From positions 1,488,001-1,552,000 of the forward strand of contig NZ_JANHDH010000001.1 in assembly GCF_026616195.1 (NCBI RefSeq): a stretch of DNA of 64,000 nt, read 5' to 3'. Shown piece after piece: positions 1-64,000 of the stretch; the first letter of the stretch is position 1, and the number at the start of each line of letters is the position of its first letter. A program made the position numbers and the translations under genes. Source of the DNA: Haloarchaeobius amylolyticus. GTDB lineage: Archaea > Halobacteriota > Halobacteria > Halobacteriales > Natrialbaceae. The notes beneath the pieces are model-generated. The model made no database searches and had not been told where the DNA came from. It saw only the letters and a list, made by a program, of their open reading frames with translations.

Positions 1-135
1 TACCGGGTCGCGGTGCGCACGGACTCCGGTGCCAGCGGCTCGTACACCTGGGACCTGCAGGAGCGCCCTGCCGGCGGTCGGCTCTCGGTGGCGGTCGACG
101 ACGAGGGCGTCGACTTCGGGTACAGCATCGCGTGA
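1..135 (+). CDS. C-terminal fragment of an unidentified protein
   Basis: The frame is open from the first base to a TGA at 133-135 and encodes the last 44 residues of a gene that begins outside the window. The peptide is rich in Gly, Ser, Thr and Asp with alternating hydrophobic residues (for example SGSYTWDLQE and RLSVAVDDEG), as expected for a beta-sandwich end. There is no membrane anchor. Codon use is normal for the window. The family cannot be named from this fragment. The next gene starts 93 bases downstream on the same strand. Confidence 0.55.
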   Translation, partial: YRVAVRTDSGASGSYTWDLQERPAGGRLSVAVDDEGVDFGYSIA

Positions 136-228
136 AGCGGCGCTCACGGCTGGTTCGACGACGGAGACGACGTTCGGCTTGAGCACTCGTGGGTCGGTCC
201 TTTGCCAGTGTGCGTTACATTTTCTAGC

Positions 229-1581
229 ATGGTCGAAACACAGACGTTCGCCGAGTTCGTCCCGCGCGTCAGCTACGACGCCCTGCCCGACGACGTGGTC
301 GACGAGTTGAAGAAACGCGTGCTCGACTCGCTCGGCATCGCCGTCGCCGCTCTCGACGCCGAGACGACCGACACCGTCTACAGCACCGTCACCGAGTACG
401 GCACCGACGGCCCCTGTCGGCTCTGGGGCCATCACTCGCGGGCGACGCCCGACGAGGCCGCGATGCACAACACGACTCTGGTGCGCTACCTCGACTTCAT
501 GGACTCGTTCCTAGCGCCCGGGGAGACGCCCCACCCGAGCGACAACATCGCCGCGGCCATCGCCTGCTGCGAGGACGCGAACCGCTCCGGCGAGGACCTG
601 CTCGAAGCCATCGGGGTCGCCTACGAGGTGCAGGGCGAACTGGCGTGGAACGCCCCGGTCCGGGACCGCGGCTGGGACCACGTCACCCACACGGTCGTCT
701 CGGCGGCGTGTGCCGCCGGGAAGGCCTACGGGCTCGACGCCGACCAGCTGGCCAACGCCATCGGCATCGCCGGCACGGCCCACAACGCCCTCCGGGTGAC
801 CCGCACCGGCGGCATCAACGAGTGGAAGGGCGTCGCGAGCGCGAACGCCGCCCGGAACGCGGTCTACTCGGTCAGACTCGCCCGGCACGGGATGGACGGC
901 CCGACGAACCTCTTCGAGGGCCAGAAGGGCTGGCAGCAGGTCGTCTCGGGCGACTTCACGGTCGACCTCGACCCGGCCTGCGAGCGCGTCTTCGACACCA
1001 TGACCAAGCGCTACGTCGCCGAGACCTACGCCCAGTCCGCCGTCGAGGGCATCGTCCAGCTCGCCGAGTCCGAGGACATCGACCCCGCGGACGTCGAGCG
1101 CATCCACCTCGATACCTTCGCGGGCGCGAAGCTCATCATCGGCGGCGGCGAGGGCAGCCGCTACGAGGTCGAGACGAAGGCCCAGGCCGACCACTCGCTG
1201 CCGTACATGCTGGCGGCCGCGCTGGCCGACCGCGAACTCGGCATCGACGCCTACGAGCCCGAGCGCATCGCCCGCGAGGACGTGCAGACGCTGCTCCGGA
1301 CGGTCGAGGTCAGCGAGGACGACGAGCTGACGCGGCGCTTCGAGGGCGGCGAGATGCCCGCCCTCATCCACGTCACGCTCAAGGACGGCACCACCTACGA
1401 GGTGGAGAAGGCGGCCTTCCAGGGCCACCCCAGCGACCCGATGGACTGGGAGCACGTCGAGGCGAAGTTCCACGAGAACACCCGCGGGCGGTACGACGAG
1501 GACCACCGCGAGAAGCTCGTCGAGACGGTCCTGCAACTCGAACGACACGACGTGGACGACCTGGTGGCGCTGCTGAAGTAG
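229..1581 (+). CDS. MmgE/PrpD family protein (2-methylcitrate dehydratase-like)
   Basis: Predicted 450 aa, the usual length of the MmgE/PrpD family, whose members include 2-methylcitrate dehydratase and cis-aconitate decarboxylase. Family signs are an N-terminal helical region with LKKRVLDSLG, a conserved stretch around HNTTLVRYLDFMD, SDNIAAAIACCE, and a C-terminal lid domain with HVTLKDGTTYE. I take the ATG at 229 rather than the TTG at 202 because the MVETQTFAEF start fits the family and the upstream residues look non-coding. The enzyme is cytoplasmic and probably dehydrates a hydroxy-tricarboxylate, but no prpB or prpC neighbour is present to confirm propionate metabolism. The exact substrate is not assignable. 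Confidence 0.85.
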   Translation: MVETQTFAEFVPRVSYDALPDDVVDELKKRVLDSLGIAVAALDAETTDTVYSTVTEYGTDGPCRLWGHHSRATPDEAAMHNTTLVRYLDFMDSFLAPGETPHPSDNIAAAIACCEDANRSGEDLLEAIGVAYEVQGELAWNAPVRDRGWDHVTHTVVSAACAAGKAYGLDADQLANAIGIAGTAHNALRVTRTGGINEWKGVASANAARNAVYSVRLARHGMDGPTNLFEGQKGWQQVVSGDFTVDLDPACERVFDTMTKRYVAETYAQSAVEGIVQLAESEDIDPADVERIHLDTFAGAKLIIGGGEGSRYEVETKAQADHSLPYMLAAALADRELGIDAYEPERIAREDVQTLLRTVEVSEDDELTRRFEGGEMPALIHVTLKDGTTYEVEKAAFQGHPSDPMDWEHVEAKFHENTRGRYDEDHREKLVETVLQLERHDVDDLVALLK

Positions 1582-1615
1582 CTGGAGAGCAGGACGGCGG
1601 CGCACGACTCTCGGG

Positions 1616-2161
1616 CTACGGCGTCTCGATGTACGCGAAGCCCTCGCGGGCCTGGAGCTTCGTGAGCTCGCCGACGCCCGCGGGGACGGTCTCGACCACG
1701 TCGAGCAGGTCGGACTCGGCCACGTCGAGGGCCGCCATCGAGTTCTGGCAGGCGCGGAAGGAGACGCCCTGCTCGGCGAGCTCGCGGACCTTCTCGGGGT
1801 ACTGCGAGTCGGTCTCGGTGAGCAGGTAGATGCCCTTGCCGTTGGCGACGAGGACGGTCTGGTCGACGGGCGTCGTGTCGTCGGCGAGCAGGTTGGCGAC
1901 GTTCGCGACGGCGTGGCGCTGTTCTTCGGGGGGTTTCGAGAAGTGGAAGACGGTACTCATGGCTGGTTCCTCGGGTTCGGCGGTGGTCTCCTCGGTGGTC
2001 TCGGTGGGCGTCTCGGTCGCCGCGTCGGTCCCCGTCGCGGTCCGGGTGCCTGTCGGCGGCTCGGTCCCGACCAGTCCGGCGTCGGTACAGCCGGCGAGCA
2101 GGAGGGTCGCACCCGTGCCGACGACACCGAGGAGCTGGCGGCGCGTTCGGTTCGAACCCAT
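1616..2161 (-). CDS. Exported DsrE-like lipoprotein
   Basis: Predicted 181 aa. The N-terminus has a twin-arginine motif (RTRRQLLG), a hydrophobic stretch and a lipobox ending in LAGC with Cys25, so the protein is probably exported by Tat and lipid-anchored. A Thr/Glu/Pro-rich linker (about residues 30-68) follows. Residues about 70-181 form a DsrE/DsrF-like fold: VFHFSKPPEEQRHAVANVAN, then VDQTVLVANGKGIYLL, then VSFRACQNSM with a Cys at the position used in sulfur-relay relatives. DsrE domains are normally cytoplasmic, so the exported version is unusual. The ATG at 2161 is chosen over a GTG one codon upstream. It converges with the MmgE/PrpD gene. Function is unknown. Confidence 0.7.
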   Translation of the reverse strand: MGSNRTRRQLLGVVGTGATLLLAGCTDAGLVGTEPPTGTRTATGTDAATETPTETTEETTAEPEEPAMSTVFHFSKPPEEQRHAVANVANLLADDTTPVDQTVLVANGKGIYLLTETDSQYPEKVRELAEQGVSFRACQNSMAALDVAESDLLDVVETVPAGVGELTKLQAREGFAYIETP

Positions 2162-2283
2162 CACGACCGGCTTGGACCCCGGGACCCCTTGCTACGCGCC
2201 TGCTAAGCCGGGAGATGCGGGACTGACCCGCACCTAGGCGGTCGATAAGCGTCGCGCGCGAGAACGAGGTGTCTGCTGGGTGG

Positions 2284-2646
2284 TCAGCGCCGGTCGTCGC
2301 CGTCGCCCTCGCTCACGTCGATGTGGACGGGTTCGTCGTCGCGACTGTCGCGACTGCCCGTGCCCTCACCGCCGAGGAGCTTCGAGCGCAGGTCGTCCGC
2401 GACCGACTGGACCTGGTCGCGGAGCGTGCTGACCTCGCGCTCGAACTGCTCGACCGACCGCTCGACGTAGTGGACGCGCTGGATGGGGATGCGTCGCACG
2501 AGGTCGCGGTCCTCCTCCTCGCCGGTCTTCAGTATCCAGTGGTCCTGGAAGTACGCGATGTGCTCGTTCGCGACCGTCTTCTCGACGGTCTCGCCGTCGG
2601 GGTCGTCGTACACGATGACTGCCTCGCCGAGTTCTCTGTCGGTCAT
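2284..2646 (-). CDS. Small acidic protein with coiled coil, function unknown
   Basis: Predicted 120 aa, soluble. The first 50 residues hold a compact domain (VIVYDDPDGETVEKTVANEH, then AYFQDHWILKTG). Residues about 60-90 form a heptad-like coiled coil (VERSVEQFEREVSTLRDQV). The tail is highly acidic and polar. A much longer reading frame continues upstream on this strand, but it runs antisense through the peptidase and comA genes and its composition is that of a shadow frame; the ATG at 2646 sits just inside the divergent intergenic region. I do not recognise the family. It is transcribed divergently from the S9 peptidase. Confidence 0.6.
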   Translation of the reverse strand: MTDRELGEAVIVYDDPDGETVEKTVANEHIAYFQDHWILKTGEEEDRDLVRRIPIQRVHYVERSVEQFEREVSTLRDQVQSVADDLRSKLLGGEGTGSRDSRDDEPVHIDVSEGDGDDRR

Positions 2647-2766
2647 ACCCGGGACGAGGGGCGCCAGACGGGTAACGGCTTGGCACAGACGGTTAGGTTG
2701 CCGCGAGCGGCGGGGCGTTCGTGTCACCCCGTAGAAATTTGTGGCGCGGGCCTCGACTGCTAGCAC

Positions 2767-4581
2767 ATGACCGACTCGGACCTCCTCGAAGCCATCGCCC
2801 GCCTGCCGACGGTCTCCCAGCCGACGCCCTCGCCGAGTGGCGACGCACTCGCGTTCATCTGGGACGAGACGGGGCGGAACGAACTCTACCTGCGCGACCT
2901 CGCCACCGACGAGGTGACACAGATCAGCGACGGGGAACTGCCCCGGAGCGCCGCGCTCCCACTGCTCTGGTCGCCCGACGGCGAGCGCGTCTACTACCAC
3001 CGCGACGAGGGCGGCGACGAGCAGTACGACCTCTGTGCGGCCGACCGCGAGGGGACCCACGAGACGCTGGTCACCCTCGACGGGCAGAACCGACTGCTCG
3101 ACACCTACGGGGACGACCTGCTGTTCACGTCGACCGCCAGCGGCCAGATGAACCTGCACTGGTACCGCGGCGAGACCGGCGAGACCGAGCAGGTGACCGA
3201 CCGGGAGCGCCCGGTGTTCGGGGCGTCGGTCTCGCCCGACGGCGACCGTCTCGCGGCCTACCAGGTCAGCGACGAGAGCCTCGACGGGTACGAGGCCGTC
3301 GTCTCGGCCCGTGACGGCGGCGACGCCCGGCAGCTCGACCTCGGTGACGTGGATTCGGAGACCATGGTCGAGGACTGGCACCCCGAGGGCGACCGCGTAC
3401 TGGTGGAGGACGACGCGACCGGGAAGAGCCGCGTCGGCGTCTTCGCCCTCGACGACGACTCGGTCAGGTGGCTCTCCGCGGGCGACCGTCCCGAGCACGC
3501 GGTCGCGTTCACCCCCGACGGGACCCGGGTCGTCGCGATACGGAAGCGCGACGCCGCCATCGTCCCGGTCGTCTACGACCTCGCCGAGGGAGAGAGCCGC
3601 GAGTTCGACCTCCCGCTCGGCGTCACCCGCCCCGGGGCGCTCATGAGCCTCTGTGACCCCTTCGTGGACGACGACGAACTGGTCCTCACGCACCAGACCG
3701 CCGCGGCCCGCCCCGAGGTGGTCCGGTACGACCTCGCGACCGACACCGCCGAGACGGTCCACCCGGCCGCCTACGGCGACCTCGACCCGGACACCTTCGT
3801 CGAGGCGACGTACCACACCTACGAGTCCGAGGACGGCCTCGAGATCGGCGGGCTGCTGTACGAACCCGACCGCGACGGCGACGAGCCAGCCCCCGCCATC
3901 GTGGACGTCCACGGCGGGCCGCACTGGCAGTCGATGCGCCGGTTCAACGTCGTCGTCCAGTTCCTCGCGACGCAGGGCTACACCGTCTTCCGGCCGAACT
4001 ACCGCGGCTCCACCGGCCGCGGGCGCGAGTTCAAACTGGCCGTCCGTGGCGACTGGGGCGGGATGGAACAGGCCGACATCGCGGCGGCCGGGCGCTGGCT
4101 CGCGGCCCGCGAGGGCGTCGACGCGGACCGCATCGCGGTCGCCGGCGCGTCCTACGGCGGCTACTCGGCGTACTCGCAGCTCGTGCAGTACCCGGACCTC
4201 TGGGACACCGTCGTGGCCCGGGTCGGCATCACCGACCTGCACGCCCTCTACGAGGAGGACATGCCCCACTTCAAGACCATCCTCCAGCAGCAGATGGGCG
4301 ACCCCGAGGAGAACCACGACCTCTGGCGGGACCGCTCCCCGGTCGAACACGTCGAACACGCCGAGGCGCCCCTGTGCATCATCCACGGGGTGAACGACCC
4401 GCGCTGTCCCATCTCGCAGTCCCGGCTGTTCAGGGAGGCGCTGGAGGACGAACGCGGCTGGACCGCCGGCGAGGAGTTCGAGTACAACGAACTCGACGAG
4501 GAGGGCCACGGCTCGGGCGACCAGGAGCAGAAGATACGCACCTTCGAGCTGCTCGGGGCGTTCCTCGACGAACGACTCTGA
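2767..4581 (+). CDS. S9 family serine peptidase (prolyl oligopeptidase / acylaminoacyl peptidase type)
   Basis: Predicted 604 aa, cytoplasmic. Residues about 20-330 form a TolB-like beta-propeller with repeated S-P-D/W-S-P-D motifs (PLLWSPDGERV, VSPDGDRLAAY, FTPDGTRVVA). Residues about 350-604 form an alpha/beta hydrolase: DVHGGPHWQ oxyanion region, GASYGGYS with nucleophile Ser462, HGVNDPRCP with Asp544, and EEGHGS with His581. This is the complete triad of the S9 family, which removes N-terminal acyl amino acids or cleaves short peptides. Start ATG at 2767; no signal peptide. A perfect 8-bp hairpin follows the stop. The exact subfamily is not certain. Confidence 0.9.
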   Translation: MTDSDLLEAIARLPTVSQPTPSPSGDALAFIWDETGRNELYLRDLATDEVTQISDGELPRSAALPLLWSPDGERVYYHRDEGGDEQYDLCAADREGTHETLVTLDGQNRLLDTYGDDLLFTSTASGQMNLHWYRGETGETEQVTDRERPVFGASVSPDGDRLAAYQVSDESLDGYEAVVSARDGGDARQLDLGDVDSETMVEDWHPEGDRVLVEDDATGKSRVGVFALDDDSVRWLSAGDRPEHAVAFTPDGTRVVAIRKRDAAIVPVVYDLAEGESREFDLPLGVTRPGALMSLCDPFVDDDELVLTHQTAAARPEVVRYDLATDTAETVHPAAYGDLDPDTFVEATYHTYESEDGLEIGGLLYEPDRDGDEPAPAIVDVHGGPHWQSMRRFNVVVQFLATQGYTVFRPNYRGSTGRGREFKLAVRGDWGGMEQADIAAAGRWLAAREGVDADRIAVAGASYGGYSAYSQLVQYPDLWDTVVARVGITDLHALYEEDMPHFKTILQQQMGDPEENHDLWRDRSPVEHVEHAEAPLCIIHGVNDPRCPISQSRLFREALEDERGWTAGEEFEYNELDEEGHGSGDQEQKIRTFELLGAFLDERL

Positions 4582-4590
4582 GCGCCTGTC

Positions 4591-4612
4591 GTGGCTTGTG
4601 TTACCAAGCCAC
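4591..4612. promoter_or_regulatory. Perfect 8-bp stem-loop between S9 peptidase and comA
   Basis: GTGGCTTG (4591-4598), loop TGTTAC, CAAGCCAC (4605-4612). It lies 9 bases after the peptidase stop and 33 bases before the comA start. No T-run follows at once, so an operator or RNA processing site is as likely as a terminator. Confidence 0.4.
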
Positions 4613-4644
4613 TCGGCTAACAGCCTCGCGGGCGAAGTCCCTGC

Positions 4645-5469
4645 ATGGCTCGCGCCTTCGACTTCCTGCACGTCAACGACCGACCCGAGAAGCCACGCGA
4701 CCGCGGCATCACCGAGATCCGCGGCCCGTACTACGACCCGATGGGGCCCCGCGAGTTGCGGGACATCCTCGAGACGATGGGTGAGTACGTGGACATCTAC
4801 AAGTTCTCGGGCGGGTCGTTCGCCCTGATGCCCGAGGAGGCGGTCAGAGACCTCATCGACACCTGCCACGAGTTCGACGTCATGGTCTCGACCGGGGGGT
4901 TCGTCGAGAACGTCCTCGTCCGGGACAACGACCTCGTCGACCGCTACATCGAAGAAGCGGGGAACCTCGGCTTCGACATCGTCGAGATATCCTCGGGCTT
5001 CCTCGCCATCGACACCGACGACCTCGTCGCGTTGACCGAGACGGTCGCCGACCATGGCCTGAAACCGAAACCCGAGATAAACGTCCAGTTCGGCGCCGGT
5101 GGCGCCTCCAGCGTCGAGGAGCTGGAATCCGAGGCGGCCATCGACCCGGCGAGCGCCATCCGGGAGGCCGAGCGCCACCTCGACGCCGGCGCGTACAAGA
5201 TAATGGTCGAGTCGGAGGGCATCACCGAACGGGTGCGGGAGTGGCGGACCGACGTGGCCTTCGAGATCGCCAACGAGGTCGGCATCGAGCACTGCGTGTT
5301 CGAGGCCGCCGACCCGCCGGTGTTCGAGTGGTACATCAAGAACTTCGGCCCGAACGTGAACCTGTTCGTCGACAACTCACAGATAGTGGAGCTGGAGTGC
5401 ATGCGCTCGGGCCTGTGGGGCAAGAAGAGTTCGTGGGGGCGGACCGCGAGCTACCAGCGGGAGGGGTGA
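4645..5469 (+). CDS. comA: ComA family phosphosulfolactate synthase-like protein
   Basis: Predicted 274 aa TIM-barrel protein of the ComA family. The known enzyme adds sulfite to phosphoenolpyruvate to give (2R)-phospho-3-sulfolactate, the first step of coenzyme M synthesis in methanogens. Family motifs are TEIRGPYYDPMG near the N-terminus, DIYKFSGGSF, VSTGGFVENV, EISSGFLAID, KPEINVQFGAGG, and KIMVESEGITE in the phosphate-binding half. No other coenzyme M genes are nearby and haloarchaea do not make methane, so the product may serve a sulfonate pathway or another PEP-derived reaction. It ends 6 bases before the convergent CPBP gene. Confidence 0.8.
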   Translation: MARAFDFLHVNDRPEKPRDRGITEIRGPYYDPMGPRELRDILETMGEYVDIYKFSGGSFALMPEEAVRDLIDTCHEFDVMVSTGGFVENVLVRDNDLVDRYIEEAGNLGFDIVEISSGFLAIDTDDLVALTETVADHGLKPKPEINVQFGAGGASSVEELESEAAIDPASAIREAERHLDAGAYKIMVESEGITERVREWRTDVAFEIANEVGIEHCVFEAADPPVFEWYIKNFGPNVNLFVDNSQIVELECMRSGLWGKKSSWGRTASYQREG

Positions 5470-5475
5470 GCGCCC

Positions 5476-6375
5476 TCAGTCCGCGGTCGCGTCGGCGGTC
5501 GGCTCCGGCCGCCCTATCCCCCACTCGTCCTCTTCGCGTCGAATGGCCCACCACAGCACGACGGCCGCGCCGAGGGTCGTGACCACGACGTTCACCGCGC
5601 CCGCGATGCCCGTGGCCCAGGCGGGGCCGGTCACGTCGGCGGCGACGACCACCGAGGCCGGCGTCTCGCCGTAGCGACCGATGCCGAGGTTCGTCAGCAC
5701 GTCGACGCCGGCGTGGAAGCCGATGGCGAGCGCGAGCCGGCCGGTGAGGACGTACAGCGCGCCGAGGACGACGCCGAGTTCCACCCAGAACAGGATGGAG
5801 AGGCCGAGGCCCGACTGCGAGAGGTGGAGGAGGCCGAAGAAGGTGCCACTGAGGAGCGTGGCGGCCCAGACCGCGGTCCGGTCGGAGCCGGGGAGGGCCT
5901 CGGCGAGGGTCGTCAGCAGGAACCCGCGGAAGTACGTCTCCTCCCAGACGCCGACGAGGCAGAACGCGAGCGCGAAGGCCACGAAGGCCTGGAGCAGCCC
6001 GCCGGTGCCGGCGACGAACCAGCCGGTGATGCTGGCCCAGCCGGCCGCGAGCAGGACGGCGAAGGCGACCACCTGGATGAGGCCGCCGACCGCGACGCCG
6101 ACGAGGAGGTCGCCGCGCCAGCCCGGTTCGAAGCCGAGGCCGTAGTCGGTGAGGGACCGGCCGTCGAGCCGGCTGAGGCCGACGACCACGCCGAGGGCTG
6201 CGACCGTCGCAGCCGCGTTCGCCGCGGTCGCGGACCACGGCAGGGTGAGCGCACGGTTCGCGAGTGTGGACAGGACGAGGACGGCGGGGAGGCCGACGAC
6301 CAGCCCGAGGAGGAGTCGCCAGCCCGCCCGCACCGTCCCCGCGTCGTTCCGGAGGATGCCATTCAGGGAGGCCAT
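5476..6375 (-). CDS. CPBP family intramembrane glutamic endopeptidase
   Basis: Predicted 299 aa integral membrane protein with about seven to eight hydrophobic segments. The CPBP (Rce1-like) signature is present: motif 1 WEETYFRGF (EExxxR), then SGTFFGLLHLSQ (FxxxH), then the C-terminal GFHAGVDVLTNL. CPBP proteins cleave within membranes, for example prenylated CaaX proteins or bacteriocin precursors; the substrate here is unknown. The C-terminus is a cytosolic Arg/Glu-rich tail. ATG at 6375 is preferred to an upstream GTG. It is divergent from the HTH gene at 6469. Confidence 0.85.
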   Translation of the reverse strand: MASLNGILRNDAGTVRAGWRLLLGLVVGLPAVLVLSTLANRALTLPWSATAANAAATVAALGVVVGLSRLDGRSLTDYGLGFEPGWRGDLLVGVAVGGLIQVVAFAVLLAAGWASITGWFVAGTGGLLQAFVAFALAFCLVGVWEETYFRGFLLTTLAEALPGSDRTAVWAATLLSGTFFGLLHLSQSGLGLSILFWVELGVVLGALYVLTGRLALAIGFHAGVDVLTNLGIGRYGETPASVVVAADVTGPAWATGIAGAVNVVVTTLGAAVVLWWAIRREEDEWGIGRPEPTADATAD

Positions 6376-6421
6376 GAGAGGAGCCACGGCTGCCAGTCAC
6401 AAAGGCGATTCCAGTACCGCG

Positions 6422-6430
6422 ATACTATAA
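6422..6430 (+). promoter_or_regulatory. TATA box of the 6469 regulator gene
   Basis: ATACTATAA lies about 40 bases before the ATG at 6469, giving a predicted transcription start near 6453 and a very short leader, typical of haloarchaea. Confidence 0.45.
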
Positions 6431-6468
6431 CGAATAAGACAGTTCGGTGTGACGTGTGTCCCGAGGCG

Positions 6469-7329
6469 ATGTCCGACCACGACCCGACCGCCGGCCTCGA
6501 CCTGCTCGGCGAGGACACCCGGTTCGCCATCCTGCGCGAACTCGCGGAGCACCAGCGCGAGCACCCCGATTCACGGGCGCTGCCCTTCGCCGAGTTGCGA
6601 AAGCGCGTCGGCCGCCGGGACGCTGGGAACTTCAACTACCACCTCAAGCGGTTGCGCGACCGGTTCGTCGAGTCGACCGAGGACGGCTACCGGCTCACGT
6701 ACCTCGGGATGGTCGCCTACGGCCGGCTTGCGGCCGGAACGTACGCCCCCCACGACACCATCGGCCCGGCGGAACTCGACGCCGACTGCCCCATCTGCGG
6801 ACAGGGGATGACCGCGACCTACGAGGACTGCATCCTGACGGTGTCGTGCCCCGACGGGCACGTCGTGCCACAGAACTTCCTGCCGCCCGCGGCCACGACC
6901 GACCGGGACCTCTCGGACCTGCTCGACGTGGCCGCCCTGGGCCTGCTGCAGGACGCCGAGGCGGCGCTCTCTGGCGTCTGCACCTTCTGTGACGGCCCCG
7001 TGTCGCTCGCCCTCACGGAGACGGACGCCGACACCGGGTGGGCGAGTCACGCCTACGCCGGCAACTGTCGCTCCTGTGGCGTGCTGTTCCGGCTGTCGGC
7101 GCCGGCCGCCGCCCTGGTCGAACCGGCTGCCGCGGCGTTCTGTGCGCGCCACGGTGCGAACCCGCGGGCCGGGTTCTCGGAACTGCTGACCGCACTGGGC
7201 AACGCGGAGACCGTGGCTTCCGGCACGGACCCACCCTCTTCGACGGTCGTGGTCCGGTTCGGCGAGGAGTCGGTCCGGGTGCGGGTGACCGCCGAGGGGG
7301 TCGACCACGTCCCGACTCCAGATTCCTGA
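6469..7329 (+). CDS. ArsR-type winged-helix regulator with zinc-finger-like C-terminal domain
   Basis: Predicted 286 aa. Residues about 10-85 form a winged helix (LLGEDTRFAILRELAEH, then FAELRKRVGRRD, then NFNYHLKRLRDRFVE), typical of a haloarchaeal HTH family that begins with the phrase GEDTRxxIL. The rest holds two treble-clef-like zinc sites: CPICG with a later SCPDGH, and CTFCDGP with CRSCG. Such proteins probably sense a signal through the C-terminal part and repress or activate transcription. A far longer upstream extension of the frame is antisense to the CPBP gene and is rejected. The gene is followed after 45 bases by a TrpD2-like gene, perhaps a target. Confidence 0.8.
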   Translation: MSDHDPTAGLDLLGEDTRFAILRELAEHQREHPDSRALPFAELRKRVGRRDAGNFNYHLKRLRDRFVESTEDGYRLTYLGMVAYGRLAAGTYAPHDTIGPAELDADCPICGQGMTATYEDCILTVSCPDGHVVPQNFLPPAATTDRDLSDLLDVAALGLLQDAEAALSGVCTFCDGPVSLALTETDADTGWASHAYAGNCRSCGVLFRLSAPAAALVEPAAAAFCARHGANPRAGFSELLTALGNAETVASGTDPPSSTVVVRFGEESVRVRVTAEGVDHVPTPDS

Positions 7330-7374
7330 GAACGGACCGGGCGACTTTTGGCCGGACCGTCCCAACGCATGCCC

Positions 7375-8439
7375 ATGTCGAAGACGACCCAGGAGTACGG
7401 CGAGTGGCCGCTGAAACGGCTGATGACGGAAGTGTGTGGCTCCGGTCCGAAGTCCGCAGAGGACCTGACACGCGAGCAGGCCCGGGAGGCGTTCCAGCGC
7501 ATCCTCGGCGGCGAACCCGACGACCTCACGCTCGGCGGGTTCTGGCTGGCGAACCGCTGGAAGCGCAACAACCCGGAGGAGCTCGGCGCCTACACCGACG
7601 TGATGCGCGAGGAGAGCGTCGTCACGGCCGAACCCGACTGCGACCCCGTCGACTGCGGCGCGAACTACGACGGCAAGGGGCGCTCGGCCATCTTCGGCGT
7701 CGGCGCGGGCGTCGTCGCCGCGGCCGCCGGCACGCCGGTCGTCGCCCACTCCGGCGACCGCGTCCCCACCCAGAAGCAGGACGCCTACAAGCACGTGCTC
7801 GACGAACTCGGCGTCCGCACCGAGCTCTCGGTCGAGGAGTCCGCCGACATGGTCGACGAGACCGGCTTCGGCTTCTACTACCAGCCCGAGTTCAACCCGA
7901 AGGTCCACGCCCTCTGGGAGCAACGCGACAAACTCGGCGTGCGCTCGTTCGTCAACACCATCGAGACGCTCGCGAACCCGGCGAACGCGTCGGTCCACCT
8001 CGGCTCGTTCTATCACCTCGCGTTCGCGAAGAAGGTGTGTGACACCTTCGCAGAGAGCCGCGAGAGCGACGTGGACAAGGTCGTCATGTTCCAGGGGATG
8101 GAGGGCTACGACGACATCCGCCCCGGCTACACGAAGGTGGCCGAATGGGACGGGGAGGAACTCTCCGACTACGAGATCGAGACCGCGAACTTCGGCATGG
8201 ACTTCGAGGGCGAGGACCTGCAGGTCGAGAACGTCGCCGAAGAGTCCGCGACCATCACCGAGGAGGTGCTCGACGGCGAGCGCGACGACCAGTTCGCCGA
8301 CGCCATCGCCCTGAACGCTGCGTTCCGGATGTACGCCCGCGACGACGTGGCCGACCTCGACGAGGGGCTCGAAGCGGCCCGCGAGGTCATCGAATCGGGC
8401 GACGCGGCCGCGGTGCTCGAAGACCTCCGCGAGTTCTGA
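7375..8439 (+). CDS. TrpD2-like protein (anthranilate phosphoribosyltransferase superfamily)
   Basis: Predicted 354 aa. It resembles anthranilate phosphoribosyltransferase relatives: an N-terminal helical domain (REQAREAFQRILGGE and LGGFWLANRWKRN), a central segment DGKGRSAIFGVGAGVVAAAA where TrpD has its DxxGTGGD phosphate loop, then VVAHSGDRVPTQKQDAYKHV, and VRSFVNTIETLANPAN matching the RT(I/L)FNxLGPLxNP region. The TrpD catalytic loops are not fully conserved, which points to TrpD2/YbiB-like paralogues rather than tryptophan synthesis; some of those bind nucleic acid. ATG codons occur at 7369 and 7375. No trp genes are nearby. Confidence 0.65.
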   Translation: MSKTTQEYGEWPLKRLMTEVCGSGPKSAEDLTREQAREAFQRILGGEPDDLTLGGFWLANRWKRNNPEELGAYTDVMREESVVTAEPDCDPVDCGANYDGKGRSAIFGVGAGVVAAAAGTPVVAHSGDRVPTQKQDAYKHVLDELGVRTELSVEESADMVDETGFGFYYQPEFNPKVHALWEQRDKLGVRSFVNTIETLANPANASVHLGSFYHLAFAKKVCDTFAESRESDVDKVVMFQGMEGYDDIRPGYTKVAEWDGEELSDYEIETANFGMDFEGEDLQVENVAEESATITEEVLDGERDDQFADAIALNAAFRMYARDDVADLDEGLEAAREVIESGDAAAVLEDLREF

Positions 8440-8463
8440 GAACAGCTGACACGGAGGACACCT

Positions 8464-8499
8464 TTACTGGGCAAGGATTCCTCCCCATCTTTCCAGTAA
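8464..8499. promoter_or_regulatory. Spaced inverted repeat upstream of cdd
   Basis: TTACTGG (8464-8470) and CCAGTAA (8493-8499) are perfect inverted 7-mers 22 bases apart. The second arm abuts a TATA-like ACCTTTTCC about 25 bases before the cdd ATG. Possible operator; could be chance. Confidence 0.3.
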
Positions 8500-8529
8500 C
8501 CTTTTCCTCACCTCGGGCGAAGCAACCGC

Positions 8530-8937
8530 ATGGACTCTCGGTCACTTTACGCTGCAGATTACGACCTCATCCGCGAGGCAGAGACCTGTCTCGACGAACA
8601 CTTCCACCCAGAGCGACACGACGTCGCCGCCGCGCTCCGGACCGAATCCGGCGAGGTCTACACCGCCATCAACGTGAACTCGCGCATCGGGAACGCCAGC
8701 GTCCACGCCGAGCCGGTGAACCTCGCGAACGCGCTCCGGGACGGCCACACCCGCTTCGACTGTTCCGTGGCCGTGTACTACCCCGACGGCGACCCGGAGA
8801 ACGACCCGGCCGTGACACCGGCCTGTGGCGTCTGCCGGGAACTGCTGTACGACTACGACGTGGAACTCGACGTCATCGTCATGGACGACGGGGACGTGCG
8901 GAAGGCGAGCATCACGGAACTGCTGCCCGGTCGCTGA
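8530..8937 (+). CDS. cdd: Cytidine deaminase-like protein
   Basis: Predicted 135 aa, close to the usual 130-aa length of homotetrameric cytidine deaminases. It hydrolyses cytidine or deoxycytidine to uridine forms in pyrimidine salvage. Zinc-site residues are His59 and catalytic Glu61 (SVHAEP) with Cys99 and Cys102 (PACGVCRE). The His in place of the first Cys is also seen in blasticidin-S-deaminase-like members, so that side branch cannot be excluded. The YTAINVNSRIG substrate strand is present. It ends one base before the convergent deacylase gene. Confidence 0.8.
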   Translation: MDSRSLYAADYDLIREAETCLDEHFHPERHDVAAALRTESGEVYTAINVNSRIGNASVHAEPVNLANALRDGHTRFDCSVAVYYPDGDPENDPAVTPACGVCRELLYDYDVELDVIVMDDGDVRKASITELLPGR

Positions 8938-8938
8938 C

Positions 8939-9916
8939 TCACTCCTCGAGGGGCACGGCCACGCTCGCGAGCCGGTCGCCACCTTTCACCGTCGCCTCTC
9001 GCGTTATCGCGTAGAGGATGCCGTCGCGAGTCGACTCGGCGCGCTGGAGGACCTCGTAGGTCGTCGGGTCGTAGACGACGCCGAGGTGGTCGCCCTCGGC
9101 GATGGTCTGGCCGAGGGCGAGCCCCTCGGCCGGCCGGAACAACCCCGACTCTTTCGCGTCCACCCGGCCGAGATGGTTGCGAGCCACGCGTGGCTCGCCC
9201 GTCGGGATCACCTGTCCGTCGAGCACGTCGAGCGACCGGAGCACGTTCAGGACGCCCCGGACCCCGGTCCTGACGGCGTCCTCGACGATCTGCTTGTTGT
9301 GGGCGAGTTCGGGCGTGATGGCGGGGATGTCCTCGCGGGCCGCGACCACCCGCAGTTTCCCGTCGAATCCGCGTCGATGCCACGACTCCGGGGCACCGTC
9401 GCCGGCCTGCTCGGCGAGCAGCAGGTCGGTCCCGAACACCTCCGCGAGGTCGCGCGAGGCGGGGTCGCCCTCCATGAAGACGGTGTGGGTCTGCATGTCC
9501 GGGCTGCCGGTGTGCAGGTCGACGATGGCATCGGCCTCGCCCGCGTACTCCCAGAGCGCCGCCGCCATGCGCTGGTGGACGCTCCCGGTCGGGGTCCCCG
9601 GCCAGACGCGGTTCATGTTCGGGTTCACCGAGTCCAGCACCTCGGGCGTGGTGTAGGAGATGCGGTCGAAGGTGAGCGGGTTCGCGACGGGGACCACGAC
9701 GACGCGCCCGCGGAGCTCCGTCGTCGGCAACTCGTCGTGGAGCCGGCGACACACCTCGGTCCCGTTGATCTCGCGGCCGTGCTGGGCGGCCTGGACGTAC
9801 ACCGTCGGCCCTTCCGCCGGGCCCTCGTAGCTGTGGACCGTGGTCGTGACCTCGACGCCGGAGGGGAGCCTGGCCAGTGTCACGCGCTCTCTGCGATGGC
9901 GAGCCGAGCGGGTCAT
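8939..9916 (-). CDS. Succinylglutamate desuccinylase/aspartoacylase family zinc deacylase
   Basis: Predicted 325 aa M14-like zinc enzyme. Metal ligands fit the family pattern: AAQHGREINGTE (His and Glu), then DLHTGSPD (His). The arginine-containing PLTFDRISYTTPE and NPNMNRVWPG segments match the substrate-binding part of aspartoacylases. The C-terminal 90 residues form the usual beta-rich lid (GRVDAKESGLFRPAEG, then YDPTTYEVLQRAES). Such enzymes remove an acyl group from an N-acyl amino acid or related compound; the substrate is not predictable. ATG at 9916 (MTRSARHRRE) is chosen. The next upstream gene on this strand is a GNAT, 41 bases away, possibly co-transcribed. Confidence 0.82.
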   Translation of the reverse strand: MTRSARHRRERVTLARLPSGVEVTTTVHSYEGPAEGPTVYVQAAQHGREINGTEVCRRLHDELPTTELRGRVVVVPVANPLTFDRISYTTPEVLDSVNPNMNRVWPGTPTGSVHQRMAAALWEYAGEADAIVDLHTGSPDMQTHTVFMEGDPASRDLAEVFGTDLLLAEQAGDGAPESWHRRGFDGKLRVVAAREDIPAITPELAHNKQIVEDAVRTGVRGVLNVLRSLDVLDGQVIPTGEPRVARNHLGRVDAKESGLFRPAEGLALGQTIAEGDHLGVVYDPTTYEVLQRAESTRDGILYAITREATVKGGDRLASVAVPLEE

Positions 9917-9957
9917 TCGCTCCTGTGGTTCGGGCGGCTGGCTATTGAATCCACGCA

Positions 9958-10479
9958 CTACGCGTCAGACCGCAGGATGGCGTAGAGGTGGCTGTCGACG
10001 AACGAGCCGTCGATGTACTCGTGCTCGCGGAGGACGCCCTCGCGGTCGAACCCGAGTTTCTCGAGGACGCGCTGGGACGCCTCGTTGGCCGCGAGGGTGT
10101 CCGCGGTCACCTTGTGCAGGCGCAACTCGTCGAAGGCGTACTCGACGACGAGGTCGACCATCTCGGTCGCGTACCCCTCGCCCTGGTGCTCGGGGACGAC
10201 CCAGTAGCCGAGGCGGGCCCGGCCGGGGACGTGCTCGACGTCGAACAGGGCGACGAAGCCGACGCGCTCGCCCGCGTGTATCGCGACGAACGCGAGGTTC
10301 TCGCGGACCGTCACCGAGTCGAGGAAGGACTCGGCGTCCGCGATGGTCTGTGGGAACGACCGCGTCAGCGAGCCGCGCATGGCCGGGTCGTTCTGGTGAT
10401 GGCGCAGGAAGTCGAGGTCCGAGGGCTCGACCGACCGGAGCGCGAGCCGGTCCCCCCGGAGAAAGGTCGTATCGACCAT
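9958..10479 (-). CDS. RimJ/RimL-type GNAT N-acetyltransferase
   Basis: Predicted 173 aa. It uses acetyl-CoA to acetylate an amine. Signs of the RimJ/RimL branch are LRGDRLALRSVEPSDLDFL at the N-terminus, the central strand RARLGYWVVPEHQGEGYATE containing the QGxGxA/G CoA pyrophosphate loop, LHKVTADTLAANEASQRVLE, and LGFDREGVLREHEY. These enzymes act on ribosomal protein N-termini or small molecules. It lies upstream of the deacylase on the same strand and divergent from the cyclophilin gene. Confidence 0.85.
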   Translation of the reverse strand: MVDTTFLRGDRLALRSVEPSDLDFLRHHQNDPAMRGSLTRSFPQTIADAESFLDSVTVRENLAFVAIHAGERVGFVALFDVEHVPGRARLGYWVVPEHQGEGYATEMVDLVVEYAFDELRLHKVTADTLAANEASQRVLEKLGFDREGVLREHEYIDGSFVDSHLYAILRSDA

Positions 10480-10557
10480 GGGCTAGAGAGGGGCGACTGG
10501 AGCGTAAGCGTGCCGACAATCCACAACGTTTTCCCCCGGGCGGTCGTCGGTCAGAGC

Positions 10558-11076
10558 ATGAGCGACCTGACTGCCACCATCCACACGAACCGCGGCGACA
10601 TCGAGGTCGAACTGTACGACGAGCGCGCCCCGCGCACCGTCGACAACTTCGTCGGCCTCGCCACAGGCGAGAAGGCCTGGACGGACCCCGAGACCGGGGA
10701 GACGGTCGAGGGCGAGCCGCTGTACGAGGACGTCGTCTTCCACCGCGTCATCGAGGGCTTCATGATCCAGGGCGGCGACCCGACCGGGACCGGCCGCGGC
10801 GGCCCCGGCTACGAGTTCGACGACGAGTTCCACGACGAGCTGAACCACGACGACGCCGGCATCCTCTCGATGGCCAACGCCGGCCCGAACACGAACGGCT
10901 CGCAGTTCTTCATCACGCTCGACGCCACGCCGCACCTCGACGGCAAGCACTCCGTCTTCGGGAAGGTCGTCGACGGCATGGACGTCGTCGAGGAGATCGG
11001 CTCCCTGCCGACCGACGCACAGGACCGCCCGATGGAGGACGTCGTCATCGAGTCCGTCGACGTCCACGACGAGTAA
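10558..11076 (+). CDS. Cyclophilin-type peptidyl-prolyl cis-trans isomerase
   Basis: Predicted 172 aa, single cyclophilin domain without a signal peptide, therefore cytoplasmic. It speeds cis-trans isomerisation of Xaa-Pro bonds. The active-site block VVFHRVIEGFMIQGGDPTGT holds the catalytic Arg and Phe, followed by MANAGPNTNGSQFFI and LDGKHSVFGKV. The acidic insert between the first strands (TDPETGETVEGEP) is normal for haloarchaea. ATG at 10558 (MSDLTATIHT) matches the family start; the longer upstream frame is antisense to the GNAT gene. Confidence 0.93.
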   Translation: MSDLTATIHTNRGDIEVELYDERAPRTVDNFVGLATGEKAWTDPETGETVEGEPLYEDVVFHRVIEGFMIQGGDPTGTGRGGPGYEFDDEFHDELNHDDAGILSMANAGPNTNGSQFFITLDATPHLDGKHSVFGKVVDGMDVVEEIGSLPTDAQDRPMEDVVIESVDVHDE

Positions 11077-11185
11077 GCAGTTTCGACCCACCACTTCTTT
11101 CGACGCCGCCTCGCCAGCGACAGCGCTCTCCCCGCCGGCACTCGTCGGGGGTAGCGTTTACTTCCGGGGCCGCGAGGTTCGGGGT

Positions 11186-11695
11186 ATGCTCCGTCGCCTG
11201 CGAGAGACCGGCCCCGCGTTGCTCGTCCCCCTCGCGTGGACGTTCGCGACATTCGCCCACCTCGAGGCCGCCAGCACCCACACCGTCCGGGTCGGGATGG
11301 TCGTCATGGACGTCCTGCTCGTCGCGTTCACCGTGCTGTCGTGGCAGGACATGCAGGCGGGCGTGTTGCTCGCCTGGAAGACGGTCCTCGTCGTCGGGAC
11401 CGCCCTGAACCTGCTCGGGACGGTCGCGCTCTTCGCCGACCCCGTGAACACGACGCTGGCCGCCGTGACGGTCGTCGGCTGGATGCTCGTCCCGGCCGCG
11501 GGCTACGTCTACACCGGTCTGCACGTCGACCGCCAGCCACAGGTCTACCTCGCCGGGGCAGGGCTCAGCCTCCTCGGCGCGATACTCTACCTCGCGCCGG
11601 CCGTGGCGGGCGGCATAGACACCGCCCTGCCCGGGTTCGCACTCGTCGGCATCGGCCAGACCGCCGGCATCCTGGCGGCCGTGGTGACCTACTGA
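11186..11695 (+). CDS. Six-helix membrane protein of unknown function
   Basis: Predicted 169 aa with about five to six hydrophobic helices covering most of the chain (for example TVRVGMVVMDVLLVAFTVLS and MLVPAAGYVYTG). Charged residues are confined to short loops. There is no signal peptide and no recognisable motif. It follows the cyclophilin gene by 109 bases on the same strand and ends one base before the convergent propeller gene. Probably a haloarchaea-restricted family. Start ATG at 11186 (MLRRLRETGP) fits positive-inside topology. Confidence 0.6.
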   Translation: MLRRLRETGPALLVPLAWTFATFAHLEAASTHTVRVGMVVMDVLLVAFTVLSWQDMQAGVLLAWKTVLVVGTALNLLGTVALFADPVNTTLAAVTVVGWMLVPAAGYVYTGLHVDRQPQVYLAGAGLSLLGAILYLAPAVAGGIDTALPGFALVGIGQTAGILAAVVTY

Positions 11696-11696
11696 G

Positions 11697-12899
11697 TCAC
11701 GCCAGCGCCAACAGGTGGAACGACTGCTCGCCCGTCTGGGCCACGACGTAGATGACGCCGTCGTCGATGACCGGGCCGGGCCCGACGCGACCGTGGAACG
11801 ACCGCTCCCACCGGGTGGCCGGGCCGTCCTCCCCGAAGGCGGTCGTGTTCGGCGTCGGGTCCAGCGCGTACAGTTTGTCGCCGCCGACGAACACGGTGTC
11901 ACGGGCGAGGACGGGTGCGGTGTGGCGCCAGTCGCCGGTGTCGTAGGTCCACCGCCGGTCACCCGTCTTCGGGTCGATGGCGGACAGCCCCCTGGTGCCG
12001 GCCGCGTAGAGGTACTGCCCCACCGCGAGCACGCCGTTGTTCCAGCCGGTCTCGACCGTCCAGTCGACCTCGCCGCGTGGCGTGTACCCGGTCCGGATGC
12101 CCCGTGTCTTCCCGTCGAGGAAGTTGCAGTAGATGCCGTCGGTACCGGTGCTGGGCGGTGCCTGGACCATGGCCGGGAAGGTCCACTCGCCGCGGCCGAC
12201 GCCGTCGGGCCCGAGCAGGAACAGTTTGCGGGCCTCCGTGACGACCGCGATGGTGTGGCCATTGTGTATCGCCGGCTGACCGAACAGTCGCCCGAACAGC
12301 CGCCGCGACCACTCCGTCTCGCCCGTCGCCGGGTCGAGCTGGAAGAGTCGCTCACCGGCCGGCACGTACAGCCGGTCGCCGGCGTAGGTCGCCGGGGTCC
12401 CGACCCCGCCCCACGCGTCGATGGGTCGCTCCCAGTGTCGCTCGCCGGTCGCCGAATCGACGGCCACGAGGCGGTCGCTCTGTGGGACGTACGCCGTGTC
12501 ACCGAAGACGAGGGGGAGTTCGCCGACGTCCGGGAGCGACCAGCGACGGCTCCCGTCGCTCGCCTCGAGCGCGTGCAGCGAATCGCCGTGGACGTGGTAG
12601 ACGGTGTCGTTCGCGACCAGCGGTTCCACCCGCCGGGACAGCTGCGGGACCTCGACGCGCCACTGCTCCGAGACGCCGTCGATGGGGGCCTTCCCGTCGC
12701 TGACCTGCCGGGTGTTGCTGGCGTCGCTCCCGAAGCTCCCCCACTCCCCGTCCGCACCGAAGATGTGGTCGTCGGGGTCCGGCATCGCGTCGACACCGGC
12801 TGCGGGCGGGTCGTCGGGCGAGGCGGTACAGCCCGCGAGTGCCGCGATGGAGGCGCCGAGACTGCCGAGGAGGGCTCGGCGAGAGGGCCGTGGGGACAT
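11697..12899 (-). CDS. Exported PQQ-type beta-propeller lipoprotein
   Basis: Predicted 400 aa. A Tat motif (RPSRRALLGSLG), hydrophobic core and lipobox ALAGC indicate lipid-anchored export. The mature part is an outer-membrane-BamB/PQQ-like propeller with repeated strands such as LHALEASDGSRRWSLP, LVAVDSATGERHWERP, LFQLDPATGETEWSRR, and LSAIDPKTGDRRWTYD. Blade repeats have the tryptophan docking pattern of PQQ dehydrogenases, but no catalytic Asp/Glu cluster is obvious, so a binding or scaffold role is likely. The gene is divergent from a ferredoxin gene, with both starts in a 108-base region. Confidence 0.82.
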   Translation of the reverse strand: MSPRPSRRALLGSLGASIAALAGCTASPDDPPAAGVDAMPDPDDHIFGADGEWGSFGSDASNTRQVSDGKAPIDGVSEQWRVEVPQLSRRVEPLVANDTVYHVHGDSLHALEASDGSRRWSLPDVGELPLVFGDTAYVPQSDRLVAVDSATGERHWERPIDAWGGVGTPATYAGDRLYVPAGERLFQLDPATGETEWSRRLFGRLFGQPAIHNGHTIAVVTEARKLFLLGPDGVGRGEWTFPAMVQAPPSTGTDGIYCNFLDGKTRGIRTGYTPRGEVDWTVETGWNNGVLAVGQYLYAAGTRGLSAIDPKTGDRRWTYDTGDWRHTAPVLARDTVFVGGDKLYALDPTPNTTAFGEDGPATRWERSFHGRVGPGPVIDDGVIYVVAQTGEQSFHLLALA

Positions 12900-13007
12900 A
12901 CCAGATAGTTATCAGAATCGCGGCATAAGTCTTGTCCGGGAAGGCGGGGAGTCAGGTACGACCCGAGACCGACACACGAAAGTCACTCGCTCCCCGAACA
13001 ATCGGGC

Positions 13008-13349
13008 ATGAGCGACGCCGACGACGCCCACGCCCCCAGCGAGATCGGCGAGGCGAACGCCCCGCCCGTCGAGGAGAAACCCTACAAGATCATCTTCGAG
13101 GCCAACAAGTGCTTCGGCGCGGGCAAGTGCGCCGAGGTCTCGGGCAACTGGGAGATGGACATCTCGACCGCCCTCGCGCGCCCGAAGACGTACTTCTTCG
13201 GCGAGGACGACCTCGAACACAACATCAGGGCCGCGGAGGCCTGCCCGGCGAAGAAGGGCGAGGGCATCATCCACGTCGTCGACCGGCGGACCGACGAGGA
13301 ACTCGCCCCGAACCCCCACGGGGACGGGACGCTCTCGGTCGACTGGTAG
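13008..13349 (+). CDS. Small ferredoxin with three cluster cysteines
   Basis: Predicted 113 aa, acidic, cytoplasmic. The core resembles single-cluster bacterial-type ferredoxins: FEANKCFGAGKCAEV gives Cys35 and Cys41, and AAEACPAKKG gives Cys79. Only these three cysteines exist in the protein, which fits a 3Fe-4S cluster as in cytochrome P450 partner ferredoxins (CxGxGxC ... CP). It should carry single electrons, but the partner is not visible locally. The N-terminal 25 residues are an acidic extension. Start ATG at 13008. Confidence 0.75.
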   Translation: MSDADDAHAPSEIGEANAPPVEEKPYKIIFEANKCFGAGKCAEVSGNWEMDISTALARPKTYFFGEDDLEHNIRAAEACPAKKGEGIIHVVDRRTDEELAPNPHGDGTLSVDW

Positions 13350-13380
13350 ACAGGACTGTTCTCGGGGCGTGGCGCCCCAC

Positions 13381-13851
13381 CTATGTGCGGATGGGTCTGC
13401 CGCAGCGACAGAGGACCCACCACGCATCGTCGATACCCTGCCCGTTCGCGTCACCGGGTTCCTCGTCCCCAGCGAAGCGGTAGAGCGGCCACCCCTCGGC
13501 GGTCACCTGCGTCTGGCCGTCGGCGCGTTCGATGGTCGCGACGCTGGCGGTGACCGTCGAGGCCACCGAGACGCTGGCCTCGCCCGCGACGGTCAGCGGC
13601 GGCCAGGCATCCGTACACCCGCCGGTACAGGCGCTCTCGCCGCTTCCCTGCGTGTCCGCCTCGAACATGTAGAGGGTCATCCCGTCACCGTCGACGAGGA
13701 CCGGCTCGCCGATACCCGCGACGGTCCCGGTCTGGAGCGTCGAGGTGCCGGACGCCAGCTGGGACGTCCTGGCGGCCGCGACGCTGGCGAGTCCGGTGAC
13801 ACCGAGCGATGCAGCGCTCGCGAGCAGTACCGACCGACGTGTGTACGTCAT
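13381..13851 (-). CDS. Exported COG4315-type repeat protein (no lipobox)
   Basis: Predicted 156 aa. The N-terminus TRRSVLLASAASLGVTGLAS is a Tat-like signal ending in AAA without a lipobox Cys. The mature part has the secreted repeat family usually called Lipoprotein_15/COG4315: GMTLYMFEADTQGSGESAC, GGCTDAWPPLTV, and the second half GWPLYRFAGDEEPGDANGQG then DDAWWVL. The family function is unknown. A paralogue (14402-14980) lies on the other side of tRNA-Leu; the two share the motif order SGESAC-GGC-AWPPLTV. It converges with the ferredoxin gene. Confidence 0.75.
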   Translation of the reverse strand: MTYTRRSVLLASAASLGVTGLASVAAARTSQLASGTSTLQTGTVAGIGEPVLVDGDGMTLYMFEADTQGSGESACTGGCTDAWPPLTVAGEASVSVASTVTASVATIERADGQTQVTAEGWPLYRFAGDEEPGDANGQGIDDAWWVLCRCGRPIRT

Positions 13852-13965
13852 GCGAGTGCTAGGCGATGGGCACTGAAAGCGATTTTTTCGCCTGCGCCCG
13901 ACAGTCGTCTCGAATCGAGAATCGAACTGGGTAGTTCACGCGGGTGAGGGCACTCGGCTCGTAAG

Positions 13966-13982
13966 CGAAACCGATTTCATAC
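13966..13982 (+). promoter_or_regulatory. Promoter (BRE and TATA) of tRNA-Leu
   Basis: CGAAACC followed by GATTTCATA is centred about 28 bases before the tRNA 5' end, the spacing expected for archaeal RNA polymerase. Confidence 0.45.
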
Positions 13983-14005
13983 GGGGTCGACAACCGACTG
14001 ACTGC

Positions 14006-14090
14006 GCGAGGGTGGCTGAGCCTGGCCAAAAGCGGCGGACTTAAGATCCGCTCCTGTAGAGGTTCGCGGGTTCGAATCCTGCCCCTCGCA
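14006..14090 (+). tRNA. tRNA-Leu (anticodon UAA)
   Basis: An 85-base class II tRNA. The acceptor arms GCGAGGG and CCCTCGC pair perfectly, with discriminator A at 14090; the CCA is not encoded. The anticodon stem GCGGA/TCCGC encloses loop CTTAAGA, giving anticodon TAA at 14042-14044, which reads UUA. The long variable arm expected of leucine tRNA lies between the anticodon and T stems. The T-arm contains GGTTCGAATCC. No intron is seen. Its 3' flank holds two inverted copies of its own T-arm sequence. Confidence 0.95.
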
Positions 14091-14098
14091 TACCGTCT

Positions 14099-14360
14099 CG
14101 AACGCCAGTGAGAGACGTGTATGCGACACGGGAGGATTCGAACCAGGGAGGTCGCGCGCAGCGAAGCGAGCACGTCCGACCGTGGTTCGAATCCTGCCCC
14201 GCAGGCGGATTCTGGTGCCGCGAACGCCAGTGAGAGACGTATATGCGAGCAAAGGATTCGAACCAGGGAGCAGCTTCGCTGCGACCGTGGTTCGAATCCT
14301 GCCCGCCTGCGTGAACCGGGAGTCGTCTCGAGCGACACCAGCGAGAGACACACCTACGAA
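14099..14360. repeat. tRNA-flanking repeat array with inverted T-arm copies
   Basis: Two full units follow the tRNA. Each starts with a 28-base block beginning CGAACGCCAGTGAGAGACGT (14099-14126 and 14221-14248, one mismatch). Each then has AGGATTCGAACCA and its exact inverse TGGTTCGAATCCT (14133-14145 with 14183-14195; 14253-14265 with 14288-14300). The right arms continue into CCTGCCC, copying the 3' part of the tRNA (14069-14085). A degenerate third block lies at 14329-14360. The second unit has a tight GCAGC-TTC-GCTGC hairpin in its loop. No plausible gene is present; reading frames here translate only the repeat. Confidence 0.8.
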
Positions 14361-14401
14361 CACGCAACCACCAAGAAAACCACCGCGAGAAGCAACAGCC
14401 C

Positions 14402-14980
14402 TCAGTAGTAGCCGTCCGTCGTCGTCTCCTCACCGCCGCCGGTCGTGGTGTCGGTCCCGCCCCCGCGAACCGGCGTCCCGTCGGGACGCAGGACCCACCA
14501 CACGTCGTTGACGGCCTGGCCGGTGGCGTCGCCGGGGGAGCCGTCGTTGGCGTAGTAGTACAGCGGCCAGCCGGCGGCGGCGACCTGCATCGTGCCGTCG
14601 CCGCGGTCGAACGTCGAGAGGCTGGCGGAGACGCCGTCGCCGGCCGTGGCCTCGCCGTCGACGGTGAGGGGCGGCCACGCGCTGGCACAGCCGCCGGAGC
14701 AGGCGCTCTCGCCGCTGCCCTTGCTGTCCTGGTCGAACATGTAGAGGGTCATACCCTCGGGGCCGACGAGGATGTCGCCGAGGTCCGGGTGGGAGCGGAC
14801 CTGGACGGTCGGGCCCATCATCGACGTCCCGGTGTCGGTGGCTGTCTGGGTATCGGTCGTGGTCTGCGTGTCGGTCTGCGTGTCCGTGTCGGTGCCGGCA
14901 CCGGCGTCGTCGCCGAGGCAGCCGGCGAGTGCCAGTGCGGAGGCGGACGCGGCGAGCAGGGACCGTCGTGTGCGAACCAT
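14402..14980 (-). CDS. Exported COG4315-type lipoprotein
   Basis: Predicted 192 aa. The N-terminus MVRTRRSLLAAS has a twin-arginine pair, a hydrophobic stretch and the lipobox ALAGC. A Thr/Asp-rich linker (residues about 27-55) separates the anchor from the COG4315-type domain: GMTLYMFDQDSKGSGESAC, GGCASAWPPLTV, then GWPLYYYANDGSPGDATGQ and NDVWWVL. A Gly/Thr-rich tail ends the protein. ATG at 14980 is chosen; the upstream frame has no signal logic. A 21-base motif shared with the neighbouring DUF7521-like gene lies 46-66 bases upstream, suggesting shared control. Function unknown. Confidence 0.8.
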   Translation of the reverse strand: MVRTRRSLLAASASALALAGCLGDDAGAGTDTDTQTDTQTTTDTQTATDTGTSMMGPTVQVRSHPDLGDILVGPEGMTLYMFDQDSKGSGESACSGGCASAWPPLTVDGEATAGDGVSASLSTFDRGDGTMQVAAAGWPLYYYANDGSPGDATGQAVNDVWWVLRPDGTPVRGGGTDTTTGGGEETTTDGYY

Positions 14981-15025
14981 ACGCAGGGAAAGGACCAGTG
15001 ACGGAAAAGTGGTTTTCCGAACTGC

Positions 15026-15046
15026 GTCCAAAATTCGTCCCGAATC
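15026..15046. repeat. Copy 1 of a 21-base direct repeat (candidate operator)
   Basis: TCCAAAATTCGTCC with flanks matches copy 2 at 15400-15420 in 20 of 21 positions. It sits upstream of the 14980 lipoprotein start on the minus strand. Confidence 0.5.
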
Positions 15047-15062
15047 GCCCGCGTCTCTTGGG

Positions 15063-15365
15063 CTATCGCAGCGTGAGGTTGGCGATGAACGCGAGCGCGA
15101 CCAGTTCGAGGGCACAGAGCAGGGTCACGCCGACCTGCACGTCGGTTCCCGCGGCCCGGAACCAGCCGATGAAGTCGGGGTGGAGGAGGTAGAAGTAGAG
15201 CCAGAGCGCGTTCTCGACGAGGAGGAACGCGGCGAACACGAGGTAGCCGAGGGTGTGGCGGGCGCCGTGGCGGCGGTAGTTCCCGAGCCAGACCCACCCG
15301 AGGGCGAGCAGGAGCACGGCGTTCGCCCCCGCGGCGATGCGGGCGGCCTCGAGCCACAGGGTCAT
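15063..15365 (-). CDS. Four-helix membrane protein, DUF7521-like
   Basis: Predicted 100 aa with about three to four hydrophobic helices. A YRR motif after helix 1 is shared with the protein at 50546-50824, and both have exactly 29 residues before it when this one starts at ATG 15365. A TATA box (CCTATATC on the minus strand, about 15386-15393) lies about 25 bases upstream, fitting a leaderless start. An alternative ATG at 15422 overlaps the stop of the upstream HTH gene as ATGA and would give 119 aa. It probably works with that HTH protein as a membrane sensor or partner; this is inference. Confidence 0.7.
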   Translation of the reverse strand: MTLWLEAARIAAGANAVLLLALGWVWLGNYRRHGARHTLGYLVFAAFLLVENALWLYFYLLHPDFIGWFRAAGTDVQVGVTLLCALELVALAFIANLTLR

Positions 15366-15399
15366 CGTCTGCAGTTGCGTCGCGGCCGATATAGGTGCT

Positions 15400-15420
15400 G
15401 TCCAAAATTCGTCCGGAATC
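15400..15420. repeat. Copy 2 of the 21-base direct repeat (candidate operator)
   Basis: It lies directly upstream of the TATA box of the DUF7521-like gene and overlaps the end of the HTH gene. On the minus strand it reads GGACGAATTTTGGAC. Confidence 0.5.
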
Positions 15421-15709
15421 ATGACTCCTCCTCGGTGTCGACGACCGCGAGTATCTCCTCGACCACGTCCCAGTTCGCCCGGAGCTGGTCGGTGAACAGG
15501 TACACCGCCGCGTAGTCGTCGTCGGTCCGCCGGAGGACGTTGTTCTCCAGCAGTATCTCGGTGTGGTGACGGATAGTGGTGTAGTCGAGGTCGAGTGCGG
15601 TCGCGAGTTCGTTGGCGTTGCGTGGGCGGTCCTCGATGGCACGGAGTATACGGACGCGGGTCTCGGCACCCCGCGAACTCGCCAGCAGGTGCCAGAGGAC
15701 GCCTTCCAT
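15419..15709 (-). CDS. Winged-helix transcription regulator (ArsR-like)
   Basis: Predicted 96 aa with one winged-helix domain: GAETRVRILRAIEDRPRNAN, then ELATALDLDYTTIRHHTEIL (recognition helix), then LENNVLRRTDDDYAAVYLF wing. The C-terminal helix probably dimerises. A TATA element (GGTTTTAAC on the minus strand, about 15735-15745) lies 30 bases before the ATG, so the transcript is nearly leaderless. It overlaps or abuts the DUF7521-like membrane gene. A second HTH/membrane pair at 50.5-51.2 kb has the same order. The 21-base repeat nearby is a possible binding site. Confidence 0.8.
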   Translation of the reverse strand: MEGVLWHLLASSRGAETRVRILRAIEDRPRNANELATALDLDYTTIRHHTEILLENNVLRRTDDDYAAVYLFTDQLRANWDVVEEILAVVDTEEES

Positions 15710-15980
15710 CCGCGGAACCTACCCGGACAGCGGAGTTAAAACCACGCGATGTACGCGACAGGCGACTACCCGGGCATGGCAGCGCGGTAGTCGCCCGGAA
15801 CCGACGCGAACGGATGTCATGACAGACGTCGTCCAGGTCGGTGGCTCCCGCGTGTGCAGGAACCATTCACTTTCTCTACAGGTATAGTTGGTAAACATAT
15901 CGGTTCACGACAAATACTGGGCGGGGCGGGACCCTCCGAGACAACATCGCTCTTATGAGCATGGGTGGAGGAGTAAGAGC

Positions 15981-16364
15981 ATGGCCACCCTGCTGACCGA
16001 GCGCGAGGAGGACAGACTGGTGAGCGCGTGTCGAACGACGGTCGGTGACAGCCTCCGCTCGATCACGTACTTCACCCGCGACGACTTCGAGCAGCTCTAC
16101 CTGCGCAGCGATTTAGAGCGCGACGCCGACCTCTCGACGTTCGTGGGTCACGAGTGGCGGGAGTTCAAGACGACACAGGCCGCGTACGAGACCTCCGAGC
16201 TGGGCGAGTACGAGTACACCATCCGGAAGTTCGAGAACGGCTTCCTCGTCCGGATGACCACCGACAGCGGCGGCGTCTTCGTCACGACCGACGGCCTGAC
16301 CCTGTCGAACTTCGACGAACTGGCGATGGCGGCCAAGGGCGTCCTCGAGGACCACGAGCACTGA
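15981..16364 (+). CDS. Small conserved haloarchaeal protein (possibly DUF7522)
   Basis: Predicted 127 aa, soluble. The N-terminal half is helical (LLTEREEDRLVSACRTTVGD) and leads to SITYFTRDDFEQLYLRSDLE, a pattern I associate with a haloarchaeal family of about 125 aa. The second half is beta-rich (YEYTIRKFENGFLVRMTT). ATG at 15981 (MATLLTERE) is chosen over longer starts that cross an apparent AT-rich promoter region (GGTATAG and AACATATC around 15881-15903). The function is not known. It is followed by the DUF5813 gene after 43 bases on the same strand. Confidence 0.65.
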   Translation: MATLLTEREEDRLVSACRTTVGDSLRSITYFTRDDFEQLYLRSDLERDADLSTFVGHEWREFKTTQAAYETSELGEYEYTIRKFENGFLVRMTTDSGGVFVTTDGLTLSNFDELAMAAKGVLEDHEH

Positions 16365-16407
16365 GAGAGCGCAACGCCCTTCCCGGCTGGCGCCCTACCC
16401 GCGCCAG

Positions 16408-16938
16408 ATGAGCGAGATTCCCGACCCCGTCGACCGCCAGCTCTCCCGGCACGACGCCTTCACTGCGGTCGATTCGGGCTACACACTCGACACGACCGTG
16501 TTCGAGGCACACGTGACCGCGAGCAGCGCCGAGGGAAAGCGCGACGGCGAGTTCACCGTCATCGTCCGGGTCCCGACGCTCGACGCCGCGGTCACCGGCG
16601 AGACGGTCCACGAGGTCGTCGAGGAAGGCTGGTTCGAGACGCTCGAACTCCGCCTCGAGGACACGTTCGACATCGCCAGCACGAGCACGCACGACCCGCC
16701 GACAGTCACCCGCACCGACGACGAGGTCGTCGTCGAACTCTCCTACGTCGCCTGGAACGCCAGCCAGGGCGTCGAGGACGCGAAGGCACTCGTCGAGTTC
16801 GTCGAGGGGACCTACGCACAGGGCATCGTCCCGGGCTACGAGTACCACGGCCCGGCGGCGGAGCTGATGCAGGCGGCGGTGCAGAACGGTGAGAACGCAG
16901 CGAACGGCGGTGGGTCGAGCGGCGGGCCACCGCTGTAA
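16408..16938 (+). CDS. DUF5813 family protein
   Basis: Predicted 176 aa, cytoplasmic. It matches my recollection of haloarchaeal DUF5813: DRQLSRHDAFTAVDSGYTLD at the N-terminus, VIVRVPTLDAAVTGETVHEV, the EEGWFETLELRLED block, and YVEGTY-like VEFVEGTYAQGIVPGYEY near the C-terminus. The last 20 residues are a Gly/Ser-rich tail. No catalytic motif is visible and the role is unknown. Start ATG at 16408 has the expected MSEIPDPVDRQ sequence. It converges with the RAM-domain gene at 16958. Confidence 0.75.
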   Translation: MSEIPDPVDRQLSRHDAFTAVDSGYTLDTTVFEAHVTASSAEGKRDGEFTVIVRVPTLDAAVTGETVHEVVEEGWFETLELRLEDTFDIASTSTHDPPTVTRTDDEVVVELSYVAWNASQGVEDAKALVEFVEGTYAQGIVPGYEYHGPAAELMQAAVQNGENAANGGGSSGGPPL

Positions 16939-16957
16939 TCTCCGAAGGCTCGGCCGG

Positions 16958-17191
16958 TCAGTCCATCGCGATGTAGGTCTGGGTGTCCTCGACGCCGCGG
17001 ATGCCCTGTATCTGGGTGGCCGCGATGTCCTTGACCTCGCCGGGTGTCTCGACGTGGACCTTCGCGATGACGTCGACGTCGCCGGCGACGATGTAGGCGG
17101 ATTCGACGCCCTCGATGCTCTGGATGTTGTCTCTGAGCCTGTCCGCCTCGCCCGTGTTCGCCTTGATCATGATGTAGGCTGTGACTGCCAT
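16958..17191 (-). CDS. Stand-alone RAM domain (Lrp/AsnC ligand-binding) protein
   Basis: Predicted 77 aa made of only the RAM (regulation of amino acid metabolism) domain of Lrp/AsnC proteins; there is no DNA-binding HTH. The beta-alpha-beta pattern is clear: VTAYIMIKANTGEADRLRDN, then VESAYIVAGDVDVIAKVHVE, then GIRGVEDTQTYIAM. Free RAM domains form oligomers that bind amino acids and can modulate partners. The gene begins 2 bases after the TrkA-type gene on the same strand, so the two are likely one operon. A paralogue lies at 20348-20578. Confidence 0.85.
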   Translation of the reverse strand: MAVTAYIMIKANTGEADRLRDNIQSIEGVESAYIVAGDVDVIAKVHVETPGEVKDIAATQIQGIRGVEDTQTYIAMD

Positions 17192-17193
17192 CG

Positions 17194-17880
17194 TCAGATA
17201 CCTCCTGCGGGTGCGGCGCGGCTCGCGTCACCCACGATGAGTTGCCGGACGTCGCCGAGCACGTCGAAGTCCGCGAGGACGACGACGCGGTCCCCGAGTT
17301 CGAGCGACTGGTCCGGGTCGGGGATCTCCATGGGCTCTCCCTGCTTGCCGAAGGCGATCATGGTGGCCGTCTTCGGCAGTTCCACCTCGGCGATGGAGTA
17401 GCCCTTCATCGGGGACTCCTCCGTGACGGTGAGTTCGACCAGCTGGAGGTTCTGGGCGATGTCGGCGATCGCCCGGGTATCGCCCCCGAGCATCGCGTTC
17501 TTCGCACCGATGGCCCCCAGCCGTTCGGGGTAGACGACCTCGTCGACCGCCTCGGCGTACTTCCGGTAGATGTCCTCGCGGTAGTCCTCGTCGATGCGCA
17601 TGACCGTCCGGGCCCCGTGGTGGTCGGCGATCATGCACGCCGCGAAGTTCGTGTTGAGGTCCCCCGTGAGTGCGCCGACCGCGTCGGCGTCGGCGACGCC
17701 CGCCTCCTCGAGGACGTCCTCGCGGGACCCGTCGCCCTCGACGACCGTGAAGTCCTGGTCGCGGGCGCGCTTGACCTTCCGCTCGTCGGGCTCGATGAGC
17801 GTCACCTCGTGTCCTTCGTCGCGAAGGACACGAGCCGTACGGAGTCCGACTCGACCTGCGCCTATGATAACGAACCGCAT
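17194..17880 (-). CDS. trkA: TrkA family RCK protein (potassium uptake/channel regulator)
   Basis: Predicted 228 aa, cytoplasmic. Residues 1-125 form an RCK-N Rossmann domain: MRFVIIGAGRVGLRTARVL has the GxGxxG loop, followed by LIEPDERKVKRARDQDFTV and GDGSREDVLEEAGVADADAV. Residues about 140-220 form an RCK-C (TrkA-C) domain ending in SLELGDRVVVLADFD. Such subunits bind NAD(H) or nucleotides and gate TrkH-type channels or other transporters. ATG at 17880 is chosen; the long upstream extension is antisense to the permease. It is divergent from the APC permease and followed by a RAM gene. Confidence 0.87.
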   Translation of the reverse strand: MRFVIIGAGRVGLRTARVLRDEGHEVTLIEPDERKVKRARDQDFTVVEGDGSREDVLEEAGVADADAVGALTGDLNTNFAACMIADHHGARTVMRIDEDYREDIYRKYAEAVDEVVYPERLGAIGAKNAMLGGDTRAIADIAQNLQLVELTVTEESPMKGYSIAEVELPKTATMIAFGKQGEPMEIPDPDQSLELGDRVVVLADFDVLGDVRQLIVGDASRAAPAGGI

Positions 17881-18150
17881 ATCACTGTGTACGCTCACCC
17901 CCCTTGAATAACTTACCCCGGTGCCCGCTCCAGAACGCCGTGCGGCGTGGAGACTCCTCCGGGCGCTGGTGCTGGCCGCAGCCACCGACCGGATTCCAGC
18001 GGTGTTGTGACGACCCCGTGGGTTTTTGTGGCAGTCCACCATTCGAGATGATATCGTTCCGACAGCAACCGGGTCGATACGTGAACACCGTCGGCGGGGC
18101 ACGCGATACCGGGTCGCGGCGCCAGCGTCGGCGGGGGGGAACCACCACCG
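17881..18150. promoter_or_regulatory. Divergent promoter region of the trkA and permease genes
   Basis: A 270-base gap with no plausible gene. It contains an AT-rich TTGAATAACTTAC near 17907-17919, suited to the minus-strand trkA promoter, and GGGTTTTTGTGG near 18021-18032. The G-run before the ATG at 18151 does not look like a ribosome binding site. Confidence 0.4.
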
Positions 18151-19605
18151 ATGAGTAGTCACGGCGAACGCGCACCTGAGGCCGAACTCGGACTGCTCGA
18201 CGCGACGATGATAGGGATGGGTGCGATGATCGGGGCAGGCATCTTCGTGCTCACGGGGCTGGCCGCCGAGATCGCCGGCCCCGCCGCCATCGTCGTGTTC
18301 GCACTGAACGGCGCCGTGACGGCCTTCACCGGGCTGTCCTACGCCGAACTCGCCTCGTCCATCCCGAAGAGCGGGGGCGGCTACGCCTTCGTCCGGGAGG
18401 TGTTCAGCGACCTCCCGTCGTTCCTGATGGGGTGGATGCTCTGGTTCGCGTACATGATCGCTGGCGGCCTGTACGCGCTCGGGTTCGCGCCGAACTTCCT
18501 CGAACTCCTGCACGTCTACGGCATCGTCCCGCCGCCGGACGCGGTCGGGGCGGTCTCGCTCCCGGTGGTCGGGGTGGAGGTCCCCGCGGCCGTCGGACTG
18601 GCGTTCCTCGCAGTCCTCGCGCTCGTCAGCCTGAACGCCGTCTCGACCGCCGCCAGCGGGAGCGTCGAGACGATCTTCACCATCACGAAGGTCACCATCC
18701 TGCTCGTCTTCGTCGGCTTCGGGGCGACCTCGCCGATGTTCGCGACCGCCGAGTTCCAGCCGCTGTTCCCCGGCGGCCGGACGGCCCTCGACATCCTGCC
18801 CGCGATGGGGCTCACGTTCATCGCCTTCGAGGGGTACGACCTCATCACGACCGTCACCGAGGAGGTCCAGAACCCCCGCGAGAACATCCCGAAGGCCATC
18901 TTCCTCAGCCTGGCCGCGACCGTCGTGGTGTACCTCGCCGTCGTCGGCGTCGCGGTCGGGACCCTCGGCGCGAACGGGCTGGCGGCGGCCGGCGAGGCCG
19001 GCATCGCGGAGGCGGCGACCCAGTTCATGCCCACGGGACTGCCCGTCATCAGGAACGGTGGCGCCATCATCGTCTTCGGGGCCGTCTTCTCGACGCTGAC
19101 GGCGCTGAACGCGGTCGTCATCGCCTCCTCGCGGGTGGCGTTCTCGATGGGTCGGGAGGGGCAGTTGCTCCGGTCGGTCGGGCACCTGCACTACCGGTTC
19201 GGGACGCCGTTCGTCGCCATCCTCGCCAGCGCCGTGGTGATGCTCGGGTCCGTGGCGCTCCCGACCAAGAGCGCGGGGAACATGTCGAGCCTGTTCTTCC
19301 TGCTCTCGTTCGTGGTGGTCAACGCCTCGGTCATCCGGCTCCGGCGGGAGCGCCCGGACATGAACCGCCCCTACGAACTCCCGTACTACCCAATCCCGCC
19401 CCTCCTGGGCATCGTGCTGAACCTGCTGCTCACCGGGGTCCTGGTCGAGTACCTCGTCCGGACCGACCCACTGGCGCTCGTGCTCAGCGTCGGCTGGCTC
19501 GTCGCCGGCGGCCTCGCCTACCTCGTGCTGAACTCACTGCGGACCGACCGGCGCACCCGGTCGGCATCGACCGACACCGAGACGGTCACTCCGGAGGACG
19601 ACTGA
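18151..19605 (+). CDS. APC family amino acid permease
   Basis: Predicted 484 aa with about 12 hydrophobic helices, the normal APC layout. The first helix has the substrate-binding motif MIGMGAMIGAGIFVLTG, and helix 6 region reads MGLTFIAFEGYDLITTVTEE, also typical. The C-terminus is a short charged tail with many Thr and Glu. APC proteins import amino acids or related amines by proton or sodium symport. The gene is followed after 3 bases by an RCK protein and then a RAM protein, which suggests the transporter is controlled by nucleotide and amino acid sensing. Specificity is not predictable. Confidence 0.9.
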   Translation: MSSHGERAPEAELGLLDATMIGMGAMIGAGIFVLTGLAAEIAGPAAIVVFALNGAVTAFTGLSYAELASSIPKSGGGYAFVREVFSDLPSFLMGWMLWFAYMIAGGLYALGFAPNFLELLHVYGIVPPPDAVGAVSLPVVGVEVPAAVGLAFLAVLALVSLNAVSTAASGSVETIFTITKVTILLVFVGFGATSPMFATAEFQPLFPGGRTALDILPAMGLTFIAFEGYDLITTVTEEVQNPRENIPKAIFLSLAATVVVYLAVVGVAVGTLGANGLAAAGEAGIAEAATQFMPTGLPVIRNGGAIIVFGAVFSTLTALNAVVIASSRVAFSMGREGQLLRSVGHLHYRFGTPFVAILASAVVMLGSVALPTKSAGNMSSLFFLLSFVVVNASVIRLRRERPDMNRPYELPYYPIPPLLGIVLNLLLTGVLVEYLVRTDPLALVLSVGWLVAGGLAYLVLNSLRTDRRTRSASTDTETVTPEDD

Positions 19606-19608
19606 GAC

Positions 19609-20262
19609 ATGACAGAGAAACTCACCGTAATCGTCGCGGGCGGCGGACGCGTCGGCCTACAGACAGCCAGGATGCTCCACGACCACGGACACGACGTCAC
19701 CATCATCGAACGCGACCAGGCGGTATGTGACGCCCTGTCCGAGGAGTACCTCGCGACCGTCATCAGCGGCGACGCCGCGAACCCGTCGGTCCTCGAACAG
19801 GCCGGCGTCGACAGGGCCGACGTGGTCGCCGGCCTGACCGGGGAGGCGGGGCTGAACCTCGCCGTCTGCATGGAGGCCAAGGAACTGTCGCCCGGCATCC
19901 GCACCGTATCACGCATCGACAGCGCCGAGAAGGAGTCCTACACCCGGTTCGTCGACGCGATCACCTTCCCCGAGCGAGCGGGGGCCCGGACCGCCGTCAA
20001 CGAGATACTCGGGAGCGACGTCCAGACCCTGGCCGACGTCACAGGGACCCTCGACATCATGCAGATCCGGGTCGTCGAGGGCGCGCCGGCAGCCGGGAAA
20101 CAGCTCGAGAACGTCCGGTTCCCGTCCGGGACGCTGGTCATCTCGAACGACGACGGGGACAGCGTCGCACGCCCGGACACCACCCTCACGCCGGGCAAGC
20201 GCTACATCGTCGCGGTCGAACCCGACGTGGCCGACGAAGTGATGAACCTGCTGCGCGGCTGA
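19609..20262 (+). CDS. TrkA family RCK protein (second copy)
   Basis: Predicted 217 aa. The RCK-N domain begins KLTVIVAGGGRVGLQTARML with a GxGxxG loop, and has TIIERDQAVCDALSEEYLAT and GDAANPSVLEQAGVDRADVV. The C-terminal RCK-C part (about residues 135-217) includes GAPAAGKQLENVRFPSGTLV and LTPGKRYIVAVEPD. It is paralogous to the 17194-17880 protein and begins 3 bases after the APC permease, so it is probably its regulatory subunit. The ATG at 19609 is unambiguous. Confidence 0.87.
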   Translation: MTEKLTVIVAGGGRVGLQTARMLHDHGHDVTIIERDQAVCDALSEEYLATVISGDAANPSVLEQAGVDRADVVAGLTGEAGLNLAVCMEAKELSPGIRTVSRIDSAEKESYTRFVDAITFPERAGARTAVNEILGSDVQTLADVTGTLDIMQIRVVEGAPAAGKQLENVRFPSGTLVISNDDGDSVARPDTTLTPGKRYIVAVEPDVADEVMNLLRG

Positions 20263-20347
20263 ACCGGGCGCACCGCCACGTCTTCCGTCGAAATCGGGGG
20301 TGAAACAGGGCAAAGTTTTTGCCATGACAGAGAGTACCACAGCACGA

Positions 20348-20578
20348 ATGGTTCACGCGTTCATCATGGTCAAGACGGCCGCCGGAAAGTCCGAAGAACT
20401 CCTCGACTCGATCCGCAGCCTCGGGGCGGTCGGCGAGGCGCACATCGTCGCCGGCAACTTCGACATCATCACCGAGGTGGACACGGAGGAGGTCTACGAC
20501 GTCCTCCACACGGTCGTCGGCGAGCTACAGAAGCTAGACGGCATCGCCGATACGAAGACCTACATCTGTCTGCAGTGA
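20348..20578 (+). CDS. Stand-alone RAM domain (Lrp/AsnC ligand-binding) protein, second copy
   Basis: Predicted 76 aa, one RAM domain without HTH: VHAFIMVKTAAGKSEELLDS, then EAHIVAGNFDIITEVDTEE, then GIADTKTYICLQ. It aligns along its whole length with the 16958-17191 protein. ATG codons occur at 20300, 20324 and 20348; the last matches the paralogue's start and lies about 30 bases after a TATA-like CAAAGTTTTT (20311-20320). With the permease and RCK genes it forms the right half of a mirror-image cluster. Confidence 0.83.
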   Translation: MVHAFIMVKTAAGKSEELLDSIRSLGAVGEAHIVAGNFDIITEVDTEEVYDVLHTVVGELQKLDGIADTKTYICLQ

Positions 20579-20603
20579 CCGGGGCTCCGGCCACCGGCCG
20601 GTC

Positions 20604-21653
20604 TCAGTGCTCCAGTTCCTGCACGTCGTACTCGGCGGTGAACGCGCGCAGCCAGTCGCGCTGTCGCTCGAGTTTCTCGGGCATCTCCGCGTACACCGAG
20701 TCGAAGACCTCGTCGGGGTCCGCCGGCTCACCGGATTCGGCCCGCTCGACCGCCTCCGAGAGTTCCTCCTCGACCTCGTCGGCGATGGTCTCGACGTACT
20801 CGTCCGTGATGACCTCCTGCTCGCGGAGGTACTCCTCGTAGCGCTCCAGCGGGTCGCGGGTCCGCCACTCGGGCAGGTCCTCGTCCTCGTCCTCGCGGTA
20901 GCGCGAGGGGTCGTCGCTGGTCGTGTGCGCGCCCTGCCGGTAGGTCAGGCTCTCGACCAGCACCGGGTTCCCCTCGCGGGCGGAGGCGAGTGCGCTCTGG
21001 ACGAACTCCCTGACCGCCAGCGGGTCGTTCCCGTCGACCTGCCCGCCGTTGAACCCGTAGGCCTCGGCGCGGTCGGCGATGGAGGCCGCCGCGGTCTGCC
21101 TGCGCCGGGGGAGCGAGATGGCCCAGTTGTTGTTCTCGCAGAAGAAGACCGTCGGCGTCTCGAACACGCCGGCGAAGTTCAGGCCCTCGTGGAAGTCGCC
21201 CTCGGAGGTCGCGCCGTCGCCGAAGTAACAGAGGACGGCACCGTCGTCGTCCTCGTAGTTCATCGCCATGCCCGCCCCCGTGGCGTGGGGGATCTGGGTC
21301 GCGATGGGGACCGCCTGCGGGAAGTTCGGCACGTCGTGGTCCGACGTGTACTCCGGCTGGCCGCGGCGGAACCGCAGGATGTCGCTCATCGGGACGCCAC
21401 GGGCGATCTGCATGGCGTTCGAGCGGTAGGTCGGGAACAGCCAGTCCTCGGCCGCCATCGCGTGGGCGGCACCGACCTGCGAGGCCTCCTGGCCCTTGTA
21501 CGGCGGGTAGCCACTCATCCACCCGCGGCGCTGGAGCGCCAGTGCTCGCTCGTCGAAGCGACGGGCACGAACCATGTCGCGGTAGAGTGCGCGAGCCTCG
21601 TCGGGGGAGAAGGGGGTGTCCGAGAGGTCGCGTTCTCCGATGACTCGATGCAT
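20604..21653 (-). CDS. Thiamine-diphosphate-dependent 2-oxoacid dehydrogenase E1, alpha subunit
   Basis: Predicted 349 aa, cytoplasmic. The E1 alpha family decarboxylates pyruvate or branched-chain 2-oxo acids within a multienzyme complex. Evidence: ARRFDERALALQRRGWMSGY at the N-terminus, the ThDP/Mg motif CYFGDGATSEGDFHEGLNF ending in FFCENNNWAIS, and the phosphorylation-loop-like region TYRQGAHTTSDDPSRYRE. The C-terminus is a long acidic helix. No E1 beta, E2 or E3 gene adjoins it in this window, so it is a solo alpha copy or its partner lies elsewhere. Substrate preference cannot be set. Confidence 0.88.
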   Translation of the reverse strand: MHRVIGERDLSDTPFSPDEARALYRDMVRARRFDERALALQRRGWMSGYPPYKGQEASQVGAAHAMAAEDWLFPTYRSNAMQIARGVPMSDILRFRRGQPEYTSDHDVPNFPQAVPIATQIPHATGAGMAMNYEDDDGAVLCYFGDGATSEGDFHEGLNFAGVFETPTVFFCENNNWAISLPRRRQTAAASIADRAEAYGFNGGQVDGNDPLAVREFVQSALASAREGNPVLVESLTYRQGAHTTSDDPSRYREDEDEDLPEWRTRDPLERYEEYLREQEVITDEYVETIADEVEEELSEAVERAESGEPADPDEVFDSVYAEMPEKLERQRDWLRAFTAEYDVQELEH

Positions 21654-21724
21654 GTGCTGTGCAAAACTTGCCCACTTGAAAGCCGTTCCGATACGTCAAA
21701 GGCCGTCGGTTCCCTAGGGGGCGT

Positions 21725-22045
21725 ATGGTCTCACTCGTGGGCGTCATCGGTCTCCTGGTGCTCGTGCTGGTCAACACGGCCATCGCGGCCGTCTCGACAC
21801 GGTTCTTCCGGCAGCGCCTGGACACCGACTGGGGCCCGATCGTCTACGTCGCGCTCATCACGCCCGTCCTCCTGTTCGGGACGACGCTGCTCATCTCCGG
21901 CGTCCTCCAGCTCGGCACGAACCTCGGGTCGACGCAGCTCGCCCTCCTCGTGAGCATCGCGCTCCCCCTCGTCCTCGGCGTCACCGTCGACTTCTTCTGG
22001 ATGCCGGCGCCGGACGAGATGGAGTTGCCGGATACGATGCGGTGA
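21725..22045 (+). CDS. Three-helix membrane protein of unknown function
   Basis: Predicted 106 aa. Hydrophobic helices lie at about residues 3-24, 39-62 and 69-90; the C-terminus is short and polar. The basic loop TRFFRQRLDTDW after helix 1 suggests a cytosolic side. No domain is recognised. It is divergent from the E1 alpha gene, with 71 bases between. Likely a small haloarchaeal membrane family. Confidence 0.55.
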   Translation: MVSLVGVIGLLVLVLVNTAIAAVSTRFFRQRLDTDWGPIVYVALITPVLLFGTTLLISGVLQLGTNLGSTQLALLVSIALPLVLGVTVDFFWMPAPDEMELPDTMR

Positions 22046-22105
22046 CCGCCCGGGAGACAGGACCAGAGCACATCCTCGTCGAGTAGGCTCCCGTCGAGAC
22101 GGGAG

Positions 22106-22125
22106 TTGCACCGAATCCTGTGCAA
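22106..22125. promoter_or_regulatory. 20-bp inverted repeat TTGCA-N10-TGCAA, copy 1
   Basis: TTGCAC, 8-base spacer, GTGCAA. It has the same outer half-sites and the same 20-bp span as copy 2, centred 37 bases further on. It lies just upstream of the TATA-like AACACTTACG of the 22162 gene. Confidence 0.6.
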
Positions 22126-22142
22126 ACACTTACGCAGCTGGC

Positions 22143-22162
22143 TTGCATCAGTTCAGATGCAA
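22143..22162. promoter_or_regulatory. 20-bp inverted repeat TTGCA-N10-TGCAA, copy 2
   Basis: TTGCATC, 6-base spacer, GATGCAA; perfect 7-bp arms. The last base is the A of the ATG at 22162, so a bound protein would cover the expected transcription start. Confidence 0.6.
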
Positions 22163-22614
22163 TGTCCGAGGACGCACCAGAATCGACCACAGACGAGGGC
22201 CCCTCGGAGCCGTTCACAGAGCGTGTCGAGCGGTCGTTCACCTGCTCCCTCTGCGGGTACGCGACGACGTACGAGGTCGAGAAACTGCAAGACGAGGTCC
22301 GGGCGACCTGCCTCAACTGCGGGGACTGGACCGTCCAGTTCGCGGCCCCGGAGTCGCTGGTCGACGCCGCCGAGGACGTCGCCGATGCGCTCGCCGGCGA
22401 GACACTCACCGAGCGACAGGCACTCGCGTATCTCCTCCGGGACGTGGTGGGTGTCGACCGGCAGCTGGCTGCCGACGCGATGGAGACCACGCCGTCGAAC
22501 GTCGACAACCTGCAGCGGCGGGGCCGCGAGAAGGTGGCGGACGCTCGGCGGGTCGTCGGTCGGTTGCAGGAGATGGAACAGCCCACGGGAGGTGAGGGTG
22601 ACGGCTCGGCGTGA
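22162..22614 (+). CDS. Zinc-ribbon protein with sigma-region-4-like HTH
   Basis: Predicted 150 aa. Residues about 23-60 form a zinc ribbon (FTCSLCGYATTYEVEK and RATCLNCGDWTVQF), with two CxxC pairs. Residues about 85-140 form an HTH like that of sigma region 4 or LuxR proteins: LTERQALAYLLRDVVGVDRQ, then LAADAMETTPSNVDNLQRRG, then REKVADARRVV. It is probably a DNA-binding regulator. Two matched 20-bp inverted repeats in front of it suggest self-control. ATG at 22162 is chosen because the second operator and TATA spacing fit it. Target genes are unknown. Confidence 0.7.
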   Translation: MSEDAPESTTDEGPSEPFTERVERSFTCSLCGYATTYEVEKLQDEVRATCLNCGDWTVQFAAPESLVDAAEDVADALAGETLTERQALAYLLRDVVGVDRQLAADAMETTPSNVDNLQRRGREKVADARRVVGRLQEMEQPTGGEGDGSA

Positions 22615-22670
22615 TACCCGTGGATTCGGCGGCAGGACCGACAGCGTCGGCGGCGACCGTCCGAGCCCGG

Positions 22671-23480
22671 TCAGTTACCGGGCCCGCCACGGCCGCGGCC
22701 GCGACCACGGCCAGGACCAGAACCCCGACCGGGGCCGCCGCGCGGGGGCGCACTCGCGTCCTCGATCAGGAGCAGCGTGAACGCTTCGTCGGTCGGCTCG
22801 TCGTCCGGGGTCAGGTAGCCGACCGCGAAGGCGGTGTAGGTGCTTCCGCCGGCGAGCTCGACGCCGGGAACCTCGAACACCGGAGCGCTCCCGTCGCCCG
22901 GCCGGACCTCGACCTCGTACGTCCCGGCGGGAACGACGGTGTACCCGCTGGACTCGCCGAAGGAGACGTCGTCGAAGACCGTCAGCGCGCCGTCGTCGAC
23001 CGTCACGTCGACGGTCGGCGCGTCGGGCGAGGCGTGGACCGCCCGGAGGCGTACCTCGTCGTCGCCGATGTTGGCGCCGTTCGTGTCCTCGAAGACGGAG
23101 ACGGTGAACTCGGTGTCGTCGCTCGTGACCTCGCCGTTGGCCACGGCGGTGTAGTCCTCCGCCCCGAGTTCGAGCGTGACCGGCCCGAACACCGTCGTGT
23201 CCGTGTCGGCGACGTTGACCGCCACCTCGTACTCGCCAGCGGGGACCTCCAGGTAGTCAGTCACCATGCCGAACGCCAGTCCCGGGACCGCGACCGCGCC
23301 GTCCACGAGCACGTCCACCGCGGGCGCGTCCGGGGAGGCGTGTGCGACCCGTAGGCCGGCCTCGTCACCACCCTCGGCAGCCGGGTGGTCGTCCGCCATC
23401 GCGGCCGTGGTGCCACCGACGAGCAGCGCTGTTCCAGCACCGATACCTTGCAGGACAGACCGACGGGAGGTTCCTGTCAT
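22671..23480 (-). CDS. Exported protein with two DUF4397 domains and RGG-like tail
   Basis: Predicted 269 aa. A Tat signal (TSRRSVLQGIGAGTALLVGG) is followed by an acidic mature protein with two DUF4397 repeats, starting LRVAHASPDAPAVDVLVDGA (about residue 42) and LRAVHASPDAPTVDVTVDDG (about residue 145). DUF4397 is a beta-rich domain of surface proteins with unknown function. The last 25 residues are Gly/Arg/Pro repeats (GGPGRGSGPGRGRGRGRGG), a strongly basic low-complexity tail that is odd in an acidic haloarchaeal exoprotein. The ATG at 23480 (MTGTSRRS) is chosen. Confidence 0.82.
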   Translation of the reverse strand: MTGTSRRSVLQGIGAGTALLVGGTTAAMADDHPAAEGGDEAGLRVAHASPDAPAVDVLVDGAVAVPGLAFGMVTDYLEVPAGEYEVAVNVADTDTTVFGPVTLELGAEDYTAVANGEVTSDDTEFTVSVFEDTNGANIGDDEVRLRAVHASPDAPTVDVTVDDGALTVFDDVSFGESSGYTVVPAGTYEVEVRPGDGSAPVFEVPGVELAGGSTYTAFAVGYLTPDDEPTDEAFTLLLIEDASAPPRGGPGRGSGPGRGRGRGRGGPGN

Positions 23481-23792
23481 GTTAACCCAACCCACACTGA
23501 GAACCTCACCGAATTGAACTGATTCCCTAACCAGTCAGGTACCGGGTGCGGTTGCTGCACAGAGAGTGATAGGAATCCAACCAGAACACCGGTTCGAGGC
23601 GTGAAGCAGGTGAATCAGGCCGAGGGAGTCCTCGGTCAGCCCACAACTACAGAACCAGTTAGGGGCGGTCCATCGCCCATCCAGTCAGCAAGACAACACC
23701 TCCACGACAGCAGATAGAAATCTAACACTTCCCACCGGATTCAGGGCGCGGCCAGAGTGCGAGCAGTCGGCTGCGGGCGTGTGCGAGAGCGA
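23481..23792. other. Intergenic region without a gene
   Basis: 312 bases, lower in GC than its surroundings, with stop codons in all frames. It contains a perfect hairpin CCGAGG-GAGT-CCTCGG (23620-23635) and repeated CCAGTCAG/CCAGTTAG words. It holds the promoter of the DUF4397 gene (minus strand) and the end of tmk. I see no conserved RNA. Confidence 0.4.
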
Positions 23793-24380
23793 CTACTCCT
23801 CCTCGAGAATCGCCTCGAAGACCTCCTCGACGGACTCCAGGACCTCCTCGGGCGAGCGGGTCGCGTCGACCTGGACGAACCGCTCGGGCTGGTACTCGAT
23901 GAGCTGCTCGTAGTTCTGCTGGACCTTCGAGAGGTACTTCGACTGCTCGAACTTGTTGGTCGCGCCGGAGCGCTGCATGGCGGTGTGGGGGTCGACGTCG
24001 AGGTAGATGGTCACGTCGGGTTCGACGGTGAACGGCTGGTGGATGCCGCGGATGTACTCCATCGGGCGCTTGATCTCGCCCTCCAGAGTCGCACCCTGGT
24101 AGGCGTACCGCGAGTCGGAGAACCGGTCGGAGATGACGAGGTCGCCGTCGGCGAGTGCGGGCCGGACGACGCGAGAGAGGTGGTCGGCGTGGTCGGCGAT
24201 GAACAGGAAGAGTTCGGCCAGCGGGTCGGCGTCGTCGTCCTCGATGGCGCGGTCGACCGACTCACCGTACCACGAGGTGGTCGGTTCGCGTGTGAACGTG
24301 GCGTCGGGGTAGGTGTCGTGGAGCGCCTCCCAGACGGTCGTCTTGCCGCTCCCGTCGAGGCCCTCGAGCGTGACGAGCAT
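23793..24380 (-). CDS. tmk: Thymidylate kinase
   Basis: Predicted 195 aa, the usual length. It phosphorylates dTMP to dTDP with ATP. The P-loop is GLDGSGKTT (residues 7-15), the DR motif is [14 protein letters not shown], and the LID/nucleotide region includes [14 protein letters not shown]. The chain ends in an acidic helix [18 protein letters not shown]. The ATG at 24380 ([10 protein letters not shown]) is favoured over a GTG two codons upstream. There is a 560-base gap upstream without genes. Confidence 0.93.
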
Positions 24381-24940
24381 ACCCACGGCTTTCCGCGCAG
24401 GGGGTTTCTGTCTGTCGTCTCCGGGCGGGGTGACGGTCGGGGCTCTGGAGGCGGGTAGATGGCGGACAGACGGGACCGTCGTGTGGGAACAGGAGAAGGG
24501 ATGGGACGCGAGGCTGGCCCGTACAACCGCTGGGCCTCGCGTGGTGACTCGTCAGGGCACGCCGGGTCTGGCCGCCGTCTGGTACTTGAATGGTCGTGTG
24601 GCCGTGGTTCGCCAGACGACAGTTCGATACCGCTGGCGTCGATGACCGCAACCGCCCGCACAGCGCGGCCCCGCACCACGCCCTCCCCAGCCGACTTCGA
24701 TGCTCGTTCCGCTCCGCGCTGCTCCGCTTCACTGTGCGTCTCGCCCCTCGCACGACGCTGGCTCGCGGTCTGCTCACGGCTGCGCCGTTCGCTTCGAGGC
24801 ACGAAGTGCCTCACTCGACACGCTCGCCAGCGCGCGCCACGTGGTGGGTCCGGTCTTCTTCGGTCCACGCTCCCCTCGCCACCCGACGCCCGCCCCCGTT
24901 TGGGGATGCCTTTATCCGACCCCCGGACCATCTATCAGAT
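24381..24940. other. 560-base gene-free region with dispersed-repeat-like sequence
   Basis: No frame here has gene-like composition. Bases 24653-24694 contain, on the minus strand, GGGGAGGGCGTGGTGCGGGG and CGCTGTGCGG, a word set shared with the non-coding tandem repeat at 34.4 kb. A run of imperfect GCTCGTTCCGCTCC/GCTGCTCCGCTTC words follows, then a perfect hairpin GAGGCAC-GAA-GTGCCTC (24796-24812). I looked for RNase P and SRP RNA motifs and found no convincing match. The end (CCTTTATCC at 24908-24916) is the TATA box of the next gene. Confidence 0.5.
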
Positions 24941-25855
24941 ATGAAAGTAATCGTCGCTGGTGGGACCGGCTTCATCGGGCAGCGCCTCTGCGAAGAACTC
25001 GTCGACCGCGGTCACGAGGTGACGGCGCTGGCCCGGCACCCCGACGAGGCGGGACTGCCGAACACGGTGAACACGGTGATGGGCGACGTGAGCGCCTACG
25101 AGTCCATCGTCGACGCCTTCGAGGGACAGGACGTGGCCGTGAACCTGGTCGCACTCTCGCCGCTGTTCAAACCATCGGGCAACGTGAGCCACGACTCCGT
25201 CCACCGACAGGGGACCGAGAATGTCGTGCGCGCCTGCGAGGAGCACGACGTGGGCAAGCTCGTCCAGATGTCGGCACTCGGTGCCGACCCGAACGGGACC
25301 ACGGCGTACATCCGGGCGAAGGGCCAGGCCGAGGAGATCGTCACGTCCGCCGAGCTGGAGTACGTCATCTTCCGGCCGTCGGTCGTCTTCGGCGACGGCG
25401 GCGAGTTCATCTCGTTCACGAAGAAGCTCACGACGCCCGTGGTCACCGGCCTCCCGGGTGGCGGGAAGACGCGGTTCCAGCCCATCTGGGTCGGCGACCT
25501 CGTCCCGATGCTGGCCGACGCCGTCGAGGACGAGAAACACGTCGGGCAGACCTACGAACTCGGCGGCCCTGACGTGCTGACGCTGGCGGACGTGACCGAA
25601 CTCGCCTACGAGGCCGAGGGCAAGTCCATCACCATCCTCCCCATCCCGATGGCGATGGCCAAGGTGGGCCTGACCGTGGCCGGCCCGGTCCCCTTCGTTC
25701 CCTTCGGGCCGGACCAGGCGCGCTCTCTGAAGATGGACAATACGGTCTCCGACAACGACGTGACCGCGTTCGATGTCGACCCGTCCGAGTTGCGGACCCT
25801 GCGGCAGTACCTCGGGCTGGCCCAGACCACCGACGCTCCGGCCTCACACGCTTAA
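24941..25855 (+). CDS. NAD(P)-dependent epimerase/reductase, complex I NDUFA9-like
   Basis: Predicted 304 aa atypical short-chain dehydrogenase. The Rossmann start MKVIVAGGTGFIGQRLCEEL has the GxxGxxG loop, followed by HEVTALARHPDEAG for NADP-type binding, VNLVALSPLF, and LVQMSALGADPNGTTAYIRA with the YxxxK motif changed to YIRAK. FRPSVVFGDGGEFI and FQPIWVGDLVPMLADAV are typical of the NDUFA9/YlbA-like clade found beside respiratory or lipid genes. A TATA box about 28 bases upstream makes the transcript leaderless. Its substrate is unknown. Confidence 0.8.
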   Translation: MKVIVAGGTGFIGQRLCEELVDRGHEVTALARHPDEAGLPNTVNTVMGDVSAYESIVDAFEGQDVAVNLVALSPLFKPSGNVSHDSVHRQGTENVVRACEEHDVGKLVQMSALGADPNGTTAYIRAKGQAEEIVTSAELEYVIFRPSVVFGDGGEFISFTKKLTTPVVTGLPGGGKTRFQPIWVGDLVPMLADAVEDEKHVGQTYELGGPDVLTLADVTELAYEAEGKSITILPIPMAMAKVGLTVAGPVPFVPFGPDQARSLKMDNTVSDNDVTAFDVDPSELRTLRQYLGLAQTTDAPASHA

Positions 25856-25973
25856 ATAGAACGCCGAAGTGTCACTGAATAATGGATTACGGTTCGCCGA
25901 CTAGTTCGGGGTAGAGAAGCGACCTCTGGCGTTTTTTCGACCGCTCGTGACATCTGTTGGAGAATCAGACCAT

Positions 25974-25989
25974 CCAAAGGCTTATATCC
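25974..25989 (+). promoter_or_regulatory. BRE and TATA box of cetZ1
   Basis: CCAAAGG followed by CTTATATCC, one of the clearest archaeal promoters in the window. The predicted start is near 26011, and a GGAG word (26014-26017) sits 10 bases before the ATG as a possible ribosome binding site. Confidence 0.6.
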
Positions 25990-26027
25990 ATAATACCATT
26001 CTTCTCATCCAACGGAGACCCCCTTCC

Positions 26028-27200
26028 ATGAAACTGGCGATGATAGGATTCGGTCAGGCCGGTGGGAAAATCGTCGACAGGTTCGTCGAGTACGACGAAC
26101 GGACGAACAGCGGCATCATACGTGCCGCAATCGCTGTCAACACGGCGAAAGCCGACCTGATGGGCCTTGACAACATTCCGAACGAGAACCGTGTACTCAT
26201 CGGTCAGTCCCGCGTCAAAGGGCACGGCGTGGGCGCCGACAACGAACTCGGCGCGGAGGTAGCCGAGGAGGACATCGACGAGGTACAGGGTGCCATCGAC
26301 TCCATCCCGACACACGAGGTAGACGCCTTCCTCGTGGTCGCCGGGATGGGCGGTGGGACCGGTAGCGGTGGCGCACCCGTCCTCGCGAAGCACCTGAAGC
26401 GTATCTACACCATCCCCGTCTACGGGCTGGGCGTCCTGCCCGGCTCCGACGAGGGTGGCATCTACACGCTGAACGCTGCGCGCTCCTTCCAGACCTTCGT
26501 CCGAGAGGTAGACAACCTGCTCGTCTTCGACAACGACGCCTGGCGCAAGGCCGGCGAGTCCGTCGAGGGCGGCTACGACGAGATCAACGAGGAGATCGTC
26601 CGACGCTTCGGCGTCCTCTTCGGCGCCGGCGAGATCGGCGCCGGCGACGAGGTCGGTGAGAGCGTCGTCGACTCCTCCGAGATCATCAACACCCTCGCCG
26701 GCGGCGGCGTCTCGACCGTGGGCTACGCGACCGAGGAGGTCGAGATGGAGGACAACGGTGGCCTCCTCTCGCGCTTCACCGGCGGCGAGGAGGACCAGGT
26801 CGACACCGCACACACGACCAACCGTATCACCTCGCTCGTGCGCAAGGCCGCGCTCGGGCGACTCACCCTCCCCTGCGAGATCGAGGGCGCAGAGCGTGCG
26901 CTCCTCGTGATGGCGGGACCGACCAAGCACCTCAACCGCAAAGGCATCGAGCGCGGGCGGAAGTGGCTCGAGGAGCAGACCGGCTCGATGGAGGTTCGTG
27001 GCGGGGACTACCCGCTCAACGAGCCGCAGGTCGCGGCCTGTATCCTCCTGTCGGGCGTGAACAACGTCCCGCGTATCAAGGAGCTCCAGCAGGTCGCAAT
27101 CGAGGCACAGGACAACATCGACTCCATCCGAGAGGAAAGCGAAGAGAACTTACAGAACTTGGTCGAAGATGACGAGGATGAACTCGAGCCACTCTTCTAG
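26028..27200 (+). CDS. cetZ1: Tubulin-like cytoskeletal GTPase CetZ1
   Basis: Predicted 390 aa member of the haloarchaeal CetZ branch of the tubulin/FtsZ superfamily. The N-terminal GTPase half begins MKLAMIGFGQAGGKIVDRF and contains the nucleotide loop MGGGTGSGGAP (Gly108-Gly115). The T7-type region and C-terminal half (GRLTLPCEIEGAERALLVMA, then QVAACILLSGVNNVPRIKEL) are intact. In Haloferax volcanii CetZ1 controls rod-cell shape and motility, and as I recall it sits near cofC and cofG as here, which supports the CetZ1 label. It ends in an acidic tail. Its last 32 bases overlap the next gene. Confidence 0.9.
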   Translation: MKLAMIGFGQAGGKIVDRFVEYDERTNSGIIRAAIAVNTAKADLMGLDNIPNENRVLIGQSRVKGHGVGADNELGAEVAEEDIDEVQGAIDSIPTHEVDAFLVVAGMGGGTGSGGAPVLAKHLKRIYTIPVYGLGVLPGSDEGGIYTLNAARSFQTFVREVDNLLVFDNDAWRKAGESVEGGYDEINEEIVRRFGVLFGAGEIGAGDEVGESVVDSSEIINTLAGGGVSTVGYATEEVEMEDNGGLLSRFTGGEEDQVDTAHTTNRITSLVRKAALGRLTLPCEIEGAERALLVMAGPTKHLNRKGIERGRKWLEEQTGSMEVRGGDYPLNEPQVAACILLSGVNNVPRIKELQQVAIEAQDNIDSIREESEENLQNLVEDDEDELEPLF

Positions 27201-27993
27201 GTGGGCAACGCTCGCGGTAGTGGCCATCCTCGCGCTCGCGGCGGTCGGCACAGTCACGGCTGTGCAGGTCGCCAGCGAGGACGTGCCGGCGGAGGGTCAG
27301 GTCGATTCCGACTACACCGCGACGGTGACGCTCGGGGAACTGTACCAGAATCCCGACTACACGTCGTGGACCCTCCGCGGTGAGACGGAACTGCAGGACG
27401 TCACGTGGACCGTGACGACCACGGACACCGACACCGGGAACCAGATCGACAGCCAGTCCTTCGACGGGCAGTCGTTCAACTACTCGAACATCGACGCCGA
27501 GGCCAACGACGCCAACCAGGTCACCGTCGAGGTGACCGGGACCGTCCCCGACGTCGAGAACTTCAGCTACGCCGAGGAGGAGACGTTCGTCGTCGCGGAG
27601 CTGACGCAGGTCCGCGAGGGCGGCACCTCGAACGAGATCGCCACGAAGACCTCTCACCACTACACCGAGGGTAGCAAGGAGGCACGCGAGGCGATCGCGA
27701 GCGCCGAGGACGCCATCGACCAGGCGGAGAGCGCCGGTGGCGACGTCTCGGCTGCACAGGAGAACTACGACACGGCCGTCGCGTTCTACAACGAGGGGAG
27801 CTTCGACAACGCGGTCTCGCAGGCCGAGAACGCCGTCTCCAAGGCCGAGAACGCCGAGCAGGCCGCCGAGTCGGCCGAGAGCCGCAACCAGCTCCTGCTG
27901 TACGGCGGTGCGGCCATCGTCGTGCTGCTGGTCGTCGGTGGGGGCTTCTACTGGTACCGGCAGCAACAGGACGACTACAGCCGCCTGGGCTGA
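27169..27993 (+). CDS. Membrane-anchored extracytoplasmic protein with coiled coil
   Basis: Predicted 274 aa. Residues about 12-33 are a signal peptide or anchor (WATLAVVAILALAAVGTVTA). Residues about 45-150 form an immunoglobulin-like beta domain (YTATVTLGELYQNPDYTSWT). Residues about 165-240 are an Ala/Glu-rich helical hairpin like a tetratricopeptide or coiled coil (ARE AIASAEDAIDQAE, SFDNAVSQAENAVSK). A C-terminal transmembrane helix (LLYGGAAIVVLLVVGGGFYW) is followed by a short basic tail. ATG codons at 27169 and 27178 both overlap cetZ1, which implies coupled translation. Function unknown; it may link CetZ1 to the envelope. Confidence 0.75.
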   Translation: MTRMNSSHSSRWATLAVVAILALAAVGTVTAVQVASEDVPAEGQVDSDYTATVTLGELYQNPDYTSWTLRGETELQDVTWTVTTTDTDTGNQIDSQSFDGQSFNYSNIDAEANDANQVTVEVTGTVPDVENFSYAEEETFVVAELTQVREGGTSNEIATKTSHHYTEGSKEAREAIASAEDAIDQAESAGGDVSAAQENYDTAVAFYNEGSFDNAVSQAENAVSKAENAEQAAESAESRNQLLLYGGAAIVVLLVVGGGFYWYRQQQDDYSRLG

Positions 27994-27999
27994 GTCGCC

Positions 28000-28617
28000 A
28001 TGCGCCTTCTCGTGCCGTTCGCACCCGACCAGCCGAAGACTCGTCTCTCACCAGTACTCAGCGACGCGGAGCGGCGCGCCTTCGCCCGGGTGATGTGCGA
28101 GGACGTGCTCGCAACCCTCCGCGAGACGGGGCGTGAGCCGGAACTGCTCGCGACCGAACCGGTCGACGCGGCCGTGCCCGTGACGGTCGACGACCGGCCC
28201 CTGACCGAGGCGGTCAACGCGGCGCTCGCCGAGACCGAGGAGTCGGTCGCGGTCGTGATGGCAGACCTCGCACTGGCGACGCCCGACAGTCTCGACCGGC
28301 TCTTCGCGGCCGACGGCGACGTGGTGCTGGCGCCGGGACGCGGTGGCGGGACGAACGCCTTCGTCGCCAGACACCCGGACTTCCGGGTCGACTACCACGG
28401 CGCGTCGTACCTCGACCATCGCGAGGCCGCGAGCGAGGTCGGGGCCGAGGTGGCCGTCGTCGACTCGCACCGGCTCGCGACCGACGTCGACGAGCCGGGG
28501 GACCTCGTCGAGGTGCTGGTCCACGGCGACGGCCGGACCCGGCGCTGGCTCCGCGAGCACGGGTTTCGAATCGAGCGCGGAAACGGCCGGGTGAACGTGA
28601 GCCGAGTCGACGACTGA
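28000..28617 (+). CDS. cofC: 2-phospho-L-lactate guanylyltransferase
   Basis: Predicted 205 aa. CofC activates 2-phospholactate (or phosphoenolpyruvate) with GTP for coenzyme F420 synthesis. The nucleotidyltransferase start [20 protein letters not shown] has the KTRL motif. [20 protein letters not shown] is the metal-binding strand, and [16 protein letters not shown] plus [14 protein letters not shown] form the acceptor site. It starts 6 bases after the membrane protein gene. The FO synthase subunit gene cofG follows after a 147-base gap. Confidence 0.9.
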
Positions 28618-28659
28618 AGACGTCCGAACCACTTTAGTCGGGGCGCTCGTCGTCTGGAG

Positions 28660-28677
28660 TACACGAGGCCTCGTGTA
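28660..28677. promoter_or_regulatory. 18-bp perfect palindrome upstream of cofG
   Basis: TACACGAGGCCTCGTGTA, no loop. It lies between cofC and cofG, about 50 bases before a TATA-like ACGTTTTTCTC (28733-28743). Candidate operator. Confidence 0.45.
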
Positions 28678-28764
28678 GGGACGATCCACCAAACCTCCCT
28701 TCTGGCTTTCTCGACGTGGTCCGGTTGAGACACGTTTTTCTCGGTCGAACACGCACGCCCAGTC

Positions 28765-29907
28765 GTGATACGGGGCGCCGCCGAGTACGACATCGACCTC
28801 CAGTTCGACGAGGACGCGGTAGCCGAGTTGCTCTCGGTCACGCCCGCCGACGTCGAGCCCGCGGACGAACTCACCTTCGCCCGCAACGTCTTCCTGCCGC
28901 TGACGACCGCCTGCCGGTACACCTGCACCTACTGTACGTTCTTCGACCCGCCCGGACAGGCGACGCTGATGGACGACGAGGACGTGAACGGGACCCTGGA
29001 CACCGGCGCGGACGCCGGTTGCACCGAGGCGCTGTTCACCTTCGGCGACGACCCCGACGACCGCTACGAGGAGATCCACGCACAACTGGACGCCTGGGGC
29101 TACGACTCCATCCACGACTACCTGCGGGCGGTCTGTAAGCACACCCTCGACAGGGGCCTGTTGCCCCACTCGAACCCCGGCGACCAGACCCGCGAGCAGA
29201 TGGCGCTGGTCGCGCCCTACAACGCCAGCATGGGTGTGATGCTGGAGACGACCGCGGACGTGGACGCCCACGCGGGCCCGCGGGTGAAGGAACCGGGCCA
29301 GCGCCTGAACACGCTCCGGAACGCCGGGGAACTGCAGGTCCCCTTCACGACCGGCATCCTCGTCGGCATCGGCGAGGCCTGGCGCGACCGCGCGGAGAGC
29401 CTGCTGGCCATCCGCGACCTGCACGAGCGCTACGGCCACATCCAGGAGGTCATCGTCCAGAACGTCGTGCCGAACGAGCGCTCGCGGTACGAGCGCCCCG
29501 ACGTCGAGACGATGCGCCGGGTGGTCGCGATGGCGCGGTACGCCCTGCCCGAGGAGGTGTCGGTGCAGGTGCCGCCGAACCTCTCGCCGACCCGCGAGCT
29601 GCTCGACTGTGGTGTCGACGACCTCGGTGGCGTCTCCCCGGTGACGGACGACTACATCAACCCGGACTACGAGTGGCCGGCCCTGCGGGAACTGCGCGAC
29701 ATCGCCGACGAGGCCGGGGTGCCCCTGCGCGAGCGCCTCCCGGTGTACGAACGCTACCTCCCGGCCGACCTGCGCTCCGCCGACTTCGACGGCGAGCCGG
29801 CCCCCGGCGACGGCTGGCTCTCCGAACCCATCCGGGCGGCGCTGACCGGCGACACGCCGGCGGGTCGGCGCTACCGGGCCGTTCTGCATGGAGAGACGAC
29901 CGTCTGA
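28765..29907 (+). CDS. cofG: 7,8-didemethyl-8-hydroxy-5-deazariboflavin (FO) synthase subunit CofG
   Basis: Predicted 380 aa radical SAM protein. With CofH it forms the deazaflavin ring of F420 from a tyrosine-derived intermediate. The [4Fe-4S]-SAM cysteines are Cys50, Cys54 and Cys57 in TACRYTCTYCTF. Further marks are DAGCTEALFTFGDDPDDRYE, LLPHSNPGDQTREQ, GVMLETTADVDAHAGPR, and VQVPPNLSPTRELL. The start is GTG at 28765 (MIRGAAEYD), about 25 bases after a T-rich TATA element. The partner cofH is 1.3 kb further on the opposite strand. Confidence 0.92.
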   Translation: MIRGAAEYDIDLQFDEDAVAELLSVTPADVEPADELTFARNVFLPLTTACRYTCTYCTFFDPPGQATLMDDEDVNGTLDTGADAGCTEALFTFGDDPDDRYEEIHAQLDAWGYDSIHDYLRAVCKHTLDRGLLPHSNPGDQTREQMALVAPYNASMGVMLETTADVDAHAGPRVKEPGQRLNTLRNAGELQVPFTTGILVGIGEAWRDRAESLLAIRDLHERYGHIQEVIVQNVVPNERSRYERPDVETMRRVVAMARYALPEEVSVQVPPNLSPTRELLDCGVDDLGGVSPVTDDYINPDYEWPALRELRDIADEAGVPLRERLPVYERYLPADLRSADFDGEPAPGDGWLSEPIRAALTGDTPAGRRYRAVLHGETTV

Positions 29908-29942
29908 CCGAGAGACGGCGTGGCGAGACGACTGCCTGCCGG

Positions 29943-29962
29943 GCTATCGAGCGCTCGATAGC
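29943..29962. promoter_or_regulatory. 20-bp perfect palindrome before the 30009 HTH gene
   Basis: GCTATCGAGCGCTCGATAGC is fully self-complementary. Its right arm overlaps the expected promoter of the HTH gene that starts at 29979 or 30009. Candidate autoregulatory operator. Confidence 0.5.
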
Positions 29963-30008
29963 ACTCCTAGTCGGATTCATGTCCGATGGTCACGTATGTC
30001 GGACTGGG

Positions 30009-30278
30009 ATGGGAGAAGGTACAACGACGAACGTCCCGAGCGAGAAAGCCATTCTGAGCGCGCTCGACGCCGTCTCGTCGATGCACGTGGCCGAACTGTG
30101 TTACGCACTCGGTGGCGACCCCGGTCCACTCGACCACCAGTGCGACCACCTCGAACGCGCCGGGTTCGTCCGGGCGCGCGACGGGGAGACCTACAGCATC
30201 ACGAGCAAGGGCGAACAGCGCCTTCGCGTGCTGCTTCGTGACCGGGAGCCGGTTCGGGTCGGCGACCCCGGTCGCTGA
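30009..30278 (+). CDS. Small winged-helix regulator
   Basis: Predicted 89 aa. The winged helix is ILSALDAVSSMHVAELCYAL, then PLDHQCDHLERAGFVRARDG, then ETYSITSKGEQRLRVLL. It is like MarR/ArsR-type haloarchaeal single-domain regulators. ATG codons at 29979 and 30009 are both possible; I use 30009 because the first adds a poorly structured Cys-containing extension. A 20-bp palindrome lies 47-66 bases upstream. Target unknown. Confidence 0.65.
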   Translation: MGEGTTTNVPSEKAILSALDAVSSMHVAELCYALGGDPGPLDHQCDHLERAGFVRARDGETYSITSKGEQRLRVLLRDREPVRVGDPGR

Positions 30279-30330
30279 AAATCATCCCGACGTTTCTTGC
30301 ATGGCGGCGACGTAGCTGTGAGTGGCTACC

Positions 30331-30477
30331 ATGCCCCACACCATCGAACTCTCCGACGAACTGAAAGCGCGCCTCGACGACCACCTCGAGGAGGGCGAGA
30401 CCCACCAGGAGCTCATCGAGGAGCTGCTCAACATCTACGAGAGCACACGGTTCGTCCAGGAGGGGTACTCCGAGTAG
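30331..30477 (+). CDS. DUF7557-like short acidic protein (antitoxin-like)
   Basis: Predicted 48 aa: starts MPHTIELSDELKARLDDHLE and ends VQEGYSE. The pattern (short beta strand IELSDELK followed by two helices, LDDHLEEGETHQELIEELLN) is that of the tiny haloarchaeal family DUF7557 and of ribbon-helix-helix VapB-type antitoxins. No toxin gene is adjacent. A C-rich leader with TTTCTTG lies upstream. Codon use is typical. It stops one base before the convergent DUF2267 gene. Confidence 0.7.
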   Translation: MPHTIELSDELKARLDDHLEEGETHQELIEELLNIYESTRFVQEGYSE

Positions 30478-30478
30478 G

Positions 30479-30874
30479 TCAGGCGCTCGGCGGCTCCTGT
30501 TCGACGAACTCGAACAGCGGGTCGTAGTCGTCGGGGAGCTGGCCGCGGACCTGTGCCAGTTCGCCGGGCGCGACCGACTCGGCCACCAGCGCGACGACCT
30601 GCTTCGCCTGGTAGACGGCGTCCTGTGGCTCGGTGTCGCTGCGCTCGGCGACCCGCGTCACGAACTCCGCGAAGTCGAAGCGCTGGCCCGGCTCGGCCGC
30701 CGTCAGGAAGCGGTCGATCTCCATCGGGAGCGAGGCGGCGAGGTCGTTCGCCTCGCCGGCCTGCAGGCGCTCGCCGAGCGTGGTGAGCGTCGCCCGCGTC
30801 GCCCGGAGCGCCTCGCCCTCGCCCGGGAGTGAGAGTCGATGCTGTACCTGTCCGAGGAACTCGCTGAACTGCAT
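30479..30874 (-). CDS. DUF2267 family protein
   Basis: Predicted 131 aa, all-helical and acidic. The DUF2267 pattern is MQFSEFLGQVQHRLSLPGEG, then ATRATLTTLGERLQAGEAND, then ASLPMEIDRFLTAAEPGQRF. A second copy-like half (FAEFVTRVAERS, then VVALVAESVAPGELAQVRGQ) follows. The domain is common in bacteria and haloarchaea and has no established function. ATG at 30874 is chosen over a GTG two codons upstream. Confidence 0.8.
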   Translation of the reverse strand: MQFSEFLGQVQHRLSLPGEGEALRATRATLTTLGERLQAGEANDLAASLPMEIDRFLTAAEPGQRFDFAEFVTRVAERSDTEPQDAVYQAKQVVALVAESVAPGELAQVRGQLPDDYDPLFEFVEQEPPSA

Positions 30875-30935
30875 GGTCACGTCGAGATTACCGGTCTGGG
30901 CGTAAGAGGCGAGCCTTGATTTCGGCCGAGATTCC

Positions 30936-31223
30936 TCAGTCGGAGGGTTCGAGCCTGACGACCCAGTGGTCCTCGCCCTGCCTGACGAGCACCGCCTCCT
31001 CGCGCATCCGGACGACGTAGCCGGTCGGGTTCTGCTGGACCTCGTGGGCCGCCCGGACGCTGCCGAGGTCGCCGAGCAACTGCGCCGACGGCGGCTTCTG
31101 GGCCGCGGCGCAGTCGTAGATGGTGAGCAACCCGCGCCCGCCCTCGCGCTCGTAGACCACGATGTGGGCGTGCCGGGGGAGTCGCCACTGGTCTTCGGCG
31201 TCGGTCGGCGCGAGCGTATTCAT
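30936..31223 (-). CDS. Small conserved-looking protein, function unknown
   Basis: Predicted 95 aa, soluble, mixed alpha/beta (HAHIVVYEREGGRGLLTIYD, then AAHEVQQNPTGYVVRMREEA, then GEDHWVVRLEP). No motif or family is recognised. It lies between DUF2267 and cofH on the same strand with gaps of 61 and 30 bases, so it may belong to the cofH transcript. Its downstream position in that transcript is the only clue to its role. Confidence 0.6.
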   Translation of the reverse strand: MNTLAPTDAEDQWRLPRHAHIVVYEREGGRGLLTIYDCAAAQKPPSAQLLGDLGSVRAAHEVQQNPTGYVVRMREEAVLVRQGEDHWVVRLEPSD

Positions 31224-31253
31224 GCCCGACCCTTGGGCGACACGCGGGAAAAG

Positions 31254-32657
31254 TCAGTCGTCTGCACTCGCCACGTCGCCGGCCGTCTCGGGGAGTTCGC
31301 CGGGTGCGAGCAGGGGACTCCCGTCGGCCTGCGGCCCGAGTTCGGGGCCGAAGGGGCCGTCACCCTCGATGACGCGGCGCTGCTCGTAGTCGGTCGAGCG
31401 CTCGACCGGGACCCGCCCGATGGCGCGGACCATCTCGACGTAGCGGTCGAAGGTGCGGAACTCGCCGTACTGGCCGCCGGCGCGCTTGGTTATCTCCTCG
31501 GAGAGGATGGTGCCCATGAAGTCGTCGGCGCCGCAGTTGAGCATCTTCATCCCGTGCTCGTCGCCGTACTTCACCCACGAGGACTGGACGTGTTCGATGT
31601 TGTCGAGGAAGAGGCGCCCGACCGCGATCATCAGTTCGTCCTCGGCCCGGCTCGCCCCCTCGGTGACGACGCCGTGTTCGTACAGGGGCGTGTTCTCGTG
31701 GACGAACGAGAGCGGGACGAACTCGGTGATGGCGCCGTCGACGCGCTCCTGGAGGTCGCGCAGTTCCTTCAGGTGCATGACGCGGTGGGCCGCGTTGTCG
31801 ACGTGGCCGTACATGATGGTCGCGGTGAGCCCGAGGCCGACGTTGGCGGCGGCCTCCATCGCCTCCAGCCAGTCGTCGGTGCCGATCTTCCCGGGGCAGA
31901 TGACCTCGCGCACCTCGTCGACCAGTATCTCGGCGGCGGTTCCCGGCACCGAGTCGAGCCCTGCGTCCTTGAGCTTCCGGTACACGTCCTCGTAGCTCCA
32001 GTCCGTCCCGCGCCTGGCGTGGTAGGCCTCCTCCGGCGTCATCGAGTGCAGGTGCACGTCGTCGACCGACATGGCCCGCATCTGCTCGACGTAGGTGCCG
32101 GGGTCGGTGCGGTAGCGCTCGGGCGGCTTGTAGTTCGTCTCTTTCCAGTCCGACTGGCGGAGTATCTCGTGGTGCTCCGCGTCGAGGGCGAACGCCGGGT
32201 GGAGGCCGGAGACGGAGGTGACCTCGTAGATGCCGCGGTCGACCGCGTCCGCGACGACCTGTCTGGACTCGGCGGGCGTCTTCGTGAAGCCGCCGGTCGG
32301 GCCGTCGTAGTCCTCCTCGAAGGTGTGGGCAGTGTCCTTGAAGTTGCAGAACAGGCAGCCGGTGTTGCAGGCCGTCGTGACGTTGTTGTTCAGGTTCGCG
32401 ACGAAGGTGACCTCCTCCCCGACCACGTCCTGCCGGCGCTCGTCGGCGGCCTGCAGGACCTTCTCCTTGCGGACCGGGTCGATGCCGTCGACGTCGGTCC
32501 CCGTCGTGATGAGTTCGATACCGTCTGCGACCGTCAGTCGCTCGCCGTCGCGGGCCGTCGCCAGCGCGTTCTCGAACGACTGGTCCGTCTCGGGCACGTG
32601 GGCGAAGTCGAACCCGTCCGACGGGAGGTCGGCCGCAGAGGTTCCCCGGTTGGTCAT
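31254..32657 (-). CDS. cofH: FO synthase subunit CofH
   Basis: Predicted 467 aa radical SAM enzyme that makes the tyrosine-derived substrate for CofG in F420 synthesis. Cluster cysteines are Cys97, Cys101 and Cys104 (TTACNTGCLFCNF). Other marks are TSVSGLHPAFALDAEHHEIL, SVDDVHLHSMTPEEAYHARR, GTAAEILVDEVREVICPGKI, TATIMYGHVDNAAHRVMHL, and FVPLSFVHENTPLYE. Start ATG at 32657 lies about 30 bases after a minus-strand TATA (GTTTTTACG, 32683-32691), so the message is near leaderless. It is divergent from purC. Confidence 0.92.
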   Translation of the reverse strand: MTNRGTSAADLPSDGFDFAHVPETDQSFENALATARDGERLTVADGIELITTGTDVDGIDPVRKEKVLQAADERRQDVVGEEVTFVANLNNNVTTACNTGCLFCNFKDTAHTFEEDYDGPTGGFTKTPAESRQVVADAVDRGIYEVTSVSGLHPAFALDAEHHEILRQSDWKETNYKPPERYRTDPGTYVEQMRAMSVDDVHLHSMTPEEAYHARRGTDWSYEDVYRKLKDAGLDSVPGTAAEILVDEVREVICPGKIGTDDWLEAMEAAANVGLGLTATIMYGHVDNAAHRVMHLKELRDLQERVDGAITEFVPLSFVHENTPLYEHGVVTEGASRAEDELMIAVGRLFLDNIEHVQSSWVKYGDEHGMKMLNCGADDFMGTILSEEITKRAGGQYGEFRTFDRYVEMVRAIGRVPVERSTDYEQRRVIEGDGPFGPELGPQADGSPLLAPGELPETAGDVASADD

Positions 32658-32682
32658 TATCCCTAAAGGTCCCGTTCGAGGC

Positions 32683-32691
32683 GTAAAAACG
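32683..32691 (-). promoter_or_regulatory. TATA box of cofH
   Basis: GTTTTTACG on the minus strand, about 30 bases before the cofH ATG. Confidence 0.4.
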
Positions 32692-32842
32692 TCGCGGGAC
32701 GTGCAAGGACGCGCCGGTACCGCAAGGGCCGACGCGAGGCGCGGGGTCGGTCCACCCCACCGTCGCGAGCGCGTAGTGAAACCTTCTTGGTGGCGCACTT
32801 CGCGGGTTCGAACATGAGCACTCGCGTGCGGGGGTGTCCCCC

Positions 32843-33862
32843 GTGACGTCCGTCAAGGAGTTCCGCATCGAGGAGCCGGCGTCGGCCGACGAACTCGGCC
32901 TCGGCGCGTTCGTCTTCACCGACGACTACTCCGTCTTCGACTGGGGCAAGATGCCCGACCAGATCCCACAGAAGGGCGCCTCGCTCTGTTCGATGGGCGC
33001 GTTCAACTTCGAACTGCTCGAGGAGGAGGGCGTCCCGACGCACTACCGCGGCGTCGTCGAGGACGGCGAGATAATCCCCCTGCGCGAGGCCTCGCGCCCG
33101 CCGTGGGAGATGGCCATCGACCTCACGCAGGTCCCCGACCTGCCCCACGAGGGCCGGGACTACGACTACGACGCGTTCCACGCCGAGGCGGGCGAGAACT
33201 ACCTCGTCCCGCTGGAGATCGTCTTCCGGAACCGCGTCCCCGTCGGCTCCAGCCTGCGCGACCGGAGCGACCCGGCCGACCACGGCCTCGACCTCGAGAG
33301 CTGGCCGGACGAGCCCGTCGACCTCGACGAGCCCATCGTCGAGTTCTCCACGAAGTACGAGGAGTCCGACCGCTACCTCACCCGCGCGGAGGCCGACGAG
33401 ATCGCCGGCGTCGCCGACATCGAGGCCCTCGAATCGGTCGCGCGCGAGGTCAACCGCATCGTCACGGAGCAGGCCGACGCCGGCGGCCTCACCCACGAGG
33501 ACGGGAAGATAGAGTGCCTCTACTTCGACGGCGAGGTCCGCGTCGCCGACGTGGTCGGCACCTTCGACGAGAACCGCTTCAGCTACGAGGGCACCCAGAT
33601 ATCCAAGGAGGTCATCCGCCAGTACCACAAGCGCACCCAGCCCGAGTGGGTCGAAGCCGTGGGCGAGGCGAAGGCGCGGGCGAAGGCCGAGAACATCGCG
33701 GACTGGCGTGAACTCTGTGAGGTCCAGCCCGAGCACCTCGACGAGGACGTGCTGCAGGTCGCCAGCGACATGTACACCGCGGGCGCGAACGCCTACACCG
33801 GGCTGGAACTGTTCGACGCGCCGCCCATCGACTCGGCCATCGGGGCCGTCCGCCGGCTCTGA
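32843..33862 (+). CDS. purC: Phosphoribosylaminoimidazole-succinocarboxamide synthase
   Basis: Predicted 339 aa, the long haloarchaeal form. PurC joins CAIR and aspartate with ATP in purine synthesis. Motifs: TDDYSVFDWGKMPDQIPQKG, YLVPLEIVFRNRVPVGSSLR, EPIVEFSTKYEESDRYLT, LTHEDGKIECLYFDGEV, VADVVGTFDENRFSYEG, and SKEVIRQYHKRTQPEW. The start is GTG at 32843 (encoding MTSVKEFRIEEP), the conserved family N-terminus; a second GTG lies three codons upstream. The 185-base divergent gap to cofH holds both promoters. Confidence 0.93.
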   Translation: MTSVKEFRIEEPASADELGLGAFVFTDDYSVFDWGKMPDQIPQKGASLCSMGAFNFELLEEEGVPTHYRGVVEDGEIIPLREASRPPWEMAIDLTQVPDLPHEGRDYDYDAFHAEAGENYLVPLEIVFRNRVPVGSSLRDRSDPADHGLDLESWPDEPVDLDEPIVEFSTKYEESDRYLTRAEADEIAGVADIEALESVAREVNRIVTEQADAGGLTHEDGKIECLYFDGEVRVADVVGTFDENRFSYEGTQISKEVIRQYHKRTQPEWVEAVGEAKARAKAENIADWRELCEVQPEHLDEDVLQVASDMYTAGANAYTGLELFDAPPIDSAIGAVRRL

Positions 33863-33893
33863 GTCGGCCCGTTCTGAGTCCGTATTCCGCTTT

Positions 33894-34031
33894 TCAGACA
33901 CTCAGCAGACCGATGATGAGCGACAGGACCACGAGGGCGACGAACAGCACGACCACGCCGACGAACAGCAGGCGGAGGAGCCTCGGGAACACGTCGAGGT
34001 CGAGGGCCATCGGGAGGCTGTTGGAGTCCAT
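33894..34031 (-). CDS. 45-aa single-helix membrane protein
   Basis: Predicted 45 aa: MDSNSLPMALDLDVFPRLL then one long hydrophobic helix (FVGVVVLFVALVVLSLIIGL). ATG at 34031 lies about 25 bases after a minus-strand TATA (GATTTAGTG, about 34051-34059). Codons are normal. It converges with purC. Function unknown. Confidence 0.55.
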   Translation of the reverse strand: MDSNSLPMALDLDVFPRLLRLLFVGVVVLFVALVVLSLIIGLLSV

Positions 34032-34135
34032 GGTTCGTGTTCGGCTGCTGGCACTAAATCGGTTGGGCCTCCGTGGCTGCCCCCGCCGACCGTTCCAGAC
34101 ACCACACCTATCACCAATCGCGCACAACTGGCGCT

Positions 34136-34354
34136 ATGGCATTCCCCATGGGCCCGGCGCAACCCATCCTCGACGGTCTCCGGGAGCTGTTCGAGCATCG
34201 CTACGACGACGCCGTCGTGTACGCCGACCGCGAGAGCGAGGTCGTCCTGCACGAGGGCGCGGTCCGGATACGGGGCGACGGCTGGGTCGAGTTACCGACC
34301 GGCCGGCTCCTCTCGCCGGAGGCAGTCCATCACATCGATACGCACGAGGAGTAG
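34136..34354 (+). CDS. Small conserved-looking protein, 72 aa
   Basis: Predicted 72 aa, acidic, alpha then beta: MAFPMGPAQPILDGLRELFE, then DAVVYADRESEVVLHEGAVR, then GWVELPTGRLLSPEAVHHID. No domain recognised. ATG at 34136. It stands alone between the short membrane protein (divergent) and a repeat-containing gap. Confidence 0.55.
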   Translation: MAFPMGPAQPILDGLRELFEHRYDDAVVYADRESEVVLHEGAVRIRGDGWVELPTGRLLSPEAVHHIDTHEE

Positions 34355-34442
34355 TCGGTGAGACGTGTGTCGGCGGTTTTATCGGCTCTGTGAGCGTCAC
34401 AGACGACCCTCGCGACGACGACATCCAGAAGGCCCCACCCAC

Positions 34443-34490
34443 CGCACAGCACCGCGACCGCACAGCACCGCGACCGCACAGCACCGCAGC
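34443..34490. repeat. Tandem repeat, three 16-base units
   Basis: CGCACAGCACCGCGAC occurs twice in a row (34443-34458, 34459-34474), then once with an altered end (34475-34490). The minus-strand reading GTGCTGTGCGG after GGGGAAGGGCAGG resembles the word set in the non-coding region at 24653-24694. The gap 34355-34608 has no plausible gene. Confidence 0.75.
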
Positions 34491-34608
34491 CTGCCCTTCC
34501 CCGGCGACGACCACGCGCCCGCGGCGCGGGTCGTCGTGGCCCCGGTGATTCGTCGGGAGCACGACGACGACGAAACCACCTTCTCCCTCCGGCGACAACG
34601 ACGGGACA

Positions 34609-36504
34609 GTGACAGCCGACGAGTCCGACACATCCCCGCCCGAGGACGAGTCTCCGCCGGCCGAGGAGCCAGCGGACGGAGAGGAACCGACCGACGGGTC
34701 GGACGACCTGCCGGTGAACCGGTTCTACGACGCCCTCGAGGCCCACGGCCAGCCGGTCATCACGGCGACCCAGCTCGCCCGCAAGCTCGACACCACCCAG
34801 GAGCGTGCCCTGCGGGCGCTCGAACAGCTGGAGCGCCGGGGCGACGTGGCCCACCAGTCGGTCGAGACGGACCCGACGGTGTGGTACGCGACCGACTGGG
34901 CCGAGATGGTCGACCGCGAGCGCGTCGTCTTCTTCCCGAACCGCCGCCGGCTCGTCGTGGACCAGCCGACGCAGTTCACCCGGGCGCAGTGCTCGCAGTT
35001 CGCCCACCTCGTCGACACGACGCGGTCCGGTGGGTACCTCTACGAGATCCGCCAGGAGGACATCTGGCAGGCCCCCTACGACGACTTCGAGAAGCTCATG
35101 CGGACCATCCGGCAGGTCATCCCGGAGCGGTCCCCCCACTTCGAGGAGTGGGTCGAGGACCAGTGGAAGCGCGCGAACCAGTTCGTGCTCGCGACCCACG
35201 AGGAGGGCTACACCGTCCTCGAAGCCGCCAGTGAGAACCTGATGGGCAACGTCGCCCGCCAGAAGCTCGACGAGACCCACCTCCGGGCGCCCATCGACGA
35301 CACGACCTCGTGGGTGGCCGACGAGAAGGTCGCCGAGATCAAGCGCATCCTGTACGAGGCGGGCTACCCCGTCAGGGACGAGCGCGACCTGGAGACCGGC
35401 GACGAGTTGCCCGTCGAGTTGCTGCTGACGTTGCGGGACTACCAGCAGACCTGGGTCGACCGCTTCGCAGAGCAGAAGGCCGGCATCATGGTCGGGCCGC
35501 CCGGTAGCGGGAAGACGGTCGCCGCGATGGGCGCGATGGCGGCGGTGCAGGGCGAGACCCTCATCCTCGTCCCCTCGCGCGAACTCGCCAGCCAGTGGCG
35601 CGAGGAGCTACAGACCCACACCACCCTGACCGCGGACCAGATCGGCGAGTACCACGGCGGCGAGAAGCAGATCCGCCCCGTGACCATCGCGACCTACCAG
35701 ACGGCCGGGATGGACCGCCACCGCCAGCTGTTCGACCAGCGCCGGTGGGGGCTCATCATCTACGACGAGGTGCACCACGTCCCGAGCCGGGTGTTCCGGC
35801 GCTCGGCGGACCTCCAGTCCCGGCATCGCCTCGGGCTGACCGCGACCCCGGTCCGCGAGGACGACAGGGAGGAGGACATCTTCACGCTCATCGGCCCGCC
35901 CATCGGCACCGACTGGGACGCCCTGTTCGAGGCGGGCTACGTGCAGGAACCCGAGGTGTACATCCACTACGTCCCGTGGGCCGACGACGACGCCAAGAAC
36001 GAGCATTCGAGCGCCGACCCCGGCCACGAGAAGCGCATGCTGGCGTCGATGAACCCCGCGAAGGTCGAGGAGACGCGCCACCTGCTCGAGAAGCATCCCG
36101 AGAAGAAGGCGCTCGTCTTCGTGGAGTACCTCGACCAGGGCGAACTGCTCGCGGAGGCGCTGGACGCCCCGTTCATCTCCGGCGAGATGCGCCACTCCGA
36201 GCGCCGCAGACTGCTCGACGAGTTCCGCCGGGGCGAGCGTCGTGTGCTCGTCATCTCCCGGGTCGGCGACGAGGGCATCGACCTGCCCGACGCCGAGTTG
36301 GCCATCGTCGCCTCCGGGCTGGGCGGGTCGCGCCGGCAGGGTGCCCAGCGCGCCGGCCGGACCATGCGCCCCGAGGGCAACGCCCTGATGTACGTGCTGG
36401 CGACCCGGGGCACCACCGAGGAGGACTTCGCCCAGCGCCAGCTCCGCCACCTCGCCTCGAAGGGCGTGAAGGTCCGAGACGGCCCGGCCGAGGCCGTGGA
36501 ATAA
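34609..36504 (+). CDS. XPB-like superfamily 2 DNA helicase with N-terminal winged helix
   Basis: Predicted 631 aa. After an acidic low-complexity start comes a winged-helix segment (about residues 37-90: FYDALEAHGQPVITATQLAR). The helicase core has LRDYQQTWVDRFAEQKAGI (Q-like), Walker A GPPGSGKT with Lys302, LVPSRELASQWREEL, Walker B DEVHH (Asp386), LTATPVREDDREEDIFTLIG, and in the second RecA half LVISRVGDEGIDLPDAEL and QRAGRTMRP. This order is typical of XPB/Ssl2-like archaeal helicases used in repair or transcription. The start is GTG at 34609. Nuclease partner Bax1 is not beside it. Confidence 0.87.
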   Translation: MTADESDTSPPEDESPPAEEPADGEEPTDGSDDLPVNRFYDALEAHGQPVITATQLARKLDTTQERALRALEQLERRGDVAHQSVETDPTVWYATDWAEMVDRERVVFFPNRRRLVVDQPTQFTRAQCSQFAHLVDTTRSGGYLYEIRQEDIWQAPYDDFEKLMRTIRQVIPERSPHFEEWVEDQWKRANQFVLATHEEGYTVLEAASENLMGNVARQKLDETHLRAPIDDTTSWVADEKVAEIKRILYEAGYPVRDERDLETGDELPVELLLTLRDYQQTWVDRFAEQKAGIMVGPPGSGKTVAAMGAMAAVQGETLILVPSRELASQWREELQTHTTLTADQIGEYHGGEKQIRPVTIATYQTAGMDRHRQLFDQRRWGLIIYDEVHHVPSRVFRRSADLQSRHRLGLTATPVREDDREEDIFTLIGPPIGTDWDALFEAGYVQEPEVYIHYVPWADDDAKNEHSSADPGHEKRMLASMNPAKVEETRHLLEKHPEKKALVFVEYLDQGELLAEALDAPFISGEMRHSERRRLLDEFRRGERRVLVISRVGDEGIDLPDAELAIVASGLGGSRRQGAQRAGRTMRPEGNALMYVLATRGTTEEDFAQRQLRHLASKGVKVRDGPAEAVE

Positions 36505-36518
36505 TTGCCAGCGTCGTC

Positions 36519-36531
36519 GGGCTTGAAGCCC
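36519..36531. promoter_or_regulatory. Short hairpin or operator GGGCTTGAAGCCC
   Basis: Perfect 6-bp arms around one base, 15 bases after the helicase stop and 24 bases before the next ATG. Terminator or operator role undecided. Confidence 0.25.
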
Positions 36532-36554
36532 TGCGGGTCGTTCACGTAGACAGT

Positions 36555-36740
36555 ATGGTTGACCCGACTTCAGATCTGGGCGACGTCGACCCCGACGAGG
36601 CGCCCGCCTGTGCGGTCTGCGGTGCGGCGGTGACCGGGGACGAACATCGCGTGCGCTCGTGGGTCGAGGATGGCAACGTCGAACACCGACACTTCTGCGA
36701 CGACGACTGTCTCGACGAGTGGGACGGCGCGGACGAGTGA
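36555..36740 (+). CDS. DUF7576-like small zinc-finger protein
   Basis: Predicted 61 aa: acidic N-terminus then a treble-clef-like zinc site, CAVCGAAV (CxxC) and HFCDDDCLDEW (CxxxC) with an HxF lead-in. It matches a tiny haloarchaeal family (DUF7576 as I recall). Such proteins may bind nucleic acid or protein. ATG at 36555. It is convergent with mobA, 27 bases apart. Confidence 0.7.
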   Translation: MVDPTSDLGDVDPDEAPACAVCGAAVTGDEHRVRSWVEDGNVEHRHFCDDDCLDEWDGADE

Positions 36741-36767
36741 CCGAGCCCGCCCACGACGCACCCCGGT

Positions 36768-37409
36768 TCAGTCCGCCGTGACCTGCCCTTCTACGACCGT
36801 CAGGTCGGCCTGCGAGTTCACGTTCTCGAACGTCGCCGCCGTCGTCCGGTCGCGCACCGTCTCCTCGGGGACCACTGCCGGGCCCACGCTTGCGACCACG
36901 TCGCGCAGGCGCCGCTTGCCGGCCGCGAGCGACCGCAGACACGTCGCCCCGGTGACCGTGGACCGGTAGACAGCACAGAGTGGTTGTCGCTCGCCGTCGA
37001 ACACCGGCACGGCGCCCGTCGCACCCGCCGACTCGGCGAACAGCCAGTCCACGAACTCCGGGTCCAGCCGCGGCATGTCACAGCCCGCGACCGCGACCAT
37101 CGGTGCGTCCGTGGCCCGGACCCCGGTCAGCAGCCCCCCGACCGGCCCCCGGTCGGGCACGTCGTCGACCACGACCGCCGTCTCGACAGGAGAACCTACC
37201 AGTGCCCGCCGGATGCCGGCGACCTGTGGCTCGCGACAGGGCACCACGACCGAATCCACCACTGCCGCGAGCCGGTCGACGACGTGGCGGACCATCGCCA
37301 CCCCGTCCAGTTCGGCCAGCGCCTTGTCGGGGCCGCCGAAGCGGGTCGAGTGACCGCCCGCGAGGACGACCGCGCCGCGGGCCGGGGCGTCGTCTCGGGA
37401 CCCCGTCAC
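36768..37409 (-). CDS. mobA: Molybdenum cofactor guanylyltransferase
   Basis: Predicted 213 aa. MobA joins GMP to molybdopterin to give the MGD cofactor needed by nitrate reductase. Motifs: GAVVLAGGHSTRFGGPDKAL (nucleotide loop), VVVDDVPDRGPVGGLLTGV, and VAVAGCDMPRLDPEFVDWLF (metal-binding D). It is the last gene of the nitrate operon. It begins at GTG 37409, overlapping the stop of the preceding 46-aa gene by 4 bases (GTGA), which shows translational coupling. Confidence 0.87.
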   Translation of the reverse strand: MTGSRDDAPARGAVVLAGGHSTRFGGPDKALAELDGVAMVRHVVDRLAAVVDSVVVPCREPQVAGIRRALVGSPVETAVVVDDVPDRGPVGGLLTGVRATDAPMVAVAGCDMPRLDPEFVDWLFAESAGATGAVPVFDGERQPLCAVYRSTVTGATCLRSLAAGKRRLRDVVASVGPAVVPEETVRDRTTAATFENVNSQADLTVVEGQVTAD

Positions 37410-37546
37410 GCGATGAACCCCGTCTGTCCGGTGAACGCGAGGTAGAGCGAGAACACGGTCACGAGGATGGCGATGCCCATCTCGGCGTAGAGGGCGACCT
37501 TGCCCCACTTATACCATGGGTCGTACGCCGGGTCGGTCTCGGCCAT
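37406..37546 (-). CDS. 46-aa single-helix membrane protein of the nitrate operon
   Basis: Predicted 46 aa: MAETDPAYDPWYKWGKVALY at the N-terminus, then a transmembrane helix (EMGIAILVTVFSLYLAFTG), ending TGFIA. It overlaps narK at the start by 1 base (TGATG) and mobA at its end by 4 bases, so it is a real operon member despite its size. It may be an accessory subunit of the transporter or a reductase anchor; no family is recognised. Confidence 0.72.
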   Translation of the reverse strand: MAETDPAYDPWYKWGKVALYAEMGIAILVTVFSLYLAFTGQTGFIA

Positions 37547-38889
37547 CAGTCATCACCCCCTGGGGCGGCCGTCGCACTGCCGGCCCCGTCGTCGAGCCAG
37601 CGTTCACGCGTCCCGATACCGTGGGCCTCGACGCCGCTCCCGCTCCGCATCGCCCACAGGTAGAACAGGACGATGGGCACGAAGAACACCAGCGCGACGG
37701 CCGCGTAGCCCATGTGGATGTTCGGGACGAACCCGAACACCAGCGGGTAGACGATGCCGCCGGACGTGGAGATGCCACCGATGAAGCCCGAGGCGGTCCC
37801 GGGACGGTCCGGGAACATGAGCGGGACGATGGCGAAGACGCCGCCGGTCCCGAAGCTCACCGCGATGCCGAACATCGCGAGGACGACGACCGACGCCGGC
37901 AGCAGGCCGGCGAGGCCGACGACCGTCAGGAGTAGCATCATCAGCGTGACCAGCAACAGCGCCGTCAGCAGCCAGTGGACCCGGGGCGCGTACGCCTGCT
38001 CGGTCGAGAGGACCGGGTACGGCGTCCAGTCCTTGCGCTGCCAGAGGTCGGACATGTAGCCCGAGAACGGCCGGAACAGCGACGCGTTGAACGACTGGAC
38101 CGCCGCGAACGTCCCGGCGGCGGTCTGGATGGCCGCCACGTCGGTGAACCCGAGGTCACGGATTGACGACCCGAAGCCCTCGGTGTAGTAGCTCGGGAGC
38201 CAGGAGTTCATCGCGATCTCCAGCCCGAACGTCATCGCGTACGCCAGCATCAGCGCGATGGCGGCGTAGCGCGTCCAGACGTACATCGTGTCCCCGAACG
38301 AGGTGTTCTGCTTCGCGACCTCGGCGGTCGCGGCGTCCCTGGCGGGTTCGCCGCGCCACTTGTAGACGACCGCGACCACGAGGGCGGCGACACCGAGATG
38401 CAGGAACGCGTCGGTGTAGTTGGTCCCGTAGATGCGCGGGAGCAGGAGTGCACCGACGCCGGCACCGACGTTCCCGGTCCCGGCGTAGAGGCCCTCGGCA
38501 GTCCCTATCTCGTGCTCGTCGAACCACTGGGCGACGTGCTGGATGCCGACGACGAAACTGATGCCGGCGGAGGCGACGACGAGCCGCTGGACGAACAGCA
38601 CCTCGTAGCTGCTCGCGAACGCCGACATGATGCTCACGACGCCAGCGTAGCCGAGGATGATGGCGAAGACGTTGTGCGCGCCGAGGCGGTCGGCCGCCCA
38701 GCCGGCGGCGACCCGGCCCGGCGGCGCGAGCCAGATGGCCGAACTCGCCAGCAGCCCCAGTTCGGCCATGCTGAGCGAGAACGCCTGCCCGATGCTCGGG
38801 CTGAACGCGGCGGTCGAGAACCACAGCAGGAACGCGGTGAAGAAGCCGAGCGTCGCGATGAGCAGTTGCTCGACCTTGCGGGATATCAT
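37546..38889 (-). CDS. narK: Nitrate/nitrite transporter, MFS family
   Basis: Predicted 447 aa with 12 helices. The first helices (FFTAFLLWFSTAAFSPSIGQ) and the glycine-rich segments GTGNVGAGVGALLLPRIYG and FGTGGVFAIVPLMFPDRPGT are the nitrate-signature regions of the NNP family, and GTASGFIGGISTSGG follows. It imports nitrate (or exports nitrite) across the cell membrane. The ATG overlaps the nasA stop (ATGA), and its stop overlaps the 46-aa gene. The C-terminal tail is polar and Gly/Ala-rich. Confidence 0.9.
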   Translation of the reverse strand: MISRKVEQLLIATLGFFTAFLLWFSTAAFSPSIGQAFSLSMAELGLLASSAIWLAPPGRVAAGWAADRLGAHNVFAIILGYAGVVSIMSAFASSYEVLFVQRLVVASAGISFVVGIQHVAQWFDEHEIGTAEGLYAGTGNVGAGVGALLLPRIYGTNYTDAFLHLGVAALVVAVVYKWRGEPARDAATAEVAKQNTSFGDTMYVWTRYAAIALMLAYAMTFGLEIAMNSWLPSYYTEGFGSSIRDLGFTDVAAIQTAAGTFAAVQSFNASLFRPFSGYMSDLWQRKDWTPYPVLSTEQAYAPRVHWLLTALLLVTLMMLLLTVVGLAGLLPASVVVLAMFGIAVSFGTGGVFAIVPLMFPDRPGTASGFIGGISTSGGIVYPLVFGFVPNIHMGYAAVALVFFVPIVLFYLWAMRSGSGVEAHGIGTRERWLDDGAGSATAAPGGDD

Positions 38890-40988
38890 ACGCGCTCACC
38901 TCCCACCACCACGACCTCGGGCTGTGGCGCGACGAGCCGCACCGCACACTGCTTGAGGTTCGGTTCGGCCGAGCGCGGGTCCGTCGCCGGAATCGTCAGC
39001 TCGTTCGTCGCCGGGTGGTGGATCGGCAGCCAGACCAGCCCCTCGGGGACGGCCTCGTCGGGGTCGACCCGGGCCGTGACGCTCCCGCGCCTGGTCTCCA
39101 GGGTCACCTGCTCGTCGTCCCCATCGACCGGTTCGAGCCGGTCGGCGCGCGCGTCGAGCGTCGCGGGATGGACCCGCGCCCGGACCGGCCCGGGGTCGGC
39201 GGTCGAGCCGCGCGACCGGATACCGGTGTTGTAGCCGTCGGCCTCCCGGCCCGTCGTGAGCGTCAGTGGGTACTCCTCGCCCGTGGGCTCGGGCAGCTCG
39301 CGGCCGGTGCCACCGGCGAAGCGCGCCCGGCCCGAAGGCGTCGGGAACGACCACGCCTCGCCGTCGTCGTCGCAGTACCGGTAGCCGCCGCTGGCCGTCG
39401 GGTCGGGGGCGGGCCACCGGACCGCGTACTCCGCCTCCAGACGCTCGTAGCTGATGCCCGAGCAGTCAGCGAGGCTCCCCGCGGTGAGGTCGGCGAACTC
39501 GCGGAACAGCGACTTCGGGCTGGTGTCGGCGCCGAACAGCCCGTCCGCGAGCGCGTCCCCGATGCTCGTGATGATGTCGAGGTCGGTTCGCACCCCGCTA
39601 GGCACGCCGGTCGCGGGCCGGACGCGCGAGACGGTGCGCTCCATGTTGATGGCGGTCCCATCCGATTCCCCCCAGGTCGCGGCGGGGAGCACCACGTCGG
39701 CGTACTCGACGGTCTCGGTGTGGAAGGCGTCCTGGACGACCACGAAGGCGTCCTCGAGTGTCTCGGCCACCTCGTTCGCGTCGGGCATCCCCGCGACCGG
39801 GTTCGTGGCGACCGCGTAGACGGCCTCGACCGGTCCATCAGCGATGGCGTCCATCGTCCCGACCGGCCCGGGGCCCGTGTCGTCGGGAAGCCGGTCCACG
39901 GGCACGTCCCACTCGGCGGCGACGAGTTCGCGTTCGTATGGGTCGTCGAAGTCGCGCTGACCGGGCCACGAGCCCTTCGAGGAGCAGACGCGGGTGCCCA
40001 TCGAGTTGGCCTGGCCGGTCAGCGAGAACGGGCCGTTGCCGGGGCCCATCGAGCCCGTCGCCAGACAGATGTCGATGAGCGCACCCGAGGTCTCGGTCCC
40101 CTGGACGCTCTGGTTGACGCCCATCCCCCAGTAGACGAGGGCGTCGTTGTCGAACGCGGCCGCGAGGGCTTTCACGTCCGCGAGGGGAACGCCGGCGCGC
40201 TCGGCGGCCGCCTCGGGGTCGGGCAGGTCCTTCTTCAGCTCGTCGAAGCCGACGGTCGACTCCTCGACGAACTCGCGGTCCACGCGACCCGTCTCGCAGA
40301 CCTGGGCGAGCACGGCCCGCGCGAGGGCGAGGTCGCCGCCCGGCTCCGGGCTGACGTGCCGGTCCGCGGCCCCGGCAGACTCGGTCCGGACCGGGTCCAC
40401 GACGACGAGTTCGCCATCGCCCTCGCCCGCACTGTTGGTGATCCACCGGAACATGACCGGGTGCGCCACGGCGGGGTTCGCCCCCCAGACGACGTGGCGG
40501 TCCGCCCCGGGGATGTCGTCGTAGGTCGGCGGGGGCGCGTCGCTCCCGAAGGCGTCGTAGTAGGCCGTCACCGCGCTGGCCATGCACAGCGTGGTGTTGG
40601 CGTCGTAGTACCGGGTGCCGATGCCGCCCCGGGCCAGTTTCCCGAGGGCGTAGGCGGCCTCGTTGGTCTGCTGACCGCTCCCGAGGACGGCGATGCTGTC
40701 GCGGTCGCGTGCCATCGCCTCGCCGAACTCGGTGACGACGCGGTCGAGGGCGACGTCCCACGTCGTCTTCTGGAGCGTCCCGTCCGTGCGGACGAGCGGC
40801 TGGGTGAGCCACTCGCCCTCGGGGTCGGCCGTCTCGCTCACGCCGCGCTGGCACGCGAGGCCGCGGTTGACCGGGTGCATCGCGTCGCCGCGAACGCTAT
40901 CCAGCCCGTAGCCGACGTCGACGCCGCGCTGGACGTGGCCACAACCGACCGCACAGCGCATGCAGGTGGTCGAGACCCAGTCGGTCAT
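38886..40988 (-). CDS. nasA: Assimilatory nitrate reductase, molybdopterin catalytic subunit
   Basis: Predicted 700 aa. It reduces nitrate to nitrite in the cytoplasm, probably with ferredoxin. The N-terminal [4Fe-4S] site is Cys9, Cys12, Cys16 and Cys46 (TTCMRCAVGC ... GLACQRG). The Mo-bis-MGD domain carries the Mo ligand candidate Cys135 (ANTTLCMASAV), WGANPAVAHPVMFRW, and GMGVNQSVQGTETSGALIDI. The C-terminal molybdopterin-binding domain has LTLTTGREADGYNTG. ATG at 40988 overlaps the nirA stop; the longer frame upstream is antisense shadow. No extra C-terminal cluster domain is present. Confidence 0.92.
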   Translation of the reverse strand: MTDWVSTTCMRCAVGCGHVQRGVDVGYGLDSVRGDAMHPVNRGLACQRGVSETADPEGEWLTQPLVRTDGTLQKTTWDVALDRVVTEFGEAMARDRDSIAVLGSGQQTNEAAYALGKLARGGIGTRYYDANTTLCMASAVTAYYDAFGSDAPPPTYDDIPGADRHVVWGANPAVAHPVMFRWITNSAGEGDGELVVVDPVRTESAGAADRHVSPEPGGDLALARAVLAQVCETGRVDREFVEESTVGFDELKKDLPDPEAAAERAGVPLADVKALAAAFDNDALVYWGMGVNQSVQGTETSGALIDICLATGSMGPGNGPFSLTGQANSMGTRVCSSKGSWPGQRDFDDPYERELVAAEWDVPVDRLPDDTGPGPVGTMDAIADGPVEAVYAVATNPVAGMPDANEVAETLEDAFVVVQDAFHTETVEYADVVLPAATWGESDGTAINMERTVSRVRPATGVPSGVRTDLDIITSIGDALADGLFGADTSPKSLFREFADLTAGSLADCSGISYERLEAEYAVRWPAPDPTASGGYRYCDDDGEAWSFPTPSGRARFAGGTGRELPEPTGEEYPLTLTTGREADGYNTGIRSRGSTADPGPVRARVHPATLDARADRLEPVDGDDEQVTLETRRGSVTARVDPDEAVPEGLVWLPIHHPATNELTIPATDPRSAEPNLKQCAVRLVAPQPEVVVVGGERV

Positions 40989-42748
40989 TCTCCCTCCTCG
41001 ACCGTCGCCACCTGTTCTGCGGGTGCCGGCGTGTCCTCGTCCACGAAGGGGTACCACGACTGCTTCGCGTCGGTGAGACAGGGGTCCTCGTACCCCTCGA
41101 CCTCCTCCGGCTCGGCGAGTTCGATGAGCGTCTCCTGTCCCGTCGCGTTCACCCACTCGCGGAAGGTCTGGCCGTCCTGACGCAGGGCGGCGTAGGCCTC
41201 CACCAGGTTCTTGAGTAATCCAGGGACCTCGTCGGCGGGGACGCGCTGGCGCACCCACTCGATGAAGGTCGGTTCCTCGCCGATGCCGCCGCCGACGCCG
41301 ACGTCCATCGCCTCGACCATCTCGCCGTCCTTGCGGGCGCGCATCCCCTGCAGGCCGATGTCGGCGGTCATCGCCTGTCCGCAATCGGCGGTACAGCCCG
41401 AGAAGTGGACCTTGATGCGGTCGACGTCGTCGGGCAACTCGACGTTGTCGCGCAGCCACCGCAGCATGATGGCCATCCGGGCCTTCGTCTCGGTGAGTGC
41501 GAGCGAGCAGAACTCGGTGCCCGTACAGGCCATCGCACCGCGGACGAACGGGTTCGGCTCCGGTCTGTGTTTCTCGAGTAGGGATTCGGCCAGCAGCGCG
41601 TCGAGGGCCGCGTCGGGAACGTCCACGACGACCGGGTTCTGGCGCCGGGTCAGCCGGACCTCGCCGGAGCCGTACTCGTCCGCGATGTCGGCCAGCTCGA
41701 TGGTCTCCTCGGCGGTCATCCGCCCCACCGGGACGTTCAGGCCGACGTAGTTCTTCCCGTCGCGCTGGTCGTAGACGCCGACGTGGTCGTGGGCGCCGCG
41801 CTCGGCGGGCTTCCCGGCGTTGTAGGTGTACTCGCCGCGGAAGTCGGTGCCCGCACGCTCCAGGTCGAAATCCAGACGTTCGTCCAGTTCTTCGCGGATG
41901 GCGTCGGTGCCCCAGTCGTCGACGAAGAACCGGGCGCGGTTCTTCGCGCGGTTCTGTCGGTTGCCCTCCTCGTGGTACAGCTCGACGAACGCCCGGACCG
42001 TCTCGACCGCGTGCTCGGGCCGGACGAACAGGTCCAGCGGGCGGGCTGGCCGCGGTTCACGGCCACCGAGGCCGCCGCCGACGCGGACGTTGAAGCCCTC
42101 TACCTCCTCCCCGTCGATGAACCTGTGTGCCGGCTCCAGCCCCACGTCGTTGATGGAGTCCTGTGCACACCCCTGGCGACAGCCGGTCACCGAGATGTTG
42201 AACTTCCGGGGCATGTTGTTCAGTTCGTCGTCCTCGCGGATGGTCTCCTGGATCTCGTCGAGGATGGCCCGGGAATCGACGTACTCGTCGGCCTTCCCGG
42301 CGACCGGACAGCCGGAGATGTTGCGCATGGTGTCGCCGCCCGCCGAGCGCGAGGAGACGCCGACGGCCTCGAGTTTCTCCCAGATCTCCGGGATGTCCTC
42401 GAGCGTCAGCCAGTGGAGCTGGATGGACTGGCGGGTCGTGAAGTCGACCCAGCCGTTGCCGAACTCGGGGTTCTCGGCGGGGCCCGTCGCGTAGTCCCGG
42501 GCGACCTCGCCGATGGCCCGGAGCTGGTCCGGCTCCAGGATACCGCCGCAGTTCGTCAGGCGCATCATGAAGTACGACTCCTGTCCGGAGCGCTGGTGGA
42601 ACACGCCCCAGAACTTGAAGCGCGTGAACCACTCCTCGCGCTCGTCCTCCGGGATGGACGCGAAACCACGCGCCGCGAACTCCTCGATCTTCTCGCGGAC
42701 CGCATCGCCGTACAGCTCGCCTTTCACGTCCTCTTTCTTGTGTGCCAT
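40985..42748 (-). CDS. nirA: Ferredoxin-nitrite reductase (siroheme, 4Fe-4S)
   Basis: Predicted 587 aa. It reduces nitrite to ammonium with six electrons from ferredoxin. Two ferrodoxin-like halves are visible: LTNCGGILEPDQLRAIGEVA, STRQSIQLHW-type FTTRQSIQLHWLTLEDIPE, MRNISGCPVAGKA, and KFNISVTGCRQGCAQDS. The cluster/siroheme ligands are Cys408, Cys414 (ACTGTEFCSLA) and Cys452, Cys456 (FSGCTADCGQ). It is the first gene of the nitrate operon. ATG 42748 is about 50 bases after the predicted transcription start; a palindrome abuts the TATA box. Confidence 0.93.
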   Translation of the reverse strand: MAHKKEDVKGELYGDAVREKIEEFAARGFASIPEDEREEWFTRFKFWGVFHQRSGQESYFMMRLTNCGGILEPDQLRAIGEVARDYATGPAENPEFGNGWVDFTTRQSIQLHWLTLEDIPEIWEKLEAVGVSSRSAGGDTMRNISGCPVAGKADEYVDSRAILDEIQETIREDDELNNMPRKFNISVTGCRQGCAQDSINDVGLEPAHRFIDGEEVEGFNVRVGGGLGGREPRPARPLDLFVRPEHAVETVRAFVELYHEEGNRQNRAKNRARFFVDDWGTDAIREELDERLDFDLERAGTDFRGEYTYNAGKPAERGAHDHVGVYDQRDGKNYVGLNVPVGRMTAEETIELADIADEYGSGEVRLTRRQNPVVVDVPDAALDALLAESLLEKHRPEPNPFVRGAMACTGTEFCSLALTETKARMAIMLRWLRDNVELPDDVDRIKVHFSGCTADCGQAMTADIGLQGMRARKDGEMVEAMDVGVGGGIGEEPTFIEWVRQRVPADEVPGLLKNLVEAYAALRQDGQTFREWVNATGQETLIELAEPEEVEGYEDPCLTDAKQSWYPFVDEDTPAPAEQVATVEEGE

Positions 42749-42818
42749 CGTCACGCACACACCCGTTCCGCAAGCGAAGCTTCTTCAGCCATTTTCGTCT
42801 TTGCAGTCCAAACGACCA

Positions 42819-42840
42819 CTTATATCGATTAGCACTAATC
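42819..42840 (-). promoter_or_regulatory. nirA promoter: TATA box with abutting palindrome
   Basis: The minus strand reads GATTAGTGCTAATC (42827-42840, 6-bp arms around 2 bases) followed at once by the TATA core GATATAAG (42819-42826). A protein bound here would block or assist the transcription factor B site. The predicted start is near 42797. Confidence 0.55.
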
Positions 42841-42904
42841 AAGTGTTGACAGTAACGAGACTTCACAGGTCATCCGGTGATACCGGAAGGATGGAAGGAG
42901 CTAG

Positions 42905-42976
42905 AAGGAGATTATATTTTTAATATGATACGAACGACCGTGAGGGTCCATGCCATCGGTCGGTGCGAACACCGAC
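42905..42976. promoter_or_regulatory. AT-rich element and hairpin between nirA and purU
   Basis: ATTATATTTTTAATAT (42911-42926) can act as a TATA box on either strand. A perfect 7-bp hairpin GTCGGTG-CGAA-CACCGAC follows (42959-42976). The plus-strand direction reads antisense into purU. No gene is supported in 42749-43027. Confidence 0.4.
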
Positions 42977-43027
42977 GGTGTAGCCACTGCAGGACGGAAC
43001 TCTTCGAAGAACTGTGGGTCCGTGCGC

Positions 43028-43999
43028 CTAGTCGTCCGCTTCCTCGCCGCCGTCACCGGCGACGATGTCACCGAGGCCGTCGACCGGCCGGTCCGGGTTG
43101 GCGCTGCTGGCCTCGGGCGAGAGGCCGAGCTGGTAGTTCTCCTCGCGCGCCTCGCGGAGTCGGGTCCGGCCGCGGTGGACCGACACGTCGCCGTTGAGGT
43201 GCAGGCGCACCGCCTCGAGCAGGGCCTCGGCCTCGAGGGGCTGGCCGCGCTCCTTGAGGTCGTCGATGGACGCGTCGTCGGGCACGTCGAAGGCGCGCTG
43301 GGTGATGATGGGCCCCTGGTCGAGGTCCGTCGTCACGTAGTGGGCGGTCACGCCCGCGATGCGGACGCCCTCCTCGAGTGCCTGCCGGTAGGCCTTCGCG
43401 CCCGGGAACGCCGGGAGCAGGCTCGGGTGGATGTTGATGATACGGTCCTCGAACCGGAAGACGACGTCCGGGCTGAGGATGCGCATGTACCGCGCGAGGA
43501 CGATGAGGTCCGCGTCGTACTCGTTGAGCAGGTCGAGTATCTCGTCCTCGTCGGGGGTGCCCTTCCCGTCACCGACGTCGTGGAAGGGGATATCGTACTT
43601 CTCGGCGAGGGGTTCGAGGTCGTCGTGGTTCGCGATGACCACCGAGATGTCCGCGCCGAGGTCGCCGCTGGCCCACGCCTGGAAGAGGCGTTCGAGGCAG
43701 TGGCTCTCCTTCGTGGCGAGGACGGCGATCTGCTGGGTCTCCCGGTCGCTCGGGAACCGGACCTGCACGTCCACGCCCAGCTCGTCGCCGAGGTCGTGGA
43801 GGTCGTCGCGCAGGGTCTCCGGCTTGCAGACCATGTCCGTCGTGTCGACGTGCATGGTCATCCGGAAGATGTCGTCGCGGACCGCCTGGTCGAGGTCCTC
43901 GATGTTGATACCGCGTTCGAACAGCAACGAGGTGACGCGTGCGATGAGTCCGGTCTTGTCTCCTCCGATCACCGTGATTTCGGTCAAGTCAGTCGTCAT
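43028..43999 (-). CDS. purU: Formyltetrahydrofolate deformylase
   Basis: Predicted 323 aa. PurU hydrolyses 10-formyl-tetrahydrofolate to formate and tetrahydrofolate. An N-terminal ACT domain (about residues 1-80: LTEITVIGGDKTGLIARVTS) precedes the formyltransferase fold with NHDDLEPLAEKYDIPFHDV, LIVLARYMRILSPDVV, NIHPSLLPAFPGAKAYRQAL, GVRIAGVTAHYVTTDLDQGP, and the catalytic Asn-His-Asp set within these. The 30-residue acidic C-terminal tail is unusual for the family. Start ATG at 43999 (MTTDLTEI). Confidence 0.87.
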   Translation of the reverse strand: MTTDLTEITVIGGDKTGLIARVTSLLFERGINIEDLDQAVRDDIFRMTMHVDTTDMVCKPETLRDDLHDLGDELGVDVQVRFPSDRETQQIAVLATKESHCLERLFQAWASGDLGADISVVIANHDDLEPLAEKYDIPFHDVGDGKGTPDEDEILDLLNEYDADLIVLARYMRILSPDVVFRFEDRIINIHPSLLPAFPGAKAYRQALEEGVRIAGVTAHYVTTDLDQGPIITQRAFDVPDDASIDDLKERGQPLEAEALLEAVRLHLNGDVSVHRGRTRLREAREENYQLGLSPEASSANPDRPVDGLGDIVAGDGGEEADD

Positions 44000-44133
44000 C
44001 GACACCACCTCCTGGTGCTGTTCGGAAGAGACATCACGCTATGCTCAGGCGACTGGGGGGCAAAAGCGTTCGTATCCACGCGAAGGTTACGGTTCGGCGT
44101 CCGTCAGTTGCGCCGGAACCGCCGGAAGGCCCG

Positions 44134-44751
44134 TCACGAGACGGGGACGGCGACCTCGTTCCGGCGCATGAACGGCGGCGTCCACGGGTCGTCGTAGCCC
44201 ATGAAGAACGGCTCGCCCGCGGGCTCGATGCCGTGGCGCTCCAGGGTCTGGAGCAGTTCGGCCTCCTTCTCGTCGACCGTCGCGCTGCGCGCCCAGCCCG
44301 AGAACTCGAGCACGGCGAGGTTGCGCGGGCCGACCAGTTCGAGCGAGACGAGGGGGTCGGTCGGCTCGGGGGCGTCGTCGTAGTCGTAGTCCGCGGGGAG
44401 GTAGAACGACATCGTGACGCCCTCGGGCACCTGGGTCGAGGTGACCGGCGCGGTCATGGGTATCTGCTCGCCGGTCATGGCGACGGGCGTGGTCATCGAG
44501 ACCGTCTCGCCCAGCGTGTTGGTCCCGGAGATGTACCGGAACAACCGGCGGAACGCCTCGTTGCCCGAACTGGCGGTCGTCGTGACCGCGATGGTCGCGG
44601 GGTACCGGCGCAACTCGATGCCGTCGAAGTGGGCGACCCGGTCGTACTGGACGCGTTCCGTGGTGTAGTCCACGTACAGGCCCCAGGCGGTCCAGAGCCC
44701 GAGTGCGCCCGCGATGGCGCCGAGTCCGGCGTAGAGTGTGCGACGGTTCAT
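44134..44751 (-). CDS. SOUL-family haem-binding protein
   Basis: Predicted 205 aa. A membrane anchor or signal (TLYAGLGAIAGALGLWTAWG) comes first. The SOUL/HBP domain follows: YDRVAHFDGIELRRYPATIA, FRRLFRYISGTNTLGETVSM, TTPVAMTGEQIPMTAPVTST, VTMSFYLPADYD, and GWARSATVDEKEAELLQTLE. SOUL proteins bind haem or porphyrins; the biological role in archaea is unclear. ATG at 44751 (MNRRTLYAG) is chosen. It is divergent from purS. Confidence 0.87.
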   Translation of the reverse strand: MNRRTLYAGLGAIAGALGLWTAWGLYVDYTTERVQYDRVAHFDGIELRRYPATIAVTTTASSGNEAFRRLFRYISGTNTLGETVSMTTPVAMTGEQIPMTAPVTSTQVPEGVTMSFYLPADYDYDDAPEPTDPLVSLELVGPRNLAVLEFSGWARSATVDEKEAELLQTLERHGIEPAGEPFFMGYDDPWTPPFMRRNEVAVPVS

Positions 44752-44884
44752 ACCGGAGAATGGCGGCGAGAGGACATAACCAACGTGCCGAACGCGTCGT
44801 GGGTGCCACAGCCGCATATCCACGTTCGTGTTCATCCGAGAGCTTCCAAAACCCCTATCATGCATGACCACGCACCATCGACCG

Positions 44885-45139
44885 ATGACTGGCTACACCG
44901 CCACGGTGACCGTCCGACTCAAGCAGGGGGTCCTCGACCCCGAGGCCGAGACGACCAAGCGCGCGCTCGAACGCCTCGGCTTCGACCTGCAGGCCCTCCG
45001 GTCGGCCGACCGCTTCGAGGTGGACCTGGCTGCCGAGAGCGACGAGGCCGCCCGCGAGCGTGCCGAGGAGATGGCCGAGCGACTGCTCGCCAACCCGACC
45101 ATCCACGACTACGACGTGGAGGTCACAGAGCAGGGATGA
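44885..45139 (+). CDS. purS: Phosphoribosylformylglycinamidine synthase subunit PurS
   Basis: Predicted 84 aa. PurS is the small linking subunit of the three-part FGAM synthase (PurLQS). The pattern is YTATVTVRLKQGVLDPEAET, then KRALERLGFDLQALRSADR, then ERLLANPTIHDYDVEV. Its TGA overlaps the purQ ATG (ATGA), so translation is coupled. ATG at 44885 is chosen over longer frames. Confidence 0.92.
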   Translation: MTGYTATVTVRLKQGVLDPEAETTKRALERLGFDLQALRSADRFEVDLAAESDEAARERAEEMAERLLANPTIHDYDVEVTEQG

Positions 45140-45822
45140 CCGTCGCCATCATCCGGTTCGGCGGGTCGAACTGCGACCGCGACGCGCTGGGCGCCCTCAC
45201 CGACCTCGACGTCGACGCCGAGATCGTCTGGCACGAGGACGGCCTCCCGGAGGACACGACGGGCATCATGCTCCCCGGCGGCTTCTCCTACGGCGACTAC
45301 CTCCGCGCCGGCGCGATGGCCGCCCGGTCGCCCATCATGGACGAGGTCCGCGACCTCGCCGCCGAGGGCGTCCCCGTCCTCGGCGTCTGCAACGGCGCCC
45401 AGATCGGCTGCGAGTCGGGCCTCACCGACGGCGCGTTCACCACCAACGCCAGCGCCCGCTTCCAGTGCGAGCAGGTCTACCTCCGCGTCGAGCGCGCCGA
45501 CACGCCCTGGACCGCCGGCTACGAGGCGGGCGAGGTCATCCAGTTGCCCATCGCCCACGGCGAGGGACGCTACGAGGTCGACGACGACCGCCTCACCCAG
45601 CTCGAGACCGAGGACCGCGTCCTCTTCCGGTACTGCGACGAGGACGGCGACCTGACCGAGGACGCCAACCCGAACGGCTCGAAGCACAACGTCGCCGGCA
45701 TCCTCGGCGAGCGCGACTCCGTCGCCGTCCTGATGCCCCACCCCGAGCGCGCCGCACTGGCGGACATCGGCGGCGTCGACGGCCGGCCGCTCCTCCGCGG
45801 GTTCGCCCGCGCCGCGGAGTAG
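45136..45822 (+). CDS. purQ: Phosphoribosylformylglycinamidine synthase subunit PurQ (glutaminase)
   Basis: Predicted 228 aa class I glutamine amidotransferase that feeds ammonia to PurL. The nucleophile is Cys85 (GVCNGAQIGCESG), and the triad is completed by His202 and Glu204 (MPHPERAAL). VAIIRFGGSNCDRDAL and IMLPGGFSYGDYLRAGAMAA are typical of PurQ. PurL is not in this window. Confidence 0.93.
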   Translation: MTVAIIRFGGSNCDRDALGALTDLDVDAEIVWHEDGLPEDTTGIMLPGGFSYGDYLRAGAMAARSPIMDEVRDLAAEGVPVLGVCNGAQIGCESGLTDGAFTTNASARFQCEQVYLRVERADTPWTAGYEAGEVIQLPIAHGEGRYEVDDDRLTQLETEDRVLFRYCDEDGDLTEDANPNGSKHNVAGILGERDSVAVLMPHPERAALADIGGVDGRPLLRGFARAAE

Positions 45823-45963
45823 CCGACGGCAGAGACCACCTCGACAGCGACTTCTCTGGCGACCTGCCATGCGAACTCACCACTCGTAACGGCTCAAAGA
45901 TATAAGAGCGTGCGTCGCAAGGGTTGAGGTGATACTGCGGGGCCTCCCCCGTGAAACATTCGA

Positions 45964-48900
45964 ATGACGGAGCGTGAACCCACAGTCGTCACGGTCGGCG
46001 TGCCTCCCCACACGGCGGACGAGTTGACGGCGACACTGCCTGGAACCGTCGTCACGGCGACGGACGTGGCTGGCGCGCTCGAGGCCATCGACGAGGGCGT
46101 CGACTGCGTCGTCAGCGAGGTCGAGTTGCCGGACGGCGACGCCTTCGCGCTGCACGACGCGGTCGGCGACCGCGACGGCCGGGTCGCGTTCTTCTGTTAC
46201 ACCGCCGACGGCGACGAGTCCGTCGCCGGGCGGGCACTCGCGGCAGGGATGGACGGCTACGTCCCCGCCAGCGACGGCGTCGAGACGCTCGCCACCCGGG
46301 TCGAGGCGGCCGTCGATACGGAGGCGACCCCCATCGACCGCGACCGCCTCGAACTGGTCTACGAGCAGGCACCGCTCGCCATCGTCGAATCCGACCCCGC
46401 GGGCGACATCGCGGCCTGGAACGACGGCGCGGCCGACCTGTTCGGCTACACGGACGAGGAGGCGACCGGCGAGGACCTCGTCGACCTGGTCGTCCCACCC
46501 GACGAACGGGCGACCGTGCGGGCGGTCTGCGAGCGCAACCTCTCGGAGGGGGGCATCGACGTGAACGTGAACGCGAACGTGACCAGGGACGGCGACCGCC
46601 TCACCTGCGAGTGGTACAACACGCCCCTGACCGACGACGACGGGCGCGTCGTCGGGTCGCTCTCGTTCGTCCAGGACGTGACCGACCGCGTCGACCGGCG
46701 CGAGACGGTCGAGGAGCTGCAGGCGATGTCCCGCGAACTCATCCGCATCGAGGAACGCGACCGCGTCGCCGAGTTCGCCGTCGAGGCCGCCCGGAACGTC
46801 CTCGGCCAGACCCACACCGCGGCCCTGCTGTACGACGAGGACGCAGACGCGCTGGTCCCGGTCGCGTCGACGGACGAGGCCTCGGCCATGCTGGCACGGG
46901 CCGACGAGTTCACCGGCGAACAGAGCCTCACCTGGGAGGTCTTCCGGTCCGGCGAGGCGACCCTCCTCGACGAGAACGCGGCCGGGCGGACCCTGCTGCC
47001 CGACGACTCGGGCATGGAGAGCACCCTCGTCGTCCCGTTGGGCGACCACGGGGTGCTCGGGTTCGCCGCCGCCGACGCGGGCGAGTACGACGAGACGACG
47101 GCACACCTCGCCAGCATCCTCGCCTCGACCACGACCGCCGCGCTCGACCGGAGTGCACAGGAGGAGGAACTGCGCCGCCAGCAGACCATCGTCGAGGCCG
47201 CCGGTGACGCCGTCTTCGCGCTCGACGAGGACGCTCGCTTCCGGACGGTCAACGACGCGATGGTGGACCTGGTCGGCTACGACAGGGAGACGCTCCTCGA
47301 CATGCCCGCCTCGGCGGTCCTCGACGCCGAGTACCTCGAACGCGGTCGTGACGAGTTACGCGACCTCGTCGCCGACGGGACGACGGACTCGACGACCTTC
47401 GAGATAGAGATACAGACCGCCGACGGGACGCGGGTGCCCTGCGAGGCGACCATCGCCCTGTTGCCCGCCGACTCCAGTTTCGACGGGACCGCGGTCGTCC
47501 TGCGCGACATCACCGAGCGCAAGCGCATGGCGGACGAGCTGGTCGAACAGAAGCGCACGATAGAGAACCTCCACGGGGTCGCCTCCACGCTCGAGGACTG
47601 CGAGACGGAGGCCGAAATCTGGTACCTGACCGTCGAGGCCGCCGAGGGCATCCTCGACTTCGACGCCTGCTGTGTCGACCGTATCGAGGGCGAGTACCTC
47701 GTCTCGGCGGGCATCTCCTCGGAGATCGAGCCACAGGGGTACAAAGAGCGCTCGCACGTCTCCGACGGTATCGCGGGCAAGACCCACCGGACCGGTCGGT
47801 CGTTCCTCATCGACGACATCCGCGGGGACAACGACGCGACCCCGGAGGACCGGACCTACCGGTCCCTGCTCTCGATCCCCATCGACGACCGCGGCGTGTT
47901 CCAGGCCGTCTCGGACGAGGTCGGCGCCTTCGACGAGTCCGACCTCGAACTCGCGGAGTTGCTGTTGAGCCACGTCGCGGACGCGCTCGACCGCCTCGCG
48001 TTCGAGGAACAGCTCATGAACGAACGCGACCGCTTCGCGGCCCTCTTCGAGAACGTCCCGGAACCCGTGGTCTACGCGGTCCACGAGGCGGACGAACCGG
48101 TCATCGTCGAGGTGAACGCGGAGTTCGAACGCGTCTTCGGCTACGAGGAGTCCGAGGTGCGGGGCGACCGGCTGGACGACCTCATCGTCCCGCCGGACCG
48201 TCGCGGGGAGGCGACCGACATCAACACCCGGTCGCAGGCGGGTGAGGTCGTCGAGCGGGAGGTGAAACGTCGGACGACCGACGGCCTCCGGGACTTCCTG
48301 ATGACGGTCGTCCCCGTCGAGTGCGGCGAGCAGAACCCCCGCACCTTCGGCGTCTACACCGACATCACCGAGCGCAAGGAGCGCCAGAAGCGCCTGGAGA
48401 TACTGAACCGCGTGCTCAGGCACGACCTGCGCAACGGGATGAACATCATCCGCGGGTCCGCGGAGATGCTCGCGGACGTGGTCGAGGGGACCACCGCCGT
48501 CGGCTACGCCGAGACCATCCTCGGCCGGGCCGACGAACTGGTCAGCCTCGCGGAGAAGACCCGCGCCGTCGAGCGCACGCTCGACCGCGACCAGGCCGCG
48601 ACCGGCCCGGTCGACCTCGAGGAGTGCGTCCGGACCGCGAGGGCCAGACTCTCGCGGGAGTACCCCGGCGCGACCATCACGGTCGACCTCCCCGACGACG
48701 CCGCGGTCCGCGCCGACGACCTGCTCCGGACGGCCATCTTCCACGTCATGGAGAACGCGCTCGTCCACAACGACAGCGACGAGCCCCAGGTCCACGTGAC
48801 GGCGACGCGGGACGAGCAAGCGCAGTTCCTGCGGGTGTCGGTGGCCGACGACGGCCCGGGCATCCCCGAGGAGGAGCAGGCGCTCATCGCCGAGGAACAG

Positions 48901-49077
48901 GAGATAACGCAGCTCAGACACGCCAGCGGGCTCGGCCTCTGGCTGGTCAACTGGGTCGTCACGCAGTGTGGCGGCAGGATCGAGTTCGAGGAGAACGAGC
49001 CACGCGGGAGCATCGTCACGATGATGGTCCCGCTCGCGGTCGGTGAGGAGGCCGTGCAGGCGGAGGCGGACGACTGA
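45964..49077 (+). CDS. PAS/GAF sensor histidine kinase with N-terminal pseudo-receiver
   Basis: Predicted 1037 aa, no membrane helix, so a soluble sensor. Order: receiver-like domain (about 1-120), PAS (about 130-240), GAF (about 255-400), PAS (about 405-525), GAF (about 545-690), PAS (about 695-825), then the kinase core. The kinase has the H-box ILNRVLRHDLRNGMN with His820, N-box MENALVHNDSDE, VADDGPGIPEEE and GLGLWLVNWV. In the receiver the usual Asp in VVSDxxLP is Glu52 (CVVSEVELPDGD), and the N-terminal acidic pair is missing, so it probably cannot be phosphorylated. A TATA (AAGATATAAG) lies about 65 bases upstream. Ligand and output partner unknown. Confidence 0.9.
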   Translation: MTEREPTVVTVGVPPHTADELTATLPGTVVTATDVAGALEAIDEGVDCVVSEVELPDGDAFALHDAVGDRDGRVAFFCYTADGDESVAGRALAAGMDGYVPASDGVETLATRVEAAVDTEATPIDRDRLELVYEQAPLAIVESDPAGDIAAWNDGAADLFGYTDEEATGEDLVDLVVPPDERATVRAVCERNLSEGGIDVNVNANVTRDGDRLTCEWYNTPLTDDDGRVVGSLSFVQDVTDRVDRRETVEELQAMSRELIRIEERDRVAEFAVEAARNVLGQTHTAALLYDEDADALVPVASTDEASAMLARADEFTGEQSLTWEVFRSGEATLLDENAAGRTLLPDDSGMESTLVVPLGDHGVLGFAAADAGEYDETTAHLASILASTTTAALDRSAQEEELRRQQTIVEAAGDAVFALDEDARFRTVNDAMVDLVGYDRETLLDMPASAVLDAEYLERGRDELRDLVADGTTDSTTFEIEIQTADGTRVPCEATIALLPADSSFDGTAVVLRDITERKRMADELVEQKRTIENLHGVASTLEDCETEAEIWYLTVEAAEGILDFDACCVDRIEGEYLVSAGISSEIEPQGYKERSHVSDGIAGKTHRTGRSFLIDDIRGDNDATPEDRTYRSLLSIPIDDRGVFQAVSDEVGAFDESDLELAELLLSHVADALDRLAFEEQLMNERDRFAALFENVPEPVVYAVHEADEPVIVEVNAEFERVFGYEESEVRGDRLDDLIVPPDRRGEATDINTRSQAGEVVEREVKRRTTDGLRDFLMTVVPVECGEQNPRTFGVYTDITERKERQKRLEILNRVLRHDLRNGMNIIRGSAEMLADVVEGTTAVGYAETILGRADELVSLAEKTRAVERTLDRDQAATGPVDLEECVRTARARLSREYPGATITVDLPDDAAVRADDLLRTAIFHVMENALVHNDSDEPQVHVTATRDEQAQFLRVSVADDGPGIPEEEQALIAEEQEITQLRHASGLGLWLVNWVVTQCGGRIEFEENEPRGSIVTMMVPLAVGEEAVQAEADD

Positions 49078-49089
49078 CTCGTCGGGCGC

Positions 49090-50166
49090 CTACTCGACCA
49101 GCGGCATGTTGTACGTGGTCTCGTGTTCGAGCACGTGCTCCCACGTCGCCTCGCACTCGCAGGAGACCTGCTCGAACACGCTCGGGTCCTGGCGCAGGTC
49201 GAAGTCCTTGATCGCCTTCTGCACCCGGTCGTCGCACTCGCCGCAGTTGTGCGGGCCGCGCTCGGAGCCGTGGCCCACCGGGTCCGAGACGACGATGACG
49301 TCCTCGTCGGCGGTCGATTCGAGCACCTCGGCGACCGACCAGAGCCACGGCGGCCGGTAGCCACCGCGGAAGAACAGGTCGTCGACCATGGTGTAGCGCT
49401 GGACGTTGCAGGGGTTCATCGAGACGGTGTGACAGCCCTCGACGGCGGCACAGCGCCGGACGGAGGCTTTCATGTCCGCGAGTGCCTCGGGCTCCGAGAG
49501 GAACGGCGGCTTCATCAGGAGGTACGCCTTCACGCCCGCCCCGGCGGCGATGGCCTCGGCGCAGGCGTCCTCGAAGTCCGCGAAGTCGAAGTACTTGTTC
49601 ACGCAGTCGTGACGGACGCGGTCGGTCGCGGTCTCCAGCCCGACGGCCACGTCGGTGTCGAGGCCCTGCTCGACGAACTCCTCGAGCTTGGCCTGCGTGA
49701 CGAAGTCCGGCAGCGACTCGACGACGATGCGCTCGCGGTCCCCGAAGGTCTCGGCGATGGCCTGGCGCGTCTCGGCGGGCACCTCGCGCTCGTCGAGGAA
49801 CGACCCGGAGGTGTAGATCTTGATGAGGCCGGACTGCTCGTCTGCCTCCTCGGCCTCGTGGTCGAGACAGACCTGAATCTGGTCCATCAGCGCCTCGTGG
49901 GAGACGGAGCCGCCCTCGACCGACTCCGCGACGTAGCCACACATCGTGCAGCCACCGGCGCGGGCCCACCGGCAGCCGCCGGTGTTGAGGATGATGGTCA
50001 GCGACTGGTAGACGCCACTGGGCGTGTTGTCCTCGTCCAGCCAGACCCGTGTCGGCTCGTGCGGGTCGTACGTCTTGTCCTTCTTGGCGCGGATGTCGCG
50101 CATCACCTTGTTGTGCGCGTCCATCCCCTTGCCCTCCTCGTAGACCTCGGGCGTGGGCTTGCTCAT
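49090..50166 (-). CDS. Archaeosine synthase radical SAM subunit RaSEA
   Basis: Predicted 358 aa. RaSEA acts with ArcS to convert the preQ0-lysine base of tRNA position 15 to archaeosine. The radical SAM cysteines are Cys65, Cys73 and Cys76 in TGGCRWARAGGCTMCGY, the CX7CX2C spacing of this clade. Other marks are LIKIYTSGSFLDEREVP, AVGLETATDRVRHDCVNKYF, YLLMKPPFLSEPEALADMKA, HTVSMNPCNVQRYTMVDDLF, and HNCGECDDRVQKAIKDFDLR. ATG at 50166. The partner gene arcS is at 61945-63696. It converges with the histidine kinase. Confidence 0.9.
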   Translation of the reverse strand: MSKPTPEVYEEGKGMDAHNKVMRDIRAKKDKTYDPHEPTRVWLDEDNTPSGVYQSLTIILNTGGCRWARAGGCTMCGYVAESVEGGSVSHEALMDQIQVCLDHEAEEADEQSGLIKIYTSGSFLDEREVPAETRQAIAETFGDRERIVVESLPDFVTQAKLEEFVEQGLDTDVAVGLETATDRVRHDCVNKYFDFADFEDACAEAIAAGAGVKAYLLMKPPFLSEPEALADMKASVRRCAAVEGCHTVSMNPCNVQRYTMVDDLFFRGGYRPPWLWSVAEVLESTADEDVIVVSDPVGHGSERGPHNCGECDDRVQKAIKDFDLRQDPSVFEQVSCECEATWEHVLEHETTYNMPLVE

Positions 50167-50229
50167 TGGAAGGAACCAGCGGGTCGGCGCGTAAATCGCC
50201 TTCGGGTCGAGAACGGCCGACGCCGCGGT

Positions 50230-50457
50230 TCACCGCAGGTCGCGCAGCTCGTCGACGAGCAGGCCGAAGGGGAGGAGGAACGGCGAGAGCAGGCCGAGCG
50301 CGAGCGTCCCCGTGTTCGTCGTGATGGGCGGCGCGTACCCGGCCTCGGGTGTCCCACCCAGCAGGACGATGGCGGCCGCGACGGCCCCCGTCAGCAGCAG
50401 TGCGATGGCGACTGTCGAGAGCGGTTCCGTCGAACGCGATGCCCCGTGCGTTGACAT
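50230..50457 (-). CDS. 75-aa two-helix membrane protein
   Basis: Predicted 75 aa with hydrophobic helices at about residues 13-35 and 48-68, linked by a Pro/Thr-rich loop, and a charged end VDELRDLR. No family recognised. It is on the same strand as RaSEA, 63 bases upstream of it. ATG at 50457. Confidence 0.5.
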   Translation of the reverse strand: MSTHGASRSTEPLSTVAIALLLTGAVAAAIVLLGGTPEAGYAPPITTNTGTLALGLLSPFLLPFGLLVDELRDLR

Positions 50458-50545
50458 GCAGGTGAGGATAGGGGGTCGGCAAAAAAGTCGCCCACGACGG
50501 TTCCAATCGCGTGGGAACGCAGTACCGGGTCGCCGGAGACGCGGG

Positions 50546-50824
50546 TCAGTCGGCGTACAGCGAGTAGAGGATGACGCCGAAGCCGACGGTCGTCAGGGCG
50601 CTCTCGATGGCCAGGGCGACCGACTGGTCGCCGGCCGCCACGAACTGGTCCAGCGCCCCCGCGATGAGCGCGCCGGTCGTGACGATACCGAACCCGAGCG
50701 CGAGCGCCCGGAGCGCCTTCGAACCGGTCCGGCGGTACGCCTTCGTGGCGAGGTAGGTGATGAGGCCGCCCATGACCAGCGTGAGCGTCTTGAACGCGAC
50801 GACGAGTGGGGTGACCTCGCTCAT
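50546..50824 (-). CDS. DUF7521 family three-helix membrane protein
   Basis: Predicted 92 aa. Helix 1 (LVVAFKTLTLVMGGLITYLA) is followed by KAYRRTGSKALRALALGFGI, the family signature, then two more helices. ATG at 50824 overlaps the stop of the upstream HTH gene by 4 bases (ATGA). The same gene pair occurs at 15063-15709. It probably forms a membrane partner or sensor for the HTH protein, which is inference. Confidence 0.75.
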   Translation of the reverse strand: MSEVTPLVVAFKTLTLVMGGLITYLATKAYRRTGSKALRALALGFGIVTTGALIAGALDQFVAAGDQSVALAIESALTTVGFGVILYSLYAD

Positions 50825-51192
50825 GTCTCCTTGCGCACCTCCTTCCACATCGAGGCGAGGCGTTCTTCCGGTTTCTCCGGTGGCCGTTCGATCCGCAGGT
50901 CCAGTGTGTGTTCCTCTGTGAGCATGATAGCAACGTTCTCGAAGTCGACCCGGTACATCGAGGTGTGGCGACCGTCCGAGCGGAGCTGTGTCTCCTCTTT
51001 CAGCAGCGATGCCTCCGTGAGGAGGTCCAGCTTCCGGTAGGTCGTCGACAGCGGGATGTCACACGTCTCCGAGATCTCGCTCGCCGTCATCGCCTCGGTG
51101 AGCGACTCGATGATGTCGTGACAGTCCTCGTCGTCGAGGGCTTCGACGACCGCCTGGAACTCGGGCTCGTCCTTCCCGGGCGGGTCGCGCAT
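50821..51192 (-). CDS. Winged-helix regulator paired with DUF7521
   Basis: Predicted 123 aa. The HTH is FQAVVEALDDEDCHDIIESL, then TEAMTASEISETCDIPLSTT, then YRKLDLLTEASLLKEET. The wing is ETQLRSDGRHTSMYRVDF, and the C-terminal helical tail is rich in Pro, Glu and Arg. Codon 1 is the ATG at 51192; a GTG two codons earlier is possible. A TATA (ATTTTACG on the minus strand, about 51222-51229) lies about 30 bases upstream. It is divergent from the GNAT gene. Confidence 0.8.
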   Translation of the reverse strand: MRDPPGKDEPEFQAVVEALDDEDCHDIIESLTEAMTASEISETCDIPLSTTYRKLDLLTEASLLKEETQLRSDGRHTSMYRVDFENVAIMLTEEHTLDLRIERPPEKPEERLASMWKEVRKET

Positions 51193-51288
51193 CTTCACAG
51201 GGCAGAACTCGACCCTCTGACGTAAAATCGGTTCGGGTTTTCCGTCGAGAGAGAAGACCTATCTTCCCCTGTCACCTCCGGTCCCCCG

Positions 51289-51843
51289 ATGACGACCGCT
51301 GTCAGGGGGGTCGAGTCCGTCGAGGACGTCTGGGCCGCCGAGGACGTGAACCGGGCGGCCTGGCGCACCGCCTTCGCCGACGTGTTCTCGCCCCACGTGC
51401 TCGCGACCGGCGGGGCCGCCGCCAGCGAGCCCTACATCCGCTCCCGGTACGCGGTGGTCCGCGACCATCCGGGCTTCGTGGTCGCGACGGAAGGCGACGA
51501 CGTGGTCGGCTACGCCTACGCCGCCTGGACCGACACCTCGCGGTTCGTCGACGACGACGAGGCCGAACTCGTCGAGCTGTACGTCCACCCCGACCACTGG
51601 GGCCAGGGCATCGGCACCCGGCTGCTCGCGGCGGCCGAGGCGGCGGTTCCGGCCGACCGGACCAGCCTCGTGCTCGCCACGCCGGCCGGGAACGATATCG
51701 GTCGCTCCTTCTACGAGAGCCGGGGGTTCACCGTCCGCGAGCGTCGGGCCGGCGATGTCGGCGGCGAGGTCGTGCCGACCGTGGTGTTCGCGCGGGCCCT
51801 GTCGGAGAATCAGGACGACGGGTCGGCGAGCACCCGAGCGTAG
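51289..51843 (+). CDS. GNAT family N-acetyltransferase
   Basis: Predicted 184 aa. The GNAT core reads FVVATEGDDVVGYAYAAWTD, then AELVELYVHPDHWGQGIGTR (acetyl-CoA loop QGxGxR), then LLAAAEAAVPADRTSLVLAT and FYESRGFTVRERRA. The N-terminal helical part (VNRAAWRTAFADVFSPHVLA) is typical of the ElaA/YpeA-like group. Its last 34 bases overlap the convergent VanZ-like gene. Substrate unknown. Confidence 0.85.
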   Translation: MTTAVRGVESVEDVWAAEDVNRAAWRTAFADVFSPHVLATGGAAASEPYIRSRYAVVRDHPGFVVATEGDDVVGYAYAAWTDTSRFVDDDEAELVELYVHPDHWGQGIGTRLLAAAEAAVPADRTSLVLATPAGNDIGRSFYESRGFTVRERRAGDVGGEVVPTVVFARALSENQDDGSASTRA

Positions 51844-52211
51844 CCAGCCCACGCCGCGACCCCGACCACCGCGCCCAGCGCGTTCACCGCGGCGTCGGCG
51901 AGGCTGAACGCCCGGTACGGGAGCGGCCACTGGACGACCTCGACGCCGAAGCCGAACAGGGCCACCGTCAGGACGACGAGGAGTGCCGCGGCCAGCTCCC
52001 TGGAATCGACCGCCCGGGCCGCGAGGACAGCGAGGATTCCGTACCCGATGCCGTGAAGGAGCTTGTCGGAGGCGAGGAGGCTGCTGGCGGTGCTCCCTCC
52101 CGACGCCGCCCCGCCACCGCCGGGGTCGACGACCGACGCGAGCAGCACGACGCCGGCCCAGACGAGGGGGACGAGCCAGCGTCTCGGCTCCGGGGTCCGC
52201 CGAGGTTCCAT
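51810..52211 (-). CDS. VanZ-like membrane protein
   Basis: Predicted 133 aa with about four helices. The VanZ signature is weak but present: SDKLLHGIGYGILAVLAARA (D-K-xxH), and GFGVEVVQWPLPYRAFSLAD AAVNALG (E-xxQ ... D-xxxN). VanZ-like proteins are small membrane proteins of unclear role, linked in some bacteria to glycopeptide tolerance. ATG at 52211. The 3' end overlaps the GNAT gene on the other strand by 34 bases. Confidence 0.75.
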   Translation of the reverse strand: MEPRRTPEPRRWLVPLVWAGVVLLASVVDPGGGGAASGGSTASSLLASDKLLHGIGYGILAVLAARAVDSRELAAALLVVLTVALFGFGVEVVQWPLPYRAFSLADAAVNALGAVVGVAAWAGYARVLADPSS

Positions 52212-52286
52212 ACCCGTCCTCGTCGTGGCGGCGACTAAAACCCGTGGCTCCGAGAACTGATAGTGCGCCGGGACGTACGACCGTCC

Positions 52287-52682
52287 ATGTCCCGGGGAGC
52301 CGCCACGCCGGCCGAGCCGGTCGCCGTCGTCGCCACCCGGCGGTTCGCGGGCGTCTCGCCGGACGCGCTCTGGGAGGCGGTCGGCGACCCGGCGGACCTC
52401 GAAGCCGCGGTGACGCTGGTCGACGCGACCGCGAGCGTCACGACGCGTGAGTACCCCCACGTCTCCCTCGACCTGGCGGGCGAGGGCGACTACGGCGGCC
52501 TGACCGGCACCGTCTGCCTGAAGGTCGACGCCCACGAGTTCGCGGCACTGCTGCACTGGGAGAGCAGGCTCCGGCCGACCAGCGACCTCGTCACCCTGCG
52601 TCCGCGGGACCTCCGGCCGGTCCTGACCCGGTTCGCGGACCGCTACGCCGGGGTGGTCGGGGCGCAGCTCGGGTCCGGGTGA
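52287..52682 (+). CDS. SRPBCC-like small protein, function unknown
   Basis: Predicted 131 aa, one domain: VAVVATRRFAGVSPDALWEA, then VTLVDATASVTTREYPHVSL, then YGGLTGTVCLKVDAHEFAAL and RPVLTRFADRYAGVVGAQLG. The alpha-beta grip-like order suggests the START/SRPBCC fold (ligand binding), but this is a weak guess. ATG at 52287 is chosen over a GTG at 52263. It is followed after 97 bases by the aldehyde ferredoxin oxidoreductase. Confidence 0.5.
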   Translation: MSRGAATPAEPVAVVATRRFAGVSPDALWEAVGDPADLEAAVTLVDATASVTTREYPHVSLDLAGEGDYGGLTGTVCLKVDAHEFAALLHWESRLRPTSDLVTLRPRDLRPVLTRFADRYAGVVGAQLGSG

Positions 52683-52779
52683 GAGACCGCCAGCCAGCGA
52701 CGAGGTAACCGGAACCAGTTACACCCGGTTTGCCAACGACTAACAGAGTTCCGTCCGTAGATAACTATACGGGATTACA

Positions 52780-54711
52780 ATGACAGACATCGGTGGCTTC
52801 CAGGACCACGTCGCACGGGTCGACCTGTCCTCGGGAGAGGTGAACTACGAGGGTATCGACGACGAAGACGCCAAGAAGTACATCGGGGCCCGCGGCCTCG
52901 GTGTCAAGTACGTCTTCGAACAAGGACCGGACGTGGACCCGCTCGGGCCGGACAACCTGCTCGCGTTCATGAACGGCCCCCTGACGGGAACACAGACGGT
53001 GATGAGCGGCCGCATCGCCGTCTGTACGAAATCGCCGCTGACGAACACCGTCACCGACAGCCACCACGGCGGCTGGTCGGGCGCACGCCTCAAGTGGGCC
53101 GGCTTCGACGGCCTCCTGTTCGAGGGGCAGGCCGACGAACCAGTGTACGCCGTCGTCGAGGACGGCGAACTCGAACTCCACGACGCCGGCGACCTCTGGG
53201 GCAAGACGACCCACGAGACGCGCGACGTCCTCGAGGAGCGCCACGAGGGGAGCTACGGCAAGAACATGTCCATCATGGCCATCGGGGAAGGCGGCGAGAA
53301 CGAGGTGCGCTACGCCTGCATCATCAACGAGGACGACCGCGCCTCGGGCCGTGGCGGCACCGGCTGCGTGATGGGCAACAAGAACCTCAAGGCCATCCTC
53401 ATCAAGTCGGGCACGAAGATGCCCAAGCCGAAGGACCCCGAGACCTTCCAGCAGGGTCACCAGCAGGCCATGCAGGCCATCCAGGAGTCCGACGTGACCG
53501 CCCCGAACGAGGGCGGACTCTCGATGTACGGGACCAACGTCCTGATGAACATCACCGAGGAGATGGACGGGCTTCCGACGAGAAACGGGAGATACACCTC
53601 GACGAGTTCCGAGGCCGAGGCGGACCCGAGCGAACCGAACATCGACTCGGAGAAGGTCTCGGGCGAGAACGTCCGCGAGAACATCCTCGTCGACGAACCG
53701 ACGTGTCACTCCTGCCCGGTCGCGTGCAAGAAGGAGGTCGAGGTCTCGTACTCGCACAAGGGTCAGGACATGAACGTCCGCGGTGAGTCCTACGAGTACG
53801 AGTCGGCGTTCGCGCTCGGCCCGAACTCGATGAACGACGACCGCGACTCCATCGCCGTGATGATCGACCTCTGCAACCAGCACGGCATCGACACCATCGA
53901 GACGGGGAACATGATCGCGATGGCGATGGAGATGACCGAGGAGGGCAAGCTCGACGACCTCGGCGAGGGCGTCGAGTGGGGCGACAAGGAGGCGATGATC
54001 GACCTCATCACCGACATCGCCCGCCGCGACGGCGACCTCGCGGACCTGCTCGCCGGCGGCGCGAACCACGTCGCCGAGGAGATGGACGCCCACGAGAACT
54101 CGCTGGCGGTCAAGGGCGAGACCATCCCGGCCTACGACCCGCGCTGCATGAAGGGCATGGGCATCGGCTACGCGACCTCGAACCGCGGCGCCTGCCACCT
54201 GCGTGGCTACACGCCGTCGGCCGAGATCCTCGGCGTGCCCGAGAAGGTCGACCCCTACGAGTGGGAGGGCAAGGGCGAACTCACCGCCACCTTCCAGGAC
54301 CTGCACTGCATCTCGGACTCCTTCGACATCTGCAAGTTCAACGCCTTCGCGGAGGGCATCGAGGAGTACGTCCTGCAGTGGAACGGCATCACCGGGCTCG
54401 AGTGGACCGAGGACGACCTGCTCGAGGCCGGCGAGCGCATCTACAACCTCGAACGCTACTACAACAACCTCGCCGGCTTCGATGGCGACGACGACTCGCT
54501 GCCGGACCGGTTCCTCGAGGACGGCGTCCGCGGCCAGGGCGCCAGCGAGGGCGAGTACTGCGAGCTCGAGGAGATGAAGGCCGAGTACTACGAGCACCGC
54601 GGCTGGGTCGACGGCGTCGTCCCGGACGAGAAGCTCGACCAACTCGGCATCGACATCGGCCCGGGCACCGGCGTCAGTGCGGGCGACTCGCCGGCCCCGG
54701 CGGACGACTGA
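52780..54711 (+). CDS. aor: Aldehyde ferredoxin oxidoreductase (tungsten/molybdenum pterin enzyme)
   Basis: Predicted 643 aa, standard length. AOR oxidises aldehydes to acids with ferredoxin as acceptor. The N-terminal domain has ARVDLSSGEVNYEG, GARGLGVKYVFE, and NGPLTGTQTVMSGRIAVCTK; SHHGGWSGARLKWAGFDGL and RGGTGCVMGNKNLKAI bind the pterin. The [4Fe-4S] ligands are Cys309, Cys312, Cys316 (TCHSCPVACKKE) and Cys518 (DICKFNAFAE). The TATA AACTATACG is only about 15 bases before the ATG. The exact aldehyde is unknown. Two hairpins follow the stop. Confidence 0.92.
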   Translation: MTDIGGFQDHVARVDLSSGEVNYEGIDDEDAKKYIGARGLGVKYVFEQGPDVDPLGPDNLLAFMNGPLTGTQTVMSGRIAVCTKSPLTNTVTDSHHGGWSGARLKWAGFDGLLFEGQADEPVYAVVEDGELELHDAGDLWGKTTHETRDVLEERHEGSYGKNMSIMAIGEGGENEVRYACIINEDDRASGRGGTGCVMGNKNLKAILIKSGTKMPKPKDPETFQQGHQQAMQAIQESDVTAPNEGGLSMYGTNVLMNITEEMDGLPTRNGRYTSTSSEAEADPSEPNIDSEKVSGENVRENILVDEPTCHSCPVACKKEVEVSYSHKGQDMNVRGESYEYESAFALGPNSMNDDRDSIAVMIDLCNQHGIDTIETGNMIAMAMEMTEEGKLDDLGEGVEWGDKEAMIDLITDIARRDGDLADLLAGGANHVAEEMDAHENSLAVKGETIPAYDPRCMKGMGIGYATSNRGACHLRGYTPSAEILGVPEKVDPYEWEGKGELTATFQDLHCISDSFDICKFNAFAEGIEEYVLQWNGITGLEWTEDDLLEAGERIYNLERYYNNLAGFDGDDDSLPDRFLEDGVRGQGASEGEYCELEEMKAEYYEHRGWVDGVVPDEKLDQLGIDIGPGTGVSAGDSPAPADD

Positions 54712-54740
54712 GCAGGCGACGGCGACCACCCGCCACCGAT

Positions 54741-54784
54741 CGACGTTTTTTGAACGTTGTCACCCCGGTAAGGGGAGCTTACCG
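54741..54784 (+). terminator. Candidate terminator hairpins after aor
   Basis: ACGTT-TTTTG-AACGT (54743-54757), then CGGTAAG-GGGAG-CTTACCG (54766-54784). The T-rich loop of the first and the strong stem of the second fit a termination zone between aor and the next gene. Confidence 0.4.
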
Positions 54785-54945
54785 ACTGGTAACCCCGGTG
54801 AGACGGTCGTTCTGGGGCCACCGACAGTCGGGCCCTGCCACCGGGCTAATCCCTCGTTCGGGTGGCACGATGGGAGTCATAAGTAATCCGTCGTATCGAG
54901 TACGTCCAGTAGGCGTGTCACCACGATGGCACGCACTGGGGGACC

Positions 54946-56607
54946 ATGCATTCACAGGGAGACGATTCACGGGGGATATCGCGCCGGACCGTCCTGGCCG
55001 GGCTCGGCGCGGCAGGGGTACTGAGCGGCACCGGAACGGCAGCAGCGGCGCTGCCCCACGGGCGAGACGGCGACACCGGCCACCGGCCGGTCCACACGCC
55101 GGGCTCGAAACACGACCGGATGATGGCGACCTACCGGCTCCGGAAGGACGCCGCCAGGGACCACTGTCTGGTCGGGAAACCGTCCGAGTGGAACCAGAAC
55201 GACGACGAGGCGCACTTCGGGACGCTCGCCTGTTTCACCAAGGCGCTCCCGCACGACGCGGACGGCATCGGTGACCCGGACGCGTACGTGACGCTCGTCG
55301 ACGCGCTCTTCGGGTTCGAGTCGCTGGCCGACGTACCACTCGCACCGGGGGCCGACCGGAAGCTAGCGAACCCGGTCGCGGCGGGGTCGTACGACATCAC
55401 CGGCCCGGACTCGCACGCGCTGGCGATGCCGCCCGCGCCGGCGTTCGCCAGCGACGAGACGGCCGCAGAGATGGTCGAACTCTACTGGCAGTCGTTGCTT
55501 CGCGACCTGCCCTTCGCCGACTACGGGACCGACCCGGTCGCCCAGGCCGCCGCGGCCGAACTCTCGACGCTCCCGGGCTACCCGGGACCGACCGACGCCG
55601 AGGGGGGCGTCTCGACCGACCTGCTGTTCCGGGGGACGCTCACCGGGAGCGAGGTCGGCCCGCACCTCTCGCAGTTCCTCTACCACGACGTGCCCCGCGG
55701 TGACGGGCTCTCCCAGCCGCAGGTCTACCGGGTGGCGAAGGAGGGGACCGACTACATGACCGACTGGGCGTCGTGGCTGGCCATCCAGCGCGGGCGCGCC
55801 CCCGCCACCGGCGACCAGTACGAGGACGCCCCGCGGGCGCTCCAGACCGGGCGCGACCTCGCGACCTACGTCCACCGGGACTACGTCTACCAGGCGTACC
55901 AGGACGCCGCGCTCGTCCTGCTCGGCCTCGGGGTCCCCCTCGGGCCGGCGTTCCCGACCTCGCCGACCTCGGGCTACTTCGTCGACTTCGGCATCGCCGA
56001 CGTGCTCGACGCGGTCGTCGCGGTGAGCCACCCGGCCCTGCACGCGGCCTGGGTCCAGAAGTGGCTCGTGAGCCGCCGGCTCCGCCCCGAGACCTACGGC
56101 GGGCGGGTCCACGACCAGCTCGCCCGTGGGGCGGCTCACGGCCTGCCAGCGGCCCTGCTCGACTCGGCCGGCCTCGCCGCCTCGGCCGCGGAACACGGCA
56201 CCTACCTGCTCTCGCAGGCGTACCCCGAGGGCTCCCCGACGCACCCCTCCTACCCGGCCGGGCACGCGGTCCTGGCGGGTGCCTGCGTCACGGTGCTGAA
56301 GGCGTACTTCGACGAGGACGCGCCGGTCCCCTACGCCGACGCGAGCCCGGCGGGCGGCCCCGCCCTCACGGTCCGCGGCGAGTTGCACAAGCTCGCGGAC
56401 AACATGGCCATCGGGCGCAACTGGGCCGGCATCCACTACCGCTCCGACGCCGACGACGGCTACCGCCTCGGCGAGGCGGTCGCCCTCGGCTTCCTCGTCG
56501 ACCGCGCGAAGACCTACGACGAGCGCTACGGGTTCGACGGGTTCAGGCTGACCACCTTCGACGGGGAACCGGTCCGCGTCGGCCCGGACGGTATCACGGC
56601 TGCCTGA
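54946..56607 (+). CDS. Exported vanadium-dependent haloperoxidase family protein (PAP2 superfamily), copy 1
   Basis: Predicted 553 aa. The Tat signal ISRRTVLAGLGAAGVLSG lies at the N-terminus. The C-terminal half has the vanadate/phosphate-binding motifs: YPAGHAVLAGA (His440) and GRNWAGIHYRSD (Arg491, His497, Asp501). The N-terminal half (GTLACFTKALPHDADGIGDP, then ETAAEMVELYWQSLLRDLPF) is the helical cap seen in this family. It may oxidise halides with peroxide or act as a phosphatase. The second copy follows after 167 bases. The ATG at 54946 is chosen. Confidence 0.85.
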   Translation: MHSQGDDSRGISRRTVLAGLGAAGVLSGTGTAAAALPHGRDGDTGHRPVHTPGSKHDRMMATYRLRKDAARDHCLVGKPSEWNQNDDEAHFGTLACFTKALPHDADGIGDPDAYVTLVDALFGFESLADVPLAPGADRKLANPVAAGSYDITGPDSHALAMPPAPAFASDETAAEMVELYWQSLLRDLPFADYGTDPVAQAAAAELSTLPGYPGPTDAEGGVSTDLLFRGTLTGSEVGPHLSQFLYHDVPRGDGLSQPQVYRVAKEGTDYMTDWASWLAIQRGRAPATGDQYEDAPRALQTGRDLATYVHRDYVYQAYQDAALVLLGLGVPLGPAFPTSPTSGYFVDFGIADVLDAVVAVSHPALHAAWVQKWLVSRRLRPETYGGRVHDQLARGAAHGLPAALLDSAGLAASAAEHGTYLLSQAYPEGSPTHPSYPAGHAVLAGACVTVLKAYFDEDAPVPYADASPAGGPALTVRGELHKLADNMAIGRNWAGIHYRSDADDGYRLGEAVALGFLVDRAKTYDERYGFDGFRLTTFDGEPVRVGPDGITAA

Positions 56608-56774
56608 GCCGCCCCGACCCGGTCCGGCCCCGGGTGCGAATATGACACTTTCCGTTACGACGGTGAAACCGCCACAGTGAGGCGTTTCTGTGCCGTAACC
56701 CTGTGTTTCTGTTATATCCCAACCTCGCCTCTTCAGTGACAGGTAGGTGGGCCATCGCCCACCTCATCGGAATC

Positions 56775-58580
56775 ATGAGTTCATCCAGACGTACTGAGAG
56801 GACATCGACGGCGCCCGGTGTCGGGCGGCGGACCGTGCTCGCGGGGCTCGGGGCGCTGACCCTCCTCGGCGGAGTCGTCGGTGCGAAACCGGGGAAATCG
56901 AACGGTTCGAAGAACGCAGGCGCGGTCGGGGGTGGTGGGGGGACCACCACGACGACCGCCATCGCACAGAACACGTTGAAACAGCGGTTGACGAAGGTCT
57001 ACCAGTTCCGCCAGCAGACGGCCCACGACGACATCATGCCGCCGCAGCCGCCGGCGCAGGTGAACAACGGCGACCACGAACTCGGGTCCTGGGCGGTGTA
57101 CGGGAAGGGGCTGCTCCACGACACCCCGTCGGGCAGTGGAAGCGGCATCATGTGGTTCCCGGACCGGGACGCCCAGACGACCATGATCGAGCAGACGACC
57201 GGCGGCGAGGAGTACGCCTTCTCCCTGGGTGGTGTCAGGGGACAGGTGAACCCCGCGTCCGCCACGTCGTACGGGCTGGAGGGTGCGGACTGGTTCGACG
57301 TCACCATCCCGCCGGCTCCCTCGATGACCGGCGACGAGACGGCCGCGGAGCTGGTCGAACTCTACTGGCAGTCGCTCCTGCGTGACGTCCCCTTCGCGGT
57401 CTACGACGACGAGTCGCTGGCCGACGGCGACGTGAAGGACCTGCTGGAGACGGCCGCGGCCGAGCTCGACAGCCTGTCGGGGTATCGCGGCCCGACCGGC
57501 CTCGTCGGGGACCGGTCGCGCCTGTTCCGGGGGACGCTCCCGGGCAGCACCGTCGGCCCGCACGTCTCGCAGTTCCTGCTCCAGCCGGTCCCGCGGACGC
57601 GAGGGCTCCTGCAGGACCAGAAGTACCGCCTCGCGCCGGAGATCGACTACATGCAGTCGGTGTCGGACTGGCTCGCGGTCCAGCAGGGCGACCTGCCGAC
57701 CATCCCGTCGCTCCAGGGTCGGCCACGGGGCTACATCCACGACGGGCGCGGGCTGTCGACGGCGGTCCACTTCGACGCCATCTACGAACTGCCCCACGCC
57801 GCGGCACTGGTCCTCCTCGGCGAGAACCTGTCCGGCCCCCTCCACGAGAACCTCCGTGCCGCGCTGAACCCCGGCGAGGAGGGGTTCGTCGACTTCGGCG
57901 TCGGCGACGTCCTGGAGATGGTCGCCTCGGTCTCGCGACCCGCGCTCCACGCGGCGTGGGTGCAGAAGTGGCACGTCCACCGGCGCCCGCGACCCGAGTA
58001 CGTCGGCGGCGTCGTCAACGCGCTCAAGCAGGGCGTGGTGAGCACGGCCGACTACCCGCTCCACGAGGACGTGCTGAACTCGGTCGCGCTGCTGGTCGCC
58101 CGAAACGAGTCGCCACACGACACGTACCTGCTGTCCCAGGCCTTCCCGGAGGGGTCGCCGACCCACCCGGCCTACCCCGCCGGGCACTCGACCTTCGCCG
58201 CCGCCTGTGTCACGGTGCTGAAGGCGTACTTCGACGAGGACGCGACGTTCGGCTCCGGCCACCTGCCCGCGCCGGTGTACAGCCCGGACGGATCGACCCT
58301 CGAACCCTACACCGCCGAGCCCCTGACGGTCGGCGGCGAACTCAACAAGCTCACGGACAACATCGCCATCGGGCGCAACTGGGCCGGTATCCACTACCGG
58401 ACCGACGCGACAGGGGGGTACGAACTCGGGGAGAACATCGCCATCGCCAGCCTGCTCGACCGGGCCCGGAGCTACAGCGACGACTACCCGGACTTCCCGG
58501 GGTTCACGTTCACGAAGTTCGACGGCGAGACGGTCGTCACCATCACGGCCGACGGCGTGACGACCGAACCGAAGAACTGA
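56775..58580 (+). CDS. Exported vanadium-dependent haloperoxidase family protein, copy 2
   Basis: Predicted 601 aa, paralogue of the preceding gene. Tat signal GVGRRTVLAGLGALTLLG; mature protein with a Gly/Thr linker. It shares ETAAELVELYWQSLLRDVPF, GTLPGSTVGPHVSQFLLQPV and the active-site blocks YPAGHSTFAAACV (His471) and GRNWAGIHYRTD (Arg534, His540, Asp544). Insertions at about residues 120-150 and 490-510 make it longer. ATG at 56775 (MSSSRRTERT) fits a twin-arginine start. Confidence 0.85.
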   Translation: MSSSRRTERTSTAPGVGRRTVLAGLGALTLLGGVVGAKPGKSNGSKNAGAVGGGGGTTTTTAIAQNTLKQRLTKVYQFRQQTAHDDIMPPQPPAQVNNGDHELGSWAVYGKGLLHDTPSGSGSGIMWFPDRDAQTTMIEQTTGGEEYAFSLGGVRGQVNPASATSYGLEGADWFDVTIPPAPSMTGDETAAELVELYWQSLLRDVPFAVYDDESLADGDVKDLLETAAAELDSLSGYRGPTGLVGDRSRLFRGTLPGSTVGPHVSQFLLQPVPRTRGLLQDQKYRLAPEIDYMQSVSDWLAVQQGDLPTIPSLQGRPRGYIHDGRGLSTAVHFDAIYELPHAAALVLLGENLSGPLHENLRAALNPGEEGFVDFGVGDVLEMVASVSRPALHAAWVQKWHVHRRPRPEYVGGVVNALKQGVVSTADYPLHEDVLNSVALLVARNESPHDTYLLSQAFPEGSPTHPAYPAGHSTFAAACVTVLKAYFDEDATFGSGHLPAPVYSPDGSTLEPYTAEPLTVGGELNKLTDNIAIGRNWAGIHYRTDATGGYELGENIAIASLLDRARSYSDDYPDFPGFTFTKFDGETVVTITADGVTTEPKN

Positions 58581-58664
58581 CCCAGCCCGACGACCCGACC
58601 GCGAATCGAGACGGCGGAGCCTTCGGACCTGTTTTCCCGTCACCGCGACAACCCAGCCGTACGA

Positions 58665-59081
58665 ATGAGCGACAGCACCGGCGGCACCTACACGCTCCTG
58701 CTCGAACTGGCCCGCGACGTGACCGTCGAGGTGGGCGCGCTCGGCCCGGTCGCCCTCGACGCGGGCTGGTACGCCTACACCGGCAGTGCGTTCGGTCCCG
58801 GCGGGTTCTCGCGGGTCGACCGCCACTACGAACTCGCGACCGGCGAGCGCGACACCCGACACTGGCACGTCGACTACCTGCTCGGCCACCCGGCGGTGTC
58901 GCTCCGGGGCGACGTGCGGTCGGTCGACGCCGACGTGGAGTGTGCGGTCGCGCGACGCCTCGACGCCGTGGTTCCCGGGTTCGGCTGTTCGGACTGCGAC
59001 TGCGAGTCACACCTCGCGAGCGCCGCCGACCGGCGCGCACTCGAGACGCAGGTGCAGGCGGCTCACGACTCGGTCGAGTGA
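58665..59081 (+). CDS. DUF123 GIY-YIG nuclease-like protein
   Basis: Predicted 138 aa. It matches the archaeal DUF123 (COG1833, Uri superfamily endonuclease): YTLLLELARDVTVEVGALGP, LDAGWYAYTGSAFGPGGFSR, TRHWHVDYLLGHPAVSLRGD, and VPGFGCSDCDCESHLA. The tyrosine/glycine pattern replaces the usual GIY...YIG. The Cys cluster near the C-terminus could bind zinc. Role unknown, perhaps nucleic-acid cleavage. It overlaps the convergent gene by 19 bases. Confidence 0.8.
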   Translation: MSDSTGGTYTLLLELARDVTVEVGALGPVALDAGWYAYTGSAFGPGGFSRVDRHYELATGERDTRHWHVDYLLGHPAVSLRGDVRSVDADVECAVARRLDAVVPGFGCSDCDCESHLASAADRRALETQVQAAHDSVE

Positions 59082-59509
59082 CCGGCCTGCTCGGTCACCT
59101 CGACGGGGCCCTCGGCGGTCGCCGTCTCCAGCGTCTCGCCCGACCTCGGCCCGTCCTTCCCGATGAGCACGCACTCCCGGATGTCGAGGGCGGCGTCGAA
59201 CTCCTCGCGGCGGTCGGTCTCCCGGCCGAGGCGCATCAGCTGTTCGGTGTGGGCGCGCTGGACCGCCTCGTAGTCCCGGCGGTCGAAGCCGAGGCGCTCG
59301 CCGATGTCGTCCCAGTGACCGGACTCGACGAAGAACGCCGCGTACTCGTCGCAGTCGTGGATGCACTCGTAGCTGACGCGGTAGTCGTCGACCCGCAGGC
59401 GCAGGTCGGCCTGCACGAGGTCGACCAGCTCGGGGAGCCGGTTCGGTGGGACGCTCGCCTTGGCGGCCGTGACCAGGAGCACCTGGCCCTCGATCGGGAA
59501 GCCTCCCAT
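59063..59509 (-). CDS. Conserved-looking protein of the SAMP3 operon
   Basis: Predicted 148 aa, soluble, alpha/beta: GQVLLVTAAKASVPPNRLPE, then RVDDYRVSYECIHDCDEYAA, then GHWDDIGERLGFDRRDYEAV. A C-terminal acidic tail ends the chain. It follows the 84-aa gene with a one-base gap. I do not recognise the family; the position suggests a link to ubiquitin-like modification or molybdopterin synthesis, which is inference. Confidence 0.65.
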   Translation of the reverse strand: MGGFPIEGQVLLVTAAKASVPPNRLPELVDLVQADLRLRVDDYRVSYECIHDCDEYAAFFVESGHWDDIGERLGFDRRDYEAVQRAHTEQLMRLGRETDRREEFDAALDIRECVLIGKDGPRSGETLETATAEGPVEVTEQAGHSTES

Positions 59510-59510
59510 C

Positions 59511-59765
59511 TCACCCACCAGCCCGCATGGCTTTCTGGGCGAAGCGCTCGATGAGGGGGTCGAGCACGTCGTCGTCGCCCTCGAACCGGACGGTCACCTC
59601 GGTTATCTCGAGCGTCGGCCCGACGCCGACCGTGTCGCTGGCGATGCTGGCACGCCAGTCGTCGGCCGCGACGATGTCGTCGTCGACCTGCTCGCCACCC
59701 AGGTTCGTGAGGTAGTGGATGGCGAGGCGCTTGGAGATGCCGCGCCACGCGCGTTCTCGGACCAT
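59511..59765 (-). CDS. DUF1952-like (MoaD-related C-terminal domain) protein ending in diglycine
   Basis: Predicted 84 aa: VRERAWRGISKRLAIHYLTN, then LEITEVTVRFEGDDDVLDPL, ending RFAQKAMRAGG. As I recall, this sequence resembles the domain called DUF1952 that is often fused to MoaD-type ubiquitin-like folds. It overlaps the SAMP3 stop by one base (TGATG). The terminal Gly-Gly, like that of the neighbour, could allow conjugation; no proof. Function unknown. Confidence 0.7.
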   Translation of the reverse strand: MVRERAWRGISKRLAIHYLTNLGGEQVDDDIVAADDWRASIASDTVGVGPTLEITEVTVRFEGDDDVLDPLIERFAQKAMRAGG

Positions 59766-60043
59766 CAGCCACCTGCGACCGGCGGGAAGACGGACAGTGT
59801 GTCCCCGTCCGCGAGGGTGGTCGCCGGGCCATCCATGTGGACCACGTCCCGCCCGTTCTTCAGGACGCTGAGCTGTGGGCGAATCTCGCCGTCCTCGAGG
59901 AGCTCGCCTTCCAGCCCCCCGAACTCGGCTTCGAGCGCGGCCAGCACGTCACCGACGGTGTCGGATTCGTCGTACCTCCGCGCGATGGTCTTCTGGCCGA
60001 CCGCCTCGCGGAAGTTAGCGAAGAACCGCAACTCGACGTTCAT
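59765..60043 (-). CDS. samp3: Ubiquitin-like small archaeal modifier protein (SAMP3-like)
   Basis: Predicted 92 aa, the length I recall for Haloferax SAMP3. The beta-grasp fold reads MNVELRFFANFREAVGQKTI, DTVGDVLAALEAEFGGLEGE, LSVLKNGRDVVHMDG, and ends LSVFPPVAGG. The C-terminal diglycine is activated by the E1-like UbaA and joined to lysines or used as a sulfur carrier. ATG at 60043. It leads a three-gene operon and is divergent from riboflavin synthase. Confidence 0.87.
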   Translation of the reverse strand: MNVELRFFANFREAVGQKTIARRYDESDTVGDVLAALEAEFGGLEGELLEDGEIRPQLSVLKNGRDVVHMDGPATTLADGDTLSVFPPVAGG

Positions 60044-60155
60044 TATGGGTAGGAGTCCCCGAGCGCGTATAAAACCACGCCGCAACCAGTTCGCCCCCGC
60101 ACGACCGGCCTTTCCAGAAATGAGAACCATAACGTATTCTTGACAGGCGTGGCGA

Positions 60156-60755
60156 GTGTCAGCCGTCGTGTACACAGGACTCGTCGCGGGTACCGGGACG
60201 GTGCTCGCCGCCGGACCCGAACGTGAGGGGTATCGACTACGAATCGAGACGGACGGCCACGTCGCGCCCGACCCGGGCGACAGCGTGGCCGTGCAGGGCG
60301 TCTGCCTCACCGCCGACCGCGTCGGCGACGGCTGGTTCGAGGCGTTCTGTTCCGAGACGACGCTCGCGAAGACCACCCTCGGGGACCTCGACCCGGGCGA
60401 CGCGGTGAACCTGGAGTCGCCCGTGGGCGCCGGCGACGCGCTCGACGGCCACCTCGTCAGGGGGTGCGTGGAGACGACGACCGAGGTGCTCGGCGTCGAG
60501 TCGACGGGCGCCGGGTGGCGCTACACCCTCGCGGTCCCGGCCGACTTCGCGGGCTACCTCGTCACCGAGGGGCCCATCACCGTCGACGGCGTGAGCCTGA
60601 CCGTGGCCGAGTCGACCGCGGACACGGTCACCATCGCCGTGATTCCGGCGACCGCCGAGCGGACGACGCTGGGTGACACCCGCCCCGGCGACACCGTCAA
60701 CCTCGAAGCCGACCCGGTCGCGAAGTACGTCGCCAGACAGGAGGCGGTGGCCTGA
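60156..60755 (+). CDS. ribE: Riboflavin synthase (alpha-type, two lumazine-binding domains)
   Basis: Predicted 199 aa. It dismutates two 6,7-dimethyl-8-ribityllumazines to riboflavin. The two half-domains start VYTGLVAGTGTVLA and, near residue 95, GHLVRGCVETTTEVLGVE. Signature parts are VAVQGVCLTADRVGDGWFEA, TTLGDLDPGDAVNLESPV, ITVDGVSLTVAESTADTVTI and GDTRPGDTVNLEADPVAKYV. Two GTG starts are possible (60156 and 60168); a TATA-like AACGTATTC lies about 25 bases before the first. gch3 follows one base after the stop. Confidence 0.9.
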   Translation: MSAVVYTGLVAGTGTVLAAGPEREGYRLRIETDGHVAPDPGDSVAVQGVCLTADRVGDGWFEAFCSETTLAKTTLGDLDPGDAVNLESPVGAGDALDGHLVRGCVETTTEVLGVESTGAGWRYTLAVPADFAGYLVTEGPITVDGVSLTVAESTADTVTIAVIPATAERTTLGDTRPGDTVNLEADPVAKYVARQEAVA

Positions 60756-60756
60756 G

Positions 60757-61497
60757 ATGCAGTGGACGCTCTTCCAGCTCGACGACTACGGGCCGTGGAC
60801 GACCACGCCCCAGCCCCGCCGCGAGATGGACCTCCAGGCGCTCCAGTCCCGCGTCTACGCGACCGTCGCCGGCGCCGTCGATGCGGTCGACGGCTACGTC
60901 TTCCCGACGCGCTGGGACAACATGCTCGCGGTCACGAACGGCCTCGACCGCGAGGGCCACGAACGCCTCCAGACCCGCGTTCGCAACCGCTTCCCCGTCA
61001 GCCTCAGCTGTGGCGTCGGCGTCGCCGAGACGCCCGCCGACGCCATCGCCGACGCGACGACGGCCCTCCAGGCCGCCGGGAGCGCACAGGGCGAGCGCCG
61101 CGAGGCCCTCCGTGGCTCGTTCGGCGACGACACCGGCGACCTGACCGTCGCCCACTTCGACGTGGTCGACGCGACCGGCGACTACACCGACCGGTACGAC
61201 GCCTACTCGGCGCATCGGGCCATCCGCCAGGGCTGTGACGCGCTGGCCGACGACATGTACGACCGCCACGACGCGCTCACCTTCTTCGTCGGCGGCGACA
61301 ACGCCATCGCGGTCTGTCCGCCCGGGACGACCGACTTCTCGGCGACCATCGACCGGGTGCTGGAACGGACCGGGACCCGCTGGCGCGTCGGCGTCGGCCA
61401 CGGCGCGACCGCTCGCGAGGCCGGTGGCGCCGCCAAACACGCGCTGGAGACGGGACGAGAACGAGCCCAGGCCGTCGTCGAGGCGGCCTGCGACTGA
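60757..61497 (+). CDS. gch3: GTP cyclohydrolase III (archaeal, FAPy-forming)
   Basis: Predicted 246 aa. This archaeal enzyme opens GTP to a formylaminopyrimidine as the first step of riboflavin synthesis. Two related halves contain FPTRWDNMLAVTNG and FFVGGDNAIAVCPPG; the GGDN motif binds metal and GTP. MQWTLFQLDDYGPWTTTPQP is the conserved start. It is the downstream partner of ribE in a two-gene operon. The C-terminus is Ala-rich and helical. Confidence 0.9.
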   Translation: MQWTLFQLDDYGPWTTTPQPRREMDLQALQSRVYATVAGAVDAVDGYVFPTRWDNMLAVTNGLDREGHERLQTRVRNRFPVSLSCGVGVAETPADAIADATTALQAAGSAQGERREALRGSFGDDTGDLTVAHFDVVDATGDYTDRYDAYSAHRAIRQGCDALADDMYDRHDALTFFVGGDNAIAVCPPGTTDFSATIDRVLERTGTRWRVGVGHGATAREAGGAAKHALETGRERAQAVVEAACD

Positions 61498-61500
61498 GCC

Positions 61501-61887
61501 CTACCGGTCGCTGAGCCGGATACCGTCCTCGACAAGCCGGGCGTTGCGCTCGCGGTCGAGGTTCTCGGCCACGTCGTCGTGCTCGTACAGCTGCTGGATG
61601 AGGTCGGCGTTCAGGTTCCGCCAGGCGATGGCGTAGATCGGCGACTGCCCCCAGGCGCGCAACTCCGGCACGAAGTCGTCGAAGCGCTCGACACGGTCCT
61701 CCATGCGCTCGACCGCGTCGGCGACGAACGCCGCCGCCTCGCGCTCCGTCTCGGCCTCGTCGATGGCCCGGTTGATGCGCTGCTCCCAGGTGGCGACTGC
61801 CCGCTGCATGTCGGAGGACGCGGGTTCGCCGTCTTCGGGGAGCGAGTCGAGGATCTGCTGTGGGACACCCAGTGACACGTGGTCCAT
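61501..61887 (-). CDS. Helical protein of unknown function
   Basis: Predicted 128 aa, mostly alpha-helical and acidic: LGVPQQILDSLPEDGEPASS, then ATWEQRINRAIDEAETEREA, then AWRNLNADLIQQLYEHDDVA. No domain recognised. ATG at 61887. It converges with gch3 and lies downstream of arcS on the same strand. Confidence 0.55.
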   Translation of the reverse strand: MDHVSLGVPQQILDSLPEDGEPASSDMQRAVATWEQRINRAIDEAETEREAAAFVADAVERMEDRVERFDDFVPELRAWGQSPIYAIAWRNLNADLIQQLYEHDDVAENLDRERNARLVEDGIRLSDR

Positions 61888-61944
61888 ACCGCGGGGAACG
61901 GGGTGGACGGGCAAAAAGGCACGCCGCGAGACGACAGCGACGGG

Positions 61945-63696
61945 TTACGTCTCCTCGACGTGGCGGACCGAACTCGCCTCGCCGCGCGTGCTCTCGACCA
62001 TCGCCTCGCCGTGCATCTGGGCGCGGCCGATGCCGAAGGCCTTCGGGCCCTCGATGACGACCTCGTCGCCGACGCGGATGTCCTCGTCGGCGTCGATAAC
62101 GCCGGGCGCGAGGACGCTCCCGTGGGGCACGAAGCCGTCGATCTCGACGCGCTTCGTCGGCACGTCCGACTCGTCCCAGCGCTTCGCACCTTCGAGCGTC
62201 AGCGACAGGGTCCCGTAGTTCGGGACCTGCGTGGCGAGCTGGGTCCCCTCCGGGTCGCGGACCTGGATCTTCGGGTAGCGACTCGTCGTCTGGAAGTCGC
62301 CGAACACGGTGTCGCCCGCGCCGTCGCCGAACTGGTAGTCCGCGATGGCCCGGACCGTGTTGTGCTCACGCTCGCGCTTGGAGTACTTGAGCTCCCCGTC
62401 CAGGGCGTCGCGCAGGTTCGAGAGGCTCGCGGACGTGGTCGGATGGTCCTCGACGGTGTACTCGATGTCCAGCTCCACGTCGTCCTCGACGGCCTCGACG
62501 ATGGGGCGGTAGTCCTCGGGCAGGTGGGCGACGACCCGCGGGTAGTCGTTGCGCTGGAGGTACCGGCGGAGGACCGCCGAGACGAACTCGCGCTCGCCGG
62601 CGGTCCACGACCCGGTCACGACCGAGTCGTAGTGCTGGGCCGGGTAGGTCGTCTCCAGTTCCTGCGGGACGACGCCGATGGGCGAGGTCATCGACACCAT
62701 GTGCCCGCGGAAGTTCACCGCCTCCATGTACTGGCGGTGGCTCTGGGACTCGCTGTAGGGCTTGCGGGCCGAACACGGCACGAGCACGAGCGGGTGCCCG
62801 TCGAAGCGGTTGGTGTACCGGGAGGTCACGCGGTCCGCGAAGCGCTGGATCTCGACGCGCTTGAGCGTGTCCTCGGTGGTCGCGTCGAGGTCGGCCTCGC
62901 GGTAGATGGGCGTGCGCGCCTCGAGGTAGCCGTACTGCTGGTCGAGTTCGCGGAACAGCGCCGTGAGCCACTGGTCCTGGCGGGCCTGCCCCTCGACGTA
63001 GTCGCGCAGGCGACCGTCGCGGATGCGCCGGCGGACCCGCGAGAGTTCGGCCGCGAGCGCGTTCGCGTTGTGCTCGGCGCAGGCGGCCCGGTCGAACTCC
63101 TCGCGGGTGGTCTGACACGCCGGGCAGGCACAGGGGAGTTCGTCGAGGTCCTCGAGGAAGTACCGGTCGTCGGTCGTCAGGTACTCGCCCTTCAGGCCCT
63201 TCGCGCGGGCCTGCTTCTCGTCGAACATGTCCACGCCAGCGTAGGCCAGGACGGCGACGTTCCGGGGCGTGGCGACGCCGGAGAGGTAGAGGCCGGTATC
63301 GTCCGGAATCGCGTCCTTGACGGCCAGGATGGCGTCTTTCATGCCCTTCCCGTGGCCGACCGACCCCTGGGCGTCGGAGAGGACGTACACGTCCGCGCCG
63401 TGGTCCTCGGCCGTGTCGGTCGAGACGACGACCGCGCTCGGGAAGTCGACTTCAGGGTAGTCCACCTTGAACGAGTCCTGGACCTCGTCGGCGGTCCCCG
63501 CCGGCAGGCCGCGGTGTGGCAGGATGGTCAGTGTCGACTCGTCGCCCTCCGGCAGCTCGCGCTCGCCGGGCCAGAGGCTCCCGGCGTCCGCGACCACGTC
63601 GTCCACGAGCGCCGGCGTCGTGACCGGCTCGGACAGGCGGAGCTCCGCCCGTCGGGCCGCCCCGTCGCGCTCGTGAACCTCGAAGTACTCGGTCAT
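61945..63696 (-). CDS. arcS: Archaeosine synthase subunit alpha (ArcS, TgtA2)
   Basis: Predicted 583 aa. ArcS couples lysine to preQ0 in tRNA before RaSEA cleaves it to archaeosine. A TGT-like barrel half carries GLYLSGVATPRNVAVLAYAG and a zinc-like cluster LPCACPACQTTREEF. The ArcS-specific block is VPCSARKPYSESQSHRQYME. A C-terminal PUA domain (about residues 500-583: VDGFVPHGSVLAPG-type IDGFVPHGSVLAPGVIDAD) binds tRNA. ATG at 63696. A TATA-like CTTTACG lies about 50 bases upstream. Confidence 0.92.
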   Translation of the reverse strand: MTEYFEVHERDGAARRAELRLSEPVTTPALVDDVVADAGSLWPGERELPEGDESTLTILPHRGLPAGTADEVQDSFKVDYPEVDFPSAVVVSTDTAEDHGADVYVLSDAQGSVGHGKGMKDAILAVKDAIPDDTGLYLSGVATPRNVAVLAYAGVDMFDEKQARAKGLKGEYLTTDDRYFLEDLDELPCACPACQTTREEFDRAACAEHNANALAAELSRVRRRIRDGRLRDYVEGQARQDQWLTALFRELDQQYGYLEARTPIYREADLDATTEDTLKRVEIQRFADRVTSRYTNRFDGHPLVLVPCSARKPYSESQSHRQYMEAVNFRGHMVSMTSPIGVVPQELETTYPAQHYDSVVTGSWTAGEREFVSAVLRRYLQRNDYPRVVAHLPEDYRPIVEAVEDDVELDIEYTVEDHPTTSASLSNLRDALDGELKYSKREREHNTVRAIADYQFGDGAGDTVFGDFQTTSRYPKIQVRDPEGTQLATQVPNYGTLSLTLEGAKRWDESDVPTKRVEIDGFVPHGSVLAPGVIDADEDIRVGDEVVIEGPKAFGIGRAQMHGEAMVESTRGEASSVRHVEET

Positions 63697-64000
63697 GGGA
63701 CGTTCTCGGAGACCGGCGGACTACAGTCTTGCCTTCCGTCCCTACGTAAAGGGTGGCTGGCTGAAGGTGACACCTGATTCCCCTCCCCCGGATAGGACGT
63801 GATGGGTGCAAGCGGGATGGATGCACCCCGGGCGACGACTGCTGGTCGCTGGCGGCCACGACAGAGGGCACTCCCACAGACGACATCGTTGGCACGCTCG
63901 CAGGCTGGCTGATTCCCTCGCCGGTGGGTCGACGCTGGGCGTCGGCCCTCCACTCCTCGATTCCCCCTCCCCCTTTCGCGAACCACTCCCCCTTCTTTCG
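63697..64000. other. Intergenic end of the window, no supported gene
   Basis: 304 bases. It holds the arcS promoter (minus-strand CCTTTACGTAG, about 63743-63753) and a perfect hairpin GGGTGCA-N11-TGCACCC (63804-63828), then a pyrimidine-rich tract (63955-64000). A 97-codon minus-strand frame has shadow-like Arg/Gly composition and is not accepted. Confidence 0.45.

Follow-up and report, generated by a model that had tools for sequence, protein, structure and literature searches.

Two-hairpin units ending in copies of the tRNA 3' end form tandem arrays behind tRNA genes of Halobacteria

The window analyzed here, a 64,000-nucleotide stretch of the Haloarchaeobius amylolyticus genome, carries a tRNA-Leu(TAA) gene at 14006..14090 on the plus strand (ARAGORN, Rfam RF00005), which hosts a repeat array in its 3' flank. 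Two secreted-repeat paralogues (PF03640 Lipoprotein_15) lie on the minus strand on either side of the tRNA, at 13381-13851 and 14402-15115. They had been suspected of marking an old duplication or insertion, and look incidental because units at other loci have different neighbours.

The block that is copied within the array is the 22-nt tail of the tRNA (14069..14090, G52-N73), delimited by sharp identity edges across 101 units. All parts of the array lie on the plus strand. Unit 1 starts with hairpin 1 (TCGCATACCGTCTC-GAACGCCAGTGA-GAGACG..., 14086..14121; fold, repeat D2), whose stem extends into the tRNA 3' end. It is followed by an inverted copy, imperfect but spanning the entire tRNA tail (14122..14144, from a gapped alignment against the tail complement), by a hairpin 2 module (AGGGAGGTCGCGCGCAGCGAAGCGAGCACGTCCGACCGT, 14145..14183) common to the tRNA-Gly(TCC) unit and others, and by a direct tail copy with a 2-nt deletion near its end (14184..14203). 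Unit 2 repeats this order with a second leader block as hairpin 1 (14217..14243, the second D2 copy, with a decayed stem), an inverted tail copy (14244..14264, repeat D3), a hairpin 2 module of a short type (AGGGAGCAGCTTCGCTGCGACCGT, 14265..14288), which also occurs behind tRNA-Val in the same genome and in other genomes, and a direct tail copy with a decayed acceptor part (14289..14306). The 28-nt leader blocks of the two units (14099-14126 and 14221-14248) are 96% identical, and the arms AGGATTCGAACCA and TGGTTCGAATCCT make up foldbacks at 14133-14195 and 14253-14300. Folded as RNA, the leader of unit 1 forms one hairpin with its stem running into the last tRNA bases, and the T-arms form one long foldback.

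The initial annotation had reported two leader-plus-foldback units behind this tRNA and a third, decayed block. Both units are present where it placed them, and the third block is a decayed hairpin 1 at about 14324..14359, where CGTCTCGAGCGACACCAGCGAGAGAC resembles the leader. The T-arm foldbacks were correctly recognized as to their arms; the inverted arm, though, is longer than described and extends beyond the T-arm, being imperfectly complementary to all 22 nt of the tail. The best downstream match of the tRNA-Leu(TAA) tail, the copy with the 2-nt deletion, scores 16/20, a value that none of 2000 random 400-nt stretches from the same window reached, and this copy thus exceeds chance for the window. 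An Rfam scan of 13900-14500 with E up to 1 returned tRNA only, and RtT (RF00391) was absent; a mir-434 match in the same interval was far below cut-off and was dismissed as chance. On the minus strand (13859-14688), antisense open reading frames run across the T-arm foldbacks and give false peptides (AGFEPRS, GRIRT, VRILP).

Further sites were found by a BLAST search of the stretch against its own genome. Units follow tRNA-Gly(TCC), tRNA-Val(TAC), tRNA-Lys(TTT), an apparently intron-bearing tRNA (contig 6) and a tRNA remnant (contig 3), and at all five places they end in the 3' end of their own tRNA. On a separate contig (G000 C3:596500-599200) tRNA genes and tRNA remnants are clustered together with tail repeats. 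A BLAST search against plasmids mainly found tRNA genes. For a systematic survey the last 20 nt of each tRNA were compared with its own flanks, matches of at least 16/20 being counted as copies and lower ones not being counted. The survey covered four Halobacteria in full or in part, with G105 and an outgroup represented by their 30 best-scoring tRNAs each. Downstream own-tail copies were counted at 20/50 tRNAs of the H. amylolyticus genome and, for two species from another family, at 22/42 and 19/44; upstream copies are absent from all three. Pooled over the four Halobacteria, an own-tail copy lies within 400 nt downstream at 81/166 tRNAs and upstream at 0/166. In the first three of these genomes, foreign tRNA tails match the same flanks at 2-4% only, and among the 30 best-scoring tRNAs of the methanogen outgroup no own-tail copy was found (0/30). 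Overall, one to six units stand behind about half of the haloarchaeal tRNA genes.

For the wider search we used a stringent foldback pattern (GGATTYGAACC-N12..42-GGTTCRAATCC) with the backwards pattern as control; a pattern with a gap of up to 20 fails to detect the units. The stringent pattern is present in 54/116 genomes of Halobacteria and in 28/46 genera, with 0 matches of the backwards control, and a phylum-wide draw returned it in 13/26 Halobacteria and in 0/132 other genomes. These counts are underestimates, because one haloarchaeon that lacks any match to the pattern has own-tail copies at 20/30 tRNAs examined. The tail-cassette family is therefore probably general in the class Halobacteria. 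Among the non-redundant haloarchaeal foldbacks, 52/55 sit 18-276 nt 3' of a tRNA on the same strand, so the units are tied to tRNAs and not scattered over random sites. The repeated unit itself is real and tRNA-specific, and the match comprises more than the universal T-loop.

Across loci the units share one order: a T-run with hairpin 1, the imperfect inverted tail, hairpin 2 and the direct 22-nt tail copy (G52 to N73), mostly 90-180 nt in all. Over 101 units, identity of the copied block to the tRNA is 79-100% between G52 and position 73, 25% one base before it and about 50% just after it, where both sides are T-rich. The block thus has the constant length (22 nt) and the sharp ends of a target duplication. 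CCA follows the tail in only 2/101 copies, hence the mature tRNA was not the template, and a retrocopy of a mature tRNA or of a tRNA fragment is ruled out. Of the three origins considered in the initial annotation, a tRNA-derived mobile micro-element is the best supported; its tRNA-derived part, though, is the duplicated target and not the source of the element.

The inverted arm, imperfectly complementary to the whole tail, usually misses a few bases mid-arm and is much less well preserved than the direct copies. An ungapped 15-nt test gave weak specificity only, but a gapped test with the full tail showed clear specificity for the resident tRNA, whose own tail the arm matches better than other tails (Wilcoxon p=3e-16), mirror and direct controls being near zero. 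From the predicted folds we infer that the 5' part of the arm would belong to the stem of hairpin 1 and the 3' part to that of hairpin 2. Both hairpins carry the same type of cap (GA-RC-loop-GY-GA), with GNA in 33/37 three-base loops and a third base C or T in 11/13 four-base loops, which are mostly non-GNRA. The motif GARCG(N1-3)GYGA occurs downstream of tRNAs 134 times in sense and 31 times in antisense orientation (binomial p=2e-16), and upstream 8 vs 6 times. Elsewhere in the window, beyond the units, its frequency is close to the chance level, and a genome-wide abundance of GARCGNAGYGA was rejected as an explanation on this ground. A k-turn, judged by hand, was dropped since the three-base bulge is absent. 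GCGNAGC hairpins are very stable in DNA.

Arm and motif could also be read at the RNA level. In that case the units would be read through from the tRNA promoter and tune termination, 3' processing or tRNA quality control, or else give rise to a small RNA like the one from E. coli tyrT, and the inverted tail would pair with the tRNA's own tail (via hairpin 1) or with its copy (via hairpin 2). The tRNA-specific arm and the strand-biased motif make such a T-arm-pairing trailer, already proposed in the initial annotation, possible. T-runs come after tRNAs and after the copies; behind the last copies at least 3 T in 6 nt are found for 48%, against 9% in the background. T-runs are the main intergenic terminator motif in Haloferax, and two RNA 3' ends lie downstream of tRNA-Pro in H. 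volcanii (PMC7237163), which counts in favour of a trailer. Against it, about half of the tRNAs have no detectable unit, turnover is fast, with unit number and module content varying within a genus next to conserved upstream DNA, and most of the four-base loops do not follow the GNRA rule; moreover, a fixed insertion orientation would yield the same strand bias. We regard a trailer function as unlikely to be the main explanation, though as a serious contender.

The turnover became apparent from a comparison of two genomes of the same genus, G001 and G007, in which unit number and content differ at most tRNAs and the upstream flanks are mostly at least 0.9 identical. At Glu(CTC) and Gly(TCC), G001 has one whole unit plus tail more than G007, at Val(GAC) an extra tRNA-proximal unit is present in G007, and at Ala(GGC) hairpin 2 alone has been swapped with its surroundings kept. 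Behind tRNA-Leu(TAA), five congeners retain a first hairpin of the same type and vary in the hairpin 2 module or in unit count; across families, the copies track the tRNA sequence of their own species. Different tRNA loci of one genome have spacers in common in 99 same-strand pairs vs 1 opposite-strand pair, so that the same element is found at several unrelated sites, as with a MITE-like element that duplicates its target. Many of the longest shared-spacer matches begin close to the spacer start, a few nt away at most. The acceptor sequences that adjoin shared hairpin modules differ between loci. Between Arg(CCG) and Lys(TTT), which share both hairpin modules, the inverted arm is the main difference and departs toward the resident tRNA. 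Foreign tails are almost absent from the units, the tail arms being those of the resident tRNA. Altogether the units look like a fast-moving repeat family with tRNA ends as its home.

Some of this turnover could arise without any dedicated mobility. Forks stalling at hairpins near highly transcribed tRNAs, followed by template switching and short-homology recombination, would copy the tail and exchange modules among loci with a common T-arm core, and gene conversion with the tRNA would keep the sense copies identical. Alternating units within the arrays of Ser(TGA), Lys(TTT) and Met resemble tandem duplications, and both the swap of hairpin 2 at Ala(GGC) and the far better preservation of the direct copies fit such a process. 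What speaks against it are the edges at G52 and position 73, which are sharp and constant in many isotypes, the shared hairpin 1 modules next to locus-differing acceptor sequences, and the restriction to one class within the phylum. We consider this scenario unlikely, and slightly less likely than a trailer.

A third alternative, serial scars of integrase-type elements that use the tRNA 3' end as attachment site, is disfavoured. The copied block, from the T-arm to the 3' end, has the usual extent of a tRNA attachment site, and this part of the integration-scar idea of the initial annotation holds. Duplication of tRNA 3' ends is indeed known from integrative elements of haloarchaea, as illustrated by a 43-nt repeat at tRNA-His of Haloquadratum (PMC3119063). 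In genome G114 (L111:1420-1575) a tRNA-Val tail and its unit persist with no tRNA gene found upstream, the gene having apparently been replaced by other DNA, which would also suit a scar. The fixed two-hairpin anatomy and the short unit length, however, speak against scars, and no haloarchaeal virus with the foldback was found in IMG/VR, where the search returned only non-haloarchaeal tRNA palindromes and ordinary tRNAs. In addition, an exchange of the attachment-site type would bring the donor's tail, so that tails should come from the element family; yet modules are shared behind tRNAs with different acceptor ends and the tails remain those of the resident tRNA. Integrase scars are a highly improbable source of the arrays. 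Among the IMG/VR hits, proviral contigs of 58-65% GC (L196, L198-L201, L203-L205) carry a palindrome of 34-61 nt that is built from a tRNA 3' end (CATGGATTTGAACCATG...) and probably represents an attachment site where two tRNA ends face in opposite directions.

The reading we prefer, to which we give not quite an even chance, is that short non-autonomous cassettes are inserted precisely at the 3' end of tRNAs, where the 22-nt tail is duplicated, and build up arrays by multiplying; the mechanism is one we infer from the repeats. A cassette, reaching from hairpin 1 to hairpin 2, would enter immediately 3' of position 73, and the 22-nt tail would be duplicated. The tRNA would be left intact, the leading T-run of the cassette would become its terminator and the native terminator would be displaced downstream. 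The substrate would probably be a single strand folded on its T-arm and tail arms, on which a recombinase or nuclease supplied in trans would probably act, and the arrays would expand and contract via recombination between the 22-nt direct repeats. Insertion after position 73 with tail duplication predicts sharp edges, a constant 22 nt, modules in one orientation and T-runs both at the spacer start and after the last copy, where they are expected if the native terminator has been displaced. Insertion is supported by sites, e.g. Glu(CTC) and Gly(TCC), that are precisely filled in one of the genomes G001 and G007 and unfilled in the other, but deletion between direct repeats can explain them equally well. 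The search of IMG/VR revealed no enzyme, free form or carrier form. The tRNA-specific inverted arm, finally, is unexplained by plain insertion with target duplication, which therefore needs a further copying step or else selection that maintains pairing, in the DNA, on the folded insertion substrate, or in the RNA, on a trailer. A broader version is more tentative, and we would sooner bet against it than for it: strand-specific folded DNA cassettes for which tRNA 3' ends serve as a universal insertion platform throughout the class, the 22-nt tail being rebuilt at each insertion and about half of the tRNAs being followed by arrays like those of integrons or CRISPR; E. coli tyrT and a planctomycete would offer distant parallels.

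The literature searched, which did not extend to subscription literature, held no description of the haloarchaeal tail-cassette family. The tRNA 3' flanks in all four Halobacteria examined are shaped by one process that was previously visible only as the tyrT oddity, for which there was no explanation, and the origin of tRNA-tail repeats becomes testable in the genetic model Haloferax volcanii. The arrays bear on tRNA termination, on the role of tRNA genes as hot spots of insertion and on genome annotation, where their foldbacks give rise to false antisense ORFs of the type AGFEPRS / VRILP.

Several known systems resemble the arrays in part. Haloarchaeal PATEs and IS605-type elements are likewise short, non-coding and palindromic. 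PATEs, however, make no target duplication (PMC3119063), whereas the units described here show a 22-nt duplication of the tRNA tail and have tRNA ends as their sites, so that they are not PATEs. The cassette arrays of integrons (attC) and other sites that fold as single-stranded DNA offer a further parallel, as a T-arm core in double-stranded form, with a bulged inverted arm, could be restored by folding of the strand; in contrast to integron cassettes, the haloarchaeal cassette is without a gene, no integrase was identified and the tail is specific to the target tRNA. CRISPR arrays and casposons (Cas1 integrases) grow when a short repeat already present is duplicated around the piece that inserts, and casposons insert at tRNA 3' ends. 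The haloarchaeal inserts differ in being shared hairpin modules instead of unique spacers, and it is the tRNA's own tail that serves as the repeat.

The closest known relative is the 178-bp repeats of E. coli tyrT/tyrV (RttR / rtT RNA and the protamine-like tpr). There, too, tandem repeats with a 178-nt period stand directly after the tRNA (L262), and the last 19 nt of the tRNA recur in every copy (19/19). The K-12 region also contains inverted-tail-like stretches (12-14 of 22) and a hairpin, CTCGAGCGCCAGCGAGAG, that is almost identical to the haloarchaeal leader loop and close to the leader of the window, CTCGAACGCCAGTGAGAG. rtT has been linked to the stringent response, and to our knowledge the tyrT repeats have been a single-locus curiosity without an accepted mechanism. 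The haloarchaeal units have the same layout of tandem units after a tRNA, each with its own copy of the 3' end, and E. coli may hold, judging from its sequence, one array of the same kind. There are also differences. tyrT is one locus in the genome examined, whereas the haloarchaeal units occupy tens of loci per genome, extend through one archaeal class and share modules between tRNAs. The tyrT repeats carry a small RNA (RttR) and an ORF (tpr), their hairpins split the T-loop copy and the copy includes CCA. With no Rfam RtT match in the window, the units are likened to rtT and are not members of the RNA family RF00391. In the planctomycete Pla163 (L072:105-1130), six further tail copies (20/22 each) with a 137-nt period lie behind tRNA-Met, and each unit consists of a terminator-like hairpin, an inverted tail, a hairpin and a direct tail. 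The E. coli and planctomycete arrays are either related to the haloarchaeal units or convergent with them. The haloarchaeal arrays are a variant of tRNA-tail repeat arrays, a known kind previously represented by the single locus of E. coli tyrT.
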